Shown one piece after another: positions 1 through 48,710 of a DNA stretch of 48,710 nt; within the stretch, counting starts at the first letter, position 1; the number at the start of each line of letters is the position of its first letter. The DNA lies in the NCBI GenBank assembly GCA_017465155.1, contig JAFTWV010000077.1, positions 1-48,710 on the forward strand. Reading direction: 5' to 3'. This DNA is from Clostridia bacterium. Lineage in GTDB: Bacteria; Bacillota; Clostridia; Christensenellales; Aristaeellaceae. The notes under the pieces are model-generated. The model did not search any database and was not told where the DNA came from. It saw nothing but the letters and a program-made list of their open reading frames with translations. Both the position numbers and the translations under genes were made by a program.

Positions 1-356
1 CTGTTGACATTTGATCTGTATTCCGATATCCTGTTCTTGGAGCATAGTTCGACTTCCTTTTTGTTGTCTCAGCAACTTCAATTAGAAGTCCTCTATGCTC
101 TTTTTGCAACCCTTTTTCCCTAACTTTCCGTGAAGAATCTAAAAAGGATACTCTTCATCATCCTACAACTCCTTATAAATCGAATTCTTTCTTTGACTTT
201 CTCCAGACCGCAGGATACGGCCGCTGTGGCATTTGTGTTCTCGGCTAATTTTCGACCTCCCTTCAAACGAAAGAAACGTCGATGAGATACATATATGATA
301 CCACACCGACGCCTTTTTTCATATCCTCTGCTCAATGATCAGAGCGGATAACCTGA
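1..356. other. A+T-rich, gene-poor window edge
   Basis: This stretch is visibly richer in A+T than the rest of the window and carries no gene I recognise. On the minus strand one frame is open from 154 to the window edge (51 codons, rich in Lys and Arg, no ATG), so it could be the start or a fragment of a gene running off the window. A second minus frame (335 to 120) gives a 71-residue basic peptide without similarity I can name. The composition would fit an old mobile-element remnant, but I see no transposase motif and no inverted repeats, so this is only a guess. Confidence 0.25.
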
Positions 357-371
357 TTGGCGGTGCAGCGC

Positions 372-400
372 TGTACAAGTCTTGTTGCATGTGGTATAAT
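372..400 (+). promoter_or_regulatory. sigma-A promoter of the esterase gene
   Basis: A perfect -10 box TATAAT lies at 395-400 and is preceded by TG one base upstream (extended -10, 392-393). A weak -35 (TGTACA, 372-377) stands 17 bases upstream. Transcription would start near 407, which rules out the earlier ATG at 357 and supports the start at 435. Confidence 0.7.
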
Positions 401-434
401 CCGGTTAAGAAAAAATGCGAAAGGCGGCCAGAAT

Positions 435-1244
435 ATGCTGCATGATGCGATCCCGGTGCCCCTGGAGGACGTAGAATGGCTGTATGCGCGTGATGAAAGC
501 TATGCCGTGCATGACGGAGTGGAGCTGCGGCTGCAGCTTATCTTTCCGTACCATCCGCAGCTGCCGGATGATGCGGGGTTTCCGCTGATCCTGTTCCTGC
601 CCGGCGCGGCGTGGTACAGGCAGGAGATGTACAACAGCGTGCCCCAGTGGGCGAAGCTGGCAGAGCGCGGTGCGGTCGTGGCAGCGGTTCAGGTCAGATC
701 GTCTCAGGAGGCAAAGTATCCGGCGCAGGTAGAGGATGCGCTGGCAGCGATGTATCATCTGGCGGCGGATGCGGCGCGGTGGCATATCGACCCGCACAGG
801 ATGTATCTGTGTGGCCAATCTTCTGGCGGGCATATCGCGCTGATGACGGTGCTGACCAGCATGGATGAGCTTGCCGCGGCGCCGGACTTTACGCTGCGCG
901 GCGTGATTGCTGTATCTGCGCCGACGGATATGCAGCGCTGCGGCGGGCAGCCGTCGCTGGATCTGTTGGGGCTGAGCGATCTGACGGAGGACCCTGCCCG
1001 GGTGATGGCGGCTTCCTGCGGCGGGTATATCACCCCTGCGGCTCCGCTGCCCCGGATGCTGCTGATCCACGGCACGGCGGACGAGGTGGTACCCATGACC
1101 CACAGCCAGCAGCTGTATCGGCAGCTGACGGCAGCGGGTAAGCGCGTGCATTTCATCAAGGTGTCCGGCGCTGGACACGGCGGCGCGTGGCAATGGAAGG
1201 ATCAGCTGCTGGACAGCATGATGCAGTTTGTGTGCGAGGGATGA
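435..1244 (+). CDS. alpha/beta-hydrolase esterase (BD-FAE/acetyl esterase type)
   Basis: The predicted product has 269 residues and the alpha/beta-hydrolase layout of cytoplasmic carboxylesterases related to the BD-FAE and Abhydrolase_3 groups. It shows an oxyanion strand (LFLPGAAWY), the nucleophile elbow GQSSGG with the catalytic Ser in the middle, an acid candidate in GTADEVVP and the catalytic His in GAGHGG near the C-terminus. These fit a Ser-Asp-His triad acting on short acyl esters, possibly acetylated or feruloylated plant sugars, but the substrate is inferred only. There is no signal peptide. I chose ATG 435, after a weak AAGG-type ribosome site, because an upstream in-frame ATG at 357 lies inside the promoter. 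The gene appears monocistronic; the next gene has its own promoter. Confidence 0.8.
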   Translation: MLHDAIPVPLEDVEWLYARDESYAVHDGVELRLQLIFPYHPQLPDDAGFPLILFLPGAAWYRQEMYNSVPQWAKLAERGAVVAAVQVRSSQEAKYPAQVEDALAAMYHLAADAARWHIDPHRMYLCGQSSGGHIALMTVLTSMDELAAAPDFTLRGVIAVSAPTDMQRCGGQPSLDLLGLSDLTEDPARVMAASCGGYITPAAPLPRMLLIHGTADEVVPMTHSQQLYRQLTAAGKRVHFIKVSGAGHGGAWQWKDQLLDSMMQFVCEG

Positions 1245-1263
1245 GCAGCGGCGAGATTAACGT

Positions 1264-1292
1264 TTGACATCCTGCGCATAAGGGAGTAAAAT
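1264..1292 (+). promoter_or_regulatory. promoter of the CofE-like gene
   Basis: TTGACA at 1264-1269 and TAAAAT at 1287-1292 are separated by 17 bases. A strong AAAGGAGG ribosome site follows at about 1312-1319, before ATG 1328. Confidence 0.75.
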
Positions 1293-1327
1293 AGGTGGGA
1301 TGATACGTACTAAAGGAGGATACTCCA

Positions 1328-2071
1328 ATGGCATCTGATAACAAGAACCTTGCATCCCAGCGCCGGGAGGAAAACGGCGTTGTGTATTTTGACCGCGGAA
1401 CCCGGGAAGGCCGCAATGGCCGCCGGTATGACCGCTATGCGATCCAGACGCACTTCGTTGAGGTGGGGGAGAACGCATCCGAGCTGATCCGCCACTATGT
1501 ACAGCCTATTGCGCAGGAGGGAGACTGTGTGGCCATCACTGCGAAGGTCATGGCCATGTGCACCGGCAATGTCAAGCGGATGGAGGATATGAAGCTGGGC
1601 TTCTTTGCCAGGCTGATGGCGAAGCATGCCAATATCAACTCCACGGGCGTGGGCATGCATGAGCCGTATAAGCTGCAGCTGGTGATTGACATGGTGGGTC
1701 TGCCGCGGGTGCTGCTGGCGGGCTTTGTGTCGGCCATTACGCGCCCCTTTGGCATCAAGGGCCTGTTCTACAAGATCTGCGGCCACGGCGTGGCGGGCAT
1801 CGACGGCTTCTACTTCCGCTCCAGCTTTGAGCGCTACAAGACCCTTGCGCTGATCAACCCGGAAAACCCCGTTGAGCTGTCCAACGAGATGACGAAGAAC
1901 ACGGGCATCCCTGTGGTCATTATGGACGCAAACGATATTGACCAGAATCAGCTGGGCAAGTGCGATACCTTCCCCCTGACGGACGATGAAATTCAGGATG
2001 CGCTCAAGGACAATCCCTGCGGTCAGGGCGACGAAATGACGCCCATCATCCTGATCCGTCCCCTGAAGTGA
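1328..2071 (+). CDS. CofE-like F420-0:gamma-glutamyl ligase family protein
   Basis: The 247-residue product resembles the CofE/FbiB-N family (COG1478), whose founding members add glutamate to coenzyme F420-0 with GTP. The family-like stretches are the N-terminal block about residues 38-75 (leading to EGDCVAITAKV) and the central GHGVAGIDGFYF block around residues 155-166, followed by ALINPENPVELS and a segment rich in acidic residues (VVIMDANDIDQNQLGK) that would bind metal. Clostridia rarely make F420 and no other F420 gene is in the window, so the in vivo substrate may be another small molecule; this is a family assignment, not a function. The start is ATG 1328 with an excellent ribosome site. 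The stop overlaps a GTG in the next frame and the downstream gene starts 8 bases later, so the two are probably co-transcribed. Confidence 0.7.
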   Translation: MASDNKNLASQRREENGVVYFDRGTREGRNGRRYDRYAIQTHFVEVGENASELIRHYVQPIAQEGDCVAITAKVMAMCTGNVKRMEDMKLGFFARLMAKHANINSTGVGMHEPYKLQLVIDMVGLPRVLLAGFVSAITRPFGIKGLFYKICGHGVAGIDGFYFRSSFERYKTLALINPENPVELSNEMTKNTGIPVVIMDANDIDQNQLGKCDTFPLTDDEIQDALKDNPCGQGDEMTPIILIRPLK

Positions 2072-2079
2072 GGTGCGCG

Positions 2080-2931
2080 ATGCGAATGATGAAGAAGCTC
2101 CTTTTGCTCCTGCTCAGCCTGATGCTGCTCTGTCCTGCTCTTGCGGAGGAGACGCGGCCTGTCATGCAGGTGCATCAGATGATGATTGGCTTCGCTGACG
2201 GATACCTGATCCGCTGCGGCGATGTTGCTGTTTTGATCGACGGCGGCAACGCACTGCCGGAACAGCCCACGGATGATGTGCTGCGTTATCTGCGTGCGGC
2301 CGGCGTGGAACGGCTGGACGCCTATATCATCACCCACTGGCATCTGGACCACTGCATGAACCTGAACAATGTGCTGGCGGAATTCGGCGATGATGATACC
2401 GTGGTCTACGCGCCGTCCCAGAAGGTGCATGCGGATTACGATCCGCTGGCCAACGGCTCCTATGAGCAGATGGTTCCCGGCGATGTGATATCCTTTGGCG
2501 ATATGAATATCCACTGCGTCGGACCGTATGAGCTGGCGCTGGAGGGCAATCGGAATCAGGATTCGCTGAATTTCGTGCTTGAATACGGTACGCGCCGCAT
2601 TCTCTTTACCGGCGACTTTGCAGCCAGTGCGAACATTAACAAGGCGTACAAGGACATCTGCACCAATGTGGATGTGCTCAAGTTCCCGCATCACGGCATG
2701 GAGCCCTATGAAATCGGCCCTGCTGCGTGCCGTACCACCAGTCCTGATTATGTCCTCGTGCCTGGTGTGGCAAACAAGTTCAAAATCTGGAATTTCTTTG
2801 ACAACAACGGTGTTGATTTCCCCCGCGAGAATGTGTTCACCAATGCCGATGGTCATGTCGTGATCCTGACCGACGGCGATTACCTCGAATTCCGCACGCA
2901 GGTGCAGCTTGAGGAGCTGCCGACACTCTGA
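2080..2931 (+). CDS. exported metallo-beta-lactamase-fold hydrolase
   Basis: The product (283 residues from ATG 2080) starts with a clear signal peptide: MRMMKK, a Leu-rich core and a PALA cleavage site before EE. The mature part is a metallo-beta-lactamase domain like the C-terminal ComEC-type hydrolases: an Asp-rich strand (VAVLIDGGNA), the metal motif THWHLDH (HxHxDH), ILFTGDFA with the bridging Asp, and KFPHHG with a further metal-binding His. It probably acts outside the membrane on a phosphoester or similar bond; the substrate is unknown. No DNA-binding or transport domain is attached, unlike full ComEC. The start follows a GAGGTG ribosome site; an overlapping GTG at 2068 is less likely because it would put four polar residues before the signal peptide. 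It follows the CofE-like gene closely and is ended by a terminator. Confidence 0.8.
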   Translation: MRMMKKLLLLLLSLMLLCPALAEETRPVMQVHQMMIGFADGYLIRCGDVAVLIDGGNALPEQPTDDVLRYLRAAGVERLDAYIITHWHLDHCMNLNNVLAEFGDDDTVVYAPSQKVHADYDPLANGSYEQMVPGDVISFGDMNIHCVGPYELALEGNRNQDSLNFVLEYGTRRILFTGDFAASANINKAYKDICTNVDVLKFPHHGMEPYEIGPAACRTTSPDYVLVPGVANKFKIWNFFDNNGVDFPRENVFTNADGHVVILTDGDYLEFRTQVQLEELPTL

Positions 2932-2950
2932 CAGCGCGCATAACAAAACG

Positions 2951-2990
2951 AGCCCTCCGTATGGCGCATGACCATGCGGAGGGCTTTGGT
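2951..2990 (+). terminator. intrinsic terminator after the MBL gene
   Basis: A 14-bp stem (AGCCCTCCGTATGG, 2951-2964, with CCATGCGGAGGGCT, 2972-2985; one G-T pair) encloses a 7-base loop and is followed by a short T-rich tail. Confidence 0.75.
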
Positions 2991-3100
2991 GTATCATCAT
3001 AGCGAGACAACTCTATGCATGAGGAAAACTGGCCGGGGCGCCCCCCGCAGTACCATTGTGCAGCGAAGGGGGATTGCTGCACCCTGCTGGCATCCATTGA

Positions 3101-3150
3101 GTTGAGCAGACTGTTTAACAAATCGGAGATTCGCCAAAGACGTTGTGATG
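3101..3150. repeat. intergenic repeat, block 1 (second copy at 12397)
   Basis: About 50 bases here match 12397-12446 with scattered substitutions. Shared words are TTGAGC(A/G)GACTGTTT, ATCGG(A/G)GAT and CAAAG(A/G)CGTTGTG. The partner block 2 occurs at 3833-3937 and at 12499-12588. Neither block is coding in any conserved way. Confidence 0.65.
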
Positions 3151-3190
3151 GTGGGAGAAATCTTAAGGAACCGTTTGTCCGGTAACAAAC

Positions 3191-3222
3191 AAACGAGCAT
3201 CCGGCGTTTCGGATGCTCGTTT
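3191..3222. terminator. perfect 13-bp hairpin, possible bidirectional terminator
   Basis: AAACGAGCATCCG (3191-3203) pairs perfectly with CGGATGCTCGTTT (3210-3222) around a 6-base loop. It lies downstream of the minus-strand VOC gene and could terminate it; the A-run on one side and T-run on the other allow both directions. Confidence 0.6.
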
Positions 3223-3267
3223 GCTTATGGATTCGCAGACTCATTTGTTCAGCCTGCGAAATGTGGA

Positions 3268-3323
3268 AACGCAATGCACTGGAACGGTGTGTATAATTGC
3301 GTTCTCCCAAGACGTTGGGAGAA
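3268..3323. repeat. nested inverted repeats next to the VOC gene
   Basis: AACGCAAT (3268-3275) is inverted at 3296-3303 (ATTGCGTT), and immediately beyond it TTCTCCCAA (3302-3310) pairs with TTGGGAGAA (3315-3323) around a 4-base loop. I see no gene here. The stems may be recombination or RNA structures; the function is unknown. Confidence 0.5.
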
Positions 3324-3360
3324 AAGGTTTCCTGCTGCTCGATAAAGTGGAATTTGGGTC

Positions 3361-3804
3361 TTACCGCTTATCTGGATTGGGACACGTAATAATCCATGTA
3401 TATCCAAAGCGATCTTTTGTGATGGAACCACAACCTGTATCATCCGGTTCTGGATGTGCATGTAATGGTGAAATAATCGTTCCGCCTTTTGACAACGCAG
3501 AGATCGTCTTGGATGCATCCTCTTTCGAATCCATATGTATCATCAACTTAATCGCTGTATTTGTTCTCTCGCTATCAAATGTATCGCCTGCAGCCATACG
3601 AGTATTACCAATCACATATTCAGCATGCATAACTTTTCCAATTTGTTCGGGAGTGACATCGTATGTTTCTTCACTCCAACGGGACAGAAACAAAATCTCG
3701 CCACCGAAGGCTTCAATGTAAGTATTAAGTGCTTCTTCACAATTCCCACTAAACGATAGATACGGGATTACGGTAACAGGATAGGCGTTCTTGGTCTCAG
3801 ACAC
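3361..3804 (-). CDS. VOC/PhnB-like glyoxalase-fold protein
   Basis: About 147 residues of the PhnB/3-demethylubiquinone-methyltransferase-like branch of the vicinal-oxygen-chelate superfamily. Typical features are VIPYLSFSGNCEEAL near the N-terminus, FGGEI, a central VMHAEYVIGNTRMAAGD block and the C-terminal DRFGYTWIITCP strand. Members are often small metal-binding dimers without proven substrate, sometimes near resistance genes. The start is chosen as GTG 3804 because GAGGA lies 7-8 bases upstream; a GTG at 3819 would place that ribosome site inside the gene. The gene is clearly more A+T-rich than its neighbours and sits between two separated halves of an intergenic repeat, so it was probably acquired as a small insertion. 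Confidence 0.75.
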   Translation of the reverse strand: MSETKNAYPVTVIPYLSFSGNCEEALNTYIEAFGGEILFLSRWSEETYDVTPEQIGKVMHAEYVIGNTRMAAGDTFDSERTNTAIKLMIHMDSKEDASKTISALSKGGTIISPLHAHPEPDDTGCGSITKDRFGYTWIITCPNPDKR

Positions 3805-3832
3805 TGATTTTTCCTCCACAAATTCAAGTTTA

Positions 3833-3937
3833 TCGCTTTCGCCTTCGGGAAGTCCCTACTGGGGACTCGCTCCCACGGAATGCCCTGCACCCTGTAAGGT
3901 GCTTCACCCCTTGACACTTTTTTATGCTTCCCTGGGG
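3833..3937. repeat. intergenic repeat, block 2 (second copy at 12499)
   Basis: This segment shares the words TCGCTTTCGCCTTC, ACTCGC.CCCAC.GAATGCCC, GCTTCACCCCTTG and a CTTTTTT tract followed by TCCCTGG with 12499-12588. It overlaps the last codons and stop of the HAD gene that ends at 3922, so that gene borrows its C-terminus from the repeat. In both copies the block abuts the 3' end of a minus-strand gene. Confidence 0.7.
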
Positions 3938-4575
3938 GCCGTTTTGACCGTGCAGAAGGTGAGAAGGAGGTCCTTCAATGCATCTATGCTCGCTGCATGG
4001 AGATCAGCTTGCGCATATTCTGCCTCCGTGCCGTAGCCATAACAAGCTGCAATCGTCGGTAAACCATTGTCCTGCCCGGCGCGGATGTCACCCAATCGAT
4101 CGCCAACCATAACCGCCCGCTCAGGCTGAAGCTCCTGCAGCAGCTCAGCCAGATTCTGCGACTTACTGCGGTCAGGCCGACAGGTCACGATCCGATGAAA
4201 CATGCCCTCCAGTCCAAATACCTGCATGCAGAGGGCAACATACTCCGCCGTGCCGTTTGATACAATGCAAAGCTCGGCATACTCCCGTAACGCCGTCAGC
4301 AGTTCCCTGGTACCGGGAAAAAGACGGTTCACCTGCGGCACCAGCGCCAGCGCGGCGGCAAGACGGATGCGGCAGTATTCCTCCATGCGATCCGGAGGAA
4401 TGCCGATGATGGGCGCAGCCTCCTCGAAGGTCGGGCCGTTGCAGCGCCGCAGAACCTCGTCCGGCTGGTCAGGCAGGCCCATGGTGCGCAGTACCGTACG
4501 GTTCTCGTTCACGCATAGCTCCATGCTGTCGCACAGCGTGCCATCCCAGTCGAAGCAAATGACAGGCTTTTTCAT
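3922..4575 (-). CDS. HAD-family phosphatase (phosphoglycolate phosphatase-like)
   Basis: The 217-residue protein is a class-I haloacid-dehalogenase hydrolase. Motif I is FDWDGTLCDS (residues 8-17; the first Asp is the nucleophile), motif II is CIVSNGT, a Lys follows in the SKSQN region, and motif IV is VMVGDRLGDI. A helical cap lies between motif I and II, as in Gph/PGP-type enzymes. It probably removes phosphate from a small phosphorylated metabolite in the cytoplasm. It starts 6 bases after gtrA in a dnaE-gtrA-HAD minus-strand run. The last residues (about CTVKTAPREA) run into an intergenic repeat, so the natural C-terminus has probably been altered slightly. Confidence 0.85.
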   Translation of the reverse strand: MKKPVICFDWDGTLCDSMELCVNENRTVLRTMGLPDQPDEVLRRCNGPTFEEAAPIIGIPPDRMEEYCRIRLAAALALVPQVNRLFPGTRELLTALREYAELCIVSNGTAEYVALCMQVFGLEGMFHRIVTCRPDRSKSQNLAELLQELQPERAVMVGDRLGDIRAGQDNGLPTIAACYGYGTEAEYAQADLHAASIDALKDLLLTFCTVKTAPREA

Positions 4576-4581
4576 CGTCGG

Positions 4582-5001
4582 TTATCCTTTCAGAACATAT
4601 CGCTTGGAGAAGTAGTTCCAGATCATCACCAGCAGCGTGGCAACAGCTTTGTTGACCATATAAACCTTGACGGCGAATCCGGCGACGGACAGCAGCACGC
4701 CGTCCTGTCCGAAAAGTGCCGTGAGCGCCCACATGATCACCCAGTTGAGAGCAAGGCCCATGACACTGGTAAGCACAAAGCCCAGCTGTGCCTTGCGGCT
4801 TCCGTCCTTCGCGCCGGAAAAGACCCAGCGCACGCACATCAGGTAATTCACCGCCACGCTGATGAGAAAGGCCAGCGGCGTGGCGATGAGTACGTCCATT
4901 CGCAGCCACTCCTTCAGCGCAATGAGGGCAGCATATTCGATCAGGAAGCAAAGTCCACCGGTGAAGACGAAGCGGAGCAGTTCTTTGAGTCGGTTATTCA
5001 T
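4582..5001 (-). CDS. GtrA-family membrane protein
   Basis: A 139-residue protein with four predicted membrane helices (about residues 7-27, 37-57, 75-95 and 102-130), beginning with the family-like LRFVFTGGLCFLIEY. GtrA proteins are thought to help move undecaprenyl-linked sugars across the membrane or to support cell-wall glycosylation. No glycosyltransferase gene is directly adjacent, so the partner is unknown. An AGGAGA ribosome site precedes ATG 5001. It lies 36 bases after dnaE and 6 before the HAD gene. Confidence 0.85.
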   Translation of the reverse strand: MNNRLKELLRFVFTGGLCFLIEYAALIALKEWLRMDVLIATPLAFLISVAVNYLMCVRWVFSGAKDGSRKAQLGFVLTSVMGLALNWVIMWALTALFGQDGVLLSVAGFAVKVYMVNKAVATLLVMIWNYFSKRYVLKG

Positions 5002-5037
5002 GATGTGATGGTCTCCTGAATCAATCGTTGACGGGCG

Positions 5038-8000
5038 TTATGCCTTTTTTTCCACGAGCTTCACGTTTTGCTGGCCGAAGGCGGCGCTCAGGCGTTCCAT
5101 GCAGCCGGGGGACGCGTCGCACCACTGGAGCTTGGGCAGGAGGAAGGTTGCCTTCTCCGCCGGGATGTGCAGGTACACCGGAAGGCTGCCCGGAAACAGG
5201 GACAAAAGCCGTTGTGCCTCGTCCATCCGTGCGCGGTCAAGCTGGATGAACAGCTTGCGGGGGGCACGGGCGGCATGCTGGGCGTCGGTGAGGGGATCCT
5301 GCCAGTGGCCATGGGGCTTGGTGCGGGCATCCCGGGACTGAGCTGCAGCGGCCTGGCGGGGGCGGTTGCCCGGTTCATCGGGGATGGTGACGCGGTCGCG
5401 GGGACTGCGGGACTCCGGCGAGGAGGCCCATTCATCCAGCGGCACCAGCTTGTCCAGCAGGAGCTTGGGTGCTTCCTCCTCGCGGATGGACAGTTTGCCG
5501 CACAGCACCACCAGATCATCTGCGGCCATCAGCCCCTGATAGCGCTCGTATACCTTGGGGAAAACCAGACATTCGACCTGTCCGGTCAGGTCTTCAAGGG
5601 TGATGAAGCCCATCATTGCGCCCTTCTTGGTGGCTTTGCCCCGGACGTCGGTGAGGATGCCGGCCATCTCCACATATCGGCCGTCCAGTTCCATACCGTG
5701 ATCCTCGCGCTCTTCCAGATCCTCCAGATTCGCGGTCGTAAACTCAAACTGCTCCAGCAGCTCGCGGTAATCATCCAGCGGATGACCGGTGATATACACG
5801 CCGGAGACTTCCTTTTCCATCGCCAGACGGACGCGCAGGGGCTGCTCGGGAACATCGGGGTAGGTGTTGGCTGTCTCGAAGGCAGGCGTGCCGCCAAAGG
5901 CCATGTCGAACAGGCTGAGCTGCCCGGCAACGTTGGATTTACGGCGGGAAATGGATGCGTCCATTGCGGACTCAAATACACCCAGCTGCTTTGCGCGGGA
6001 TACGCCGGTAAAGTCGAATGCGCCGGCGCGGATCAGGCTCTCCACCACGCGCTTGTTGACTTCGGTGGTATCAATGCGGGTGCAGAAGTCGAAAATATCT
6101 TTGAAGGGGCCGTTTTCGCGCTCCCGCATGATGGCGGCGACGGCGTTCTGGCCCACAGTTTTGACGGCGCCGAGACCGAAGAGGATGCCCAGCTGCCCGC
6201 TGCTGTCCTTCGTAACGGTGAATTTCCAACCGGAACGATTCACATCCGGGGGCAGGATGGCGATTCCGCGGCTGCGGCAGTATTGAATATAGGCGGCGAT
6301 CTTGCCGGAATTGCCGTAGACGCTGTTAAGGATGGCAGCCATGAATGGAACGGGGTGATGCCGCTTCAGCCAGCCTGTCTGGACAGCGACCACCGCGTAG
6401 GCTGCCGCATGGGACTTGTTGAAGGCATAGGAAGCAAAGGACGTCATCTCGTCGTAGATATGCTCTGCGACGGCTTCGGGTACGCCGTTTCGCACGCAGC
6501 CGGGCACGTCGATGGTGCCGTCGGCGTTCAGCTTGCCGTGGACAAAATACTCCCGCTCCTGTGCCATGATCTTGTGCTTTTTCTTGGCCATTGCGCGGCG
6601 GACCAGGTCGCTTCGGCCGTAGGAATAGCCTGCCAGATCGCGCACGATCTGCATAACCTGCTCCTGATACACCATGCAGCCATAGGTTACGTCAAGGATG
6701 GGCCGGAGTTTTTCGGTCTCGTAGATGACGGTTTCAGGGTTGTGCTTGCCCTGAATGTAGCGGGGGATGGAATCCATGGGGCCGGGGCGGTAGAGGGAGA
6801 TGGCGGCGATGACGTCCTCAAAGCTGCCGGGCTTCATGTTGGTCAGGAAGGTGCGCATGCCGCCGCCTTCCAACTGGAACACGCCGTCGGTATCGCCGGC
6901 GGAGATCATCTCGTACACCTCAGGATCATCCATGGGGATGTCCTCCGGCTTCATGTCCAGCGTCTCGTCCAGATCGCGCATCATGTCGAGGGTGTCGCGG
7001 ATGACCGTCAGCGTACGCAGGCCGAGGAAGTCCATCTTCAGCAGGCCCAGACGTTCGATGGTGCCCATGGGATACTGGGTCGTGATGACCTCATCGTTGC
7101 GCTGCAGGGGCACGAACTCCACCACGGGACGGCCTGTGATCAGCACGCCTGCCGCATGGGTAGAGGCGTGACGCGGCATGCCCTCAAGGGTCATGGCTGT
7201 GTCGATCAGGCGGCGCACATTCTCCTGATCCTCGTACATGGAACGCAGCATGGGCGAGAGCTTCAGCGCCTTTTCCAGCGTCATGCCCAGATCAAAGGGA
7301 ATGGCCTTGGCTACCGCGTCCGTGTCGGCATAGGACATGCCCAACACGCGGCCCACGTCGCGCACCACGCCCTTGGCAGCCATGGTGCCGAAGGTGATGA
7401 TCTGGCTGACGTGATCCGCGCCGTACTTGCGGGCCACATAGTCGATGACCTCCTGACGGCGTTCGTAACAGAAGTCCACGTCGATATCGGGCATGGACAC
7501 GCGCTCGGGGTTCAGGAAGCGCTCGAACAGCAGCTGGTACTTGAGGGGGTCAAGCATGGTAATGCCGAGGCTGTACGCTACGATGGAGCCTGCACCGGAG
7601 CCGCGTCCGGGGCCGACCATAATGCCGTTGCTCTTGGCATAATGGATGAAGTCCCAGACGATCAGGAAATAATCTACATAGCCCATGCCGGTGATTACGT
7701 CCAGCTCGTATTTCAAACGGGTGTAGGGCTCGTCGCCGGGGAAATCGCCGTCGGGCGCCTTTGCATCCGGGTAGAGCCGTGCGATGCCCTCGCGGCACAG
7801 GCGGGTCAGCATGGACAGGGGTGTTTCTCCTTCAGGAACGGGGAAGTGGGGCAGCCGCGTTACGCCGAACTCGAACTCCACATTGCAGCGTGCGGCAATC
7901 AGATTGGTATTTTCAATTGCATCCGGACAGGAGCGGAACAGGGTGCGCATTTCCTCCTCGCTCTTGACGTAGAGCTGGGTGGTTTCCATGCGCATGCGGG

Positions 8001-8709
8001 TCTCGTCTTCAAGGGTCTTGCCGGTCTGGATGCACATGAGGACTTCCTGCGCGTCCGCATCCTTTTCCTCAAGGTAGTGGCAGTCGTTTGTGGCGGCCAG
8101 CGGCACGTCCAGTTCCCGCGCAAGGGCGATCAGCTGGGGCAGAACGAGCTTCTCCTCACGGATGCCGTGATCCATGATTTCAATGTAGAAATTCTCCTTG
8201 CCGAAGATTTTCTGCATTTCGCGGACATAAGCGACCGCATCGTCATGCCGGCCGTCGAGAAGCAGCTTGGGCAGATCGCCGGACAGGCACGCGGACAGGC
8301 AGATGAGCCCCTCGTGGTGCTCGCGAAGAAGGGCATAATCAATGCGGGGCCGATAGTAATAGCCTGTCAGGAAGCCCTCGGAAATGAGGTACATCAGGTT
8401 TTCGTAGCCTTTGTTGTTCTCGCACAGGAGGATGAGATGGCTGTATTCGCGGCTGACGGAGGATTTATCCGTCCGGTCGCCGCCGGTGACGGGGCTGCCG
8501 CAGATATAGGCCTCGCAGCCGATGACAGGCTTCAGCCCCGCGTCCTTCATGGCGGAATAGAAGTCGATGCAGCCGTACATCACGCCGTGATCCGTGATGG
8601 CGCAGGCGGACATGTCCAGCGCCTTGAGCCGCTCCACCAGCTTGGGAATGCGGCACGCGCCGTCCAGCAGGGAATACTCGGTATGCAGGTGCAGGTGCGT
8701 GAAGGCCAT
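5038..8709 (-). CDS. dnaE: DNA polymerase III alpha subunit
   Basis: A 1223-residue replicative polymerase of the DnaE type. It opens with the PHP domain (FTHLHLHTEYSLLDGA, residues 3-18), followed by the C-family palm. The catalytic acid triad is visible: PDIDVDF at residues 407-413 (Asp408 and Asp410) and the third Asp at residue 560 in KMDFLGL. The fingers contain GRSDLVRRAMAKKK, and the C-terminal part has helix-hairpin-helix sequences and an OB fold (GFITLEDLTGQVECLVFP, around residue 1030). The last ~100 residues begin with a low-complexity linker rich in Pro, Arg and Gln. PolC-type exonuclease motifs are absent, so this is the DnaE that works beside PolC in Firmicutes. Its own promoter lies just upstream; gtrA and a HAD gene follow. 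Confidence 0.97.
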   Translation of the reverse strand: MAFTHLHLHTEYSLLDGACRIPKLVERLKALDMSACAITDHGVMYGCIDFYSAMKDAGLKPVIGCEAYICGSPVTGGDRTDKSSVSREYSHLILLCENNKGYENLMYLISEGFLTGYYYRPRIDYALLREHHEGLICLSACLSGDLPKLLLDGRHDDAVAYVREMQKIFGKENFYIEIMDHGIREEKLVLPQLIALARELDVPLAATNDCHYLEEKDADAQEVLMCIQTGKTLEDETRMRMETTQLYVKSEEEMRTLFRSCPDAIENTNLIAARCNVEFEFGVTRLPHFPVPEGETPLSMLTRLCREGIARLYPDAKAPDGDFPGDEPYTRLKYELDVITGMGYVDYFLIVWDFIHYAKSNGIMVGPGRGSGAGSIVAYSLGITMLDPLKYQLLFERFLNPERVSMPDIDVDFCYERRQEVIDYVARKYGADHVSQIITFGTMAAKGVVRDVGRVLGMSYADTDAVAKAIPFDLGMTLEKALKLSPMLRSMYEDQENVRRLIDTAMTLEGMPRHASTHAAGVLITGRPVVEFVPLQRNDEVITTQYPMGTIERLGLLKMDFLGLRTLTVIRDTLDMMRDLDETLDMKPEDIPMDDPEVYEMISAGDTDGVFQLEGGGMRTFLTNMKPGSFEDVIAAISLYRPGPMDSIPRYIQGKHNPETVIYETEKLRPILDVTYGCMVYQEQVMQIVRDLAGYSYGRSDLVRRAMAKKKHKIMAQEREYFVHGKLNADGTIDVPGCVRNGVPEAVAEHIYDEMTSFASYAFNKSHAAAYAVVAVQTGWLKRHHPVPFMAAILNSVYGNSGKIAAYIQYCRSRGIAILPPDVNRSGWKFTVTKDSSGQLGILFGLGAVKTVGQNAVAAIMRERENGPFKDIFDFCTRIDTTEVNKRVVESLIRAGAFDFTGVSRAKQLGVFESAMDASISRRKSNVAGQLSLFDMAFGGTPAFETANTYPDVPEQPLRVRLAMEKEVSGVYITGHPLDDYRELLEQFEFTTANLEDLEEREDHGMELDGRYVEMAGILTDVRGKATKKGAMMGFITLEDLTGQVECLVFPKVYERYQGLMAADDLVVLCGKLSIREEEAPKLLLDKLVPLDEWASSPESRSPRDRVTIPDEPGNRPRQAAAAQSRDARTKPHGHWQDPLTDAQHAARAPRKLFIQLDRARMDEAQRLLSLFPGSLPVYLHIPAEKATFLLPKLQWCDASPGCMERLSAAFGQQNVKLVEKKA

Positions 8710-8744
8710 GGCTGTTTCCTCCTGTCGTGACGATGGTTCGCCAT

Positions 8745-8773
8745 ATTATAGCACGTTTGTTCCGCTTTCGCAA
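8745..8773 (-). promoter_or_regulatory. dnaE promoter
   Basis: On the minus strand TTGCGA (8773-8768) and a perfect TATAAT (8750-8745) are 17 bases apart. An AGGAGGAAA ribosome site follows before ATG 8709. Confidence 0.8.
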
Positions 8774-8881
8774 TGGCGGGCATGACACGGGGTTTTGATA
8801 CGAATGGTAAAATGAGCAAAGGGCACAAGGGCAGATCACGGGCGATCGGAAAACCCTGTGATCCGTGCCTTCGCGGTACAG

Positions 8882-8910
8882 CAAAAGCGGCTGCCGTTCA
8901 GACAGCCGCT
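8882..8910 (-). terminator. terminator of the CD3324/ParB-like gene
   Basis: Read on the minus strand, AGCGGCTG (8910-8903) pairs with CAGCCGCT (8893-8886) around a 9-base loop and is followed by TTTT. It begins 5 bases after the stop codon at 8915. Confidence 0.8.
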
Positions 8911-8914
8911 GCGG

Positions 8915-9657
8915 TTATGCCAGATAATGCCCGTAATGCGCTAAAAAGTGCTCGTATTCATACCGGTCGGTGATCCAGAAGATCACCGGCGCTTCTTCGA
9001 TACCCAGCTGGTGGCAGGCTTCCCAGCGGTGGTTGCCGTCGTTGAGCTCGAACTCACCCTCCGACTGTCCCTCGGGGATCAGGTAGTGCACGATCAGCGG
9101 CGGCAGGTCGGCGCCGGATTTGACCGCCTCAATGATCAGCTGCACCTTGTGCTCCCACCAGCCGGGATGGATACGGAAACGCATGTTTTCCTCCGGTCCT
9201 GAGCAGCGGGTGAAGAGCTTCACGGGCATGGTCACTGGCCCCAGAAAGATACGGTCCACCAGCTTGAGGCCCTCGGAGAACTCCTTGTGGTCGCCGTCTG
9301 AAAGGAGGTAGGCGTGTACCCATTCCTCCAGCTTGCCGGCCTCGGCCCACTTCTTTGCATAGGTCAGCGTGCCTGCGTAGTCCATCATAACGGCCTCCCT
9401 TCGGTTGTATACGATTCGCTTGATGCTCTCGCAGGAAAGGTGATATGCTCCGGAGAGGTCTTCGATGGTTTCGCCCAGCGCGATCTGCGTGCGGATGTCC
9501 AGATTACGCGCCTGCACTGATCGCGGTAACCGCTGACGGCGCCCCAGTCCCGCCTTTTCTCCCGGGCGGGGATGTAGATCAGCTGGCCGGAGACATGCTT
9601 CTGTATCTGCCGCAGCAGCTCCGGCGGAAGAATGTCGCGGGCGTTCTCGTACTTCAT
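8915..9657 (-). pseudogene. CD3324-like HTH fused to ParB-like domain, frameshifted
   Basis: The reading frame from ATG 9657 (AAAGGTGG ribosome site) encodes the start of a CD3324-family protein: MKYENARDILPPELLRQIQK, then YIPAREKRRDWGAVSGYRDQ. The frame then breaks near 9518-9520; one missing G after the CAG codon would restore VQARNLDIRTQIALGETIEDL and the helix-turn-helix YHLSCESIKRIVYNRR. The rest continues as a second domain of about 150 residues ending in ELNDGNHRWEACHQLGIEEAPVIFWITDR, which resembles the ParB/sulfiredoxin-like fold. As sequenced, a short N-terminal piece and a separate 200-residue piece (possible GTG start at 9517) would be made. It may be a true pseudogene, a sequencing or assembly error, or a programmed shift. 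The fused architecture is unusual. Confidence 0.75.
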
Positions 9658-9748
9658 ATGCAGACCACCTTTCAGGCTTGATGATATCATACCGCCGGCA
9701 AAAAGGGTAGCCTGCAAATGATTCAGTGTGTTCTTGGCATAGGCAAAG

Positions 9749-10468
9749 TTACAGCGCGGCCTTGAGACATGCGTGCGCGCCGGACCAGTCAAGGTACGGG
9801 TCGGTCAGCGTGATGCGGCGCAGAGGCAGAGTCTGCAGGATGCGTTCCTCGCGGCGCTGACGTTCCTCAAGGCAGGCGATGTACCCGTTAAAGCCTGCCG
9901 CGCCGATGGAACGGCCGTATCCGCCGTCCGCATGGTAGGGGATGACCGCGTCCAGCCAGCCGGGACGCTCAGCGGCCGTCTGCTGCACGCGCCCGGCGAT
10001 ATCACTGACGTGCAGATACACCACGACCGGGTCAAGGGGCCGGATGATATCCGCGATCCGGCGGATGTGTGCTGCAGAGGCTTCTTCGTTCAGGTTGAAG
10101 CGCATCATGGTCTCGCACATGGGATTCTGCAGGAGAACACAGTTGAACACATGGGTCACGCTTTCCTCTGCGTCCCGGACAAATTGCCGCCATTTATCCA
10201 GCATGAGCGGTGCTTCCGTCTCCCAGGGCAGACCGTCGTAGATCTTGCAGGGCATCAGTTCTGTCAGCTGCTCCGGCGGGCAGTCGGCGAGGGAGACGAT
10301 CCTGCCGCGATGCAGCGCGTGGTATTCATAATCAGCCGGGTGGTTGCCCGTGCCCTCGTCGATGCAGCGGACGGTCTGTCCGCGCTGTGCAAGCGTCGCG
10401 GCAATAAAGGAAGCGGTGGTGCTTTTGCCGGAGCAGGGCAGCCCCTCCACGATGTAAAGACGGTTCAT
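9749..10468 (-). CDS. P-loop kinase-like protein
   Basis: About 239 residues with an N-terminal strand and Walker A motif, LYIVEGLPCSGKSTTASFIA (Gly8 to Thr16), typical of small-molecule or nucleotide kinases. The remainder contains no motif I can name, although a DEGTGNHPADYE segment early on and an Arg-rich region (RRIADIIRP) could form a Walker B and lid. The substrate is unknown. ATG 10468 overlaps the stop of the ABC-F gene (ATGA), so it is translationally coupled to it. This makes a role in the same antibiotic response conceivable, but nothing in the sequence proves that. Confidence 0.7.
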   Translation of the reverse strand: MNRLYIVEGLPCSGKSTTASFIAATLAQRGQTVRCIDEGTGNHPADYEYHALHRGRIVSLADCPPEQLTELMPCKIYDGLPWETEAPLMLDKWRQFVRDAEESVTHVFNCVLLQNPMCETMMRFNLNEEASAAHIRRIADIIRPLDPVVVYLHVSDIAGRVQQTAAERPGWLDAVIPYHADGGYGRSIGAAGFNGYIACLEERQRREERILQTLPLRRITLTDPYLDWSGAHACLKAAL

Positions 10469-11955
10469 CTGATCCCTCCCAGCGAAATGCTGTTCGTGCA
10501 TACATGGTCAAGGAACATTGCATCGTGCTCCACCAGCAGGAGCGTCGGCTCGTATTCCAGCAGCAGGCCTTCCAGCTGCACGCGGGAGAGCACGTCAATG
10601 TAGTTCAGCGGCTCGTCCCAGACATACAGGTGAGCCGGGGTGCAAAGGCTGCGGGCCAGCAGGAGCTTCTTTTTCTGTCCCTGTGACATCTGCCTGATGG
10701 GGCGATCGAAGAGGTCGCGGGTGAAGTCCATGTTCCGCAGGATGGCTTTGAAAAGTGTTTCGTCCACGCCGGCATAGCTGATGAAGTCCTTCATGGAGCC
10801 TGTAAGATTGTCTGTCTGCTGGGGGACGTAGGAAACGGTCAGCCCCGGCGCGACGGACACGCTGCCCTCCAGGCTGCCGCCTGCGCCGATCAGCGCCTTC
10901 AATATGCTGGACTTGCCGCAGCCGTTGGGGCCGGTGAGGGCAATGCGATCGCCGCGCCGCACGGCGAAGGTCACGTCCCGGCAGACTGTCCGCCCGTCGT
11001 ATACCACCGATGCGCCCTGCACGCTGATGAGTACGTCCTTGGGGTGGCGCAGCACGGTCAGCTTGAGGTCGCCGACCTTCTCCACGTTGTGCAGCAGAGA
11101 GCGCTTTTCGTCGATGGCGCGTTCCTTTCGGCGCAGGGCACTGGTGGCCTTCTTCATCATGGACGCTGCCTTTGCACCGACATAGCCGCGGTCAACAACA
11201 GCGGCCTCGCTGGGGGCAACGTGGAATTTGCCCTTCTCAGCCTTCGCGGACCATTCGGCAGTGCGGCGTGCAGATTCCTCCAGATGGCGGATGTCGCGCC
11301 GGAGCACCTCATTGCGGCTCTGCTCGTATTCATTCTGCTGGTTAAGCCTGGCTTCCCATGTGTCGTAATTGCCCTGCATGACCCACACATCGCTGCGGTT
11401 GAGGGACAGCACATGGTCAATGCAGCGGTTCAGGAATGCACGGTCATGGCTGACCAGCAGGAAGCCGTCCTTGCGGCGCAGGTAATCAGCCACCAGCTCA
11501 CGGCCGTGCGCATCAAGGTGATTCGTCGGCTCGTCGATCAGGGGATACACATCGTCCCTGGTAAAAAGCGCCGCAAGCAGTACCTTGGTCATTTCGCCCT
11601 TGGACAGTGTCTGGAAGGGACGGTCAAGGACGCTGTCATCCACGTCCAGCTGGTTTAGTTCGCATTGCAGCTGCCATTCCTCGGCATCCGGCGCGGCGTC
11701 CTGCATGATATCGCGGGTCGGACGAGCGGGATTGACCACCGGGAAGGGGAAGTAAACCGGTATGAGGGGCATGTCGATACGTCCCTCATGGGCATGCTGA
11801 CGCAGCAGCAGCCGGAGAAGGGTTGTCTTGCCCTTGCCGTTGCGGCCGATGAGCCCCAGCTTCCAGCTTGTGTCAAAGGTAAAGGATACATGCTCAAACA
11901 CGGGCGTATAGGAGCCGTCATAGGTAAAGGAAAGGTCACGAATGGATACCTGCAT
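10465..11955 (-). CDS. ABC-F ribosomal protection protein, Lsa-like
   Basis: A 496-residue soluble protein with two ABC ATPase domains and no membrane segment. Domain 1 has Walker A GRNGKGKTT (residues 37-45), signature LSKGEMTKV and Walker B LIDEPTNHLD. Domain 2 has GPNGCGKSS, the degenerate signature MSQGQKKKL and YVWDEPLNYID, the last being typical of Lsa/Vga/CplR-type antibiotic-resistance ABC-F proteins. A Lys/Arg-rich linker (about residues 215-295) would reach into the ribosome to displace lincosamide, streptogramin A or pleuromutilin drugs. The length matches Lsa(A)-type proteins. Expression is probably induced by drug through the leader upstream. Whether it confers resistance is inferred. 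Confidence 0.85.
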   Translation of the reverse strand: MQVSIRDLSFTYDGSYTPVFEHVSFTFDTSWKLGLIGRNGKGKTTLLRLLLRQHAHEGRIDMPLIPVYFPFPVVNPARPTRDIMQDAAPDAEEWQLQCELNQLDVDDSVLDRPFQTLSKGEMTKVLLAALFTRDDVYPLIDEPTNHLDAHGRELVADYLRRKDGFLLVSHDRAFLNRCIDHVLSLNRSDVWVMQGNYDTWEARLNQQNEYEQSRNEVLRRDIRHLEESARRTAEWSAKAEKGKFHVAPSEAAVVDRGYVGAKAASMMKKATSALRRKERAIDEKRSLLHNVEKVGDLKLTVLRHPKDVLISVQGASVVYDGRTVCRDVTFAVRRGDRIALTGPNGCGKSSILKALIGAGGSLEGSVSVAPGLTVSYVPQQTDNLTGSMKDFISYAGVDETLFKAILRNMDFTRDLFDRPIRQMSQGQKKKLLLARSLCTPAHLYVWDEPLNYIDVLSRVQLEGLLLEYEPTLLLVEHDAMFLDHVCTNSISLGGIR

Positions 11956-12023
11956 GAGTGATGTTGCCTCCTGTTTTGGTCGGGGAGGCGGGATGGTCGC
12001 CTATATTCTTTTTTGCGCACAAC

Positions 12024-12085
12024 AAAAAGGAGTCCGCACGGAATACGCGCATACCGCCACAGCAAACACACCGTCCTGTGCAGAC
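12024..12085 (-). terminator. leader attenuator hairpin of the ABC-F gene
   Basis: On the minus strand, GTCTGCACAGGA (12085-12074) pairs with TCCGTGCGGAC (12042-12032), allowing one bulged A and one G-T pair, and the second arm is followed by TCCTTTTTG (12031-12023). The same 5' arm can instead form a local hairpin (CCGTC with GACGG). The two structures exclude each other, as expected for a terminator/antiterminator switch. Confidence 0.65.
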
Positions 12086-12121
12086 GGCATTTGCCTCCCT
12101 GTCATGGGTTTAGCAGCGGGA

Positions 12122-12133
12122 TCAGTTGCGCAT
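12122..12133 (-). CDS. three-codon leader peptide M-R-N
   Basis: In the 210-base leader of the ABC-F gene, ATG-CGC-AAC-TGA runs from 12133 to 12122 and is preceded by GGAGGG at 12150-12145. It is followed, on the same RNA, by mutually exclusive hairpins. Very short leader peptides are known to control ABC-F resistance genes such as those of Listeria and Bacillus by stalling the drug-bound ribosome. A second tiny frame (ATGAAGGAGGGCTGA) overlaps its ribosome site. That this one is translated is inferred. Confidence 0.5.
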   Translation of the reverse strand: MRN

Positions 12134-12171
12134 ATCCGGGTCAGCCCTCCTTCATAACACATATTGGCCCA

Positions 12172-12200
12172 ATTGTAGCATACTGCCGCCCAATTGTCAA
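12172..12200 (-). promoter_or_regulatory. strong promoter of the ABC-F transcript
   Basis: On the minus strand a perfect TTGACA (12200-12195) is followed after exactly 17 bases by TACAAT (12177-12172). Transcription would start near 12165, giving a leader of about 210 bases. Confidence 0.85.
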
Positions 12201-12209
12201 CCAACCTTG

Positions 12210-12596
12210 CTGACAATGCCAAAGGCTCTTCGGTTTTCCTGATGTCAACTTCGGCTGGCTCCTGCGGCCCTCAGGTTCCTCCTGATTGGAACGCCCAACC
12301 ACACAAGGATACAAAAATGCCGGTGGCGCCGCGATGCCCGAATGGGGGCGCAGCGCCACCGGCAAACAAAGTAACAGACCACTTCTGCCTTTTTAAATTG
12401 AGCGGACTGTTTGAACGATCGGGGATCATTCAAAGGCGTTGTGGGTGGTTCGCCTGCGGGCGGGGCCTCCGGCGGGCAGGGAAGCATTCACATTCCTCGT
12501 CGCTTTCGCCTTCAGCGACTCGCGCCCACTGAATGCCCTGCACTCTGCAGGGGGGCTTCACCCCTTGCCTCTTTTTTGCATCCCTGGATGGGTGGG
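12210..12596. other. gene-free spacer with a GC-rich hairpin
   Basis: This spacer separates the ABC-F promoter from the esterase gene. It contains a 12-bp perfect stem (TGCCGGTGGCGC at 12318-12329 with GCGCCACCGGCA at 12353-12364) enclosing a second, inner GC-rich stem, then the two blocks of the intergenic repeat. I see no coding region; open frames here are not preceded by ribosome sites. Confidence 0.6.
12397..12588. repeat. intergenic repeat, uninterrupted copy
   Basis: Block 1 (12397-12446) and block 2 (12499-12588) lie 52 bases apart here and match the separated blocks at 3101-3150 and 3833-3937. Block 2 contains a perfect small hairpin, CCCTGCA (12536-12542) with TGCAGGG (12546-12552), and ends in a T-run just after the 3' end of the minus-strand esterase. 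Read on the minus strand the TTTGAATGATC segment can also pair with GATCGTTCAAA. The element may be a transcribed 3' structure or a non-autonomous mobile repeat. Confidence 0.7.
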
Positions 12597-13397
12597 TTAG
12601 TGCGTCAGCACGTCCTGAAGGAAGCGCGCGGCAAGTTTGGGCCATGCAGCACACTCCGGAACCACCTGATATGCATGATCAGCATCGGAGGTCAGCCAGT
12701 TGGCCAATGCAAGACCGTGACTCCCGTGAGGATAAATATGTACCTCCGTCAATACCCTGACGCGGCGCAGCGCAGAAACCATCATCAGCGTGTTTTCCAC
12801 CGGTACAGAGCCATCTTCCCACGTGTGCCACAGGAACGTCGGAGGAGTCTGCGCAGTAACGAGGTTCTCCAGAGAATGCTCAGCGTGCAGGGCGAGATCA
12901 TCAGAGCCCGTCAGATGCTCAAAGCTGCCGCGATGCGCGAACTCTCCACCGGTGATGACCGGATAGCTGAGAACCATCGCGTTGGGGCGCGCCTGCGTGG
13001 GCGTCAGGCCAAAGGATGCCATCAGCGCCTCGTCATGCCAGCGTACGCCGAGGCTGCAGGCTGCATGTCCGCCGGCCGAGAAGCCCGCAACGGCGATCGC
13101 ATCCGGATCGGCTCGATACTCTCCGGCGTGGGCGCGAACCCATGCTACTGCACAGGCCGTGTCCTCGACCGCACAGGGATAGCGGTTGGGCGAGATGCGG
13201 TACCACACGACGAAGGCGTTGAAGCCCATCGAAGCGAAGACCAGCGCAACCGGCTCAGCCTCCCGTTCGGACAGATGCTGGTAACCGCCGCCGGGGCAGA
13301 TGACGATGCTCTTGCGCGGATGCGAAGGATCAATGCTCATCGCCGGGATATACGCGTCCATGACGCAGTGGGGAAGCTGGATGCGTTCGTGGTGCAT
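12597..13397 (-). CDS. alpha/beta-hydrolase acetyl-esterase
   Basis: A 266-residue cytoplasmic esterase of the Axe/BD-FAE group (endo-xylanase-associated acetyl esterases). It has the oxyanion block VICPGGGYQHLS, the nucleophile elbow GFSAGGH, the acid in a WEDGSVPVEN region and the catalytic His in PHGSHGL. The family removes acetyl groups from xylan-type oligosaccharides; here that is inferred. No signal peptide is present. It is the last gene of a minus-strand run (P-loop, flippase, lipoprotein, esterase) and its stop is next to the intergenic repeat. A weak AAGGGATG ribosome site precedes ATG 13397. Confidence 0.85.
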   Translation of the reverse strand: MHHERIQLPHCVMDAYIPAMSIDPSHPRKSIVICPGGGYQHLSEREAEPVALVFASMGFNAFVVWYRISPNRYPCAVEDTACAVAWVRAHAGEYRADPDAIAVAGFSAGGHAACSLGVRWHDEALMASFGLTPTQARPNAMVLSYPVITGGEFAHRGSFEHLTGSDDLALHAEHSLENLVTAQTPPTFLWHTWEDGSVPVENTLMMVSALRRVRVLTEVHIYPHGSHGLALANWLTSDADHAYQVVPECAAWPKLAARFLQDVLTH

Positions 13398-13427
13398 GAT
13401 GATTCATCCCTTCTGTAAAAATGATTG

Positions 13428-14720
13428 TCAGCGGAACGGGTTCTCCATGGAACCGTCGCCTGCAGTGAAGACGTATGTGTCCAGTGACAGCGTGATCATC
13501 GGCCGTACACCGGGGGTCATGCTGGCAGCAGGAAGCGCCAGAGAGCCGCTGCCGTCCACCACAGGGTGCAGGCCGCTCTCAAGGCTGTCGCGCAGCCAGT
13601 ACAGCGCCTGTCCGGATTCCTGCTCAACGCCCTGCGCAGCGGCATAGGGCGTGGCCGAGCAGGTCAGGTCGGTCAGGCTGGTCAGATCGGTCATGGCGGG
13701 CAGCGTGGAGGAGGTGACGGCGGCGCGCTCGGCCTCCGTCAGGGTCAGGGCGGTGCTGGTTGCCACGGGGGATGCGTCGATCACTGCTTCGCACAGCAGT
13801 GTTGCCGTCGTGTTCTCTACGGACAGCACGCGCCAGAGCAGCGGGCTCTCCACTCCGCTTTCTCCCATGGGGTATGCGCCAAGGAGCACATAGGGCTGCT
13901 CGGCGGCGGCAGCTATCAGCGCAAGGTTGACGGCATACCGCGCAGACAGGTCAGCGGCACGCTCCTCATTGCCCAGGGCGGCATAGGCGGCGATCAGCCC
14001 GGCAGCATTGTCGAGGGAGGCGTCCGTTGCGTCCAGCTCGGCAGTCAGGGCGGCGCGGCATCTTTCAGCGCGGTCGGGCGCGTCCAGCACATCGCCGAGG
14101 GCCAGAAATGCGTTCATGGCTGCCAGATGGTCTCCGGCGTCGCAAAGAGCGCTGGCTTCTGCGTAGGCGGCCTTGTTCAGCGCGGCAGTGCAGTTCTGGG
14201 CGAACAGCGTGCTCTGGCCATAGCCGTCAAGGGACAGGAACAGGTCGCGTGCAGCGGCGTAGTCCCCTTCGGACATGAGCTTTCGGCCCTGCTGGATAGC
14301 CTTTTCGGGGATGGTCTTGCGCAGGTTTTCTGCGGCGGAGGCGCTGTCCTCAAAGGAGCCGAGCGCCTCGTAGCGATCCAGGGCCTCCTCCAGTTCTCCC
14401 GCTGCCTCCAGCTCAATTGCCTCGATATACTGCAGGTAGCGCGCGCTGCTCTTGAAGGGGTGAACGGCGTTCAGGTTGGCCCGTGCAAGCGCGGTGTCCC
14501 CCTCGGACAGGGCGTGCAGGCCGGCGCTGTACAGCGCGTAGTCCGCCGAGTCCTGATATTCGCCCAGCTGACTGAAGAGCATGGCAGCCATGTCACAGCT
14601 GCCGCTGCCAAGGTACAGCTGCGCTTCCTCGTAGTACTCCTGATTGGTGGGGCGGCTGCAGGCGGTTGCCGTCATGGACAGGCAGAGAATGGTCGTCAGC
14701 AGCAGTGATTTCTTCTTCAT
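13428..14720 (-). CDS. lipoprotein with TPR-like repeats and DUF6273-like C-terminus
   Basis: The product (430 residues) starts with a lipoprotein signal, MKKKSLLLTTILCLS, and a Cys at residue 21 after ATA, a slightly unusual lipobox. Next come Ala-rich helical repeats of TPR type (units like QEYYEEAQLYLGSGSCDMAAMLF, then recurring FLSLDGYGQS and FLALGDVLDA units) up to about residue 260. The C-terminal part, LLGAYPMG...LLWRVLSVENTTATLLCE, resembles the DUF6273 fold of exported Clostridia proteins. It would sit on the outer face of the membrane, with unknown partners. ATG 14720 follows GGGAGGG. It lies 54 bases downstream of the flippase gene. Confidence 0.7.
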   Translation of the reverse strand: MKKKSLLLTTILCLSMTATACSRPTNQEYYEEAQLYLGSGSCDMAAMLFSQLGEYQDSADYALYSAGLHALSEGDTALARANLNAVHPFKSSARYLQYIEAIELEAAGELEEALDRYEALGSFEDSASAAENLRKTIPEKAIQQGRKLMSEGDYAAARDLFLSLDGYGQSTLFAQNCTAALNKAAYAEASALCDAGDHLAAMNAFLALGDVLDAPDRAERCRAALTAELDATDASLDNAAGLIAAYAALGNEERAADLSARYAVNLALIAAAAEQPYVLLGAYPMGESGVESPLLWRVLSVENTTATLLCEAVIDASPVATSTALTLTEAERAAVTSSTLPAMTDLTSLTDLTCSATPYAAAQGVEQESGQALYWLRDSLESGLHPVVDGSGSLALPAASMTPGVRPMITLSLDTYVFTAGDGSMENPFR

Positions 14721-14774
14721 GCGATCCCTCCCGAAAACGTGGTGTAGGGATAGCATGCACGGATTAGGTATGGA

Positions 14775-16217
14775 TTATTTCGCAGCTTTTGCCGATTTAC
14801 GGCGCAGAAGATTCAGGATGCGGCGGTTCTTTGTAGTTCGCCACAGAAGCAGGCACGAAAGGATATAAGTCGCGCCGCCTGCGGCAACCTGCAGTGTGAG
14901 ACCGAACCATCCATCCGGCGCAGCGAGGGCGACCAGACGCACCATCAGTGCCATGATCATACCGATGGCCGCATAGGTCATCGCATATCGCAGGAAACGG
15001 CCAAAGGGGAGCTCTCGTCGGAGGAGAATGAACTGCACCGCCGGTACTGCGAATTCTGCTGCGACGGTGGCGACCACTGCGCCCACCGCCCCGTAGGCGG
15101 GGATGAGCAGCGTATTGAGCACTACGTTCACCGCTGCGCCGGTCAGAACGGATTTGATGAAGATGTGGTCGCGCTTCTGCGGCAGTACCCACTGGGTGCG
15201 AATCACGTTGGCAAAGCCAATGGACAACAGCGTCATGGCCAGCATGCACATCAGCGGTGCAGAACCGCCGAAGGCTTCACCGTAGAACAGGGGTGCGAAG
15301 TCTGTCGAAACGGCTGCAAGACCAAATCCCAGGGCAGAAACCATGCACATCATCATTTCCATTGATGCATCGATGTGGCTGCGCACCTCATCCATGCGTC
15401 CCTGTGCGGTCATGTGGCTGATTTTGGGCAGCATGACTGTACCGACAGCAGCGATGAAGCCTGCAAGGCACAGGATGATCTTCTCTGCATTCTCATAAAG
15501 GCCGGTTTGATGCATATCGGACAGTGCACCGATCATGACCTTGTCCATCTGACGGTATACACTCACTGCGATAACGGAGATGGACAGCACTGCGCAGGGC
15601 TTGAGGTGAGTCAGCGCTTCCTTCCGGGGCACGGGTGTGAAGCGCACCTTTCCGCGCAGGGAGAGGAAGCAGCTGCCGCAGCCCACAAGGGTCGACAGCG
15701 ACCACGCGAAGGCGTAGATCCACAGATCCTGCGGCCCTTTGACGAAGATGAACACCGCCGCCGCCGCCAGCAGCTTGGCTGCGGTATTGCGAAGCGCGAT
15801 GGGCCGGAACTGATCAAGGCCCATCAGGCACCAGTCCACGTTGACCAGACAGGAGATGCTGGCCAGCGTGAACGCCATGGCAAGGGGCTTCTCCGCCCCG
15901 GCGACGAAGGCCACATATGCGCACCAGACCAGCAGCGTCAGCCCGGCGACGAGCAGCTGCATCTGCCAGATGCCGGAGAAGGTGCGGTTCAGTTCGTCAC
16001 GGTCGTCTTTTGCCTGCGCGATGGCACGCGGGCCGTAGTTCTCCAGGCCCAGCAGCCCGATCAGGCCGAAGGTGTAGCTGATCGCCCATGCGTAGCCGTA
16101 CAGGCCTACGCCCTCCGTGCCCACCGCACGGGAGAGATAAGGGGCGGTAACGAGGGGCAGGAGCATGGAAAACAGGCGGTAAGCCATGTTGTAGAGAGTG
16201 TTTTTTCGGGTGCTCAT
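14775..16217 (-). CDS. MOP-superfamily polysaccharide flippase (Wzx-like)
   Basis: A 480-residue integral membrane protein with about 12-14 helices and the N-terminal family look KNTLYNMAYRLFSMLLPLVTAPYLSRAVGTEGVGLYGYA, characteristic of the polysaccharide-synthase/Wzx branch. It would flip undecaprenyl-linked sugars to the outer face. No sugar-polymer cluster is adjacent, although a GtrA gene and a pyruvyl-transferase-like gene occur elsewhere in the window. Its ATG overlaps the stop of the upstream P-loop gene by 4 bases, so the two are translationally coupled. Confidence 0.85.
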   Translation of the reverse strand: MSTRKNTLYNMAYRLFSMLLPLVTAPYLSRAVGTEGVGLYGYAWAISYTFGLIGLLGLENYGPRAIAQAKDDRDELNRTFSGIWQMQLLVAGLTLLVWCAYVAFVAGAEKPLAMAFTLASISCLVNVDWCLMGLDQFRPIALRNTAAKLLAAAAVFIFVKGPQDLWIYAFAWSLSTLVGCGSCFLSLRGKVRFTPVPRKEALTHLKPCAVLSISVIAVSVYRQMDKVMIGALSDMHQTGLYENAEKIILCLAGFIAAVGTVMLPKISHMTAQGRMDEVRSHIDASMEMMMCMVSALGFGLAAVSTDFAPLFYGEAFGGSAPLMCMLAMTLLSIGFANVIRTQWVLPQKRDHIFIKSVLTGAAVNVVLNTLLIPAYGAVGAVVATVAAEFAVPAVQFILLRRELPFGRFLRYAMTYAAIGMIMALMVRLVALAAPDGWFGLTLQVAAGGATYILSCLLLWRTTKNRRILNLLRRKSAKAAK

Positions 16218-16720
16218 AGGGGATCTCCTATGCGAATGATTTGTTCGGCGGCTTCGGCGGGGGAGAGCGCCGTGGCGTCGAGCTTGATGCTGTCCACAGT
16301 CTCATACAGCGGGAGATAGGCCAGAGAGCGGCTGACGGCGGACGCGTCCCGCAGCCCGGCGGAAACGTCCTGCCCGATGCGTGCGGTCAGCGCCTCCGGG
16401 GCGCAGATCAGTGAGACGCTCACAAAACGCACCCCGTCCATGGGCAGCCGTGCCAGCAGGCCGTCGATGATCTCCTGCTGGTGCATGACCCAGCAGAACA
16501 CGACGTTCTCGAACTCGCTGCAGCGCAGGAAATTCCCGAGGATGTGGGTGATATTGTCCGTGACCATGACCTTCGTTTCGTCGGTGACAGTGAAGGGCTG
16601 CATCGTCCAGCACCAGTCGCCGTCAAGGAAGGCGCAGCGGGGGAGCAGGCGCAGCAGCTTGCGGCTGACGGCGGTTTTGCCCACGCCCATCGGGCCGCTG
16701 ATAAAATAGAGGGTCTTCAT
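16214..16720 (-). CDS. small P-loop kinase-like protein
   Basis: A 168-residue protein with Walker A GPMGVGKTAVSRKLL close to the N-terminus, a DGDW motif (about residue 33) that may be the Walker-B-like acid, and an Arg (LTARIG) in the lid region. It resembles AAA/nucleoside-kinase-like shikimate-kinase folds, but the substrate cannot be told. It begins the minus-strand run that continues with the flippase, whose start codon it overlaps (ATGA). Such single-domain kinases often precede sugar-export genes, but this link is inferred. Confidence 0.65.
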   Translation of the reverse strand: MKTLYFISGPMGVGKTAVSRKLLRLLPRCAFLDGDWCWTMQPFTVTDETKVMVTDNITHILGNFLRCSEFENVVFCWVMHQQEIIDGLLARLPMDGVRFVSVSLICAPEALTARIGQDVSAGLRDASAVSRSLAYLPLYETVDSIKLDATALSPAEAAEQIIRIGDPL

Positions 16721-16735
16721 ACCAAATCTCCCGAA

Positions 16736-16804
16736 TGGGGTATGTTATGGGAAAGGGCCGAAGCAGCGCGAGGCACACTCCGACCCTTGGGGTATGTTAT
16801 GGGA
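16736..16804. repeat. 17-bp direct repeat next to gpmI
   Basis: The word TGGGGTATGTTATGGGA occurs at 16736-16752 and again at 16788-16804, directly after the gpmI stop on the minus strand. The 35 bases between are not repeated. It may be a recombination scar or protein-binding pair; I see no gene here. Confidence 0.6.
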
Positions 16805-18388
16805 TTACTTCTTCAGCATGGACTCTTCCCAGCTGGCGAAGGGCTCGATGCCCATCAGGTCCACGATGGTGGGGGCGACGTTGGCCAGACCGAAGCCGGT
16901 GCCCTCCTTCAGCTCGTGACGGCCGTTGGGATCGTACACGATGAAGGGGACAGGGTTCAGGCTATGGGCGGTACGGGGCGCGATGCCGTCCTTCTTGTTC
17001 TTCTCCAGCATCTGATCGGCGTTGCCGTGGTCAGCGGTGATGCACAGGATCGCGCCGACTTCATCAACGACCTTCTTGATGCGGGCAAGGCACAGATCGA
17101 CGGTCTCCACGGCGATCTCGGTGGCCAGGCAGTTGCCGGTGTGGCCGACCATGTCGCCGTTGGGGAAATTGCAGCGGATGAAACCGTACTTGCCGCTCTG
17201 CAGGGCTGCGATGACCAGGTCGGTCACCTCGGTGGCCTTCATCCAGGGGCACTCGTCGAAGGAACGCACGTCGGAGGGGACTTCCTCCCAGGTCTCCAGC
17301 TCCTCGGAGAACTTTTCGGAGCGGTTGCCGTTCCAGAAGTAGGTCACATGGCCGTACTTCTGGGTTTCGGAGCAGGCATACTCGTTCACGCCGGCCTTGA
17401 CCAGCAGCTCGGTCAGGGTATCCTTGATCTCCGGGGGATTGACGAGGAACTTGTTGGGGATGTTCAGGTCGCCGTCGTACTGCAGCATGCCGGCGTACTT
17501 GACATTCGGCACCACGCCGCGGTCGAACTTGTCGAAGGACGCATCGCCGTCGAAAGCCATCGAAATTTCCTGCGCGCGGTCGCCGCGGAAGTTGTACAGG
17601 ATGACGGAGTCGCCGTCGGCCATCTTGCCCACGGGCTCGCCGTCCTTGGCGATGACGAAGGCGGGCAGATCCTGGTCGATCACGCCGGTCTCGGCGCGGT
17701 AGGTCTCGATCGCCTCAGTGGCGCTGGCGAACTGACGGCCCTGGCCGTGCACATGCACGTTCCAGCCAGCCTCGACCATCGCCCAGTTGGCCTGGTAGCG
17801 GTCCATGGTGACCTTCATGCGGCCGCCGCCGGAAGCGATGCAGCCGTCGAAATCAGCGTCGTTCAGGGAGGTGAGCACGTCCTCCAGCTGCTGCACGTAC
17901 TCCAGTGCGCTGGTGGCGGGCACGTCGCGGCCATCCAGCAGGATGTGGCAGCGCACGCGCTTCACGCCCTCCGCCTTGGCCTGCTTGAGCATGGCGATCA
18001 GGTGGGAAATGTTGGAGTGGACGTTGCCGTCGGACAGCAGGCCGATGAAGTGCAGGGTGGAGGCGTTGGCCTTCACCTGACCGACCAGCTCCTGCCAGGT
18101 TTCGCTGGCGTAGATCTTGCCGGACTCGATGGACTCGTTGACAAGCTTCGCGCCCTGGGAGTACACCTGACCGCAGCCCAGCGCGTTGTGGCCGACCTCG
18201 GAGTTGCCCATATCGTCATCGGAGGGCAGACCGACGGCGGCGCCGTGGGCCTTGATGATCTGCCAGGGGCAGGTGGCCTTCAGCTCGTCCAGGGTGGGAG
18301 TGGTGGCGGACATGACCATGTTGCCGAGCGTTTCGGGGGTCTCGCCCACGCCGTCCATGACGACGAGGACAACGGGCTTGTTATTCAT
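16805..18388 (-). CDS. gpmI: 2,3-bisphosphoglycerate-independent phosphoglycerate mutase
   Basis: A 527-residue GpmI, the manganese-dependent enzyme that interconverts 3- and 2-phosphoglycerate in glycolysis. The alkaline-phosphatase-fold metal site starts with VVMDGVG (Asp12), the nucleophile is Ser63 in DDMGNSEVGH, and the C-terminal metal-binding ITADHGNADQM and ARTAHSLNPVPF motifs are present. The length is normal. I chose ATG 18388 because GGAGG lies 8-9 bases upstream; an ATG at 18415 would add nine residues that the family lacks. A good promoter lies 5' of it, and it is transcribed away from the lipoprotein gene. Confidence 0.96.
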   Translation of the reverse strand: MNNKPVVLVVMDGVGETPETLGNMVMSATTPTLDELKATCPWQIIKAHGAAVGLPSDDDMGNSEVGHNALGCGQVYSQGAKLVNESIESGKIYASETWQELVGQVKANASTLHFIGLLSDGNVHSNISHLIAMLKQAKAEGVKRVRCHILLDGRDVPATSALEYVQQLEDVLTSLNDADFDGCIASGGGRMKVTMDRYQANWAMVEAGWNVHVHGQGRQFASATEAIETYRAETGVIDQDLPAFVIAKDGEPVGKMADGDSVILYNFRGDRAQEISMAFDGDASFDKFDRGVVPNVKYAGMLQYDGDLNIPNKFLVNPPEIKDTLTELLVKAGVNEYACSETQKYGHVTYFWNGNRSEKFSEELETWEEVPSDVRSFDECPWMKATEVTDLVIAALQSGKYGFIRCNFPNGDMVGHTGNCLATEIAVETVDLCLARIKKVVDEVGAILCITADHGNADQMLEKNKKDGIAPRTAHSLNPVPFIVYDPNGRHELKEGTGFGLANVAPTIVDLMGIEPFASWEESMLKK

Positions 18389-18443
18389 GGGAAGTTGCCT
18401 CCTTGTATGTATCAAAGTTGTGTTGCATATTGAACCATCTTAT

Positions 18444-18472
18444 AAGATACGCCATTTTGCATGGATTGTCAA
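18444..18472 (-). promoter_or_regulatory. gpmI promoter
   Basis: On the minus strand a perfect TTGACA (18472-18467) is followed after 17 bases by TATCTT (18449-18444). Confidence 0.75.
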
Positions 18473-18550
18473 GGTTTTCGCAAGGATTTGGGGCGGGGAA
18501 GGGGATGTTCATGCGTATGCAGCACCGATGTAAAAAACTACACGGTACCC

Positions 18551-18580
18551 TTGTGGGGGGAAGGGCCGGCGTGCTACAAT
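18551..18580 (+). promoter_or_regulatory. promoter of the 203-residue lipoprotein gene
   Basis: TACAAT at 18575-18580 with an upstream TG (18572-18573) makes an extended -10; the -35 (TTGTGG, 18551-18556) is weak and 18 bases away. Confidence 0.5.
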
Positions 18581-18611
18581 ATACGCAAACAAAGACGGAG
18601 GGGGCGACGTC

Positions 18612-19223
18612 ATGAAGCGCCGTTTGTCATTGCTGCTGATTGTATCCTTTTTGCTTTTGCTGACCGCCTGTTCAAAGCCTGTCGCCGATGGCACGGACAG
18701 TTATATTGGCCGGGCAGTGATGACTGAAACGGAAACGGAGCTCGTACGGCTGCTGGGGGATCATTATCCACAGCAGATATTTGATTTTTCCGTGCCGGAG
18801 ACGGTAAAAAGCATGCGTGTGCGCGTCGTTCGGCTGGTGGATGATCAGTGGGTGCAGGTCAGCGGCGGCGGGACGATCGGCATGACGTATGCGGGCAGGA
18901 AAGGTCGCATTGCGCTGGATTATGATACCCTTGACGGAGACGTGAAGGTGTCCGTCCAGAACGACGGGGCGATCTTCCGCATGGATCACAAGGCGCTGGA
19001 ACAGCATGACACGACTGGCCTTGCCAGCGCGCAGACGTGGCTTGGGAATGCGGTAGAGATCATCCCCGGGAAAGAAATCCCTCTGGCCCTCCAGGTATTC
19101 AGCAGCCAATCAGAGATTCCGCTTGCAGGAATGGACTGCTTTGACGCGCCTGAAAAGTATGCAGGACATGAGTATGTTTATGCGGTTACGGTGACCTTCA
19201 GCGAGCAGGGATTTGGGGAATAA
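18612..19223 (+). CDS. predicted lipoprotein of unknown function
   Basis: A 203-residue protein with a textbook lipoprotein signal: MKRRLSLLLIVSFLLLLTAC, the Cys being residue 20 after LLTA. The mature part looks mostly beta-stranded (MRVRVVRLVDDQWVQVSGGGTI and a C-terminal YVYAVTVTF strand) with no motif I can name. It would be anchored on the outer face of the membrane. A GGAGGGGG ribosome site lies 8 bases before ATG 18612. No operon partner is evident; the next gene has its own promoter-like sequence. I do not recognise a family. Confidence 0.7.
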   Translation: MKRRLSLLLIVSFLLLLTACSKPVADGTDSYIGRAVMTETETELVRLLGDHYPQQIFDFSVPETVKSMRVRVVRLVDDQWVQVSGGGTIGMTYAGRKGRIALDYDTLDGDVKVSVQNDGAIFRMDHKALEQHDTTGLASAQTWLGNAVEIIPGKEIPLALQVFSSQSEIPLAGMDCFDAPEKYAGHEYVYAVTVTFSEQGFGE

Positions 19224-19337
19224 GGCAATGAAGAATAGCCATCGCAATGGTGTGTGCCGATCGTCAGGCAGGTTCAGGGGATCATGCCGGCAACCGTTCT
19301 GCGCGGGCGAGTTGCTTTGCGAGTGTATTGTTTCCTC

Positions 19338-19366
19338 TTGCTTCCGTGAAGCTGAAATGTCATAAT
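19338..19366 (+). promoter_or_regulatory. promoter of the His/Cys-rich protein gene
   Basis: TTGCTT (19338-19343) and CATAAT (19361-19366) are 17 bases apart. The leader would be only about 20 bases, and no strong ribosome site precedes ATG 19393. Confidence 0.5.
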
Positions 19367-19392
19367 AGAGAAAAGTATAATGGGGCGCGTCA

Positions 19393-19998
19393 ATGAAGTG
19401 GAATGATTATTATGAACGGTTCTGGGACTGGGCTGAAAGCACGCAGATCAGCAGGATATCAACGCTGACTGATTTCACATCCTCTGCGGAGGTTGCGGAA
19501 ATTGCCAATGCATTCTTTGATGAGAAGAATGCAGCCCGTCTGGTAAAGCGCGCCATGCAAAACGGAATACGTTTTACACCGGCTGAGATCATTGAGCTCA
19601 GCGGCTGTCTGACGGAAGAGGTGTTCAACAAGGTCATCTGCAGCCGCCGGGGGCAGTTCACCGCAGAGCAGTATGAGGAACTGGAAGGTCTCTGCTTTAA
19701 TGAGGAGCTGCTCGAAAATGTGGCAAAGGCAGACGGTATTCACCGCGAGACCGATGACCTGCCCTTTGATTCGGAGATCGCCATTGTACAGCCGGAGAGA
19801 AAGGGGCCGGGCTTCCTTGCTGCTCTGTTTGGCCTCGCCTCTCATGCGGGCTCTGGGCGCACCTATCCGGGACGCTGTATGGGAAACTGTTCGAATTGTC
19901 CCGCACATTATGGCTATCGCTACGGCCGTTGGTATTACGGGCATCATCATTCGCACGGCTGCGAGTTCGGCGGCAATGATTGCAGTGGGAAGCCATAA
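19393..19998 (+). CDS. unknown protein with His/Cys/Gly/Tyr-rich tail
   Basis: A 201-residue protein of a type seen in Clostridia without assigned function. Residues 1-130 are predicted mostly helical and acidic (starting MKWNDYYERFWDWAEST). A linker around residue 145 leads to a tail with CMGNCSNCP, then HYGYRYGRWYYGHHHSHGCEFGG. The Cys pairs and the His cluster could bind a metal, and the motif recalls metal-carrier or small zinc-binding segments. No signal peptide, no operon partner and no homologous domain I can name. The A+T content is higher than in the neighbouring genes. Confidence 0.7.
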   Translation: MKWNDYYERFWDWAESTQISRISTLTDFTSSAEVAEIANAFFDEKNAARLVKRAMQNGIRFTPAEIIELSGCLTEEVFNKVICSRRGQFTAEQYEELEGLCFNEELLENVAKADGIHRETDDLPFDSEIAIVQPERKGPGFLAALFGLASHAGSGRTYPGRCMGNCSNCPAHYGYRYGRWYYGHHHSHGCEFGGNDCSGKP

Positions 19999-20090
19999 TG
20001 GATGCAATAGCAACAAAGGCAGCATGTGGGCAAGCCCTTATTTGCAGGAGAGGGAGCAGGAAAGGTGTTTTTGAGGATGAATGAGAAAAC

Positions 20091-20134
20091 AAAAACAGGA
20101 CTCCAACTTCACATCAAAGTCGGAGTCCTGTTTT
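20091..20134 (-). terminator. terminator after tRNA-Ser(GCT)
   Basis: A long stem (AAAACAGGACTCC at the left, GGAGTCCTGTTTT at the right, extended by ACTT/AAGT with one mismatch) lies directly after the encoded CCA of the tRNA. On the minus strand it is followed by TTTTTGTTTT. Confidence 0.85.
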
Positions 20135-20225
20135 GGCGCAGATGGAGAGATTCGAACTCTCGCACCGGTTATCCCAGTCTACTCCCTTAGCAGGGGAGCC
20201 CCTTGAGCCACTTGGGTACATCTGC
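20134..20225 (-). tRNA. tRNA-Ser, anticodon GCT
   Basis: A class-II tRNA with a 7-bp acceptor stem (GCAGATG with CATCTGC), a long variable arm and the anticodon loop CTGCTAA in the stem CTCCC...GGGAG, which gives anticodon GCT (codons AGC/AGT). The T arm reads GAGAG-TTCGAAT-CTCTC and the CCA end is encoded (20134-20136). Confidence 0.95.
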
Positions 20226-20262
20226 ATATGCGGTTTGACCAGCAATGTTGCTCAAGCAAAGC

Positions 20263-20351
20263 TGGCGGAGAGAGAGGGATTCGAACCCCCGGTGCCTTTC
20301 GACATCACTGGTTTTCAAGACCAGCGCCATCAACCGCTCGGCCATCTCTCC
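20263..20351 (-). tRNA. tRNA-Ser, anticodon TGA
   Basis: A class-II tRNA with acceptor stem GGAGAGA/TCTCTCC, a long variable arm and anticodon loop CTTGAAA in the stem CTGGT...ACCAG (anticodon TGA, codons TCA and others). CCA is encoded (20263-20265). It is 37 bases from the other serine tRNA on the same strand, so both are probably processed from one transcript. Confidence 0.95.
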
Positions 20352-20534
20352 TCGTGAACCAGCAGATAACATTATAGCATGCGAAGTGGGTTTCGTCAAG
20401 CCCCTCATGAAGAGAAAATGCAATTTTCCTTCGGATGCCGGCGCGTGGGATGAACGCCGCTGCAATGCCAGACTTGGGCTGCGCTAAAAACTGCTCCGTT
20501 TTTGCCCACTTATCCTCAACCCTTGCGCCGCCCC

Positions 20535-20563
20535 TTGACGTGCGGCGCATTTCCATGTATTAT
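20535..20563 (+). promoter_or_regulatory. xylB promoter
   Basis: TTGACG (20535-20540) and TATTAT (20558-20563) are 17 bases apart. No clear operator for a xylose repressor was seen between it and the start. Confidence 0.65.
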
Positions 20564-20617
20564 TAGAGGTGGAATATTACCCGTTCAACCAAATACAGAG
20601 AGGAGCTGTCCCTTATT

Positions 20618-22141
20618 ATGAAATACGTTCTCGGTATTGATCTTGGCACCTCCGGCACCAAAACAGTGCTGTTCGACCAGAATGGCGTGGCAATGGCCTC
20701 TGCCACCGTCGAGTATCCCATGTACCAGCCCCACAATGGCTGGGCTGAGCAGGATCCCAAGGACTGGTGGAACGCTGCCGTCGAGACCATCAAGGCTGTG
20801 CTGACCAAGTCCGGCGTGGACAAGAACGACGTGGTGTCCATGGGCATTTCCGGCCAGATGCACGGCCTGGTCATGCTGGATGAAAACAACGAGGTGCTGC
20901 GGCCCTCCATCATCTGGTGCGACCAGCGTACCGCCAAGGAGTGCGACGAGATTCACGAGAAGGTCGGCAAGGAAAAGCTGATTGCCATCACCGCGAATCC
21001 TGCCCTGACCGGCTTCACCCTGTCGAAGATCCTGTGGGTGCGCAACAATGAGCCCGATGTGTACGCCAAGTGCCGCCACATCCTGCTGCCCAAGGATTAT
21101 GTTCGCTTCATGCTGACCGGTGATTATGCCACCGAGGTGTCCGACGCCTCCGGCATGCAGCTGCTGGACGTGCCGAACCGCTGCTGGAGCGATGAGCTGC
21201 TTCAAATTCTGGACATCGACAAGTCCATGCTGGCGAAGGTGTACGAGTCCTGCGAGGTCACCGGCCATGTGTCCGATGCGGCGGCTGCCCTGACCGGCCT
21301 GAGCGCGGCGACCCTCGTGGTTGGCGGCGCGGGCGACAACGCGGCTGCGGCTGTCGGCACGGGTGTTGTGGAGGACGGCAAGGCCTTCGTCACCATCGGC
21401 ACCTCCGGCGTGGTCTTTGCCCACACCGATAAGCTCGCCATCGACCCCAAGGGTCGCGTGCATACCTTCTGCTGCGCCGTCCCCGGTGCATGGCACGTGA
21501 TGGGCGTGACCCAGGGCGCGGGCCTGTCTTTGAAGTGGTTCCGCGACAACTTCTGCGCGGCGGAGAAGGAAGCCGCTGCCCAGATGGGTGTGGATCCCTA
21601 TGACCTGACCAACAAGCAGGCGGCCCAGAGCCCCATCGGCTCCAACAAGCTGATCTACGCGCCCTATCTGATGGGCGAGCGTACCCCCCACCTCGATCCT
21701 GATTGCCGTGGTATGTTCTTTGGCCTGAGCGCCATGCATACCCGTCGTGATTTGCTGCGCGCGGTCATGGAGGGCGTGACCTTCTCCCAGATGGACAGCC
21801 TGAGCGTGCTGGCTGAGATGGGCGTTGCTCCCGAGACCATGCTGGCCTGCGGCGGCGGCGGCAAGAGCCCCCTGTGGCGTCAGATGCTGGCGGACGTGTT
21901 CAATGTGCCGGTGGCGACCACCGTCAACACCGAAGGCCCGGCCCTGGGCGTGGCGATCCTGGCTGGCGTGGGCGCTGGCCTGTACGAGAGCGTCCCCGCT
22001 GCCTGTGCCGCGATGATCAAGCGCAATCCCGCGCAGGATCCCATCGAGGAGAACGTGCCGAAGTACGCCAAGGTGTACGAGGTGTACAAGAAGCTGTATC
22101 AGGCGAACAAGGAGCTGTTCAAGGATCTGGCGGCGCTGTGA
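20618..22141 (+). CDS. xylB: xylulokinase
   Basis: A 507-residue FGGY-family sugar kinase. The first phosphate loop is GIDLGTSGTKTVLFDQ (residues 6-21), then the characteristic SISGQMHGLV-like block (here MGISGQMHGLVMLD) and IIWCDQRT, where the sugar-binding Asp and Arg lie. The second domain shows VVGGAGDNAAAAVGTG, TIGTSGVV and LACGGGGKSPLWRQM. This set is typical of XylB, which phosphorylates D-xylulose to xylulose-5-phosphate with ATP in the pentose pathway. No xylA or xylose transporter lies beside it. An AGAGAGGAG ribosome site precedes ATG 20618. Codon use is high in GC, like the rest of the window. Confidence 0.93.
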   Translation: MKYVLGIDLGTSGTKTVLFDQNGVAMASATVEYPMYQPHNGWAEQDPKDWWNAAVETIKAVLTKSGVDKNDVVSMGISGQMHGLVMLDENNEVLRPSIIWCDQRTAKECDEIHEKVGKEKLIAITANPALTGFTLSKILWVRNNEPDVYAKCRHILLPKDYVRFMLTGDYATEVSDASGMQLLDVPNRCWSDELLQILDIDKSMLAKVYESCEVTGHVSDAAAALTGLSAATLVVGGAGDNAAAAVGTGVVEDGKAFVTIGTSGVVFAHTDKLAIDPKGRVHTFCCAVPGAWHVMGVTQGAGLSLKWFRDNFCAAEKEAAAQMGVDPYDLTNKQAAQSPIGSNKLIYAPYLMGERTPHLDPDCRGMFFGLSAMHTRRDLLRAVMEGVTFSQMDSLSVLAEMGVAPETMLACGGGGKSPLWRQMLADVFNVPVATTVNTEGPALGVAILAGVGAGLYESVPAACAAMIKRNPAQDPIEENVPKYAKVYEVYKKLYQANKELFKDLAAL

Positions 22142-22144
22142 TTT

Positions 22145-22178
22145 GGAATTCTTAATGCTTAATTCGTAATTCTTCATT
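22145..22178. repeat. short A+T-rich repeat after xylB
   Basis: The A+T-rich stretch is built from near-repeats of GGAATTCTTAATGC and AATTCGTAATTCTTC. Such short units are commonly found between genes in Clostridia genomes; no gene is present. Confidence 0.45.
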
Positions 22179-22184
22179 GAGTTG

Positions 22185-22218
22185 GAGGACGGTTTCCGAG
22201 TGGAGGCCGTCCTCTTTT
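22185..22218 (+). terminator. intrinsic terminator of xylB
   Basis: GAGGACGG (22185-22192) pairs with CCGTCCTC (22207-22214) and TTTT follows directly. The next gene starts 18 bases after the T-run. Confidence 0.85.
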
Positions 22219-22235
22219 CAAAAGGGAGTATTGCC

Positions 22236-22970
22236 ATGGATGTACGGGAAACCATTGCCGCGTTCCTGCGGGGAGAGATGGACATCATCAGCTTCCGCAG
22301 GCTCTACGACGAGAATCCGGAGATCAACGATTTCTTGCAAGGGATCGTGGATGATGCCAAGGCGAAAGGGGTGACGGAGTTCCTCAAACATCCGTCAAAC
22401 CCGTTTGGGGAGATCGTAGAAAGCGATTCCGGCATTTCGCACCTGCTCAATCCGGAGGCGTTTGAGGGCGTGCGCTACGGTAACAGTCCTTATGATTCCG
22501 TGCGAAAAATGCTGACCTACGAATTCCGCATGAGCACTCATGATGTGCGGGGTGCAACGGGCGCGGAGTCCTTTTACAGCGAACTGTATGCGCTGTATTA
22601 TCAGGTCGATCAATCTATCCCGTGGGACAGAAAGTATTTTGATGCCTTCGGTTTTGCGCTGGACATGATCCCCGAATACCTGATGGGCGGTGAAAGCGAG
22701 TTATACATCAACACCCACATCCTCCCCCTCTACCCCGACACGATGAAGAAAACCGAGCGCAAGAAGGCCATCAAGGCCGCCATCAAAGAGCCCTTCCGCT
22801 CGGACAAGGGCCGTCCGCAGTGGATTCAATCCGGCGAGTGGCCGCTGGGCAAGGACGGCAAGCCCGCCGTCTACACCGGCAGCAAGAGCCTCCGCGGCGG
22901 CGAGGCCAAGCACTACTTCTTCCGCGACGAGAGCGACGGCTCCATCATCACCGTGGAGCAGTTCTACTAA
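22236..22970 (+). CDS. protein of unknown function (244 residues)
   Basis: The start ATG 22236 follows GGGAG. The N-terminus (MDVRETIAAFLRGEMDIISFRRLY) is helical; the middle is acidic and rich in aromatic residues (RKYFDAFGFALDMIPEYL). The last ~45 residues form a compact block, KGRPQWIQSGEWPLG...HYFFRDESDGSIITVEQFY, which looks like a small beta domain. I cannot name a family. No signal peptide is present. It is bracketed by terminators on both sides, so it is probably a single-gene unit read from the xylB terminator region onward, with no promoter recognised. Confidence 0.65.
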   Translation: MDVRETIAAFLRGEMDIISFRRLYDENPEINDFLQGIVDDAKAKGVTEFLKHPSNPFGEIVESDSGISHLLNPEAFEGVRYGNSPYDSVRKMLTYEFRMSTHDVRGATGAESFYSELYALYYQVDQSIPWDRKYFDAFGFALDMIPEYLMGGESELYINTHILPLYPDTMKKTERKKAIKAAIKEPFRSDKGRPQWIQSGEWPLGKDGKPAVYTGSKSLRGGEAKHYFFRDESDGSIITVEQFY

Positions 22971-22983
22971 GCAGCATATGAAG

Positions 22984-23013
22984 GGGAGCGCTCCGTAGGG
23001 GGGTGCTCCCTTT
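22984..23013 (+). terminator. intrinsic terminator
   Basis: GGGAGC (22984-22989) pairs with GCTCCC (23005-23010) and is followed by TTT. It ends the unknown gene upstream. Confidence 0.7.
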
Positions 23014-23054
23014 GACCGTTCATGGGACGGAATCGACCGTTTGTTGAAAATCCC

Positions 23055-23083
23055 TTCCCATTCCATCGCAATTTTGCTATACT
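23055..23083 (+). promoter_or_regulatory. promoter of the LytTR/DUF3021 pair
   Basis: TATACT at 23078-23083 with TG one base upstream (extended -10) and a weak TTCCCA at 23055-23060. Control by the LytTR protein itself is likely by analogy with other pairs, but no direct-repeat target is obvious. Confidence 0.45.
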
Positions 23084-23124
23084 CCCAAATGTCAACAGAA
23101 ACACCCCTGAAGGAGGCGCCAAAG

Positions 23125-23565
23125 ATGCAAGTGGAAGTCAGGCTCGACCCGGTATATGACGAGCCGAAGGTCATTATCCTCACGGCGGGCATGTCCGATG
23201 AGATCACCGCGTTGGTCAACCAGCTGACAAATGCTGCGCCCTCGCCGCTGACCGGCGTGCGGGACGAGAAGCTCATCCTGCTGGATGAGCGCGACATCAT
23301 CCGTGTGTACGCGCAGGATGGCAAGGTCTTCGCCACGACTGCCAAGGGGGATTTCGCCCTGAAGCAGCGGCTGTACGAGATGGAGGAGCGGCTGGACAGG
23401 CGTGTGTTCGTGCGCATCAGCAACGGCGAGATTATCAACCTGCGTAAGGCGAAGGGCTTTGACCTGAAACTGACGGGTACCATCTGCGTGAGCCTTGAGG
23501 GCGGCGTGACGACCTATGTTTCCCGGCGGTATGTGGCGAAGATCAAGCAGGTTCTGGGCGTGTAA
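23125..23565 (+). CDS. LytTR-family DNA-binding regulator
   Basis: About 146 residues, ending with a LytTR domain. The C-terminal half (about residues 45-146) holds the characteristic strands: EKLILLDERDIIRVYAQDGKVFATTAKGDFALKQRLYEMEERLDRRVFVRISNGEIINLRKAK, with R-S-like contact residues replaced by RISNGEIINL, and the last VTTYVSRRYVAKIKQ. There is no response-regulator receiver. These stand-alone LytTR proteins are usually coded with a DUF3021 membrane partner that follows here; together they sense an unknown membrane-linked signal and repress their own operon. ATG 23125 follows AAGGAGG. Confidence 0.85.
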   Translation: MQVEVRLDPVYDEPKVIILTAGMSDEITALVNQLTNAAPSPLTGVRDEKLILLDERDIIRVYAQDGKVFATTAKGDFALKQRLYEMEERLDRRVFVRISNGEIINLRKAKGFDLKLTGTICVSLEGGVTTYVSRRYVAKIKQVLGV

Positions 23566-23580
23566 GGAGGAAAGTTCATC

Positions 23581-24033
23581 ATGAAGAAGCAGATTCTGAT
23601 CCGCGGCGGCATCGGCGCGCTGGGCGGTGTTTTCATTGGGCAGATCATCCTGATCATCATTTCCCTGTGTATCGGCAACGGCGAGGTGCTGCCGGTTCCG
23701 CCGCAGCTGGCTGAGCAGGTCGGGAGCGAGCTGACAGCCTACATCCTGCAAATGCTGGGCGTGATGCTCTACGGCGGCGTGTGGGCGGCGGCGAGCATCG
23801 TGTGGGAGATTGACCACTGGTCGCTGACGCGGCAGACCATCGTGCACGGCCTGTGCTATGCGCTCTCGGCGCTGCCGGTGGCGTGGATGCTGCACTGGTT
23901 TGAGCACAGCGTGACGGGCTTCATGGCATACTTCTTCGGCTTTATTGTTCTGTACGCGAGCATGTGGGGCAGCCAGTACATGGGCATGAAGCAGCGCGTG
24001 AAGGAGATCAACGAAAGGCTGTCGCAGCTGTAA
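23581..24033 (+). CDS. DUF3021-family membrane protein
   Basis: A 150-residue protein with four membrane helices (about residues 8-30, 60-80, 95-112 and 117-135) and the family-like loop EIDHWSLTRQTIVHG. It lies 15 bases after the LytTR gene and follows a GGAGGAAAG ribosome site. In other Firmicutes these pairs form a repressor and its membrane sensor or anti-regulator; the signal is unknown. It is probably translated from the same mRNA. Confidence 0.85.
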   Translation: MKKQILIRGGIGALGGVFIGQIILIIISLCIGNGEVLPVPPQLAEQVGSELTAYILQMLGVMLYGGVWAAASIVWEIDHWSLTRQTIVHGLCYALSALPVAWMLHWFEHSVTGFMAYFFGFIVLYASMWGSQYMGMKQRVKEINERLSQL

Positions 24034-24041
24034 TTTTGCGC

Positions 24042-24123
24042 TTGACTTTTGCGCGTCCTGTATGGCATAATACCACGGCAACCGAATAACGCACTCGCAC
24101 GACACATGTTGTACCATGGTACG
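24042..24123 (+). promoter_or_regulatory. promoter and palindrome upstream of the DUF2798-like gene
   Basis: TTGACT (24042-24047) and CATAAT (24066-24071) are 18 bases apart. Beyond them a perfect 12-bp palindrome GTACCATGGTAC lies at 24118-24129 or close by within CACATGTTGTACCATGG, overlapping a possible second start point. It may be an operator for an unknown regulator. Confidence 0.5.
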
Positions 24124-24235
24124 TAAATCTGATCACGGCACGAGTATTCGCACCGCGCGTCAGGACAGACCTGTACGGCATGTGTTTTTTGTGTGCTTTT
24201 TTCGGGGAATATATCAGAAACGGAGTGTTCTACCG

Positions 24236-24796
24236 ATGCCTCAGACCCGATTCCAGCGTGCCGTTTTTGCCCTGCTGACGGTGTTTGTCACCGTTCATGC
24301 GTATGTGTTCTACAGCCTGTATGTCATTCATGGCGCAGATTTCATGGCCTGGACGAATCAGCCCAGCGTCCTTGCAGCCATTCGTTCCATGGGCGGTGTG
24401 ATGATGCTTGGAACCCATCTGCCCATCTGGGCGCTGGTTCTGATCGAATTTGCGCTGGCGTTTACCCTGGAAATGACCATCGGCAGCCCCCTGTCCTTCA
24501 AGCTTGCCTGCCGGAACTTTGATCCCCGCAATACCCATCCGGTATTTTTTGAAACGGCGATCATTTCTGCGACGGTCGGGATCATGTGCCCGTTGATGTC
24601 CTTCATCGCAGCATGGCTGTACTACCCCTACATGAACGGCTTTAACCTCCTGACTCTGCTGGCGGATTGGCTGAAGCTGATGTGTTTCAACTTCCCCTTT
24701 GCGTGGTTCACGCAGCTGTTCCTGATCCAGCCGGTGGTACGCACGGTGTTCAAGGCACTGTTCCGCAAGCAGATTGCGCAGCAGGCCCATGCATAA
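24236..24796 (+). CDS. DUF2798-like membrane protein
   Basis: A 186-residue protein with four or five membrane helices (about residues 8-28, 47-68, 98-122, 134-158). Its features resemble DUF2798 proteins: short cytoplasmic ends, a helix containing FALAFTLEMTIGSPLSFKLA and the conserved-looking FETAIISATVGIMCPLMSFIAA. The function is unknown; such proteins often occur next to regulators. ATG 24236 is chosen because an earlier in-frame ATG (24116) lies inside the promoter-operator region. A weak GGAG ribosome site precedes it. A strong terminator follows. Confidence 0.7.
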   Translation: MPQTRFQRAVFALLTVFVTVHAYVFYSLYVIHGADFMAWTNQPSVLAAIRSMGGVMMLGTHLPIWALVLIEFALAFTLEMTIGSPLSFKLACRNFDPRNTHPVFFETAIISATVGIMCPLMSFIAAWLYYPYMNGFNLLTLLADWLKLMCFNFPFAWFTQLFLIQPVVRTVFKALFRKQIAQQAHA

Positions 24797-24800
24797 TCAA

Positions 24801-24850
24801 ACGCGGGACGATACGCTCCGATGAAGGGGCGCTCGTCCCGCGTGCTTTTT
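24801..24850 (+). terminator. intrinsic terminator, probably bidirectional
   Basis: ACGCGGGACGA (24801-24811) pairs perfectly with TCGTCCCGCGT (24833-24843), followed by GCTTTTTG. It separates the plus-strand DUF2798-like gene from the minus-strand genes. Confidence 0.85.
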
Positions 24851-25003
24851 GATTGCGAATGAAACAAAGAAAAATGGATACAGGCAAAAGCATTGGTAAC
24901 TCCGGCAGCAAGGGCGCCGACAAACACAGAAGCGGTCTCCTGCAACACCCGCAGACACAGAAGCATCCGGCATCAGCCTGTCTTGTATGCCGTCGGCCGA
25001 CTG

Positions 25004-26248
25004 TCAGTGTTCCTCCCGGTTTTCGGGCCAGCCAAGCAGATCAAGGGCCTCCTTCGCATCGCGGATGTACCCGTCGGCCTGAAAGCTGCCGCGAAGAGAC
25101 TTCCAGCAGGCTGCGATGCGCTGGGGGACAGGAAGCTGCGCCAGCTTCCGGCGCAGGTCGGCTCTGCGCAGCCCCTTGCGGACGTCCGGCAGGGAAAGAA
25201 GCTCGGTCAGGGTTGCCTTGGCGCTGTCCTCCCGCAGGAGCAGGGAGAACTTCTCATGCAGATCTTCGTAATGCTGGTTTTCAAGATTGCGGATCTTGAC
25301 CGCTGCGCTGTCGATCATGCGCCGGACGCGAAGACTGCGCCACAGGGCGGCCTCCTGCTCCGGCACGATGGGCAGCGGCATACTGAGTGCGCGCTGAATA
25401 CCGGCGGCGACTGCGGCCAGCAGGTTTTTGCGAACAGCTGTCATGCCTGATGGATTGCGCCACAGGGAGGGCAGGCCCCGGCGGCTGACCTGCTGCACGA
25501 ATTCGTCCAGCGGTTGGCTGCGGAACATGCTGTTCATCGGGGCAAAACGGCTGACATCCTCGTATTGATCGTTATAGAGCAGCAGCACCGGCGTACCGAC
25601 GGCCAGACAGGCCATAGCACAGTGCAGACGGCGGGTAAAGACCATCTCGGCCCCTGCGTAGCGGTCAAGCATCGCCTGTGCCGCTGCCATCCGGAGGGAA
25701 AAGTCCGGCGAAGGCGCTTCAAGGTGATGCGTGACGACTGTTACGTCCCGGCGGTATTCGCGCAGGACGCTGATTGCAGCTTCCGGTACATCGCAGCAGA
25801 CGATGCCGCTGCGGGTATGGACATGGGGTGCGTCCAAGGTCAGCGTCAGGCAGGCGGTCAGTATGTGGGGGATGCCCAGCCTCTCCAATCGCGCGGCGGT
25901 GCGCTGGTCGCGGCAGCCGATGGGGGCGCAGGCTCGCAGGCTCGCAAGGCCTGCGCCGTCCAGCGTCGCAAGGGACAGCCCCCATGCGTCCTCGGAGGAG
26001 ATGTGTACGCCGACGCAGACGGGCGCAACATGCTTTTCCGGCGGCCAATGGGCTGAGGAAGCCAGCATCGGGCCGGGAATCAGCGTGACGATGCGGTCAT
26101 CGTCCTGCAGTCCGGGGATGGGCGCGTCCAGTGCGTCGGCGTCCAGCAGATGATCCACCTGAGGCAGCAGCCGCATGGCCGCCAGAGCCAGAAGATCGCT
26201 GCCCAGATTGTCTGACGAGGGCCGCCAGGCCAGTCCATAACGGAGCAT
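25004..26248 (-). CDS. polysaccharide pyruvyl transferase family protein
   Basis: About 414 residues. The N-terminal portion has the family look (LRYGLAWRPSSDNLGSDLLALAAMRLLP), and the centre, FTRRLHCAMACLAVGTPVLLLYNDQYEDVSRF, matches the pyruvyl transferase block in which a His and an Arg act. This family adds ketal-linked pyruvate from phosphoenolpyruvate to cell-surface sugars; here the substrate is unknown. A predicted C-terminal helical tail (about residues 320-410) is rich in Arg and Leu. ATG 26248 is chosen over two upstream Met codons because GGAGG lies 8 bases before it; it starts 24 bases after the VanY-like gene, with which it is probably co-transcribed. Confidence 0.75.
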   Translation of the reverse strand: MLRYGLAWRPSSDNLGSDLLALAAMRLLPQVDHLLDADALDAPIPGLQDDDRIVTLIPGPMLASSAHWPPEKHVAPVCVGVHISSEDAWGLSLATLDGAGLASLRACAPIGCRDQRTAARLERLGIPHILTACLTLTLDAPHVHTRSGIVCCDVPEAAISVLREYRRDVTVVTHHLEAPSPDFSLRMAAAQAMLDRYAGAEMVFTRRLHCAMACLAVGTPVLLLYNDQYEDVSRFAPMNSMFRSQPLDEFVQQVSRRGLPSLWRNPSGMTAVRKNLLAAVAAGIQRALSMPLPIVPEQEAALWRSLRVRRMIDSAAVKIRNLENQHYEDLHEKFSLLLREDSAKATLTELLSLPDVRKGLRRADLRRKLAQLPVPQRIAACWKSLRGSFQADGYIRDAKEALDLLGWPENREEH

Positions 26249-26271
26249 AAAGGTCGCCTCCATGTTCGGGA

Positions 26272-27345
26272 TCAGTTCCAGTACTTTTCGATATACTCTT
26301 CCAGGCACAGATGCTCGTCACGCATGATGAGGGAATGCTCCGTGCCGACATAGCGGATGTGCCACGGCTCGTAAACATAGCCGGTGATATCCTCCTTATC
26401 CTTCTGGTAACGGAGGATGAAGCCATAGTCCCAGCAGTTTTCTGCCAGCCAGACGGCCTGCTGGGTATCAATGAAGTATTTGCCCGGGACAGTTATGTCG
26501 AAGGCCAGGCCCAGGTGGTGCTCGCTTGTGCCGGGAACAGCAACGGTTTTGCTGGCGGCAGAACGGGCATTGGCGCCGCTGAAGCCCTGCTGGCGGTACT
26601 CGTAGACCTTCTCGTCATACAGCTTCTGCTGGTAGGCGACGGTGCGGTATCCGGCGCTGACCTGCCAGATGGTCAGGTCGTCCTGATGTGCGGCGAGGAG
26701 CATGGTCATCAGCGCATCCACGGCAGCGCGCTCGCCCTTGATATCACTGCCCTTGATCGTAACGATGTCCTGGTCGCAGTAATCCAGCATGTTGACCAGC
26801 TCGACGGGTTCATAGTTGTCGGGCAGATATACCTCGCGGTTGACGAGCATCGGCTGTCCGCTGAGCAGCGTGCCGGCCTGACGGACAGCAGTAGGTGCGG
26901 GGGTGGGCGAGGGCGTGACAATCACCTGGTGGGCCTGCGGGGAATACAGCATCGCGCTTGTGGCCGGGCCGACCACGCCGTCTGCATCCAGCCCGTGCTG
27001 CTGCTGGAAGAGCTGCACGGCTGTGAAGGTGGCCGGGCCAAACTGACCATCAAGGGTGCCGGTGTAGTACCCCAGTGCCTGCAGCCGTTCCTGCAGCTTC
27101 CAAACGGTCTCGCCTGACATACCGGTACGGATGACGGGCTCGGGCGTGGGGGCGTTGGGATCAATGGTGACCTGCATGACATTGCCATAGGCGGGCAGGG
27201 GTGTGGGCGTGAGGGACTTGACCACCTGCACCTCCCTGTTGAGACGGGAGACTGTCACGCCCAGCCACACGGCGACGCCGATCAGCAGTGCAAGGGTGAT
27301 GTAAGCTACGATCAACAGCAGGGAAGGAGATCTGCGTTCTTCCAT
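26272..27345 (-). CDS. VanY-type D,D-carboxypeptidase with peptidoglycan-binding domain
   Basis: A 357-residue membrane-anchored peptidase. One helix (about residues 9-29) is followed by a Pro/Thr-rich linker, a PG-binding-1 domain (GMSGETVWKLQERLQALGYYTGTLDGQFGPATFTAVQLFQ, about residues 74-113), another Thr/Pro linker and an M15B zinc-peptidase domain. The metal motifs are complete: SEHHLGLAFD (Ser274, His276, Asp283) and EPWHIRYVG (Glu326, His329). The enzyme would trim terminal D-Ala from peptidoglycan stem peptides outside the membrane. A promoter lies 40 bases upstream. It probably shares a transcript with the pyruvyl transferase-like gene. Confidence 0.9.
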   Translation of the reverse strand: MEERRSPSLLLIVAYITLALLIGVAVWLGVTVSRLNREVQVVKSLTPTPLPAYGNVMQVTIDPNAPTPEPVIRTGMSGETVWKLQERLQALGYYTGTLDGQFGPATFTAVQLFQQQHGLDADGVVGPATSAMLYSPQAHQVIVTPSPTPAPTAVRQAGTLLSGQPMLVNREVYLPDNYEPVELVNMLDYCDQDIVTIKGSDIKGERAAVDALMTMLLAAHQDDLTIWQVSAGYRTVAYQQKLYDEKVYEYRQQGFSGANARSAASKTVAVPGTSEHHLGLAFDITVPGKYFIDTQQAVWLAENCWDYGFILRYQKDKEDITGYVYEPWHIRYVGTEHSLIMRDEHLCLEEYIEKYWN

Positions 27346-27383
27346 TGGATGTATACCTCGCTGAATGCTTGTTTTCTATGCAT

Positions 27384-27412
27384 AGTATACGACATTTGCG
27401 TCCCGGGCGCAA
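27384..27412 (-). promoter_or_regulatory. promoter of the VanY-like gene
   Basis: On the minus strand TTGCGC (27412-27407) and TATACT (27389-27384) are 17 bases apart. Confidence 0.65.
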
Positions 27413-27421
27413 GTGCGGATG

Positions 27422-27458
27422 AAAAAGCCGCAGTCTGCGGGGGAAGGCAGACTGCGGC
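27422..27458 (-). terminator. intrinsic terminator of the BppU-like gene
   Basis: GCCGCAGTCTGC (27458-27447 on the minus strand) pairs perfectly with GCAGACTGCGGC and is followed by five T. It lies 12 bases after the stop codon at 27471. Confidence 0.9.
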
Positions 27459-27470
27459 AGAAGCGTGGGA

Positions 27471-29225
27471 TCAGACGGAGCTGAGCATGCTGCGGAGCTG
27501 CTGATCAATGTACAGCTTCGTGTCGGCAGCGCAGGTGAGGTGCATGTGGGCTCCGGCGGAGTTGTACAGGATGGTTTCGGCGTAGCAGGTGCGCAGTGCA
27601 GCAAAGGATGCAATTTCGCTGGAGGCAAGTGCAGTTTCGATGGGTTCAGCAAGAGCATACTGCACCGTAACGGGGCTGCCTGCGGCTGCCTGCTGGCCCA
27701 GATAGGTCTTCAGGCTTTCGACAGGGGTGGCGGGATCTGCAAGCAGCGCTGTTGGAATACAGAGCATCAAATATGCGCCGCTGGTATGGAGCGCAACGCC
27801 TTCAGCGCTGCCATTGTATACGCTGTTTCGGGCGGGCAGATGGCTGCAAAGAGGGAGAGAACCCGGCAGATAATCTGTCACATTGCGCGTATAGAAGCCG
27901 GTAAGGCCGGATGTGTGGCTGTCGGCGCCCCATGTCAACCATGTTTCTGTTCCGTCAAGCACATGTGTTTTGACGCGTTGTACATACACGCCGCGTGCGG
28001 GATCAATCTCATCAGCGATCCATTGCTGACCGGCTGTATCCGTATAGGTTCCGCTGCTGCTGACGGGTACGCCGCAGAGACTGCCGGGGAGGGCGATGCT
28101 CATGGACTGCGGCGCATGATAAGCACCGGAGGGCGCATGTTCATCAAGCGTGAGCGCAAGCCCTGTGAACACGGCGGTGTTCGCGCTTTCCAGTTCAGCG
28201 GCGGTGTTGTTGGCCAGCAGCTGCAGGCGCATCGTGGCGGCGCCATGCGGAATCTGCCAGCCGCTGCGCAGCACGGAAGGATTCAGGTATTTGGAAACGC
28301 CGTCGATAATATAGTAGGGCGAAATGGCGGCAGGTGCAGCGGATACTGTTCCGTGGAGCCAGAGCGTACATCCTGCCAGACCGGCAATGTTGACGTCAAT
28401 TCTGGCGTTTGCATAGGCCTGTGCACCGCTTACGGTCAGGCTGTCATCGCCGTCGATGACAACCACAGCGTCCTTGGTGGGGGTGAAGCTGTGAATATTC
28501 AGCAGATTACTGCAGGTGAGGCGCAGAGCGACAGAACCGCCGGAAGCGGCGCTCACCAGATCAATGGGCGCATCTGGTGCAGGTACGTCGCTGAGTGCCG
28601 TGTATCCGAACATTTGCAGGGCAGTCAGGGGACGATTATCAGCGGTTTCCGTCAGCGTGACGACGCTTCCTTCAGCCGACAGCGGGATCGGCGGCGCAGC
28701 GCTGGCAAGAGCGGTCTGAGCGGCAGCATGGGCATTGCTGATTGCTTCCTGGACATCTGCAAGAACGGTCTGCGCTTCAGCGGTGACGTCCTTCAGCGCG
28801 CTGATCTGCTCCAGCAGATCCGGCAGGGTTGGAACGGTATCGTCCGGCGATGCGATGCTGTCGGTGCTGGTACGCTCGATCGTTCCGTTGATCTTCAGGA
28901 CGGTGTGACGGACATCATCCAGCGTGACCTGCAGGGCCAGGCTGAAGCGGCCCGGCTGTGCGCAGCAGTCCTCGGTCAGCGTTACAGAGGCTTCGCTTCC
29001 CTGCGTGCTGCCGGTCAGCACAAGGGTTTGCTGCGTTGCGGAGAGCCACAGGTAGCCGAAAACTGACGCGCCGGTCAAATTGACAGGGCTCATGCCGCGG
29101 CGAAGGACGGCGGTGAATACGTCTGCCTGGGCATCCAGATGCATCAGCGGTTGGGATAGCTCAGTTTCAAGCGTACCCTGATTCAGATCAATACGATATA
29201 TATGCTCGGTTTCGAGTCGTGTCAT
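27471..29225 (-). CDS. BppU-family phage baseplate upper protein, solitary
   Basis: The 584-residue product (from ATG 29225, AGGAG ribosome site) starts with the BppU-N fold of phage baseplate proteins: RIDLNQGTLETELSQPLMHLDAQADVFTAVLRRG...NLTGASVFGYLW, then SEASVTLTEDCCAQPGRFSLALQVT and VLKINGTIERTSTD. A helical stretch follows at about residues 125-180 (heptad-rich, a likely trimeric coiled coil), then several beta-rich segments with Ser/Thr/Gly linkers to the C-terminus. In phages this protein forms the platform that carries the receptor-binding tips. No other phage gene is nearby. It has its own SOS-type promoter and terminator. Possible roles: a leftover of a prophage or tailocin, or an independently selected gene. 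Its sugar-binding or killing function is unproven. Confidence 0.8.
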   Translation of the reverse strand: MTRLETEHIYRIDLNQGTLETELSQPLMHLDAQADVFTAVLRRGMSPVNLTGASVFGYLWLSATQQTLVLTGSTQGSEASVTLTEDCCAQPGRFSLALQVTLDDVRHTVLKINGTIERTSTDSIASPDDTVPTLPDLLEQISALKDVTAEAQTVLADVQEAISNAHAAAQTALASAAPPIPLSAEGSVVTLTETADNRPLTALQMFGYTALSDVPAPDAPIDLVSAASGGSVALRLTCSNLLNIHSFTPTKDAVVVIDGDDSLTVSGAQAYANARIDVNIAGLAGCTLWLHGTVSAAPAAISPYYIIDGVSKYLNPSVLRSGWQIPHGAATMRLQLLANNTAAELESANTAVFTGLALTLDEHAPSGAYHAPQSMSIALPGSLCGVPVSSSGTYTDTAGQQWIADEIDPARGVYVQRVKTHVLDGTETWLTWGADSHTSGLTGFYTRNVTDYLPGSLPLCSHLPARNSVYNGSAEGVALHTSGAYLMLCIPTALLADPATPVESLKTYLGQQAAAGSPVTVQYALAEPIETALASSEIASFAALRTCYAETILYNSAGAHMHLTCAADTKLYIDQQLRSMLSSV

Positions 29226-29270
29226 TGCATTCTCCTTGAGGATGGATTTGTCAAACAGGTTGACGTTGCT

Positions 29271-29299
29271 ATTATAACACACGAACAAATGTTCGTCAA
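29271..29299 (-). promoter_or_regulatory. SOS (LexA)-type promoter of the BppU gene
   Basis: On the minus strand TTGACG (29299-29294) and a perfect TATAAT (29276-29271) are 17 bases apart. A LexA (DinR) box, CGAACAAATGTTCG, fills 29282-29295, i.e. the spacer and the end of the -35. It matches the Bacillus consensus CGAACRNRYGTTCG at every position. LexA bound here would block transcription until DNA damage. Confidence 0.85.
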
Positions 29300-29583
29300 G
29301 GGGAACGCTGAAAAAGTGGTCCCTCAGGAAGAATGATGGAAAGGAAGAAGGTATCCTTTATATCACATCGTGCAAAAAGCAAAACCGCAAGCTCTGTTTG
29401 GCTTGCGGTTTCTTGTACTGCTATGCATAGAGTGAAAATGACAAACTTGAATTTGTTTTTGTGGATATGCATCTTCTTTCATGCAGAATTGATTTGCAGC
29501 AGGGAGCCGCTTTCGCGCGTCGAAAGCGGCGCAAAGCCGCCGGGGGGAAGCAAAAAAGTTTTCGGCTTCCTTGAGGGCTGGTA
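29297..29583. other. gene-free spacer between BppU promoter and rnz
   Basis: This spacer has three hairpins and no coding region I accept. (a) AAACCGCAAGC (29382-29392) with GCTTGCGGTTT (29401-29411), a terminator in either direction. (b) GCCGCTTTCG (29506-29515) with CGAAAGCGGC (29521-29530). (c) GGAAGC (inverted at 29568-29573 and around 29547-29552) with an intervening A/T run, near the end of rnz. Confidence 0.6.
29382..29415. terminator. intrinsic terminator between divergent units
   Basis: An 11-bp perfect stem with an 8-base loop (AAACCGCAAGC with GCTTGCGGTTT) and T-runs on both sides. Confidence 0.75.
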
Positions 29584-30513
29584 TCAATCCTTTGAGAAGG
29601 CCAGTGTGATCTGCATACCGTCCTGACCGCAGACCGCGTTGGGGTAAAATGCCTGCGCATTGGCAAGATACTCCTCCGGATCTGTAATCATGGCAGAGTA
29701 ATGCACAAGCCATAGTCTCTTTACCTCAGCCTCAGCTGCCAGCTGAGCCGTCTGGGCAAAGGTGGAATGACCGTGATCAGCTGCAAGGTCGGCTTGCTCA
29801 TTCTCGCCGTAAGTGGCCTCCATGATCAGCAGGTCAGCGCCGTGGGCGGCTTCCCGGACAGCGTCGCAGGGCTGCGTATCGCCGGTAAACACAACGGACA
29901 GGCCCTTCCGGGGTTCGCCAAGAACGTCGGCAGACGTGATGATCCTCCCATCCACCTCGACGGATTCGCCGCGCTGGAGACGGCCCCAGTCCTTCTGTGG
30001 AATGTTCAGGGCGCGGGCCTTTTCGACCATAAAGCGGCCGGGGCGGCTCAGCGAGAAGCGGTAGCCCTGACTTGCAATGCGATGCTGGGTTGCAACCGGG
30101 TATAGCGTGGCCTCAGCAGGCCAGCCGGGCATCACGTCGCACAGGTGCAGGCCGTCCTTGGGCAGGGGCATCAGCCGTACCTCATAGGGAAGCCAGACGC
30201 ACAGGGCCAGGATGGGCGCCATGATTTCCTCAAGACCTTCGGGGCCGAAAATATACAGCGGCTCAGTCCGGCCAAGGGAACCCATGGTCTGCAGATAGCC
30301 GGGCAGACCGAAAATATGATCGCCGTGGTAATGTGTCAGGCATATGGCGTCGGCGCGCATGATGGGCGCGTGAGCCTTGCGGGCGGCACTTTGCGTGCCC
30401 TCGCCGCAATCGAAAAGGATGGAGTGTCCGGCGCAGGAAAGTGTTGCTGCGGTCACTGCACGTTCAGGCAGGGGCATGGTTGCCGCCGTGCCGATCAGCG
30501 TCATTTCAATCAT
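29584..30513 (-). CDS. rnz: ribonuclease Z (tRNA 3'-processing)
   Basis: A 309-residue metallo-beta-lactamase-fold endonuclease. The metal motif is THYHGDH (His61, His63, Asp65, His66), the PxKxRN-like loop is replaced by LSRPGRF, a bridging Asp is in VVFTGDTQPC, and the His of the final motif lies in LVHYSAMI. The N-terminal strand is FDCGEGTQ. RNase Z cuts precursor tRNAs at the 3' end, removing the trailer so that CCA is exposed. The start ATG 30513 follows GAGGTG; an earlier ATG (30558) has no ribosome site. A promoter lies upstream and a hairpin downstream. Confidence 0.92.
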   Translation of the reverse strand: MIEMTLIGTAATMPLPERAVTAATLSCAGHSILFDCGEGTQSAARKAHAPIMRADAICLTHYHGDHIFGLPGYLQTMGSLGRTEPLYIFGPEGLEEIMAPILALCVWLPYEVRLMPLPKDGLHLCDVMPGWPAEATLYPVATQHRIASQGYRFSLSRPGRFMVEKARALNIPQKDWGRLQRGESVEVDGRIITSADVLGEPRKGLSVVFTGDTQPCDAVREAAHGADLLIMEATYGENEQADLAADHGHSTFAQTAQLAAEAEVKRLWLVHYSAMITDPEEYLANAQAFYPNAVCGQDGMQITLAFSKD

Positions 30514-30575
30514 TGGAATCACCTCGTATTGGTTGGTCGGTTGGGGAAGGGGTATCATTTGCTGGCGGCAAGGCC

Positions 30576-30604
30576 ATTATAGCATATAGCCTTTGCCGCG
30601 GCAA
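30576..30604 (-). promoter_or_regulatory. rnz promoter
   Basis: On the minus strand TTGCCG (30604-30599) and a perfect TATAAT (30581-30576) are 17 bases apart. Confidence 0.75.
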
Positions 30605-30685
30605 GAAACTGTCTCCGCCCCGGCAAATTCATATCCCTTTCATATTGCCGTGCGAGAATGACATGACGACAAACCGGAGGATATC

Positions 30686-31888
30686 ATGATGAAAACGAAC
30701 GAATTGCTGTCCCGTGCGCAGGCGCTTGCGCCGACTCTGACGGAAGATCGCCGATGGCTGCATACGCATGCTGAAACAGGCTTTGACCTGCCGGAAACCT
30801 GTGCGTATGTGTGGAAACGGCTGACGGAAATGGGCTTCACGCCCCGAAGGTGCGGCTGCTGCGGTATTGTGGCAGATATCGGGCGGGGGGGAAGGACGGT
30901 GCTTCTGCGTGCAGATATGGATGCGCTGCCCATCCGTGAGGAAACGGAGCTTCCATTTTCCTGCCGCAACGGCCGCATGCATGCCTGTGGTCATGATATG
31001 CATACGGCGATGCTGCTTGGCGCGGCAGGGCTGCTCAAGGAGCAGGAAGCGGAGCTTGACGGGACGGTACGGCTGATGTTCCAGCCTGCGGAGGAGCTGC
31101 TTTGCGGTGCGGCGGACATGATGGCGGATGGCCTTCTGGACGCCCCGAAGCCTGATGCAGCCTTCATGCTCCATGTGCTGACAGGCCTTGACCTTCCTGT
31201 GGGAACGGCGATTGTGTCATCGCCGGGAGTGAGCGCGCCGGCTGCAGCAACCTTCGAGATTGTCGTGCAGGGCAAGGGCTGCCATGGCGCCATGCCGCAT
31301 ACGGGTGTTGATCCCATCACAGCGGCGGCGCACATCGTTCTGGCCCTGCAGCAGATCGGTACCCGCGAGCTGAGCCTGATGCAGCCGAATGCATTAACCA
31401 TCGGCATGCTTCAGGCGGGCGACACGGCCAATGTCATCCCGGACAGAGCAATGCTGCGCGGCAGCATGCGCGCCTTCGATGAGGAGACGCAGGCGTTTAT
31501 TCTGCGGCGCATCCGGGAGATTGCCTGTCAGACCGCTGCGGTATTCCGGGCTCAGGCGGAGGTACGACTCCTCAGCAGCTGTCCGACGCTGCGGAATGAT
31601 GAAAGGACCAGCAATACTGCCTACCGTGCACTGACGGCGCTGCTGGGGGAAGAACGGACGCTGATGAGCGGACAGCTATCCGGCGAGGCAGCGAAGTCAA
31701 GCGGCTCAGAGGATTTTGCAGTGGTGAGTCATGCCGTGCCGTCGGTGATGGTTGCGCTGGCAGCGGGCAGACCGCAGGATGGCTGCGCATACCCGGCGCA
31801 TCATCCGCGCGCCTGCTTTGACGAGGCAGCGCTTCCTCTTGGTGCAGCAGCCTATGCAGCCATGGCAGCAGCAGTGCTGAATGGTTGA
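30686..31888 (+). CDS. M20-family amidohydrolase
   Basis: A 400-residue metallopeptidase of the AbgB/hippurate-hydrolase/aminoacylase type. Metal-binding residues are visible in LLRADMDALP (Asp77), MHACGHDMH (Cys101, His103), and in the MFQPAEE region, where the catalytic Glu lies. The lid domain is present (about residues 185-290, CHGAMPHTGVDPITAAAHI). It would split an N-acyl or N-aminoacyl bond of a small molecule; the substrate is open. ATG 30686 or the adjacent ATG 30689 follows GGAGGATATC. The gene diverges from rnz and is not clearly part of an operon. Confidence 0.9.
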   Translation: MMKTNELLSRAQALAPTLTEDRRWLHTHAETGFDLPETCAYVWKRLTEMGFTPRRCGCCGIVADIGRGGRTVLLRADMDALPIREETELPFSCRNGRMHACGHDMHTAMLLGAAGLLKEQEAELDGTVRLMFQPAEELLCGAADMMADGLLDAPKPDAAFMLHVLTGLDLPVGTAIVSSPGVSAPAAATFEIVVQGKGCHGAMPHTGVDPITAAAHIVLALQQIGTRELSLMQPNALTIGMLQAGDTANVIPDRAMLRGSMRAFDEETQAFILRRIREIACQTAAVFRAQAEVRLLSSCPTLRNDERTSNTAYRALTALLGEERTLMSGQLSGEAAKSSGSEDFAVVSHAVPSVMVALAAGRPQDGCAYPAHHPRACFDEAALPLGAAAYAAMAAAVLNG

Positions 31889-31932
31889 AAAGTCGAATCT
31901 GGTTACAAAATGGTTATAATCGGACAAATCCC

Positions 31933-31961
31933 TTGACGTGAACGGGCAGGCATGCTATCAT
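31933..31961 (+). promoter_or_regulatory. promoter of the sugar-nucleotidyltransferase gene
   Basis: TTGACG (31933-31938) and TATCAT (31956-31961) are 17 bases apart, with TGC directly before the -10. Confidence 0.65.
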
Positions 31962-32014
31962 GTTACATAACAGCAATGATGCTGTAACGTGACGATGATG
32001 TACTGTGACATGAG
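31961..32014 (+). promoter_or_regulatory. three spaced direct repeats, possible operator
   Basis: TGTTACATAAC (31961), TGTAACGTGAC (31983) and TGTGACATGAG (32004) fit one pattern, TGTNACRTRAS, spaced 22 and 21 bases. The first two flank the perfect inverted repeat ACAGCA (31970-31975) with TGCTGT (31980-31985). The array covers the start point and leader, as expected for a repressor site. Confidence 0.5.
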
Positions 32015-32034
32015 TACGGGATAAGGAGAACGGT

Positions 32035-32940
32035 ATGCATACCACGCTTCTCATCATGGCGGCGGGTCTCGGCTCGCGCTTTGGCGGAAACAAGCAGATC
32101 GCGAAGATTGGCCCCAATGACGAGATCCTGCTGGAGTACTCCATCCATGACGCCATCGCGGCAGGCTTCGACAAGGTGGTTTTCGTCATCAAGGAAGCCA
32201 TGGCAGACAGCTTCCGGCAGCTGATTGGCGATAAGATCAGCCGGAAGGTTGAGGTGCATTATGCCTTCCAGGAGTTTGACTCCCTGCCGGAGGGCTTCGT
32301 TCCGCCGCAGGGCCGTGTCAAGCCCTATGGCACCGTACATGCGGTGCTGGCGGCGAAAAACGTCATCCATGAGCCCTTTGCCGTTATCAACGCTGATGAT
32401 TATTACGGCAAGAGCGCCTTTGTGACCATGGCAGAGAGCCTGCGCGGTATGCAGGGGAAGCAGAATGTCGCTTCCATGGTGGCGTATTACCTCAAGAATA
32501 CCGTTTCGGAGAACGGTTATGTGACCCGCGGCGTTTGCCAGAAGGACGAGCAGGGCTTCCTGAAAAAGGTGACGGAGACGTACAAAATCCTGCCCTTTGC
32601 CGATGGCACCATTCGGGATATAAACTTCCGTGAGGAAGGCGATATTCTGGATCACGAAGCGCTGGTGTCGATGAATTTCTGGGGCCTGACGCCCTGGTTC
32701 TTCGAGGCGGCCGGACGGGATTTCGAGGCCTTCCTGTGGGCGCAGAACGGCGATCCGCTGAAGAAGGAATTCGTGCTTCCGATGGAGATCGACAGCCTTA
32801 TGCGCTCAGATGGGCTGCGGGTAGAGGTGCTGTCCACGGATTCGGTGTGGTTCGGCGTGACCTATCAGGCGGATCGCGAGCATGTTGCAGGCGAGCTCCG
32901 CAAGCTGCACGAGGCGGGCCTGTACCCTGAAAAACTGTGA
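32035..32940 (+). CDS. sugar-1-phosphate nucleotidyltransferase
   Basis: A 301-residue protein of the glucose-1-phosphate uridylyl/thymidylyltransferase fold. The pyrophosphorylase signature is MAAGLGSRFGGNKQIAKIG (residues 8-26) and a metal-binding strand INADDYYG follows. The C-terminus lacks the left-handed beta helix of GlmU-like proteins. It would form an NDP-sugar from a sugar phosphate and NTP. It is followed by galE, so a UDP-sugar such as UDP-glucose is likely, but the nucleotide cannot be told. An AAGGAG ribosome site precedes ATG 32035. Confidence 0.85.
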   Translation: MHTTLLIMAAGLGSRFGGNKQIAKIGPNDEILLEYSIHDAIAAGFDKVVFVIKEAMADSFRQLIGDKISRKVEVHYAFQEFDSLPEGFVPPQGRVKPYGTVHAVLAAKNVIHEPFAVINADDYYGKSAFVTMAESLRGMQGKQNVASMVAYYLKNTVSENGYVTRGVCQKDEQGFLKKVTETYKILPFADGTIRDINFREEGDILDHEALVSMNFWGLTPWFFEAAGRDFEAFLWAQNGDPLKKEFVLPMEIDSLMRSDGLRVEVLSTDSVWFGVTYQADREHVAGELRKLHEAGLYPEKL

Positions 32941-32976
32941 CCTTTCCCGACAAAATGACGAATTATTTCTCAAAGA

Positions 32977-33010
32977 CCTTCCGGAGCTCTTGCCCCGGAA
33001 GGTTTTTTTT
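32977..33010 (+). terminator. intrinsic terminator of the nucleotidyltransferase gene
   Basis: CCTTCCGG (32977-32984) pairs with CCGGAAGG (32995-33002), followed by eight T. The galE promoter overlaps the loop and tail. Confidence 0.95.
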
Positions 33011-33018
33011 CGTATAAT
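32990..33018 (+). promoter_or_regulatory. galE promoter overlapping the terminator
   Basis: TTGCCC (32990-32995) lies in the terminator loop and a perfect TATAAT (33013-33018) follows 17 bases later, after the T-run. Confidence 0.6.
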
Positions 33019-33107
33019 AGATGATGGCATGAGTCTGGCGCGGTGTCACGCGGACAGGTCCATGTAACCATCAAGGCAAAGACGACGTTTTGAGGAGATG
33101 CTCACCA

Positions 33108-34124
33108 ATGAAGATCCTGCTGACCGGCGGCGCCGGATTCATCGCAACGCACACCTGCGTGGAGCTGTGTGCGGCGGGCCACGATGTGGTCATCGTCGAC
33201 AATTACGTAAACTCCCAGCCTGAGGCGATCCGCCGGGTCGAAGAGATCGTGGGCCATCCGGTGAAGGTCTACGAGGCGGATGTGTGCGACCGCGAGGCGA
33301 TGGACCGCATCTTTGAGGAGAATACGTTTGACGCAGTGGTGCACTTTGCGGGCCTGAAGGCTGTGGGCGAATCTGTGCAGATCCCCCTGCGCTACTACCG
33401 CAACAATCTGGACTCCACCCTCACCCTGTGCGAAACCATGGCGGCCCATGGCTGCAAGCGGCTGGTGTTCTCATCCTCTGCGACGGTATACGGCGTGCCG
33501 GACGAGGTGCCCCTGCGCGAGGATATGTTCTGCAAGGGCTGCACCAACCCTTATGGCTGGACGAAGTATATGATCGAGAAGATCCTCGAGGGCGTGGTGA
33601 ACGCGGATCCCGAGTGGAGTGTTGTGCTGCTGCGCTACTTCAATCCCATCGGCGCGCATGAGTCTGGCCGCATCGGAGAGGATCCCACGGGTATCCCCAA
33701 CAACCTCATGCCCTATATCACCAAGGTCGCGGCCGGACAGCTCAAGCAGCTGACCGTGTTTGGCGACGACTACAATACCCATGACGGCACCGGCGTGCGC
33801 GACTACATCCATGTGGTCGATCTGGCCCGTGGCCATGTGGCGGCCTGCGATTATGCTGCGAAGACCACTGGCTGCGAAATTGTCAATCTGGGCACTGGCG
33901 TGGGCTATTCCGTGCTGGATCTGGTCAATACCTTTATGCGTGTGAATGAGATCGAGCTGCCCTATACCATCGGCCCGCGTCGTCCCGGCGATGTGGACGC
34001 CTGCTTTGCTGACCCGAAGAAGGCCCGCGAGGTTCTGGGCTGGGAGGCCACGAAGAACCTCGATGATATGTGCCGCGACGCCTGGCACTGGCAGAAGAAC
34101 AATCCCAAGGGGTATCACGAGTAA
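33108..34124 (+). CDS. galE: UDP-glucose 4-epimerase
   Basis: A 338-residue short-chain dehydrogenase/reductase of the GalE type. NAD binding is shown by TGGAGFIATH (residues 5-14; GGxGFIG-like). The catalytic residues appear as FSSSATVYG (Ser/Thr) and YGWTKYMIE (Tyr and Lys). The C-terminal RRPGDVDACFADPKKAREVLGW is typical of the UDP-sugar-binding half. It interconverts UDP-glucose and UDP-galactose. GAGGAG lies before ATG 33108. Its neighbour upstream makes an NDP-sugar, so the two may supply surface-sugar synthesis. Confidence 0.95.
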   Translation: MKILLTGGAGFIATHTCVELCAAGHDVVIVDNYVNSQPEAIRRVEEIVGHPVKVYEADVCDREAMDRIFEENTFDAVVHFAGLKAVGESVQIPLRYYRNNLDSTLTLCETMAAHGCKRLVFSSSATVYGVPDEVPLREDMFCKGCTNPYGWTKYMIEKILEGVVNADPEWSVVLLRYFNPIGAHESGRIGEDPTGIPNNLMPYITKVAAGQLKQLTVFGDDYNTHDGTGVRDYIHVVDLARGHVAACDYAAKTTGCEIVNLGTGVGYSVLDLVNTFMRVNEIELPYTIGPRRPGDVDACFADPKKAREVLGWEATKNLDDMCRDAWHWQKNNPKGYHE

Positions 34125-34137
34125 TACCATAAAGATG

Positions 34138-34177
34138 CAGCGCGGAGGCTCACGCAAACGGGCTTCCGCGCTGTTTG
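34138..34177 (+). terminator. weak terminator between galE and the tubulin-like gene
   Basis: CAGCGCGGAGGC (34138-34149) pairs with GCTTCCGCGCTG (34162-34173) with one G-T pair; the tail has only TTTGG, so read-through into the next gene is plausible. Confidence 0.55.
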
Positions 34178-34199
34178 GCGCTGCGGAGGGCGATACAGG

Positions 34200-36101
34200 A
34201 TGAAGCGATATGTACTGCTGGTTGGCGGAACGGGCGCGCGCATGATGGACGCGCTGATTTGCGCTGTCAGCGCGGGCGTGTATCCGGCGGGCACGCTGAA
34301 GGTTCTGCTGGCGGATACGGATCACCGCGGCGTACAGAGCGCAGCGCTGCTCAAAGCGCGGCTGGCGGACTACGACCGCATCCATCAGGCGCTGCTGGTG
34401 CCTGAGGGAGGCTTCCGCACAACGCTGCGCTTCACCTCCTGGCCCGAGCGGCTGCCGGGGGATGCATCGGCGCTGTCTGAATGGACGGCAGGCTCTGAGG
34501 CGGATAAGCTGCTGTGTCAGGCGCTCTTTGACGGGAATGCTGCAGGTCTTGACCTGCATGAGGGCTTCCACGGCAGCCGCATGCTGGGACAGGTGACCTT
34601 TGCGGGGCTGCTGCATGAAGCTGCGCAGAACCCTGACGATCCGCTGAATGCGATGGTGGAGGAGATGGCTCGCGAGGCGGAAAGCGGCGAAGAGGTGCGC
34701 GTAGTGCTGGCGGGCTCTGTCTGCAGCGGTACGGGTGCGGCAGGCATTCCGGCGCTGGCAGCCTTCATTCAGGAGCGTACGCGGGGCAGCGTCCGGATGG
34801 GTGCGGTGCTGCTGGCAGCTTGCACGGATCAGCAGGATGCCGCCAAGGCGAAGGAGGCCATCGCTCAATATGCCAGGGACGGCTTGTGCAGCTCCATCTG
34901 CGTGCTGGGTCTGCCTGCGAGCGCCCGTCCGGCGGCGCCGGCGGAGTATGCGCGGCTGACGGACTGGCTGGCTGCGTACTGCATGGATGTGCTGCTGCAC
35001 CGTCCGGCGTGGCTTGACGGCGTGTTTACCGTGCGTGCGGAGGAAGGCCCGCTGAGCTGGTCCGTCTTCGGCAAGGCGGCAGGCCGGTACCGTGAGGCCT
35101 ATGGGCGGCTGTTCAAGGCGGCAGCGGCGTGGACGTACTGCATCGGCCCGGAGGTGGAGCGGCGGCTGCGCAAGCCCTTCTTCCTGCGGGATATGTTCGG
35201 ATGGTACGCCAGCTTCTACCGCCGCAGGGAGATATCCCGGGAGGAGGAGCTGGAGACCGTTGCCAGCGTGACGCGTCTGATGCGTGTGCTGCTCCTGTGG
35301 CTGGGCGGCATTTGCAAGACGCTGCCCATGGAGATGCGGTGTGCATCGGCCATGCAGCGTGCGCGGCAGGAGGCGACGGAGCATTACGATGCGCTGACTG
35401 AGCTGGCCAGCCACCTGTGCGTCATGGATGATGACGCACAGCGCAGCGAGCTGTACGATGAGACGCTTGTGCACCGTCATTATACGCCCGAAGTCACCGA
35501 GACAGAGCATACCCTGCGCCGTATCGATGCGGTGAAGCAGGAGATTGCCCGCCGCACAGCACAGCAGGTTGCCCTCAACCGTAAGATGGGCGGCACGTCC
35601 GTCATGACGATGCTGGAGAATGCGCTGGAAAAGGCGGACGCAGAGGCAACCGAGCTGCGTGAGTGCTATGCGGAAGCCAACCGCAGGATCGATCATGCAG
35701 AGACCATTGCCTCTGCGGAGGATCAGTATCGCATCACGGATGCACGCACGAAGCTCAAGCGCATGGAACGGCATCAGCTGATGCTGGACAGCCGCGCCGA
35801 GAGGATCCGGGAGGATCTGGCTGCTGCGGTGGCAGAGGAGGTTCGGTTTGACCGGCCTGCCATGGCGCCTTCAGCTGCGGAGAACGGGATGTTCCTGCCG
35901 GGTCTGGCAGAGCGGCTGCTGCAGCGCGAACCCCTGACTCGCGCGGAGGTGGAAGCCATGTGGGGCGATATGATCCAGCCCGGTGAAACAGTGAGCCTGA
36001 AATATGTCATGAAGGCCATCCGCCGTGCCAATGTGCGTGCGACGATGCCCAGCATCAGCCTGCTGCATGCGCTGATGAAGCAATCAATGGAGGAGGTGTG
36101 A
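34200..36101 (+). CDS. tubulin/FtsZ-like GTPase-fold protein
   Basis: A 633-residue protein with the hallmarks of the tubulin/FtsZ superfamily in its first ~210 residues: a glycine-rich start VLLVGGTGARMMDALI (residues 5-20), a strand followed by an NTD-like block LLADTDHRGVQSAALL (36-51), and the tubulin signature loop AGSVCSGTGAAGIPAL (171-186), which corresponds to GGGTGTG of FtsZ. It then has a long helical and coiled-coil C-terminal region (about residues 420-560, rich in Glu, Arg and Ala). This fits the distant tubulin-like families of bacteria (for example Pfam Tubulin_2) rather than FtsZ itself. It is 2 bases upstream of a Hsp70/actin-like gene and was likely translated from the same RNA. 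GTP binding and polymerisation are inferred. Confidence 0.72.
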   Translation: MKRYVLLVGGTGARMMDALICAVSAGVYPAGTLKVLLADTDHRGVQSAALLKARLADYDRIHQALLVPEGGFRTTLRFTSWPERLPGDASALSEWTAGSEADKLLCQALFDGNAAGLDLHEGFHGSRMLGQVTFAGLLHEAAQNPDDPLNAMVEEMAREAESGEEVRVVLAGSVCSGTGAAGIPALAAFIQERTRGSVRMGAVLLAACTDQQDAAKAKEAIAQYARDGLCSSICVLGLPASARPAAPAEYARLTDWLAAYCMDVLLHRPAWLDGVFTVRAEEGPLSWSVFGKAAGRYREAYGRLFKAAAAWTYCIGPEVERRLRKPFFLRDMFGWYASFYRRREISREEELETVASVTRLMRVLLLWLGGICKTLPMEMRCASAMQRARQEATEHYDALTELASHLCVMDDDAQRSELYDETLVHRHYTPEVTETEHTLRRIDAVKQEIARRTAQQVALNRKMGGTSVMTMLENALEKADAEATELRECYAEANRRIDHAETIASAEDQYRITDARTKLKRMERHQLMLDSRAERIREDLAAAVAEEVRFDRPAMAPSAAENGMFLPGLAERLLQREPLTRAEVEAMWGDMIQPGETVSLKYVMKAIRRANVRATMPSISLLHALMKQSMEEV

Positions 36102-36103
36102 GC

Positions 36104-39100
36104 ATGAGGGATCTGGTGTTCCTGCCCGACAGGGAGGGCCGCGATGAACTGACGGCTACGACGGGTTTTGTGCGCCTTGGCGCGGATGCATCGGCGCTGT
36201 CGGCGCTGGCAGATCGTCTCGTGGTGCGCGGTGAAGCGGCTGCTCACGCCGATGAAACGACATGGCGCGGCATGCTGGCGGTGGCGCTGCTGGCGGATGC
36301 ATGGCCGGATGCAGGCGCGGCGGTGTCTGTGCTGACGGTGGATGGCACGACCTCTCTGTTTGCATCATGGGTGCTGGCAGCAAAGCAGCGGGATGCGGTG
36401 CATCTGACGCTGCTGGAGCGCGACGGCCAGCGGAAGCTGCTGGGAATCGCAGATGAGCAGACAGGCCTGATCCTGCCGGCTGCCCCCGGCGATCTGCGCG
36501 AGGTGATGCCTGAGCGCGTCCTCTGGTATGACCGGCAAACGGGAGCGATGACTGACCCGACGCCGTTTTTGTCCGAGGGAGAACGGCAGCTTTTGTGCAG
36601 CCGGATCGTCCGCCTGAACCTGCAAAGCGCGTCTGCGGCTGACTTTGTGCGCGACCTGCAGCAGGCGGGAGCAGAGGAAATCAAGGCTGTCCGCATGCAG
36701 GATGCGGAGGCGCTGGCGCGGCTGTCAGCCCGGATACAGGCGGTGCATGGACTTGCGGAGTTCGAGGCCTTTTCTGTGAAGGATGAGCGCTGTGCTCCCG
36801 GCGGCAATGCGCTGATGAAATGCCTGTGTGGTCAGGAAGCTCCTGATGAAACGGAAGCGGCAGAGAACCGCACATACCTGTGGAATGGCGTTCCCTTTGC
36901 CCGCACAGACAGCCGCATCGGCCTGACGGGCTCCTGGGACGCCGCGCAGGAGGCTGCACTGGAACAGATTGCGCAGGAGACGGCGATGATGGCTGCGCAG
37001 TCTGCCGCGTGGAACAGGCGTACGGCAAAGTCCATTGCTGCGTGGCTGGACACGTCTCAGGCGGCCGGACTGTTGCCGGAAGCCCGCGAATGCATTGACG
37101 AGATCCGGCAGCGAACGAGTGATGCGGGCCGTCAGGTGCAGATGACCGTGACGCTGACATGGCCGTGGGACGCCGGCTCCGGTGCGGTGCGCGCGCTGCT
37201 GCGGGAGACCCTTGGCGATGGCTGGATGCGCGGCGCGGCAAATCCTTTTTCGGATCGACTGACCAAGCTGACGGGCCATCTGCTGGGCGATACAGCCCTG
37301 CAGATCAATTGCGCCTGTGCTGATGGCGTACTGCTGCCACCCCTGTCCAGAGATATGGCTGTCTGCGTGGCTGCGGCTGCGGATGGCGAAGGTCTTGCGC
37401 TGGATGCGATGCGCTTTCAGCCGCAGGAGGACGGGGGAATCACTGCGTCTTTCCTGCTGCGAGGTATGGGCGAGGTGCGGATGGTCCGCAGCTACAGCGT
37501 GGATGAGATTGCGGTGCTGACGCAGGAGGAATCTCCCAGCGTGGCGGTGTGGCCCTGCCTGCCGCTGGAGCGTTGGCATGCGTATCATGTGTTTGCGAAG
37601 CCCGGAACCGTCCGGGTGGAGGCTCTGCGCGGCGGTGAATGGACGGCCTGTCCTGTGCTGGAGGAGCGTTGGAGCTGCCTGCGCACAGAAAGCTATCCTG
37701 CCTGCCTGATCGTGATGCAGGATGATCTGTGCCTTGGCGCGCTGCCCAACGCGCTGCCGTCCTGTCATGTGGAGGCGGTGCGGGATGCGGTTGCAGCCAT
37801 TGATCTTGGTGCGGCAACGACAGTTTCCGTCCTCGCCTTTGACGGCAGTGCTGCGGCTGCAGAGGGACAGGAGCTGACGCGTCTGCTTGTCAGACCTCAG
37901 GAGATGTCTGAGGACGACTTCCTGCTCAGTCTTACACCCCGCAGCGTTATGCCGACAGCGGTGGAACTGACCGGCCCCGGCGACGAGCTGTTTGTTGACG
38001 GCCATGTTCTGTGCGCTGCCAGCTTCGATGCGTTGTCGTGCAAGGAGGCTGCATCCATCAAGTCCTCGCTCAAGTGGCGCGCGGACGCCGCGTCTGTCCG
38101 GGCGCGCAGGCTTCTGATGCATCAAGCGATGCTGGGCACGGCGCTCAATGCCATGCTGGAGGGCGCAAGGAGCATCCTCTGGCGCGTGACCGTTGCGGAT
38201 GAGATGGGCGACGAGGGCCGCCTGGCAACCACCGATATGATGGAGGAGCTGGCTTCGGCTGTCGCGATGGAAACAGGTCTGCCGCTCACCGAGGGACAGC
38301 CTGCTGTCACATGGGCGGAGGAAGCGCCGGCGCTTTGTGCGTATCTGCGCGGCGAGGGCGGCGTTCGCGGCAGCTTTGCCGTGCTGGACATGGGCAGCGG
38401 AAGCACAAAGCTGCATTTGTGGATGCAGGGACAGAGCCGGCCTGCAGCAGGCAGCGTCCTGCTGGACGGCACGCAGACGATGCTCCTTGCAGCCCTCCGG
38501 GATCGTCCTGAAATGCTGGAATATGACTTCGCGGATTGTGCAGATCCTGCGGTGATTGCCGCTGCGCAAACCCTCTCGGAGCAGCTTCAGCGGGCTGGGG
38601 AATCCCTTGCCGAGGCTGACAAGGCGCAGCTGATGCTTCATGCGATGCTGGATGAATACCGTCAGCCGATCACGTCGCACATATCCGCCCGCGCGAGCCT
38701 GCAGCGCCCGACCTTCCTGCAGGCCGTGCTGCTGGAAAATCAGGCGGCGGCGATGTTCATCGCAGGCCTGATGCTGGAGCAGGTGGGCTCGGATTCCATG
38801 CAGAATCATAAGCTGCCGGAGGATATGACCATCTGTCTGACGGGCCGCGGCGCATGGCTGCTGGACAGCCTGATGCCTGCTGCGCGCAATGCCCTGCAGC
38901 AGATCACCCGGCGGGTGATGCGGCTGGACAATCTGGTGCGCTTCGTGACGCTGAAGGCTGCACCGCAGCCGTCGCTGAGCGTTGCGCTGGGCATGGCCGT
39001 CAGCCGCGATACCCAGCGGGCTGTCAACGCGCCGGAAATCCGCACCCGTACATCCTTTTCCCAGCTGATGCGGGATTTGATGCTTCAGCTTGTTGCGCAT

Positions 39101-39304
39101 TTCCCGACCCATACATGGCTGCTGCATGAAGGTCTGTTTGACGCATGGGGGAATCTGACGCCGGCTGGCGAGGATACCATCCGGCGTGTCGCCTCCATGT
39201 GCTATGGCGACGGCGAGGATATCCCTGCGTCCGTGATGGCCTTTGTCAGGCAGCTTCGCGCCACGCCGGTCGCACCGGATCATGCGGCTTTCCCGGAAGC
39301 CTGA
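36104..39304 (+). CDS. large actin/Hsp70-fold ATPase-like protein
   Basis: 1066 residues from ATG 36104 (GGAGGTG ribosome site; a GTG at 36098 would overlap the upstream stop). The C-terminal half shows the three nucleotide-binding motifs of the actin/Hsp70/hexokinase fold in order: phosphate-1 IDLGAATTVSVLAFDG (Asp567), phosphate-2 LDMGSGSTKLHLW (Asp762), and the adenosine motif ICLTGRGAWLL (Thr913-Gly916). The N-terminal ~560 residues are unlike known domains; they contain several predicted beta segments and could be a fused adaptor. The pairing with a tubulin-like GTPase recalls multi-component systems in which cytomotive and Hsp70-like proteins travel together. It lies in an operon with yitT and trmH. 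Confidence 0.7.
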   Translation: MRDLVFLPDREGRDELTATTGFVRLGADASALSALADRLVVRGEAAAHADETTWRGMLAVALLADAWPDAGAAVSVLTVDGTTSLFASWVLAAKQRDAVHLTLLERDGQRKLLGIADEQTGLILPAAPGDLREVMPERVLWYDRQTGAMTDPTPFLSEGERQLLCSRIVRLNLQSASAADFVRDLQQAGAEEIKAVRMQDAEALARLSARIQAVHGLAEFEAFSVKDERCAPGGNALMKCLCGQEAPDETEAAENRTYLWNGVPFARTDSRIGLTGSWDAAQEAALEQIAQETAMMAAQSAAWNRRTAKSIAAWLDTSQAAGLLPEARECIDEIRQRTSDAGRQVQMTVTLTWPWDAGSGAVRALLRETLGDGWMRGAANPFSDRLTKLTGHLLGDTALQINCACADGVLLPPLSRDMAVCVAAAADGEGLALDAMRFQPQEDGGITASFLLRGMGEVRMVRSYSVDEIAVLTQEESPSVAVWPCLPLERWHAYHVFAKPGTVRVEALRGGEWTACPVLEERWSCLRTESYPACLIVMQDDLCLGALPNALPSCHVEAVRDAVAAIDLGAATTVSVLAFDGSAAAAEGQELTRLLVRPQEMSEDDFLLSLTPRSVMPTAVELTGPGDELFVDGHVLCAASFDALSCKEAASIKSSLKWRADAASVRARRLLMHQAMLGTALNAMLEGARSILWRVTVADEMGDEGRLATTDMMEELASAVAMETGLPLTEGQPAVTWAEEAPALCAYLRGEGGVRGSFAVLDMGSGSTKLHLWMQGQSRPAAGSVLLDGTQTMLLAALRDRPEMLEYDFADCADPAVIAAAQTLSEQLQRAGESLAEADKAQLMLHAMLDEYRQPITSHISARASLQRPTFLQAVLLENQAAAMFIAGLMLEQVGSDSMQNHKLPEDMTICLTGRGAWLLDSLMPAARNALQQITRRVMRLDNLVRFVTLKAAPQPSLSVALGMAVSRDTQRAVNAPEIRTRTSFSQLMRDLMLQLVAHFPTHTWLLHEGLFDAWGNLTPAGEDTIRRVASMCYGDGEDIPASVMAFVRQLRATPVAPDHAAFPEA

Positions 39305-39329
39305 TTGATGACGGAAAGGTGAGATTCAT

Positions 39330-40187
39330 ATGAAGCAAGCGTCCAAATTGTTCAAGGAATATGCGCTGCTGACCATTGCAACGGTGATGATGGTTCTGGG
39401 TATCTATTTCTTCAAGTTCCCGAATCATTTCTCGACCGGCGGCGTCAGCGGCATTTCGGTGATTCTGGGCCACTATTTTCCCAGCGTGACGCCGGGCGAT
39501 TTTGTGCTGGTGATCAACGTAGCGCTGCTGATTGTGGGCTTTGCGGTATTCGGCAGGGGGTTTGGCGGCAAGACGGCCTATGTCAGCCTGCTGATGAGCG
39601 GCATGACATGGGTGCTGGAGCGTGTGCTGCCCATGACTGCACCGATGACGAATCAGCCGCTGGTGGAGCTGATCTTCGCGGTATCCCTGCCGGCGGTGGG
39701 TTCGGCAATTCTGTTCAACCTTGACGCATCCTCCGGCGGCACGGATATCGTGGCGATGCTGCTGCGGAAGTATACGTCCCTGGATATCGGAAAGGCGCTG
39801 ATGTGCTCGGATCTGGCGATCACGCTGACGGCGTTCGCGGCATTCGGGCCGGAAACGGGGCTGTTTTCCATTCTGGGCCTTGCGATCAAGAGCCTGCTGG
39901 TAGACATGGTGCTGGAGAATATCAACACACACAAGTATTTCCACATCATCACGACGAAGCCGGCAGAGATCGAGGCGTACATCACGCAGCAGCTGCATCG
40001 CGGTGCAACTGAGCTGCATGGCGAGGGCGTCTACACCCATGAGGACAGAACCGTTGTGCTGACGGTGATGAACCGGCACGAGGCAGTGCTGCTGCGCAAG
40101 CAGGTGAAGATGATTGATCCGAAGGCGTTTGTGCTGATCATCAACACGGGCGAGATTGTGGGCAAGGGCTTCCGCGGCACAAATTAA
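39330..40187 (+). CDS. YitT-family membrane protein
   Basis: A 285-residue protein with five or six membrane helices in the first ~175 residues (ATVMMVLGIYFFKFPNHFSTGGVSGISVI is the family's first helix and its conserved FSTGGVSG loop), and a cytoplasmic C-terminal DUF2179 domain (about residues 200-285, HIITTKPAEIEAYITQQL ... MIDPKAFVLIINTGEIVGKGF). The role is unknown; members are widespread in Firmicutes. It starts 25 bases after the actin-like gene and ends 12 bases before trmH, so one transcript is likely. Confidence 0.93.
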   Translation: MKQASKLFKEYALLTIATVMMVLGIYFFKFPNHFSTGGVSGISVILGHYFPSVTPGDFVLVINVALLIVGFAVFGRGFGGKTAYVSLLMSGMTWVLERVLPMTAPMTNQPLVELIFAVSLPAVGSAILFNLDASSGGTDIVAMLLRKYTSLDIGKALMCSDLAITLTAFAAFGPETGLFSILGLAIKSLLVDMVLENINTHKYFHIITTKPAEIEAYITQQLHRGATELHGEGVYTHEDRTVVLTVMNRHEAVLLRKQVKMIDPKAFVLIINTGEIVGKGFRGTN

Positions 40188-40199
40188 GGGGGACCATCA

Positions 40200-40961
40200 A
40201 TGATTGAACACATCACCAGCCTGAAGAATCCGAAGGTGGCTGCGTGGAAGGGCCTCAAGGACCGCAAGGGCAGGAAGGCGACAGGCTGCTTCCTTGTGGA
40301 GGGCCGCAAGATGGTTGCAGAGGTGCTGGACAGCGACTTCACCGTGACGGCTGTCCTGACTGCTGAAGGATACGAGCCTGACTTTGCGCTGCCTGCCGGC
40401 ATGCCCCGCTATGTGCTGCCTGAGCATGTATTTGCAGCAGTTTGCGACACAAAAACGCCGCAGGGCGTTGCAGCCGTCGTGCGGATGAAGGACAGCATGG
40501 TTACAGGCAGGAGGCTTGTTGCGCTGGACGGCGTGCAGGATCCCGGCAATGTGGGCACCATACTGCGCACCGCAGATGCTGCGGGCTTTGACGGCGTGAT
40601 CCTTAGCGAGCAGTGCGCGGACATATTCAGCCCCAAGCTCCTCCGGGCGACAATGGGCAGCATCTTCCGTATGCCTGCCGCCGTTACGCCCGACCTGGCG
40701 GGGACATTGTCGGCGCTGCGGGATGAGCAGGGCTTCAGCGTGATCTCCTCTCAGCTGGACGGAACGCCCTTCTATGAGCGTGCGCCGGTAGGGGAGCGGT
40801 TCGTGCTGGTCATCGGCAGCGAAGGCAACGGCGTGACAGACGCCGTAAAGGCCGCAGCGACCCATCGTGTCAGACTACCCATGCGCGGCGGTGCTGAGAG
40901 CCTCAATGCCGCGGTAGCTGCGGGCATCATGATGTACGAGCTGACAAAGGACATGGAATAA
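40200..40961 (+). CDS. TrmH/SpoU-family RNA 2'-O-methyltransferase
   Basis: A 253-residue SPOUT methyltransferase. An N-terminal ribosomal-L30e-like substrate-binding domain (about residues 1-90, with GCFLVEGRKMVAEVL) precedes the knotted catalytic domain containing DPGNVGTILRTADAAG, VIGSEGNGV and LPMRGGAESLNAAVAAGI. It would methylate ribose in rRNA or tRNA using S-adenosylmethionine. The exact target is not clear (RlmB- or TsnR-like). An AAGGGGGA ribosome site precedes ATG 40200. A long perfect terminator ends the operon. Confidence 0.93.
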   Translation: MIEHITSLKNPKVAAWKGLKDRKGRKATGCFLVEGRKMVAEVLDSDFTVTAVLTAEGYEPDFALPAGMPRYVLPEHVFAAVCDTKTPQGVAAVVRMKDSMVTGRRLVALDGVQDPGNVGTILRTADAAGFDGVILSEQCADIFSPKLLRATMGSIFRMPAAVTPDLAGTLSALRDEQGFSVISSQLDGTPFYERAPVGERFVLVIGSEGNGVTDAVKAAATHRVRLPMRGGAESLNAAVAAGIMMYELTKDME

Positions 40962-40983
40962 GCGGCTTCCTTTTGAAAATGTT

Positions 40984-41024
40984 AAAACCGCGATGCAGTT
41001 CATAGTGAAGTGCATCGCGGTTTT
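40984..41024. terminator. bidirectional terminator after trmH
   Basis: AAAACCGCGATGCA (40984-40997) pairs perfectly with TGCATCGCGGTTTT (41011-41024). It lies between convergent genes and can stop both. Confidence 0.92.
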
Positions 41025-41039
41025 CGTATGAATAACCTG

Positions 41040-42191
41040 TCAGCGGGGCAGGGTGACTGAGTAAACCTCGTTGTTGCTCGTTACGATTGCATAACCGTTA
41101 TTGGTCAGGCCAATGAAGGAGCTGACTGTACGGTCGTCCGGCAGGGGCAGGTCATAAGCGTAAAAGCGCTGGCTGTTCACATTGCCGGAATACATGGCAT
41201 TCGGTGCAAAGGCGAAGATGCGGCCGTTCTGGATGGCTGCACCGACGCAGTTGGAGGGCAGCGTGTAGCGGCGGTCAATCGTGTCCGAAATGACGCGCAG
41301 CTCGCTGATGGCCAGCACACTGTTGGTCTGAGAGGTCGGGGCCAGCAGCATGTTCGCGCTGCCGCGCTCGGGAACATAATGGTCAAGATACTTCCAGCCG
41401 TATACCAGCATCGTGTTGTTCACGTCCTGTACGCCCTTATAATCGTAGATGTACATCTGCTGGGTAGTGAAGACGTTCAGCTTGTTGTTGGCATAGAGCA
41501 CCTTGTAGGCCAGATGATCGCTGATGTTGACCACGCCGGTGTTCATCTGGCCGACCTGGAAGGTGTTCATGACCGTGGTGATTTCAGGATTGTAGACGTC
41601 GTAGGCCAGCGTCCACATATATTCGTCGTTTGTGCCGTAGAAGCCGCAGTCCAGCATGAGCATGCCTTCGAAATCTTCATCCTCCAGATCAATCTGTGCA
41701 CCCTGGAGATCCTTGATGTACAGCACGGGAGACAGATCATCACCAGTGACAACCACGGCGTAGCGAGCGCCGATACGGGCGAATTGGATTGGATCCTCCA
41801 TGGACTGGTTGTAGGAGGGACGGCCCTTGGCGTCCACGATGAACAGCTGACTGCCGGCCCAGATGATCAGGTGCGTGTCCGAAACAGAGAAGGATGCGCC
41901 GTCGCCCACGGGATAAGACCATTCTATGCCGCCGCCCGCGTTGACGAAGTGAATCGACGCACCGTCATAATACAGTACGCCGTCCTGAAACACGGTTACA
42001 TCCTGATGGGCGTAACAGGGCAGGGAGAGCGCGGTGATGGTGCTTGTCCGGCCGAAGGAGCTGATCAGGCTGACCGCGCCAATCACCAGCAGCACCAACG
42101 TGATCAGGATCACCCAGTTGCGCACCTGACGGCGGCGGATGCGGCGAAGAACGGCCGGATCCAGAATCGGGGACTTGTTTTTGTTCTGCAT
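41040..42191 (-). CDS. DUF5711-family membrane protein
   Basis: A 383-residue protein with one N-terminal membrane helix (about residues 25-45, VILITLVLLVIGAVSLI, after RRIRRRQVRN) and a large extracytoplasmic part predicted to be beta-rich. Short recurring units, VFQDGVLYYDG, HLIIWAGSQLFIVD and RIFAFAPNAMY, look like blades of a propeller of PQQ/WD type. This is the typical make-up of DUF5711 proteins. The function is unknown. ATG 42191 is chosen after GGAGCT; an earlier ATG (42248) would overlap the promoter. It points toward the convergent trmH gene. Confidence 0.8.
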   Translation of the reverse strand: MQNKNKSPILDPAVLRRIRRRQVRNWVILITLVLLVIGAVSLISSFGRTSTITALSLPCYAHQDVTVFQDGVLYYDGASIHFVNAGGGIEWSYPVGDGASFSVSDTHLIIWAGSQLFIVDAKGRPSYNQSMEDPIQFARIGARYAVVVTGDDLSPVLYIKDLQGAQIDLEDEDFEGMLMLDCGFYGTNDEYMWTLAYDVYNPEITTVMNTFQVGQMNTGVVNISDHLAYKVLYANNKLNVFTTQQMYIYDYKGVQDVNNTMLVYGWKYLDHYVPERGSANMLLAPTSQTNSVLAISELRVISDTIDRRYTLPSNCVGAAIQNGRIFAFAPNAMYSGNVNSQRFYAYDLPLPDDRTVSSFIGLTNNGYAIVTSNNEVYSVTLPR

Positions 42192-42253
42192 ATATTCAAA
42201 GCTCCTGTTCTGTTGACAGAAATAAAGAGTGTGTCCGCATGGATGCACACTCT

Positions 42254-42282
42254 ATTATAGCAGGAAAAACGGTTCCTTGCAA
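42254..42282 (-). promoter_or_regulatory. promoter of the DUF5711 gene
   Basis: On the minus strand TTGCAA (42282-42277) and a perfect TATAAT (42259-42254) are 17 bases apart. Confidence 0.75.
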
Positions 42283-42286
42283 CCGG

Positions 42287-42994
42287 TTATAGTGCCTTGA
42301 GCATAGCAGTCATGTCGGCAAAGGAGCCCTGCGCCCCCTGCCACGGCGATTCGGCCATGGGAATGCGGCAATCGGTCACCAGATAGCAGTCCATCCCGAC
42401 GGCGGACGCGGCTGTCATATCCTCGCGGTCATCGTTGCCGATCATCAGGCAGGCCTTGGGATCAATACCCATGCGGCTGCATATGTCCAGATAGTAGGCT
42501 GGATTGGGCTTGCAAAAGCGATCCGAGCTGTAATGTGTCACCAGATCGAAATCCTCCGGGGACAGACCGAGCCAGCTCAGACGGGTACGCTGACCGGCCA
42601 TGGGGAAGAGCGGATTCGTTGCGAGGATTACCTTGTCCGCCTTTTCGCGGGCGGCGCGTACAGCGTCCACAGCAAGGGGATTCTCGCGCGTGGCTGCCCG
42701 TGCCTGATGGAAGCTGCCGCTATAAAAGCTGTCGCATACGGGCTCCACAGCGGCTCGAGCGACGCCTGTCAGCGCGGTGAAGGTTTCCCAGAATACCTCG
42801 ACGTTAGGTCTGCTGCCGTCGTTCTTTACCATTGCCTCCGTGCCGCCCCAGATTGCCTTGATCAGCAGCTCCGGCGCGACGCCAAAGGGTGCGAGCTCCA
42901 CTGCGAGGGCGTGGAAATAAGCCTTGGCAAAGCCCTCAAGCTCCATGGGCAGCAGCGTGCCGTCAAGATCAAAAAGAATCGCCTGATATCGCAT
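42287..42994 (-). CDS. HAD-family hydrolase
   Basis: A 235-residue class-I HAD phosphatase: motif I is LFDLDGTLLPME (residues 7-18), motif II VILATNPLFP, a Lys in SDRFCKPNPAYY and motif IV MIGNDDREDM. The cap is helical and sits between motifs I and II. It probably dephosphorylates a small metabolite in the cytoplasm; the substrate is unknown. GGAGG precedes ATG 42994; an upstream ATG (43039) is inside the promoter. A TTGTCA/TATAAT promoter is present at 43059-43031 on the minus strand. Confidence 0.88.
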   Translation of the reverse strand: MRYQAILFDLDGTLLPMELEGFAKAYFHALAVELAPFGVAPELLIKAIWGGTEAMVKNDGSRPNVEVFWETFTALTGVARAAVEPVCDSFYSGSFHQARAATRENPLAVDAVRAAREKADKVILATNPLFPMAGQRTRLSWLGLSPEDFDLVTHYSSDRFCKPNPAYYLDICSRMGIDPKACLMIGNDDREDMTAASAVGMDCYLVTDCRIPMAESPWQGAQGSFADMTAMLKAL

Positions 42995-43030
42995 ATTGCC
43001 TCCTGCAGGTATCAATACTTGTTCCTTTTT

Positions 43031-43059
43031 ATTATACATCAGGAACCTTCTGCTGACAA
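43031..43059 (-). promoter_or_regulatory. promoter of the HAD hydrolase gene
   Basis: On the minus strand TTGTCA (43059-43054) and a perfect TATAAT (43036-43031) are 17 bases apart. Confidence 0.75.
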
Positions 43060-43114
43060 CCGGAAAGCATCCGGTTTTGCAAAAGAAAATTGTGTAACCC
43101 TTGGCGTAACTGTA

Positions 43115-43166
43115 TTGACATCGCAGTGTGTGAGCGATATAATTAACTTTGTAAAGTATAACAAAG
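43115..43166 (+). promoter_or_regulatory. consensus promoter with ArsR-type operator
   Basis: A perfect TTGACA (43115-43120) and TATAAT (43138-43143) are 17 bases apart. Over the start point lies a perfect inverted repeat, CTTTGT (43147-43152) with ACAAAG (43161-43166), 8 bases apart. It is placed for autorepression by the following ArsR gene. Confidence 0.8.
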
Positions 43167-43179
43167 AGGAGGCTCCTGC

Positions 43180-43470
43180 ATGGAAGAGAAGTACCAGCAG
43201 ATGGCCAAGGTGCTCAAGGCCCTGTCGGATCCTAAAAGGCTTCGTATTGCCGGCATGCTGAGCCAGCAGGAGCTTGGTGCAAGCCGTATTCTGGAATCCT
43301 TTTCGATCAGCCAGCCGACGCTGTCTCATGACATGCATGTGCTGCTGGATACCGGGCTGGTCACGGAGCAGCGCTTTGGAAAAAACGTGATCTATCGTCT
43401 TGAACGGTCGGAGGTCAATGCCTTTCTGGAGGCGTTGGAACAGCTGCTTTGCGCAGGTCAGGAGGCGTAA
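43180..43470 (+). CDS. ArsR-family transcriptional regulator
   Basis: A 96-residue winged-helix repressor of the ArsR/SmtB group: the N-terminal YQQMAKVLKALSDPKRLRIAGML is the family start, the recognition helix is SISQPTLSHDMHVLLDTGLV, and the wing includes GKNVIYRL. Metal-binding residues are not clear: no adjacent Cys pair of the ArsR CxC type is visible, so it may respond to another signal or bind metal elsewhere. It sits alone behind its own promoter and operator, with no transporter downstream, and the next gene is convergent. It may act on targets elsewhere. AAGAGGAGG precedes ATG 43180. Confidence 0.88.
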   Translation: MEEKYQQMAKVLKALSDPKRLRIAGMLSQQELGASRILESFSISQPTLSHDMHVLLDTGLVTEQRFGKNVIYRLERSEVNAFLEALEQLLCAGQEA

Positions 43471-43474
43471 CGGC

Positions 43475-44212
43475 TCAGGCTCTGCTTTGCATGCAATAGA
43501 TGCGGATAGACTGCGCAGCCCGCGCGGCAGTTCCGGGACCGCCGGCATGATCAATGTTGCGAGCGAAGGCGTCGCTTTCGTACATATCGGCAAGCCCGCG
43601 AAGGATTGGTATCGTACAGGTGTAAAAGTGCGCGCTGATAAACATCTGCAGCTGCTGTACGAGGCTTTGCGCCCTGTCGCTGGCAGGATCTGCAGCATCG
43701 TCCTGCCCGAATGAAGCCAGGATTTCCATCAGTTCGCGGCCATAGCGTTCGCTGTCTCCTGGATGGCGGGCGTTTTCTTTTTGCTCATATTCGGTCCAGG
43801 CATCCGTATGGCCAAAGGCAGCCTTGGCTTGAGCCGTATAGTCGTCTATTTTACGGGTGTCGAAGGCGGAGAAGTCCATGTGCGTCATTCCTTTCGTTTT
43901 GAGGGTCTGTGCCAGCTGAATCAGGCGGTCAAGGTGTTCACGGCGCATGGTCAGCAGCGTGATCTGCATGTCCAGTGCGTCGGCAGGGTCAAAGCCTGGC
44001 GTATCCAGAATGCGGCGGATGTCGCTCAGGGGGAGCTCCAGCTCTCTGAACAGGCGGATCGTATGCAGCCGTTCGAGCGATGCTTCGTCATAGCAGCGAT
44101 AGCCGCTCTGTGTGACGGTGCAGGGATGCAGCAGCCCGATCCGGTCATAGTGGCGCAGCGTACGGATGGTGACGCCGGAGCGACGGGCCATTTCGCCGAT
44201 GGTCATTGCCAT
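43475..44212 (-). CDS. MerR-family regulator with TipAS-like drug-binding domain
   Basis: About 245 residues. The N-terminal MerR helix-turn-helix (MTIGEMARRSGVTIRTLRHYDRIGLLHPCTVTQSGYRCYDEASLERL) and a coiled-coil dimer helix (about residues 85-115) are followed by a C-terminal domain resembling the antibiotic-binding TipAS fold (about residues 120-240, AWTEYEQKENARHPGDSERYGRELM). TipA-like proteins sense thiopeptide or other cyclic drugs and activate genes. ATG 44212 is chosen after GGAGGA. The gene's promoter has the 19-base MerR spacer. Confidence 0.85.
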   Translation of the reverse strand: MAMTIGEMARRSGVTIRTLRHYDRIGLLHPCTVTQSGYRCYDEASLERLHTIRLFRELELPLSDIRRILDTPGFDPADALDMQITLLTMRREHLDRLIQLAQTLKTKGMTHMDFSAFDTRKIDDYTAQAKAAFGHTDAWTEYEQKENARHPGDSERYGRELMEILASFGQDDAADPASDRAQSLVQQLQMFISAHFYTCTIPILRGLADMYESDAFARNIDHAGGPGTAARAAQSIRIYCMQSRA

Positions 44213-44259
44213 AGGTATTCCTCCTGACAGGCTGCAAAGCCGGATTACTTGTCCATTCC

Positions 44260-44290
44260 ATGATAAAGCATGACGCAGGGGGAGAGTCAA
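44260..44290 (-). promoter_or_regulatory. MerR-type promoter with 19-base spacer
   Basis: On the minus strand TTGACT (44290-44285) and TATCAT (44265-44260) are 19 bases apart. This overlong spacer is the hallmark of MerR-controlled promoters, which are activated by DNA twisting, and suggests autoregulation by the following gene. Confidence 0.7.
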
Positions 44291-44428
44291 GGGGAAAATG
44301 AAAAAAAGCCCGCTTCCGGGAAAAATCTGCTGCGCCGCAACGGCAGGTCGCCCTCGTGCAGGGCTTGTCATTTGGTCACAGCTATGATAGACTGAAGGCA
44401 GCATACATGAATATGGGAGGCGAAGAAA

Positions 44429-44821
44429 TTGCACCTGCAAGGACGAGAAACAAAGCTGACGGGCAAGGACGTCATATTTCACGGGAAGGGGATCATTGAC
44501 GTCACGAATTTCGAGATCGCATCCTTCGACGAACCGATCGGGTACTTATGCGGCTGCGATGTATATGCCTTCCGGAATGGTCAAATCAAAATATTCGCGG
44601 ATGGTGATCCTGATGATTTGCTGGAGAGTCTTTCTGTTGCGGAGATGATCAGAGTCAATGGCAGCGTTGGCGATGATGACCCGGAGCACATGCGGGAGGT
44701 TTCAGTGGTTACGGAAAGCAAGAATCTGCGGGTGTCCTTTTTTGATGACAGGGACAAAGCCGGTTTCTGGCATGCAGTGGCAGTACTGTATGATCAGCTT
44801 CGTTCGGATGCTGTCCAATAA
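44429..44821 (+). CDS. small unknown protein
   Basis: A 130-residue protein with a likely TTG start at 44429 (GGGAGG lies 8 bases upstream). It looks mainly beta-stranded with an acidic middle (FADGDPDDLLESLSVAEMIRVNGSVGDDD) and a C-terminal helical end. There is no signal peptide and no motif I recognise. It runs divergently from the MerR gene, after the region of its promoter. A hairpin lies 17 bases after the stop. Confidence 0.55.
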   Translation: MHLQGRETKLTGKDVIFHGKGIIDVTNFEIASFDEPIGYLCGCDVYAFRNGQIKIFADGDPDDLLESLSVAEMIRVNGSVGDDDPEHMREVSVVTESKNLRVSFFDDRDKAGFWHAVAVLYDQLRSDAVQ

Positions 44822-44838
44822 TCCACCATAAAAATGGA

Positions 44839-44863
44839 GACTGTCGCACAGGATGCGGCAGTC
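44839..44863. terminator. hairpin after the small unknown gene
   Basis: GACTGTCGCA (44839-44848) pairs with TGCGGCAGTC (44854-44863), one G-T pair. No T-run follows, so termination is uncertain. Confidence 0.5.
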
Positions 44864-45021
44864 TATCGAAAAAGCGCCTAAAGCAGCATGTGTGTAAAGG
44901 AAGGTTTTATCCTTCACATTACATCATGACTGCGGCTCGTTTGTGGTGAATGAGAGTGGTTATGAGGAAAGGAGCAAAAACCCCCTGTAACCCTTCCACG
45001 AACTGCGAAAGGAGCTGCAAC

Positions 45022-45578
45022 ATGAACAATCAAAACGAATCCAATCTGACTATTCCCTATGCAAAGTCGGTGATTACTACTTTCCCAACATTACCTTGCC
45101 GCCAGATGCCGGTGATACTGGCTTCTGGGACCGTCGGCGCAGGGAGTTCCTGCGGGAGCATCGTCCCGTTATCTTCAGCCAGCTGGTGCTGTGCGGCGAG
45201 CTGTTCAAGTATCTCGCCCTGTTCAATGCGGAGGTCACCGAGCGCCTGGAAAGCTTTGTCCAAGGCATGAAGGTTGCCCAGGGTATCACGGAAGAACTCA
45301 AAGGCCGCGATCAGATTAAGGCACTCAACACCTACTTCTGGAATGTGGGCAATGACATCGCAGACATCCTCCTACTGGCCGAAGGTGCACTCGCCCTCTA
45401 CGAAGGTGACGCCGAACCCCTGCACCGGCTGGGTATGAAGAGCAATGAGGAAGTCGCTGCCTCTGCCTTTGATACGATCGGTACAGCACTGTACGATCTG
45501 CGAGAGAAGATCGCAGAGATGCAGCACAGCCACTTGCAAGAAACAATTCAACAAAGCATTGATCAAACATCCGAATAG
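45022..45578 (+). pseudogene. tnpV: TnpV-like transposon protein, frameshifted
   Basis: Starting at ATG 45022 (AAAGGAG ribosome site), the frame reads MNNQNESNLTIPY, then breaks at about 45060. In the next frame the sequence continues as KVGDYYFPNITLPPDAGDTGFWDRRRREFLREHRP...TEELKGRDQIKALN, which is the core of the TnpV family, small proteins carried on transposons and conjugative elements. Restoring one base (TAT-TGC instead of TATGC) would join both. The C-terminal ~50 residues (from about GMKSNEEVAA) are unlike the usual shorter TnpV end. Either a broken gene or a sequencing error. The protein's function is unknown. Confidence 0.7.
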
Positions 45579-45658
45579 TCCTTCGCCGCCCGAACAGGTT
45601 TCCTGCCGGGCGGTTTTCACATATGACAAACGATCACTTGCAGGCGGAATGGAGACTA

Positions 45659-45690
45659 TTGACATGAATTATTATAACGGTTATAATAAT
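45659..45690 (+). promoter_or_regulatory. consensus promoter with large perfect palindrome (ROK operator)
   Basis: A perfect TTGACA (45659-45664) and TATAAT (45682-45687) are 17 bases apart. A palindrome with 11-base arms, ATTATTATAAC (45668-45678) and GTTATAATAAT (45680-45690), around a single G covers the spacer and the -10. It is an excellent operator for the regulator encoded next. Confidence 0.9.
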
Positions 45691-45708
45691 CATACAGGAG
45701 GTGACACC

Positions 45709-46689
45709 ATGCAAAGCTCTGCAGATATCCGCAGGGAAAACCGCAAGCGGATCTACCGGCTTCTGCTGGACGGCAAGTCGTACACCAAACAGCAGCTTGC
45801 TGCCGGAACAGGCCTCAGTGTGCCGACTTGCAACACGCTGCTCAACGAGATGCAGGCGCTGGGTGTTGTAAATGGCACAGTTTATCATACTGGTGAGGTC
45901 GGACGCAGCTCAGCTCTCTACCGGATCGACGAGATGCACGAGGCTTATCTTGCGATTTCTTTCCGGGTAGAGATGGGGCTACGCGTCATGGAGAGCGTTG
46001 TCTTTTCTGCGCTTGGAAACGTGTTGCGCCGAGAGAAGGTATCCTTTTCACAGCTTGATGCGTCCCGGATCAGCTGCCAGGTGAAGAAAGTCTTGGATGC
46101 CTCTATCGTTCATGTTCTCCTTGCGATTCCTGGCATCGCTGATCATGGCATGATCCGTTACAGCGATATCCATGAACTGGAGCGTATACCGCTGAAAGAC
46201 GCGCTGGAAGCCGAATTCTGTATCCCTGTCACGATGGAAACCGACATGCACTGCATGGCTTATGGCTACAGCCGCCGGGAAGGCCATACGGACGATGTGA
46301 TCACACTGGCATACTTCCCAAGCAACCTGTTCCCTGGTACTGCCACGATTCATAAGGGGACGATCATTCGGGGAGCATATGGCATCGCGGGCATGGCAGG
46401 CTTCCTTCCCTATGGCGTCAGCCGGGAAGAACAGCTTCAGCTGCTGGTACCAGCGACCTGCATTCCCTATGTGGCCAAGTCCCTGTGCGCCATCATGGTG
46501 CTGCTCAATCCGGGAACAATCGTGCTTAGCGGAGATCTGATCAATCCCGGCATGCTGGTGGAAGTCCGGCGCATCTGTGCGGAGGACATTCCGGCGGAAT
46601 ATATGGCAGATTTCGTTATTGCCGACAGCTTCCAGGATAGTCTTTACGCTGGCTTGTTTGAAATGGCTGTGGACAGCAAGATCATCTGA
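45709..46689 (+). CDS. ROK-family transcriptional regulator
   Basis: A 326-residue protein with an N-terminal winged helix (residues 1-55, RRENRKRIYRLLLDGKSYTKQQLAAGTGLSVPTCNTLLNEM) and a ROK-like sugar-kinase fold. The ROK part lacks the usual DxGxT nucleotide motif at its start (it has LAISFRVEMGLRV) and the Cys-rich zinc motif, so it likely binds a sugar without phosphorylating it. It has IVLSGDLINPG near the C-terminus where the second lobe helix is expected. ATG 45709 follows AGGAGGTG. The preceding palindrome suggests autorepression and control of the two DUF1349 genes that follow. Confidence 0.85.
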   Translation: MQSSADIRRENRKRIYRLLLDGKSYTKQQLAAGTGLSVPTCNTLLNEMQALGVVNGTVYHTGEVGRSSALYRIDEMHEAYLAISFRVEMGLRVMESVVFSALGNVLRREKVSFSQLDASRISCQVKKVLDASIVHVLLAIPGIADHGMIRYSDIHELERIPLKDALEAEFCIPVTMETDMHCMAYGYSRREGHTDDVITLAYFPSNLFPGTATIHKGTIIRGAYGIAGMAGFLPYGVSREEQLQLLVPATCIPYVAKSLCAIMVLLNPGTIVLSGDLINPGMLVEVRRICAEDIPAEYMADFVIADSFQDSLYAGLFEMAVDSKII

Positions 46690-46742
46690 AATGCGTACTG
46701 CCTCCCACAAGGAGGTTCAATACATCAATTGGAGGAATCACC

Positions 46743-47354
46743 ATGAAGATCAACGCAACTGAAATGAAATGGACGCGTGCGCCCAAGCAGTACACGGTTA
46801 CTGAAGACCGGGTGGACATGATCACTGAGCCCCACACAGACCTGTGGCAGCGGACATACTATCATTTCCGCAATGATAACGCCCCTGTGCTGCAGATGGA
46901 AACGAACGAAGAATACTTCTCCTTTGTGTTCAAGACTGAATTTGACACCAAAGTCCGCTACGATCAGAGCGGTGTGGTGATGTACCTCAACAGCGACAAC
47001 TGGCTCAAGGCCTCCATGGAATACGAAAACGACCAGATCCAGCGCCTGGGTACTGTAGTCACCAATAATGGCTATTCCGACTGGTCTTCCACTGACATCG
47101 ACGCCTCCATCAAATCCATGTGGTTCCGTCTCAGCCGCCGCGGACATGATTTCTGCGTGGAAAACTCTACCGATGGCGTGAACTTCAAGCAGATGCGCAT
47201 CTGCCACATGTTCAATGTGGAAAAGACCATCAGCTTCGGCATCTATGCCTGCAGCTCTGAGTATTCCTCTTTCTCTGCGTCATTCACCAATATGGAAATG
47301 ACGGAGTGCAAGTGGCTGCCCCATGACGGACAGGCCCCCGACGAAGAAGAATGA
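46743..47354 (+). CDS. DUF1349-family protein 1
   Basis: A 203-residue cytoplasmic protein of the concanavalin-like DUF1349 fold: the strand-rich core includes WQRTYYHFRNDNAPVL, FSFVFKTEFDTKVRYDQSGVVMYLN, NWLKASMEYEN, and the WFRLSRRGHDFCVENSTDGVNF block. DUF1349 domains are often found in glycoside hydrolases and may bind or act on sugars; no catalytic site is evident. AGGAGG-like AAATTGGAGG precedes ATG 46743, 53 bases after the ROK gene. It is probably controlled by it. Confidence 0.85.
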   Translation: MKINATEMKWTRAPKQYTVTEDRVDMITEPHTDLWQRTYYHFRNDNAPVLQMETNEEYFSFVFKTEFDTKVRYDQSGVVMYLNSDNWLKASMEYENDQIQRLGTVVTNNGYSDWSSTDIDASIKSMWFRLSRRGHDFCVENSTDGVNFKQMRICHMFNVEKTISFGIYACSSEYSSFSASFTNMEMTECKWLPHDGQAPDEEE

Positions 47355-47375
47355 TTCCTGAAAGGAGAAAGAAAG

Positions 47376-47963
47376 ATGGACTTCCGCTGGATCAATGAAA
47401 GCACCATCCGTCAGGAAGGTGACTGTATCGAGATTTATGCTCCTGCTGAAACAGACTTCTTCTGTAATCACAGTGCCGTCAGTGAAGAAGGCATCACGCC
47501 CGCTTCCCTGTATAACGCGCCCTTCTATTACACGGAGATCGAAGGAAATTTTGTCCTGCGTGTTAAGGTGTCTCACGACTTCAAGGATACCTATGACTCT
47601 GCATCCATCATGGTGATGCATGATATGTCCCACTGGGCGAAAGCCTGCTTTGAGCTAACAGACTTCGGTACCCATGCGGCAGTCAGTGTTGTCACCAAGA
47701 ACGAATCCGATGATGCCAATGGCTGCAACCTTCAAGGTAACTCCGCATGGCTGCAGATCTGCCGTGAGGGACAATCCTTTGCTTTCCATTACTCTGTGGA
47801 CGGGGAGAACTTCTACATGATGCGTTTCTTCCATCTGCCGGTTGACAAGAAGGTAAAGGTTGGCCTTCTTGCGCAAGCTCCCTTGGGCGGTGGCGGCATC
47901 CGTCGCTATGAGCACCTGACTATTGAAAAGAAAACTGTGAAGAATATCCGTGCTGGCAAATGA
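47376..47963 (+). CDS. DUF1349-family protein 2
   Basis: A 195-residue second DUF1349 protein: DFRWINESTIRQEGDCIEIYAPAETDFFCNHSA at the start, FVLRVKVSHDFKDTYDSASIMVMHDMSHWAKACFEL in the centre and the WLQICREGQSFAFHYSVDGENFYMMRFFHL block near the end. It resembles its upstream neighbour in fold but not closely in sequence, so these are an old duplication or a heteromeric pair. It starts 21 bases after its neighbour with AAAGGAGAAAG and is probably co-transcribed from the ROK promoter. Confidence 0.85.
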   Translation: MDFRWINESTIRQEGDCIEIYAPAETDFFCNHSAVSEEGITPASLYNAPFYYTEIEGNFVLRVKVSHDFKDTYDSASIMVMHDMSHWAKACFELTDFGTHAAVSVVTKNESDDANGCNLQGNSAWLQICREGQSFAFHYSVDGENFYMMRFFHLPVDKKVKVGLLAQAPLGGGGIRRYEHLTIEKKTVKNIRAGK

Positions 47964-48080
47964 CACGCAACGTGGGCACACCGCCATGGACGAGCTATAA
48001 TATACACGGATCAATTGGCTTTTTTCAAAAGAAATAGTTTTGATTTTCTGGGAAAAACCGGATTGTCCCCTAATAGTAGC

Positions 48081-48520
48081 CAAAGAAAAGAAGCCCCCTG
48101 TTGCAGATAGTAATAGTTTACGCAGCCTTGCACCGGATTTCAACCGGAGTGAGGCCGTTTTTGAGCGAAATACGCTCAAAATTGTAGAAAGCAATGTATT
48201 CGGAAACGAGCTGCTCAACTTCGGGACGCGAGGAGAAGTGAGCGCGGTATAAGCATTCGGTTTTTAAGGTGCCGAAAAAGTTTTCCATCGCAGCATTGTC
48301 GTACCCTGCTGCGATCTTCCGTTCTTTCCTCCTCCATCGCACCGCTGCGCCTCATGCCTCGTCTCGACGAAACTCTCTCCGATCTCACGATATGTTTCCT
48401 CTGCTTCTTGCCTCTGCACTATGCTCTCTGTTAACGATTCTACCTTTGTGTATTTTCTTGCCATTGTTAACGCCCCCTGTTGTAGTTTCTATTCTACAAC
48501 AGGAGGCGTCTTTTTCTTTG
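48081..48520 (-). mobile_element. internally deleted IS3-type element with terminal inverted repeats
   Basis: The ends are imperfect inverted repeats of about 30 bases: the left end is 48081-48110 (starting CAAAGAAAAGAAGCC) and the right end 48489-48520 (read inward, CAAAGAAAAAGACGCC), differing by a few substitutions. Between them is a transposase whose middle is missing. A perfect internal hairpin, CCTGTTGTAG (48476-48485) with CTACAACAGG (48494-48503), lies near the right end. The element cannot encode an active enzyme, but intact ends could be moved by a transposase in trans. Confidence 0.7.
48118..48464 (-). pseudogene. fused remnant of IS3 orfA and orfB
   Basis: From ATG 48464 the sequence reads MARKYTKVESLTESIVQ, YREIGESF, the start of an IS3 orfA helix-turn-helix protein. 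The frame then shifts into RRKERKIAAGY, and this is joined directly to DNAAMENFFGTLKTECLY and IAFYNFERISLKNGLTPVEI, the end of the orfB integrase (the acidic catalytic Glu lies in the AMENFF part). The DDE Asp residues and the region between are gone. The deletion and frameshift mean it is dead. Confidence 0.8.
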
Positions 48521-48587
48521 AAACCAATAACGAAGCAACGTGAAAAGAGTGCAAAAAGCCCCTATGTAACAGCGGAACAAGAAAAGA

Positions 48588-48710
48588 TCAAGTCATCGTA
48601 GAAGGCTGCTCCCATCCAAGGAGATGCAGCTTACGCAGGAGTGCATTAACCGTTCGATCTCTGTTGAACTGGCGGTAGTAGTCCGCGCCCAAATCAGTCA
48701 ACCTCTCACC
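48588..48710 (-). CDS. C-terminal fragment of a possible transposase (partial)
   Basis: A minus-strand frame enters at the window edge and ends at TGA 48588. It reads ERLTDLGADYYRQFNRDRTV, NALLRKLHLLGWEQP, rich in Arg and Leu, in the manner of transposase C-termini. The gene continues beyond the window. The family cannot be told from 40 residues. Confidence 0.4.
   Translation of the reverse strand, partial: GERLTDLGADYYRQFNRDRTVNALLRKLHLLGWEQPSTMT

Follow-up and report, generated by a model that had tools for sequence, protein, structure and literature searches.

Tubulin-type and actin-type proteins encoded as one genetic unit are rare, and the textbook case is FtsA-FtsZ, in which FtsA, an actin homolog, is the anchor of the tubulin homolog FtsZ. 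Anchoring of the tubulin homolog by the actin homolog is covered by the part of PMC5832921 drawn on here. Operons of another tubulin-like protein, FtsZl1 (Tubulin_2), with vWA proteins were described by Makarova and Koonin in 2010 (PMC2875224). In the part of that account used here, FtsZl1 is a divergent protein with a T4 loop and a coiled-coil or helical tail, the vWA protein of the operon can be a secreted or a membrane-bound one, OmpA-type proteins occur in some operons, and a membrane role is predicted; uncharacterised partner families are listed in its additional files. Tubulin-, vWA- and HSP70-containing systems were placed in conflict biology by Kaur et al. in 2020, and the DO-GTPase/GAP1-N2 systems among them are described, in the portion considered here, as membrane-associated, with tubulin and HSP70 as non-overlapping themes and the GTPase as the central component (PMC7159879).

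The locus analyzed here was compared with each of these systems. The window, that is, the whole stretch of DNA that was analyzed (48,710 nucleotides), derives from a Clostridia bacterium that is probably a gut bacterium, and contains a pair of genes that we named TUB and ACT, with the following features:

32035..32940, + strand, nucleotidyltransferase upstream of GalE (Pfam NTP_transferase)
33090..34124, + strand, GalE (UDP-glucose 4-epimerase), 75 bases upstream of TUB (NCBIfam GalE)
34200..36101, + strand, TUB, divergent tubulin/FtsZ-like protein of 633 aa
36104..39304, + strand, ACT, actin/Hsp70-type (ASKHA) protein of 1066 aa, with a GTG at 36098 as a possible other start
39330..40187, + strand, YitT-family membrane protein, passenger (Pfam YitT_membrane and DUF2179)
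40200..40961, + strand, SpoU/TrmH-type rRNA methyltransferase, passenger (Pfam SpoU_methylase)

The gap of 2 bases between TUB and ACT, reported in an earlier sequence-only reading, holds with the ATG at 36104, which the family alignment prefers over the GTG at 36098; the latter would produce a 4-base overlap with TUB. Antisense ORFs of 767 and 852 aa lie opposite the two genes. Both TUB and ACT are present in 18/18 genomes of the genus (the window's own genome counted, and including G011, where a contig end cuts the pair), and dN/dS values of 0.13-0.43 across eight TUB or ACT pairs, motif-eroded clades included, indicate purifying selection; for these two reasons TUB and ACT were taken as real genes rather than the antisense ORFs. 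GalE lies upstream of the pair in 14/14 drawn loci of the genus, and is a conserved neighbour in the genus that probably stands outside the machine. The nucleotidyltransferase may be GalU-like, judging by its position and family. The YitT and TrmH genes, suspected from the start to be passengers, were found 3' of the pair in 13 of the 14 drawn genus loci, and they were rejected as parts of the machine, since the distant loci did not show them next to the pair.

The sequence-only reading had placed GGTGARMMDAL at residues 9-19, ADTDHRGVQSA at 38-48 and CSGTGAAG at 175-182 of TUB, and, counting from the ATG at 36104, DLGAATT from D567, DMGSGST from D762 and TGRG at 913-916 of ACT; all of these positions were confirmed. 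The motifs go beyond chance, because they sit on conserved columns in alignments extending to cyanobacteria, and because profiles built from the genus only, for both TUB and ACT, are significantly similar to their cyanobacterial counterparts.

In TUB the loops T1 (GGTG), T3 (DTD) and T4 (SGTGAAG) follow one another in order, and the distant sequences show GG[TS]G for T1 and [SA]S[IV]FGGTGA for T4. The matches of the window TUB to Pfam Tubulin_2 (E 0.011, 15.4 bits, the curated cut-off being 27 bits) and Tubulin (E 0.12) are both sub-threshold. Two relatives are above the Tubulin_2 cut-off (G030 with 27.6 bits and the Gloeothece TUB, WP_013325769.1, with 40.8 bits), and the genus-only TUB profile matched the cyanobacterial TUB with a probability of 99.3% (E 4.8e-20), so that the window TUB is a profile-level homologue of relatives that pass this cut-off. 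The proposed tubulin/FtsZ-like character of the first protein is upheld by motifs in conserved columns and by these relatives. Profile comparison of TUB with canonical Tubulin_2 gave a modest match (3-29%) concentrated on a single loop, and that with FtsZ gave no match (probability at most 6.2%); an NCBIfam search returned nothing for either TUB or ACT. A search of PDB sequences with TUB yielded weak matches (best E 0.049) that look like chance matches of coiled coils. A pattern search of genome contigs with TUB alone returned no relative, and the relatives were found by whole-genome searches. Motifs and profiles together point to a putative tubulin fold, with a predicted GTPase-like N-terminal domain and a C-terminal half that looks helical or coiled-coil.

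ACT consists of an N-terminal region of ~560 residues, an ASKHA ATPase-like domain (~563-960) and a short C-terminal tail. Its conserved columns carry D567LGAATT, E740, D762MGSGST and GRG (914-916), and the window protein has DLGAATT, EEAPALC, DMGSGST and TGRG in the ASKHA order, which we take to be the phosphate-1, connect, phosphate-2 and adenosine motifs; the distant forms read D[FL]G[ST], E-x-x-A/S, D[IVL]G[GA]G[ST]xD and GxG. The ACT family profile (A2) matched DnaK with a probability of 63%, against no more than 0.3% for six other families, the profile of distant members with 93.7% (GalE and FtsZ, 0.2% each), and profile A7 and the cyanobacterial profile (Gloeothece ACT is WP_013325770.1) with 75.4% and 75.3%, respectively, the controls with unrelated families covering A2 and the distant profile; the genus-only ACT profile gave no match to DnaK (1.1%). 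The assignment of the second protein to the actin/Hsp70 type stands on the order of the motifs together with the profile similarity to DnaK, and these suggest a two-lobed ASKHA fold. The N-terminal ~560 residues, which had resembled nothing familiar, were indeed without a Pfam match above cut-off, and profiles of proteins from canonical Tubulin_2 loci gave no match to it (0.7% at most), so that the reading of this region as a known domain found no support. A single weak match, to GrpE (E 0.41), was obtained for ACT in the PDB sequence search, and phage records searched with distant ACT gave no match.

The two genes had been expected to stay together in relatives, and in the wider group of the window TUB and ACT are adjacent or fused in 35 of the 36 genomes with either gene (one could not be determined); in one sister genus they form a single protein of ~1,750 residues (5/5 genomes). 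One genus of another class, that of G939, is different in that most of its ACT loci show no TUB close by: no TUB was visible within up to 1.5 kb in 19 of its 22 ACT loci, and these 19, all from this one genus, are among 30 loci examined in the class overall. With a threshold of E 0.001, matches occur in 184 of the 320 genomes of this class, of which the 34 with E below 1e-50 were counted. The remaining 150 match weakly; those matches that were listed surround the phosphate-2 motif, in frames some 340-600 aa long, and were taken for MreB/FtsA/DnaK-type proteins. G697, with a frame of 339 aa, and G049, with one of 311 aa, were likewise left uncounted. In G1270 TUB is missing, and another FtsZ-like protein (PF00091, 37.8 bits, cut-off 33) adjoins the lipoprotein and ACT genes. 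Trees of TUB and ACT (37 taxa) correlate with r 0.89, a value reached in 0/2,000 permutations and uncontrolled for shared species history, and have 26 of 34 bipartitions in common. Left out of these trees were G011 (TUB cut by the contig end), G019, G038, G403 (whose TUB is split over two ORFs), the fused G212 protein and the PCC 7003 and PCC 8807 plasmids; the ACT alignments were made without G019, where the frames are broken, and G038, where contigs end.

Outside the genus of the window the distribution is patchy, with distant relatives on plasmids of cyanobacteria (among them Picosynechococcus) as well as in other classes, and there a recurrent gene order can be observed: a vWA-like lipoprotein, a small membrane protein, TUB, ACT and a membrane/coiled-coil protein. 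The lipobox cysteine is common to the order-level lipoproteins (8/8), and exact DxSxS motifs were found in those of G038, Gloeothece and NIES-970; the label vWA-like refers to this motif and to a weak profile match (4.6-26%), Pfam VWA giving no match in the distant lipoproteins scanned. The small membrane and coiled-coil proteins at the order level were equated with the distant and cyanobacterial ones by position, because their profiles gave no match in the first case (3.0% and 1.4%) and no clear match in the second (11% and 31%). MotA_ExbB and OmpA genes lie downstream of the operon in two lineages, G585 and G1159; the window pair and most drawn loci showed no such stator genes nearby. No full-length lipoprotein was found in any of the 18 genomes of the window's genus, so that a membrane link of the window pair is a presumed one, and no vWA-domain gene lies beside it. 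TUB-ACT is part of a gene system that is uncharacterised and probably membrane-associated.

The nucleotide motifs are retained in distant members and several are lost in sister lineages. The loops of the window copies show partial erosion (CSGTG for FGGTG, DLGAA for DFGT, GSGSTK for GGGTxD), and T1 and T4 have gone from several sequences of its genus, from G025 and from the fused proteins. Use of GTP and ATP, and polymerisation, are putative properties of TUB and ACT.

The pairing, the fusion, the matching trees, the operon order and the presence and erosion of motifs are, in our opinion, best explained if TUB and ACT form the cytoplasmic scaffold of an envelope-associated machine, resembling FtsA-FtsZ in its action and FtsZl1/vWA in its build, a proposal that we favor slightly over its negation and in which the folds, the nucleotide use, the polymerisation, the function and any attachment of the window pair to the membrane are presumed. 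As in FtsA-FtsZ, an actin-type and a tubulin-type protein are encoded together and would work jointly at the membrane; however, TUB and ACT are neither FtsZ nor FtsA (the genome's own FtsZ is on another contig), ACT has its ~560-residue extra region and TUB lacks an FtsZ profile match. With the FtsZl1 operons the locus and its relatives share the divergent tubulin-like protein with its T4 loop and putative coiled-coil or helical tail and the predicted membrane role, the vWA-like lipoprotein of distant relatives being a candidate vWA partner and OmpA-type genes occurring in some, but the usual partner of TUB is a large ASKHA protein, whereas the part of the FtsZl1 account used here has no actin-type partner (PMC2875224), and neither a GTPase nor a protein kinase gene was found among the TUB-ACT neighbours scanned. 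In the full form, that of the distant relatives, three parts would join the surface to TUB and ACT inside: a vWA-like lipoprotein outside the membrane, a small membrane protein and a coiled-coil protein with a membrane anchor. TUB would assemble in a GTP-dependent manner. ACT would switch with ATP, and its large N-terminal region would be the link between TUB and the membrane components. Sensing or binding of the wall or surface would fall to the lipoprotein, and some lineages would have a stator of the MotA/OmpA type that couples the machine to peptidoglycan and ion flow. In the lineage of the window no outer lipoprotein was found and decay of the nucleotide loops is under way, so that the pair is probably a slow-switching or non-hydrolysing scaffold, perhaps tied to surface polysaccharide.

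An anti-phage or conflict system, in which infection would be sensed by the lipoprotein or the stator and TUB/ACT would assemble into a signalling or killing scaffold, is a rather unlikely alternative, although Kaur et al. propose likewise for the tubulin and HSP70 proteins of DO-GTPase systems, to judge from the part used here (PMC7159879). Tubulin-type, vWA-like and Hsp70-like proteins and a presumed membrane association are common to both, but no GTPase gene was found among the scanned neighbours of the window pair or of its relatives; G016 carries, besides its TUB-ACT pair, a separate locus with vWA, Tubulin_2 and a DO-GTPase2 match just under the cut-off, and G025 a clustered counterpart. 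The patchy distribution and the plasmid location in cyanobacteria would suit a conflict system, as would the genes that follow the operon in G585, which match ZorA (E 2.9e-11) and ZorB (E 4.9e-19) in PADLOC and resemble Zorya ZorAB, described in the part of the source used here (PMC11890865), in having a MotA-like protein with a long coiled-coil tail and an OmpA-type partner. In G1159 Zorya-like MotA/OmpA-type genes follow the operon according to Pfam. Unlike Zorya, no effector was recognised, and the 1133-aa gene after the ZorAB-like genes of G585 has no PADLOC match. ZorA and ZorB are absent from the scanned window neighbours, the ZorAB-like genes having been seen only in G585. Moreover, PADLOC gave no match to TUB or ACT except for the C-terminal part of TUB, which hit PbeC weakly (E 0.015), no effector domain was found in either protein, and the constant chromosomal setting in the genus, with the locus in all 18 genomes behind GalE, is unlike a defence island. 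The defence role once suggested for the window pair is not supported; the distant relative beside the ZorAB-like genes may have one.

A chaperone pair, in which the Hsp70-like ACT folds, disassembles or remodels TUB or an envelope client, appears improbable. The DnaK profile match does align the Hsp70 phosphate-1, ITVPAYF and phosphate-2 segments with ACT, but ACT lacks the HSP70 substrate-binding domain, ending about 100 residues past the ATPase region, and Pfam HSP70 matched 0/23 ACT members, relatives matching MreB and FtsA instead (one of them above the MreB_Mbl cut-off). That the window pair is a decaying remnant without function, as the eroded motifs, the lipoprotein not found and the broken ACT of G019 might suggest, is highly improbable in view of the long frames in all 18 genus genomes (the pair of G011 being cut by the contig end) and the dN/dS values of the eroded clades.

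If the envelope scaffold proposed here is correct, a second, independent tubulin/actin pair, ranging from cyanobacterial plasmids to Clostridia, would represent a new bacterial cytoskeletal system, one that would carry surface, membrane and sometimes motor parts. More tentatively, and with the balance somewhat against it, it may be an undescribed trans-phylum envelope machine in which the tubulin-type and actin-type proteins act as a joint inner-membrane cytoskeleton, with a vWA-like lipoprotein and sometimes a peptidoglycan-bound, ion-driven stator through which it is driven or sensed, the fused, motif-losing gut form being a pair that is turning into a static scaffold. The Tubulin_2 puzzle would gain a definite partner, together with an operon open to testing in cyanobacteria that can be cultured, and the fused, motif-eroded forms would provide a natural series for the loss of nucleotide switches.

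Both ORFs described in the sequence-only reading, and all six of its motifs, were found in the window sequence at the positions claimed. The two genes are:

34200-36101, + strand: TUB, the ORF carrying the tubulin-type motifs
36104-39304, + strand: ACT, the ORF carrying the actin/Hsp70-type (ASKHA) motifs, behind an N-terminal region of ~560 residues

The proposed gap of 2 bases also holds, given an ACT start at ATG 36104, which is favoured by the family alignment. GalE lies 75 bases upstream of TUB, and ACT is followed by YitT (gap of 25 bases) and then by a SpoU/TrmH-type methyltransferase (gap of 12 bases). Two ORFs on the - strand opposite TUB and ACT, 33471-35774 (767 aa) and 36725-39283 (852 aa), were judged spurious. 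At 41040-42248 the - strand encodes a protein of 402 aa, judged by eye to have a single likely membrane helix and giving no above-cut-off Pfam match; its cluster, c10, is kept close to the locus elsewhere in the genus, in several genomes.

In single-protein scans against Pfam, the window TUB gave sub-threshold matches to Tubulin_2 (E 0.011) and Tubulin (E 0.12), and the window ACT matched nothing relevant. Profiles restricted to sequences of the window's genus matched the cyanobacterial homologues at 99.3% for TUB (E 4.8e-20, 369 columns) and 98.9% for ACT (E 3.5e-17, mostly in the ATPase region), with all controls (GalE for both, DnaK for TUB, FtsZ for ACT) at or below 1.0%. The N-terminal half of ACT alone matched the cyanobacterial N-terminal region at 92.0% (E 6.8e-7) in a comparison run without controls. 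The TUB proteins of Gloeothece (40.8 bits) and of the genome G030 (27.6 bits) pass the Tubulin_2 cut-off of 27 bits; by profile comparison, TUB reached 3-29% with canonical Tubulin_2 and at most 6.2% with FtsZ. The DnaK profile was matched by two family-wide ACT profiles (63% and 75%), by the distant members (93.7%) and by the cyanobacterial proteins (75%), and unrelated-family controls, run for the first family-wide and the distant-member profiles, gave at most 0.3%. The ACT of G939, a genome of another class, passes the Pfam MreB_Mbl cut-off (28.4 versus 27 bits); a Pfam HSP70 match was absent in 23 ACT members. Because the genus-only ACT profile alone misses DnaK (1.1%), the ASKHA assignment in the window is carried by homology to the relatives and by the motifs.

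The "relatives" panel comprises 60 genomes; 25 of them have TUB and 23 have ACT, and both were present in all 18 genomes of the window's genus, its own included. In the order-wide profile survey of 297 genomes, TUB was detected in 13 and ACT in 14, a match in a 311-residue frame of G049 being left out as a member. Class-wide, ACT matches were obtained in 4 of 391 genomes (the window's own, G403, G585 and G697, the last a short frame left out as a member), and phylum-wide in 2 of 398 (its own and G939). The claim of conserved pairing stood in 35 of the 36 genomes in which these surveys found either gene, where the two are adjacent or fused; in the remaining one, G038, the contigs end before adjacency can be read. 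A contig break falls within the pair in G011, TUB is split over two ORFs in G403, and in G019 the ACT frame is divided among several ORFs (L056, 9443-12628) with three TAG codons within the matched stretch, which may reflect decay, assembly error or recoding. In all five genomes of the genus g46 (G114, G132, G212, G285 and G314), the TUB and ACT matches share a single frame of 1,727-1,789 residues, and the setting of the fusion in G314 resembles the window, with sugar transferase, nucleotidyltransferase and GalE-like genes upstream and a SpoU methyltransferase downstream. For 37 taxa, the trees of the two proteins share 26 of 34 bipartitions and are correlated (r 0.89, with 0 of 2,000 permutations as high and no control for shared species history).

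Findings from the class of G939, however, speak against strict pairing. In this class, a strong match to ACT (E below 1e-50) was obtained in 34 of 320 genomes. Among 30 ACT loci of this class, TUB lies within a flank of at most 1.5 kb in 11 and is missing there in 19, all of the genus g661; three other g661 loci have TUB. The flank before ACT is short in two loci (0.37 kb in L246, 1.3 kb in L243), and in 7 of the 19, viewed over 13.7-20 kb, TUB was not found. The g661 loci L252-L257 and L262, with no TUB within 13.7-20 kb, have ACT homologues in frames of about 1,240-1,320 residues (1,098 in G1210); in L262, a further ORF of 789 aa is weakly ACT-like (E 3e-4). In G1270, TUB is missing and ACT is adjoined by the vWA-like lipoprotein gene that precedes TUB in relatives; next to the lipoprotein, an FtsZ-like protein (L263, 12561-13727; PF00091 37.8 bits, above the Pfam Tubulin cut-off) possibly stands in for TUB as a different member of the tubulin family. 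The full operon order is present in G1159.

Outside the window's genus, genes for the lipoprotein and a small membrane protein precede TUB in G029, G030, G031, G038, G057, G084, G206 and G253. In G939 and in G585, the latter from another family of the class, the order is lipoprotein, membrane protein of ~150-170 residues, TUB, ACT and membrane-anchored coiled-coil protein, and it is similar in G403. A plasmid protein search with the G939 ACT retrieved five cyanobacterial plasmids over 99% of the query length (E 4e-54 to 1e-72) and, as a partial match covering 24% of the query, a rod-shape protein of a Mycoplasmatota record; phage records searched for the distant ACT gave no match. On all four plasmids inspected (Gloeothece verrucosa PCC 7822, Picosynechococcus PCC 73109 and PCC 7003, and Synechococcus NIES-970), the lipoprotein, membrane protein, TUB, ACT and TM/coiled-coil protein genes lie side by side, the lipoprotein gene of Gloeothece being divergently oriented. 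Only the Gloeothece TUB is annotated there as tubulin-like and one coiled-coil protein as "prefoldin domain-containing"; the remaining core genes are labelled hypothetical or unknown. Distant and cyanobacterial loci match in their small membrane proteins (85.6%, E 5.5e-6) and coiled-coil proteins (95.4%, E 2e-8). The order-level small membrane proteins did not match the distant and cyanobacterial profiles (3.0% and 1.4%) and the coiled-coil proteins matched them weakly (11% and 31%); both are equated with their distant counterparts by position.

A lipobox cysteine is common to all eight order-level lipoproteins, whose profile matches that of the three distant proteins (99.4%, E 1.2e-21) and that of the cyanobacterial set (97.7%, E 1.4e-12). 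The exact DxSxS motif, whose meaning is explained in a passage of PMC2875224, occurs in G038 (DGSESM), Gloeothece (DGSGSM) and NIES-970 (DASGSM); most others have a variant, and G029 has none. No Pfam VWA match was obtained, and profile comparison with vWA proteins was weak (4.6-26%). A full-length lipoprotein was not found in the 18 genomes of the window's genus, nor in G019 or G025; G010, of that genus, has a partial match (E 1e-21), and the other weak matches in the genus fall close to where the profile covers the signal peptide.

Stator-like genes follow the operon in two genomes. In G585 (L216, 13514-15971), a MotA/ZorA-like gene (PADLOC ZorA E 2.9e-11; Pfam MotA_ExbB 22.8 bits, cut-off 22.9) precedes an OmpA/ZorB-like gene (PADLOC ZorB E 4.9e-19; Pfam OmpA 26.2 bits, cut-off 27.2), and in G1159 (L261, 12463-14915) both Pfam cut-offs are passed (MotA_ExbB 27.1 bits, OmpA 48.4 bits). 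Elsewhere in G016 there is a canonical locus with vWA, Tubulin_2 (162 bits) and a match to DO-GTPase2 just short of the cut-off (26.8 bits, cut-off 27), with a counterpart in G025 recognized by clustering and a Tubulin_2 match:

L121, L122 and L123 (G016, G025): canonical vWA / Tubulin_2 / DO-GTPase2-like loci, L122 being assigned by clustering

The TUB-ACT pair is therefore a separate system, able to coexist with the canonical one. A second Tubulin_2 gene in G016 adjoins an LRR/fn3 protein.

Nucleotide-binding motifs are intact in distant members and eroded in local ones. The distant TUB proteins retain GG[TS]G, the D-x-D...N strand and FGGTGA, and the distant ACT proteins D[FL]G[ST], E, DxGxGxxD-like and GxG motifs; the corresponding stretches in the window read GGTGAR, DTD and CSGTGAAG in TUB, and DLGAATT, E, DMGSGSTK and TGRG in ACT. 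The glycine-rich phosphate loop T4 is lost and T1 is changed in the fused proteins, in G025 and in six genomes that form a sub-clade within the genus (G002, G003, G005, G008, G012 and G015). Nei-Gojobori dN/dS was 0.13-0.43 in eight pairwise comparisons of TUB or of ACT, drawn from four genome pairs of which two lack T4, and 0.19-0.22 in two comparisons of fused proteins, values that indicate purifying selection. We infer that what selection keeps in the eroded members is assembly or binding, and not the turnover of nucleotide.

By analogy with FtsA-FtsZ, the model pair, TUB and ACT would bind each other, intact members would use GTP and ATP, and the two would assemble at the membrane via the N-terminal region of ACT and the TM proteins, while the lipoprotein might sense or grip the surface. 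A link to surface polysaccharide is conceivable in the window's lineage from the neighbouring sugar-nucleotide genes, which may represent synteny only. No tubulin-like/actin-like pair of this sort was found described in the open-access literature, judging by titles and abstract beginnings among the matches listed. Makarova and Koonin (PMC2875224) described operons in which FtsZl1 is accompanied by vWA and OmpA proteins; the main text of that paper contains neither Hsp70 nor DnaK, its "actin" passages concerning other systems. In the account of GAP1-N2 systems by Kaur et al. (PMC7159879), tubulin and HSP70 are non-overlapping themes. We file the TUB-ACT pair with the known FtsZl1/vWA envelope systems, the ASKHA partner being the new part.
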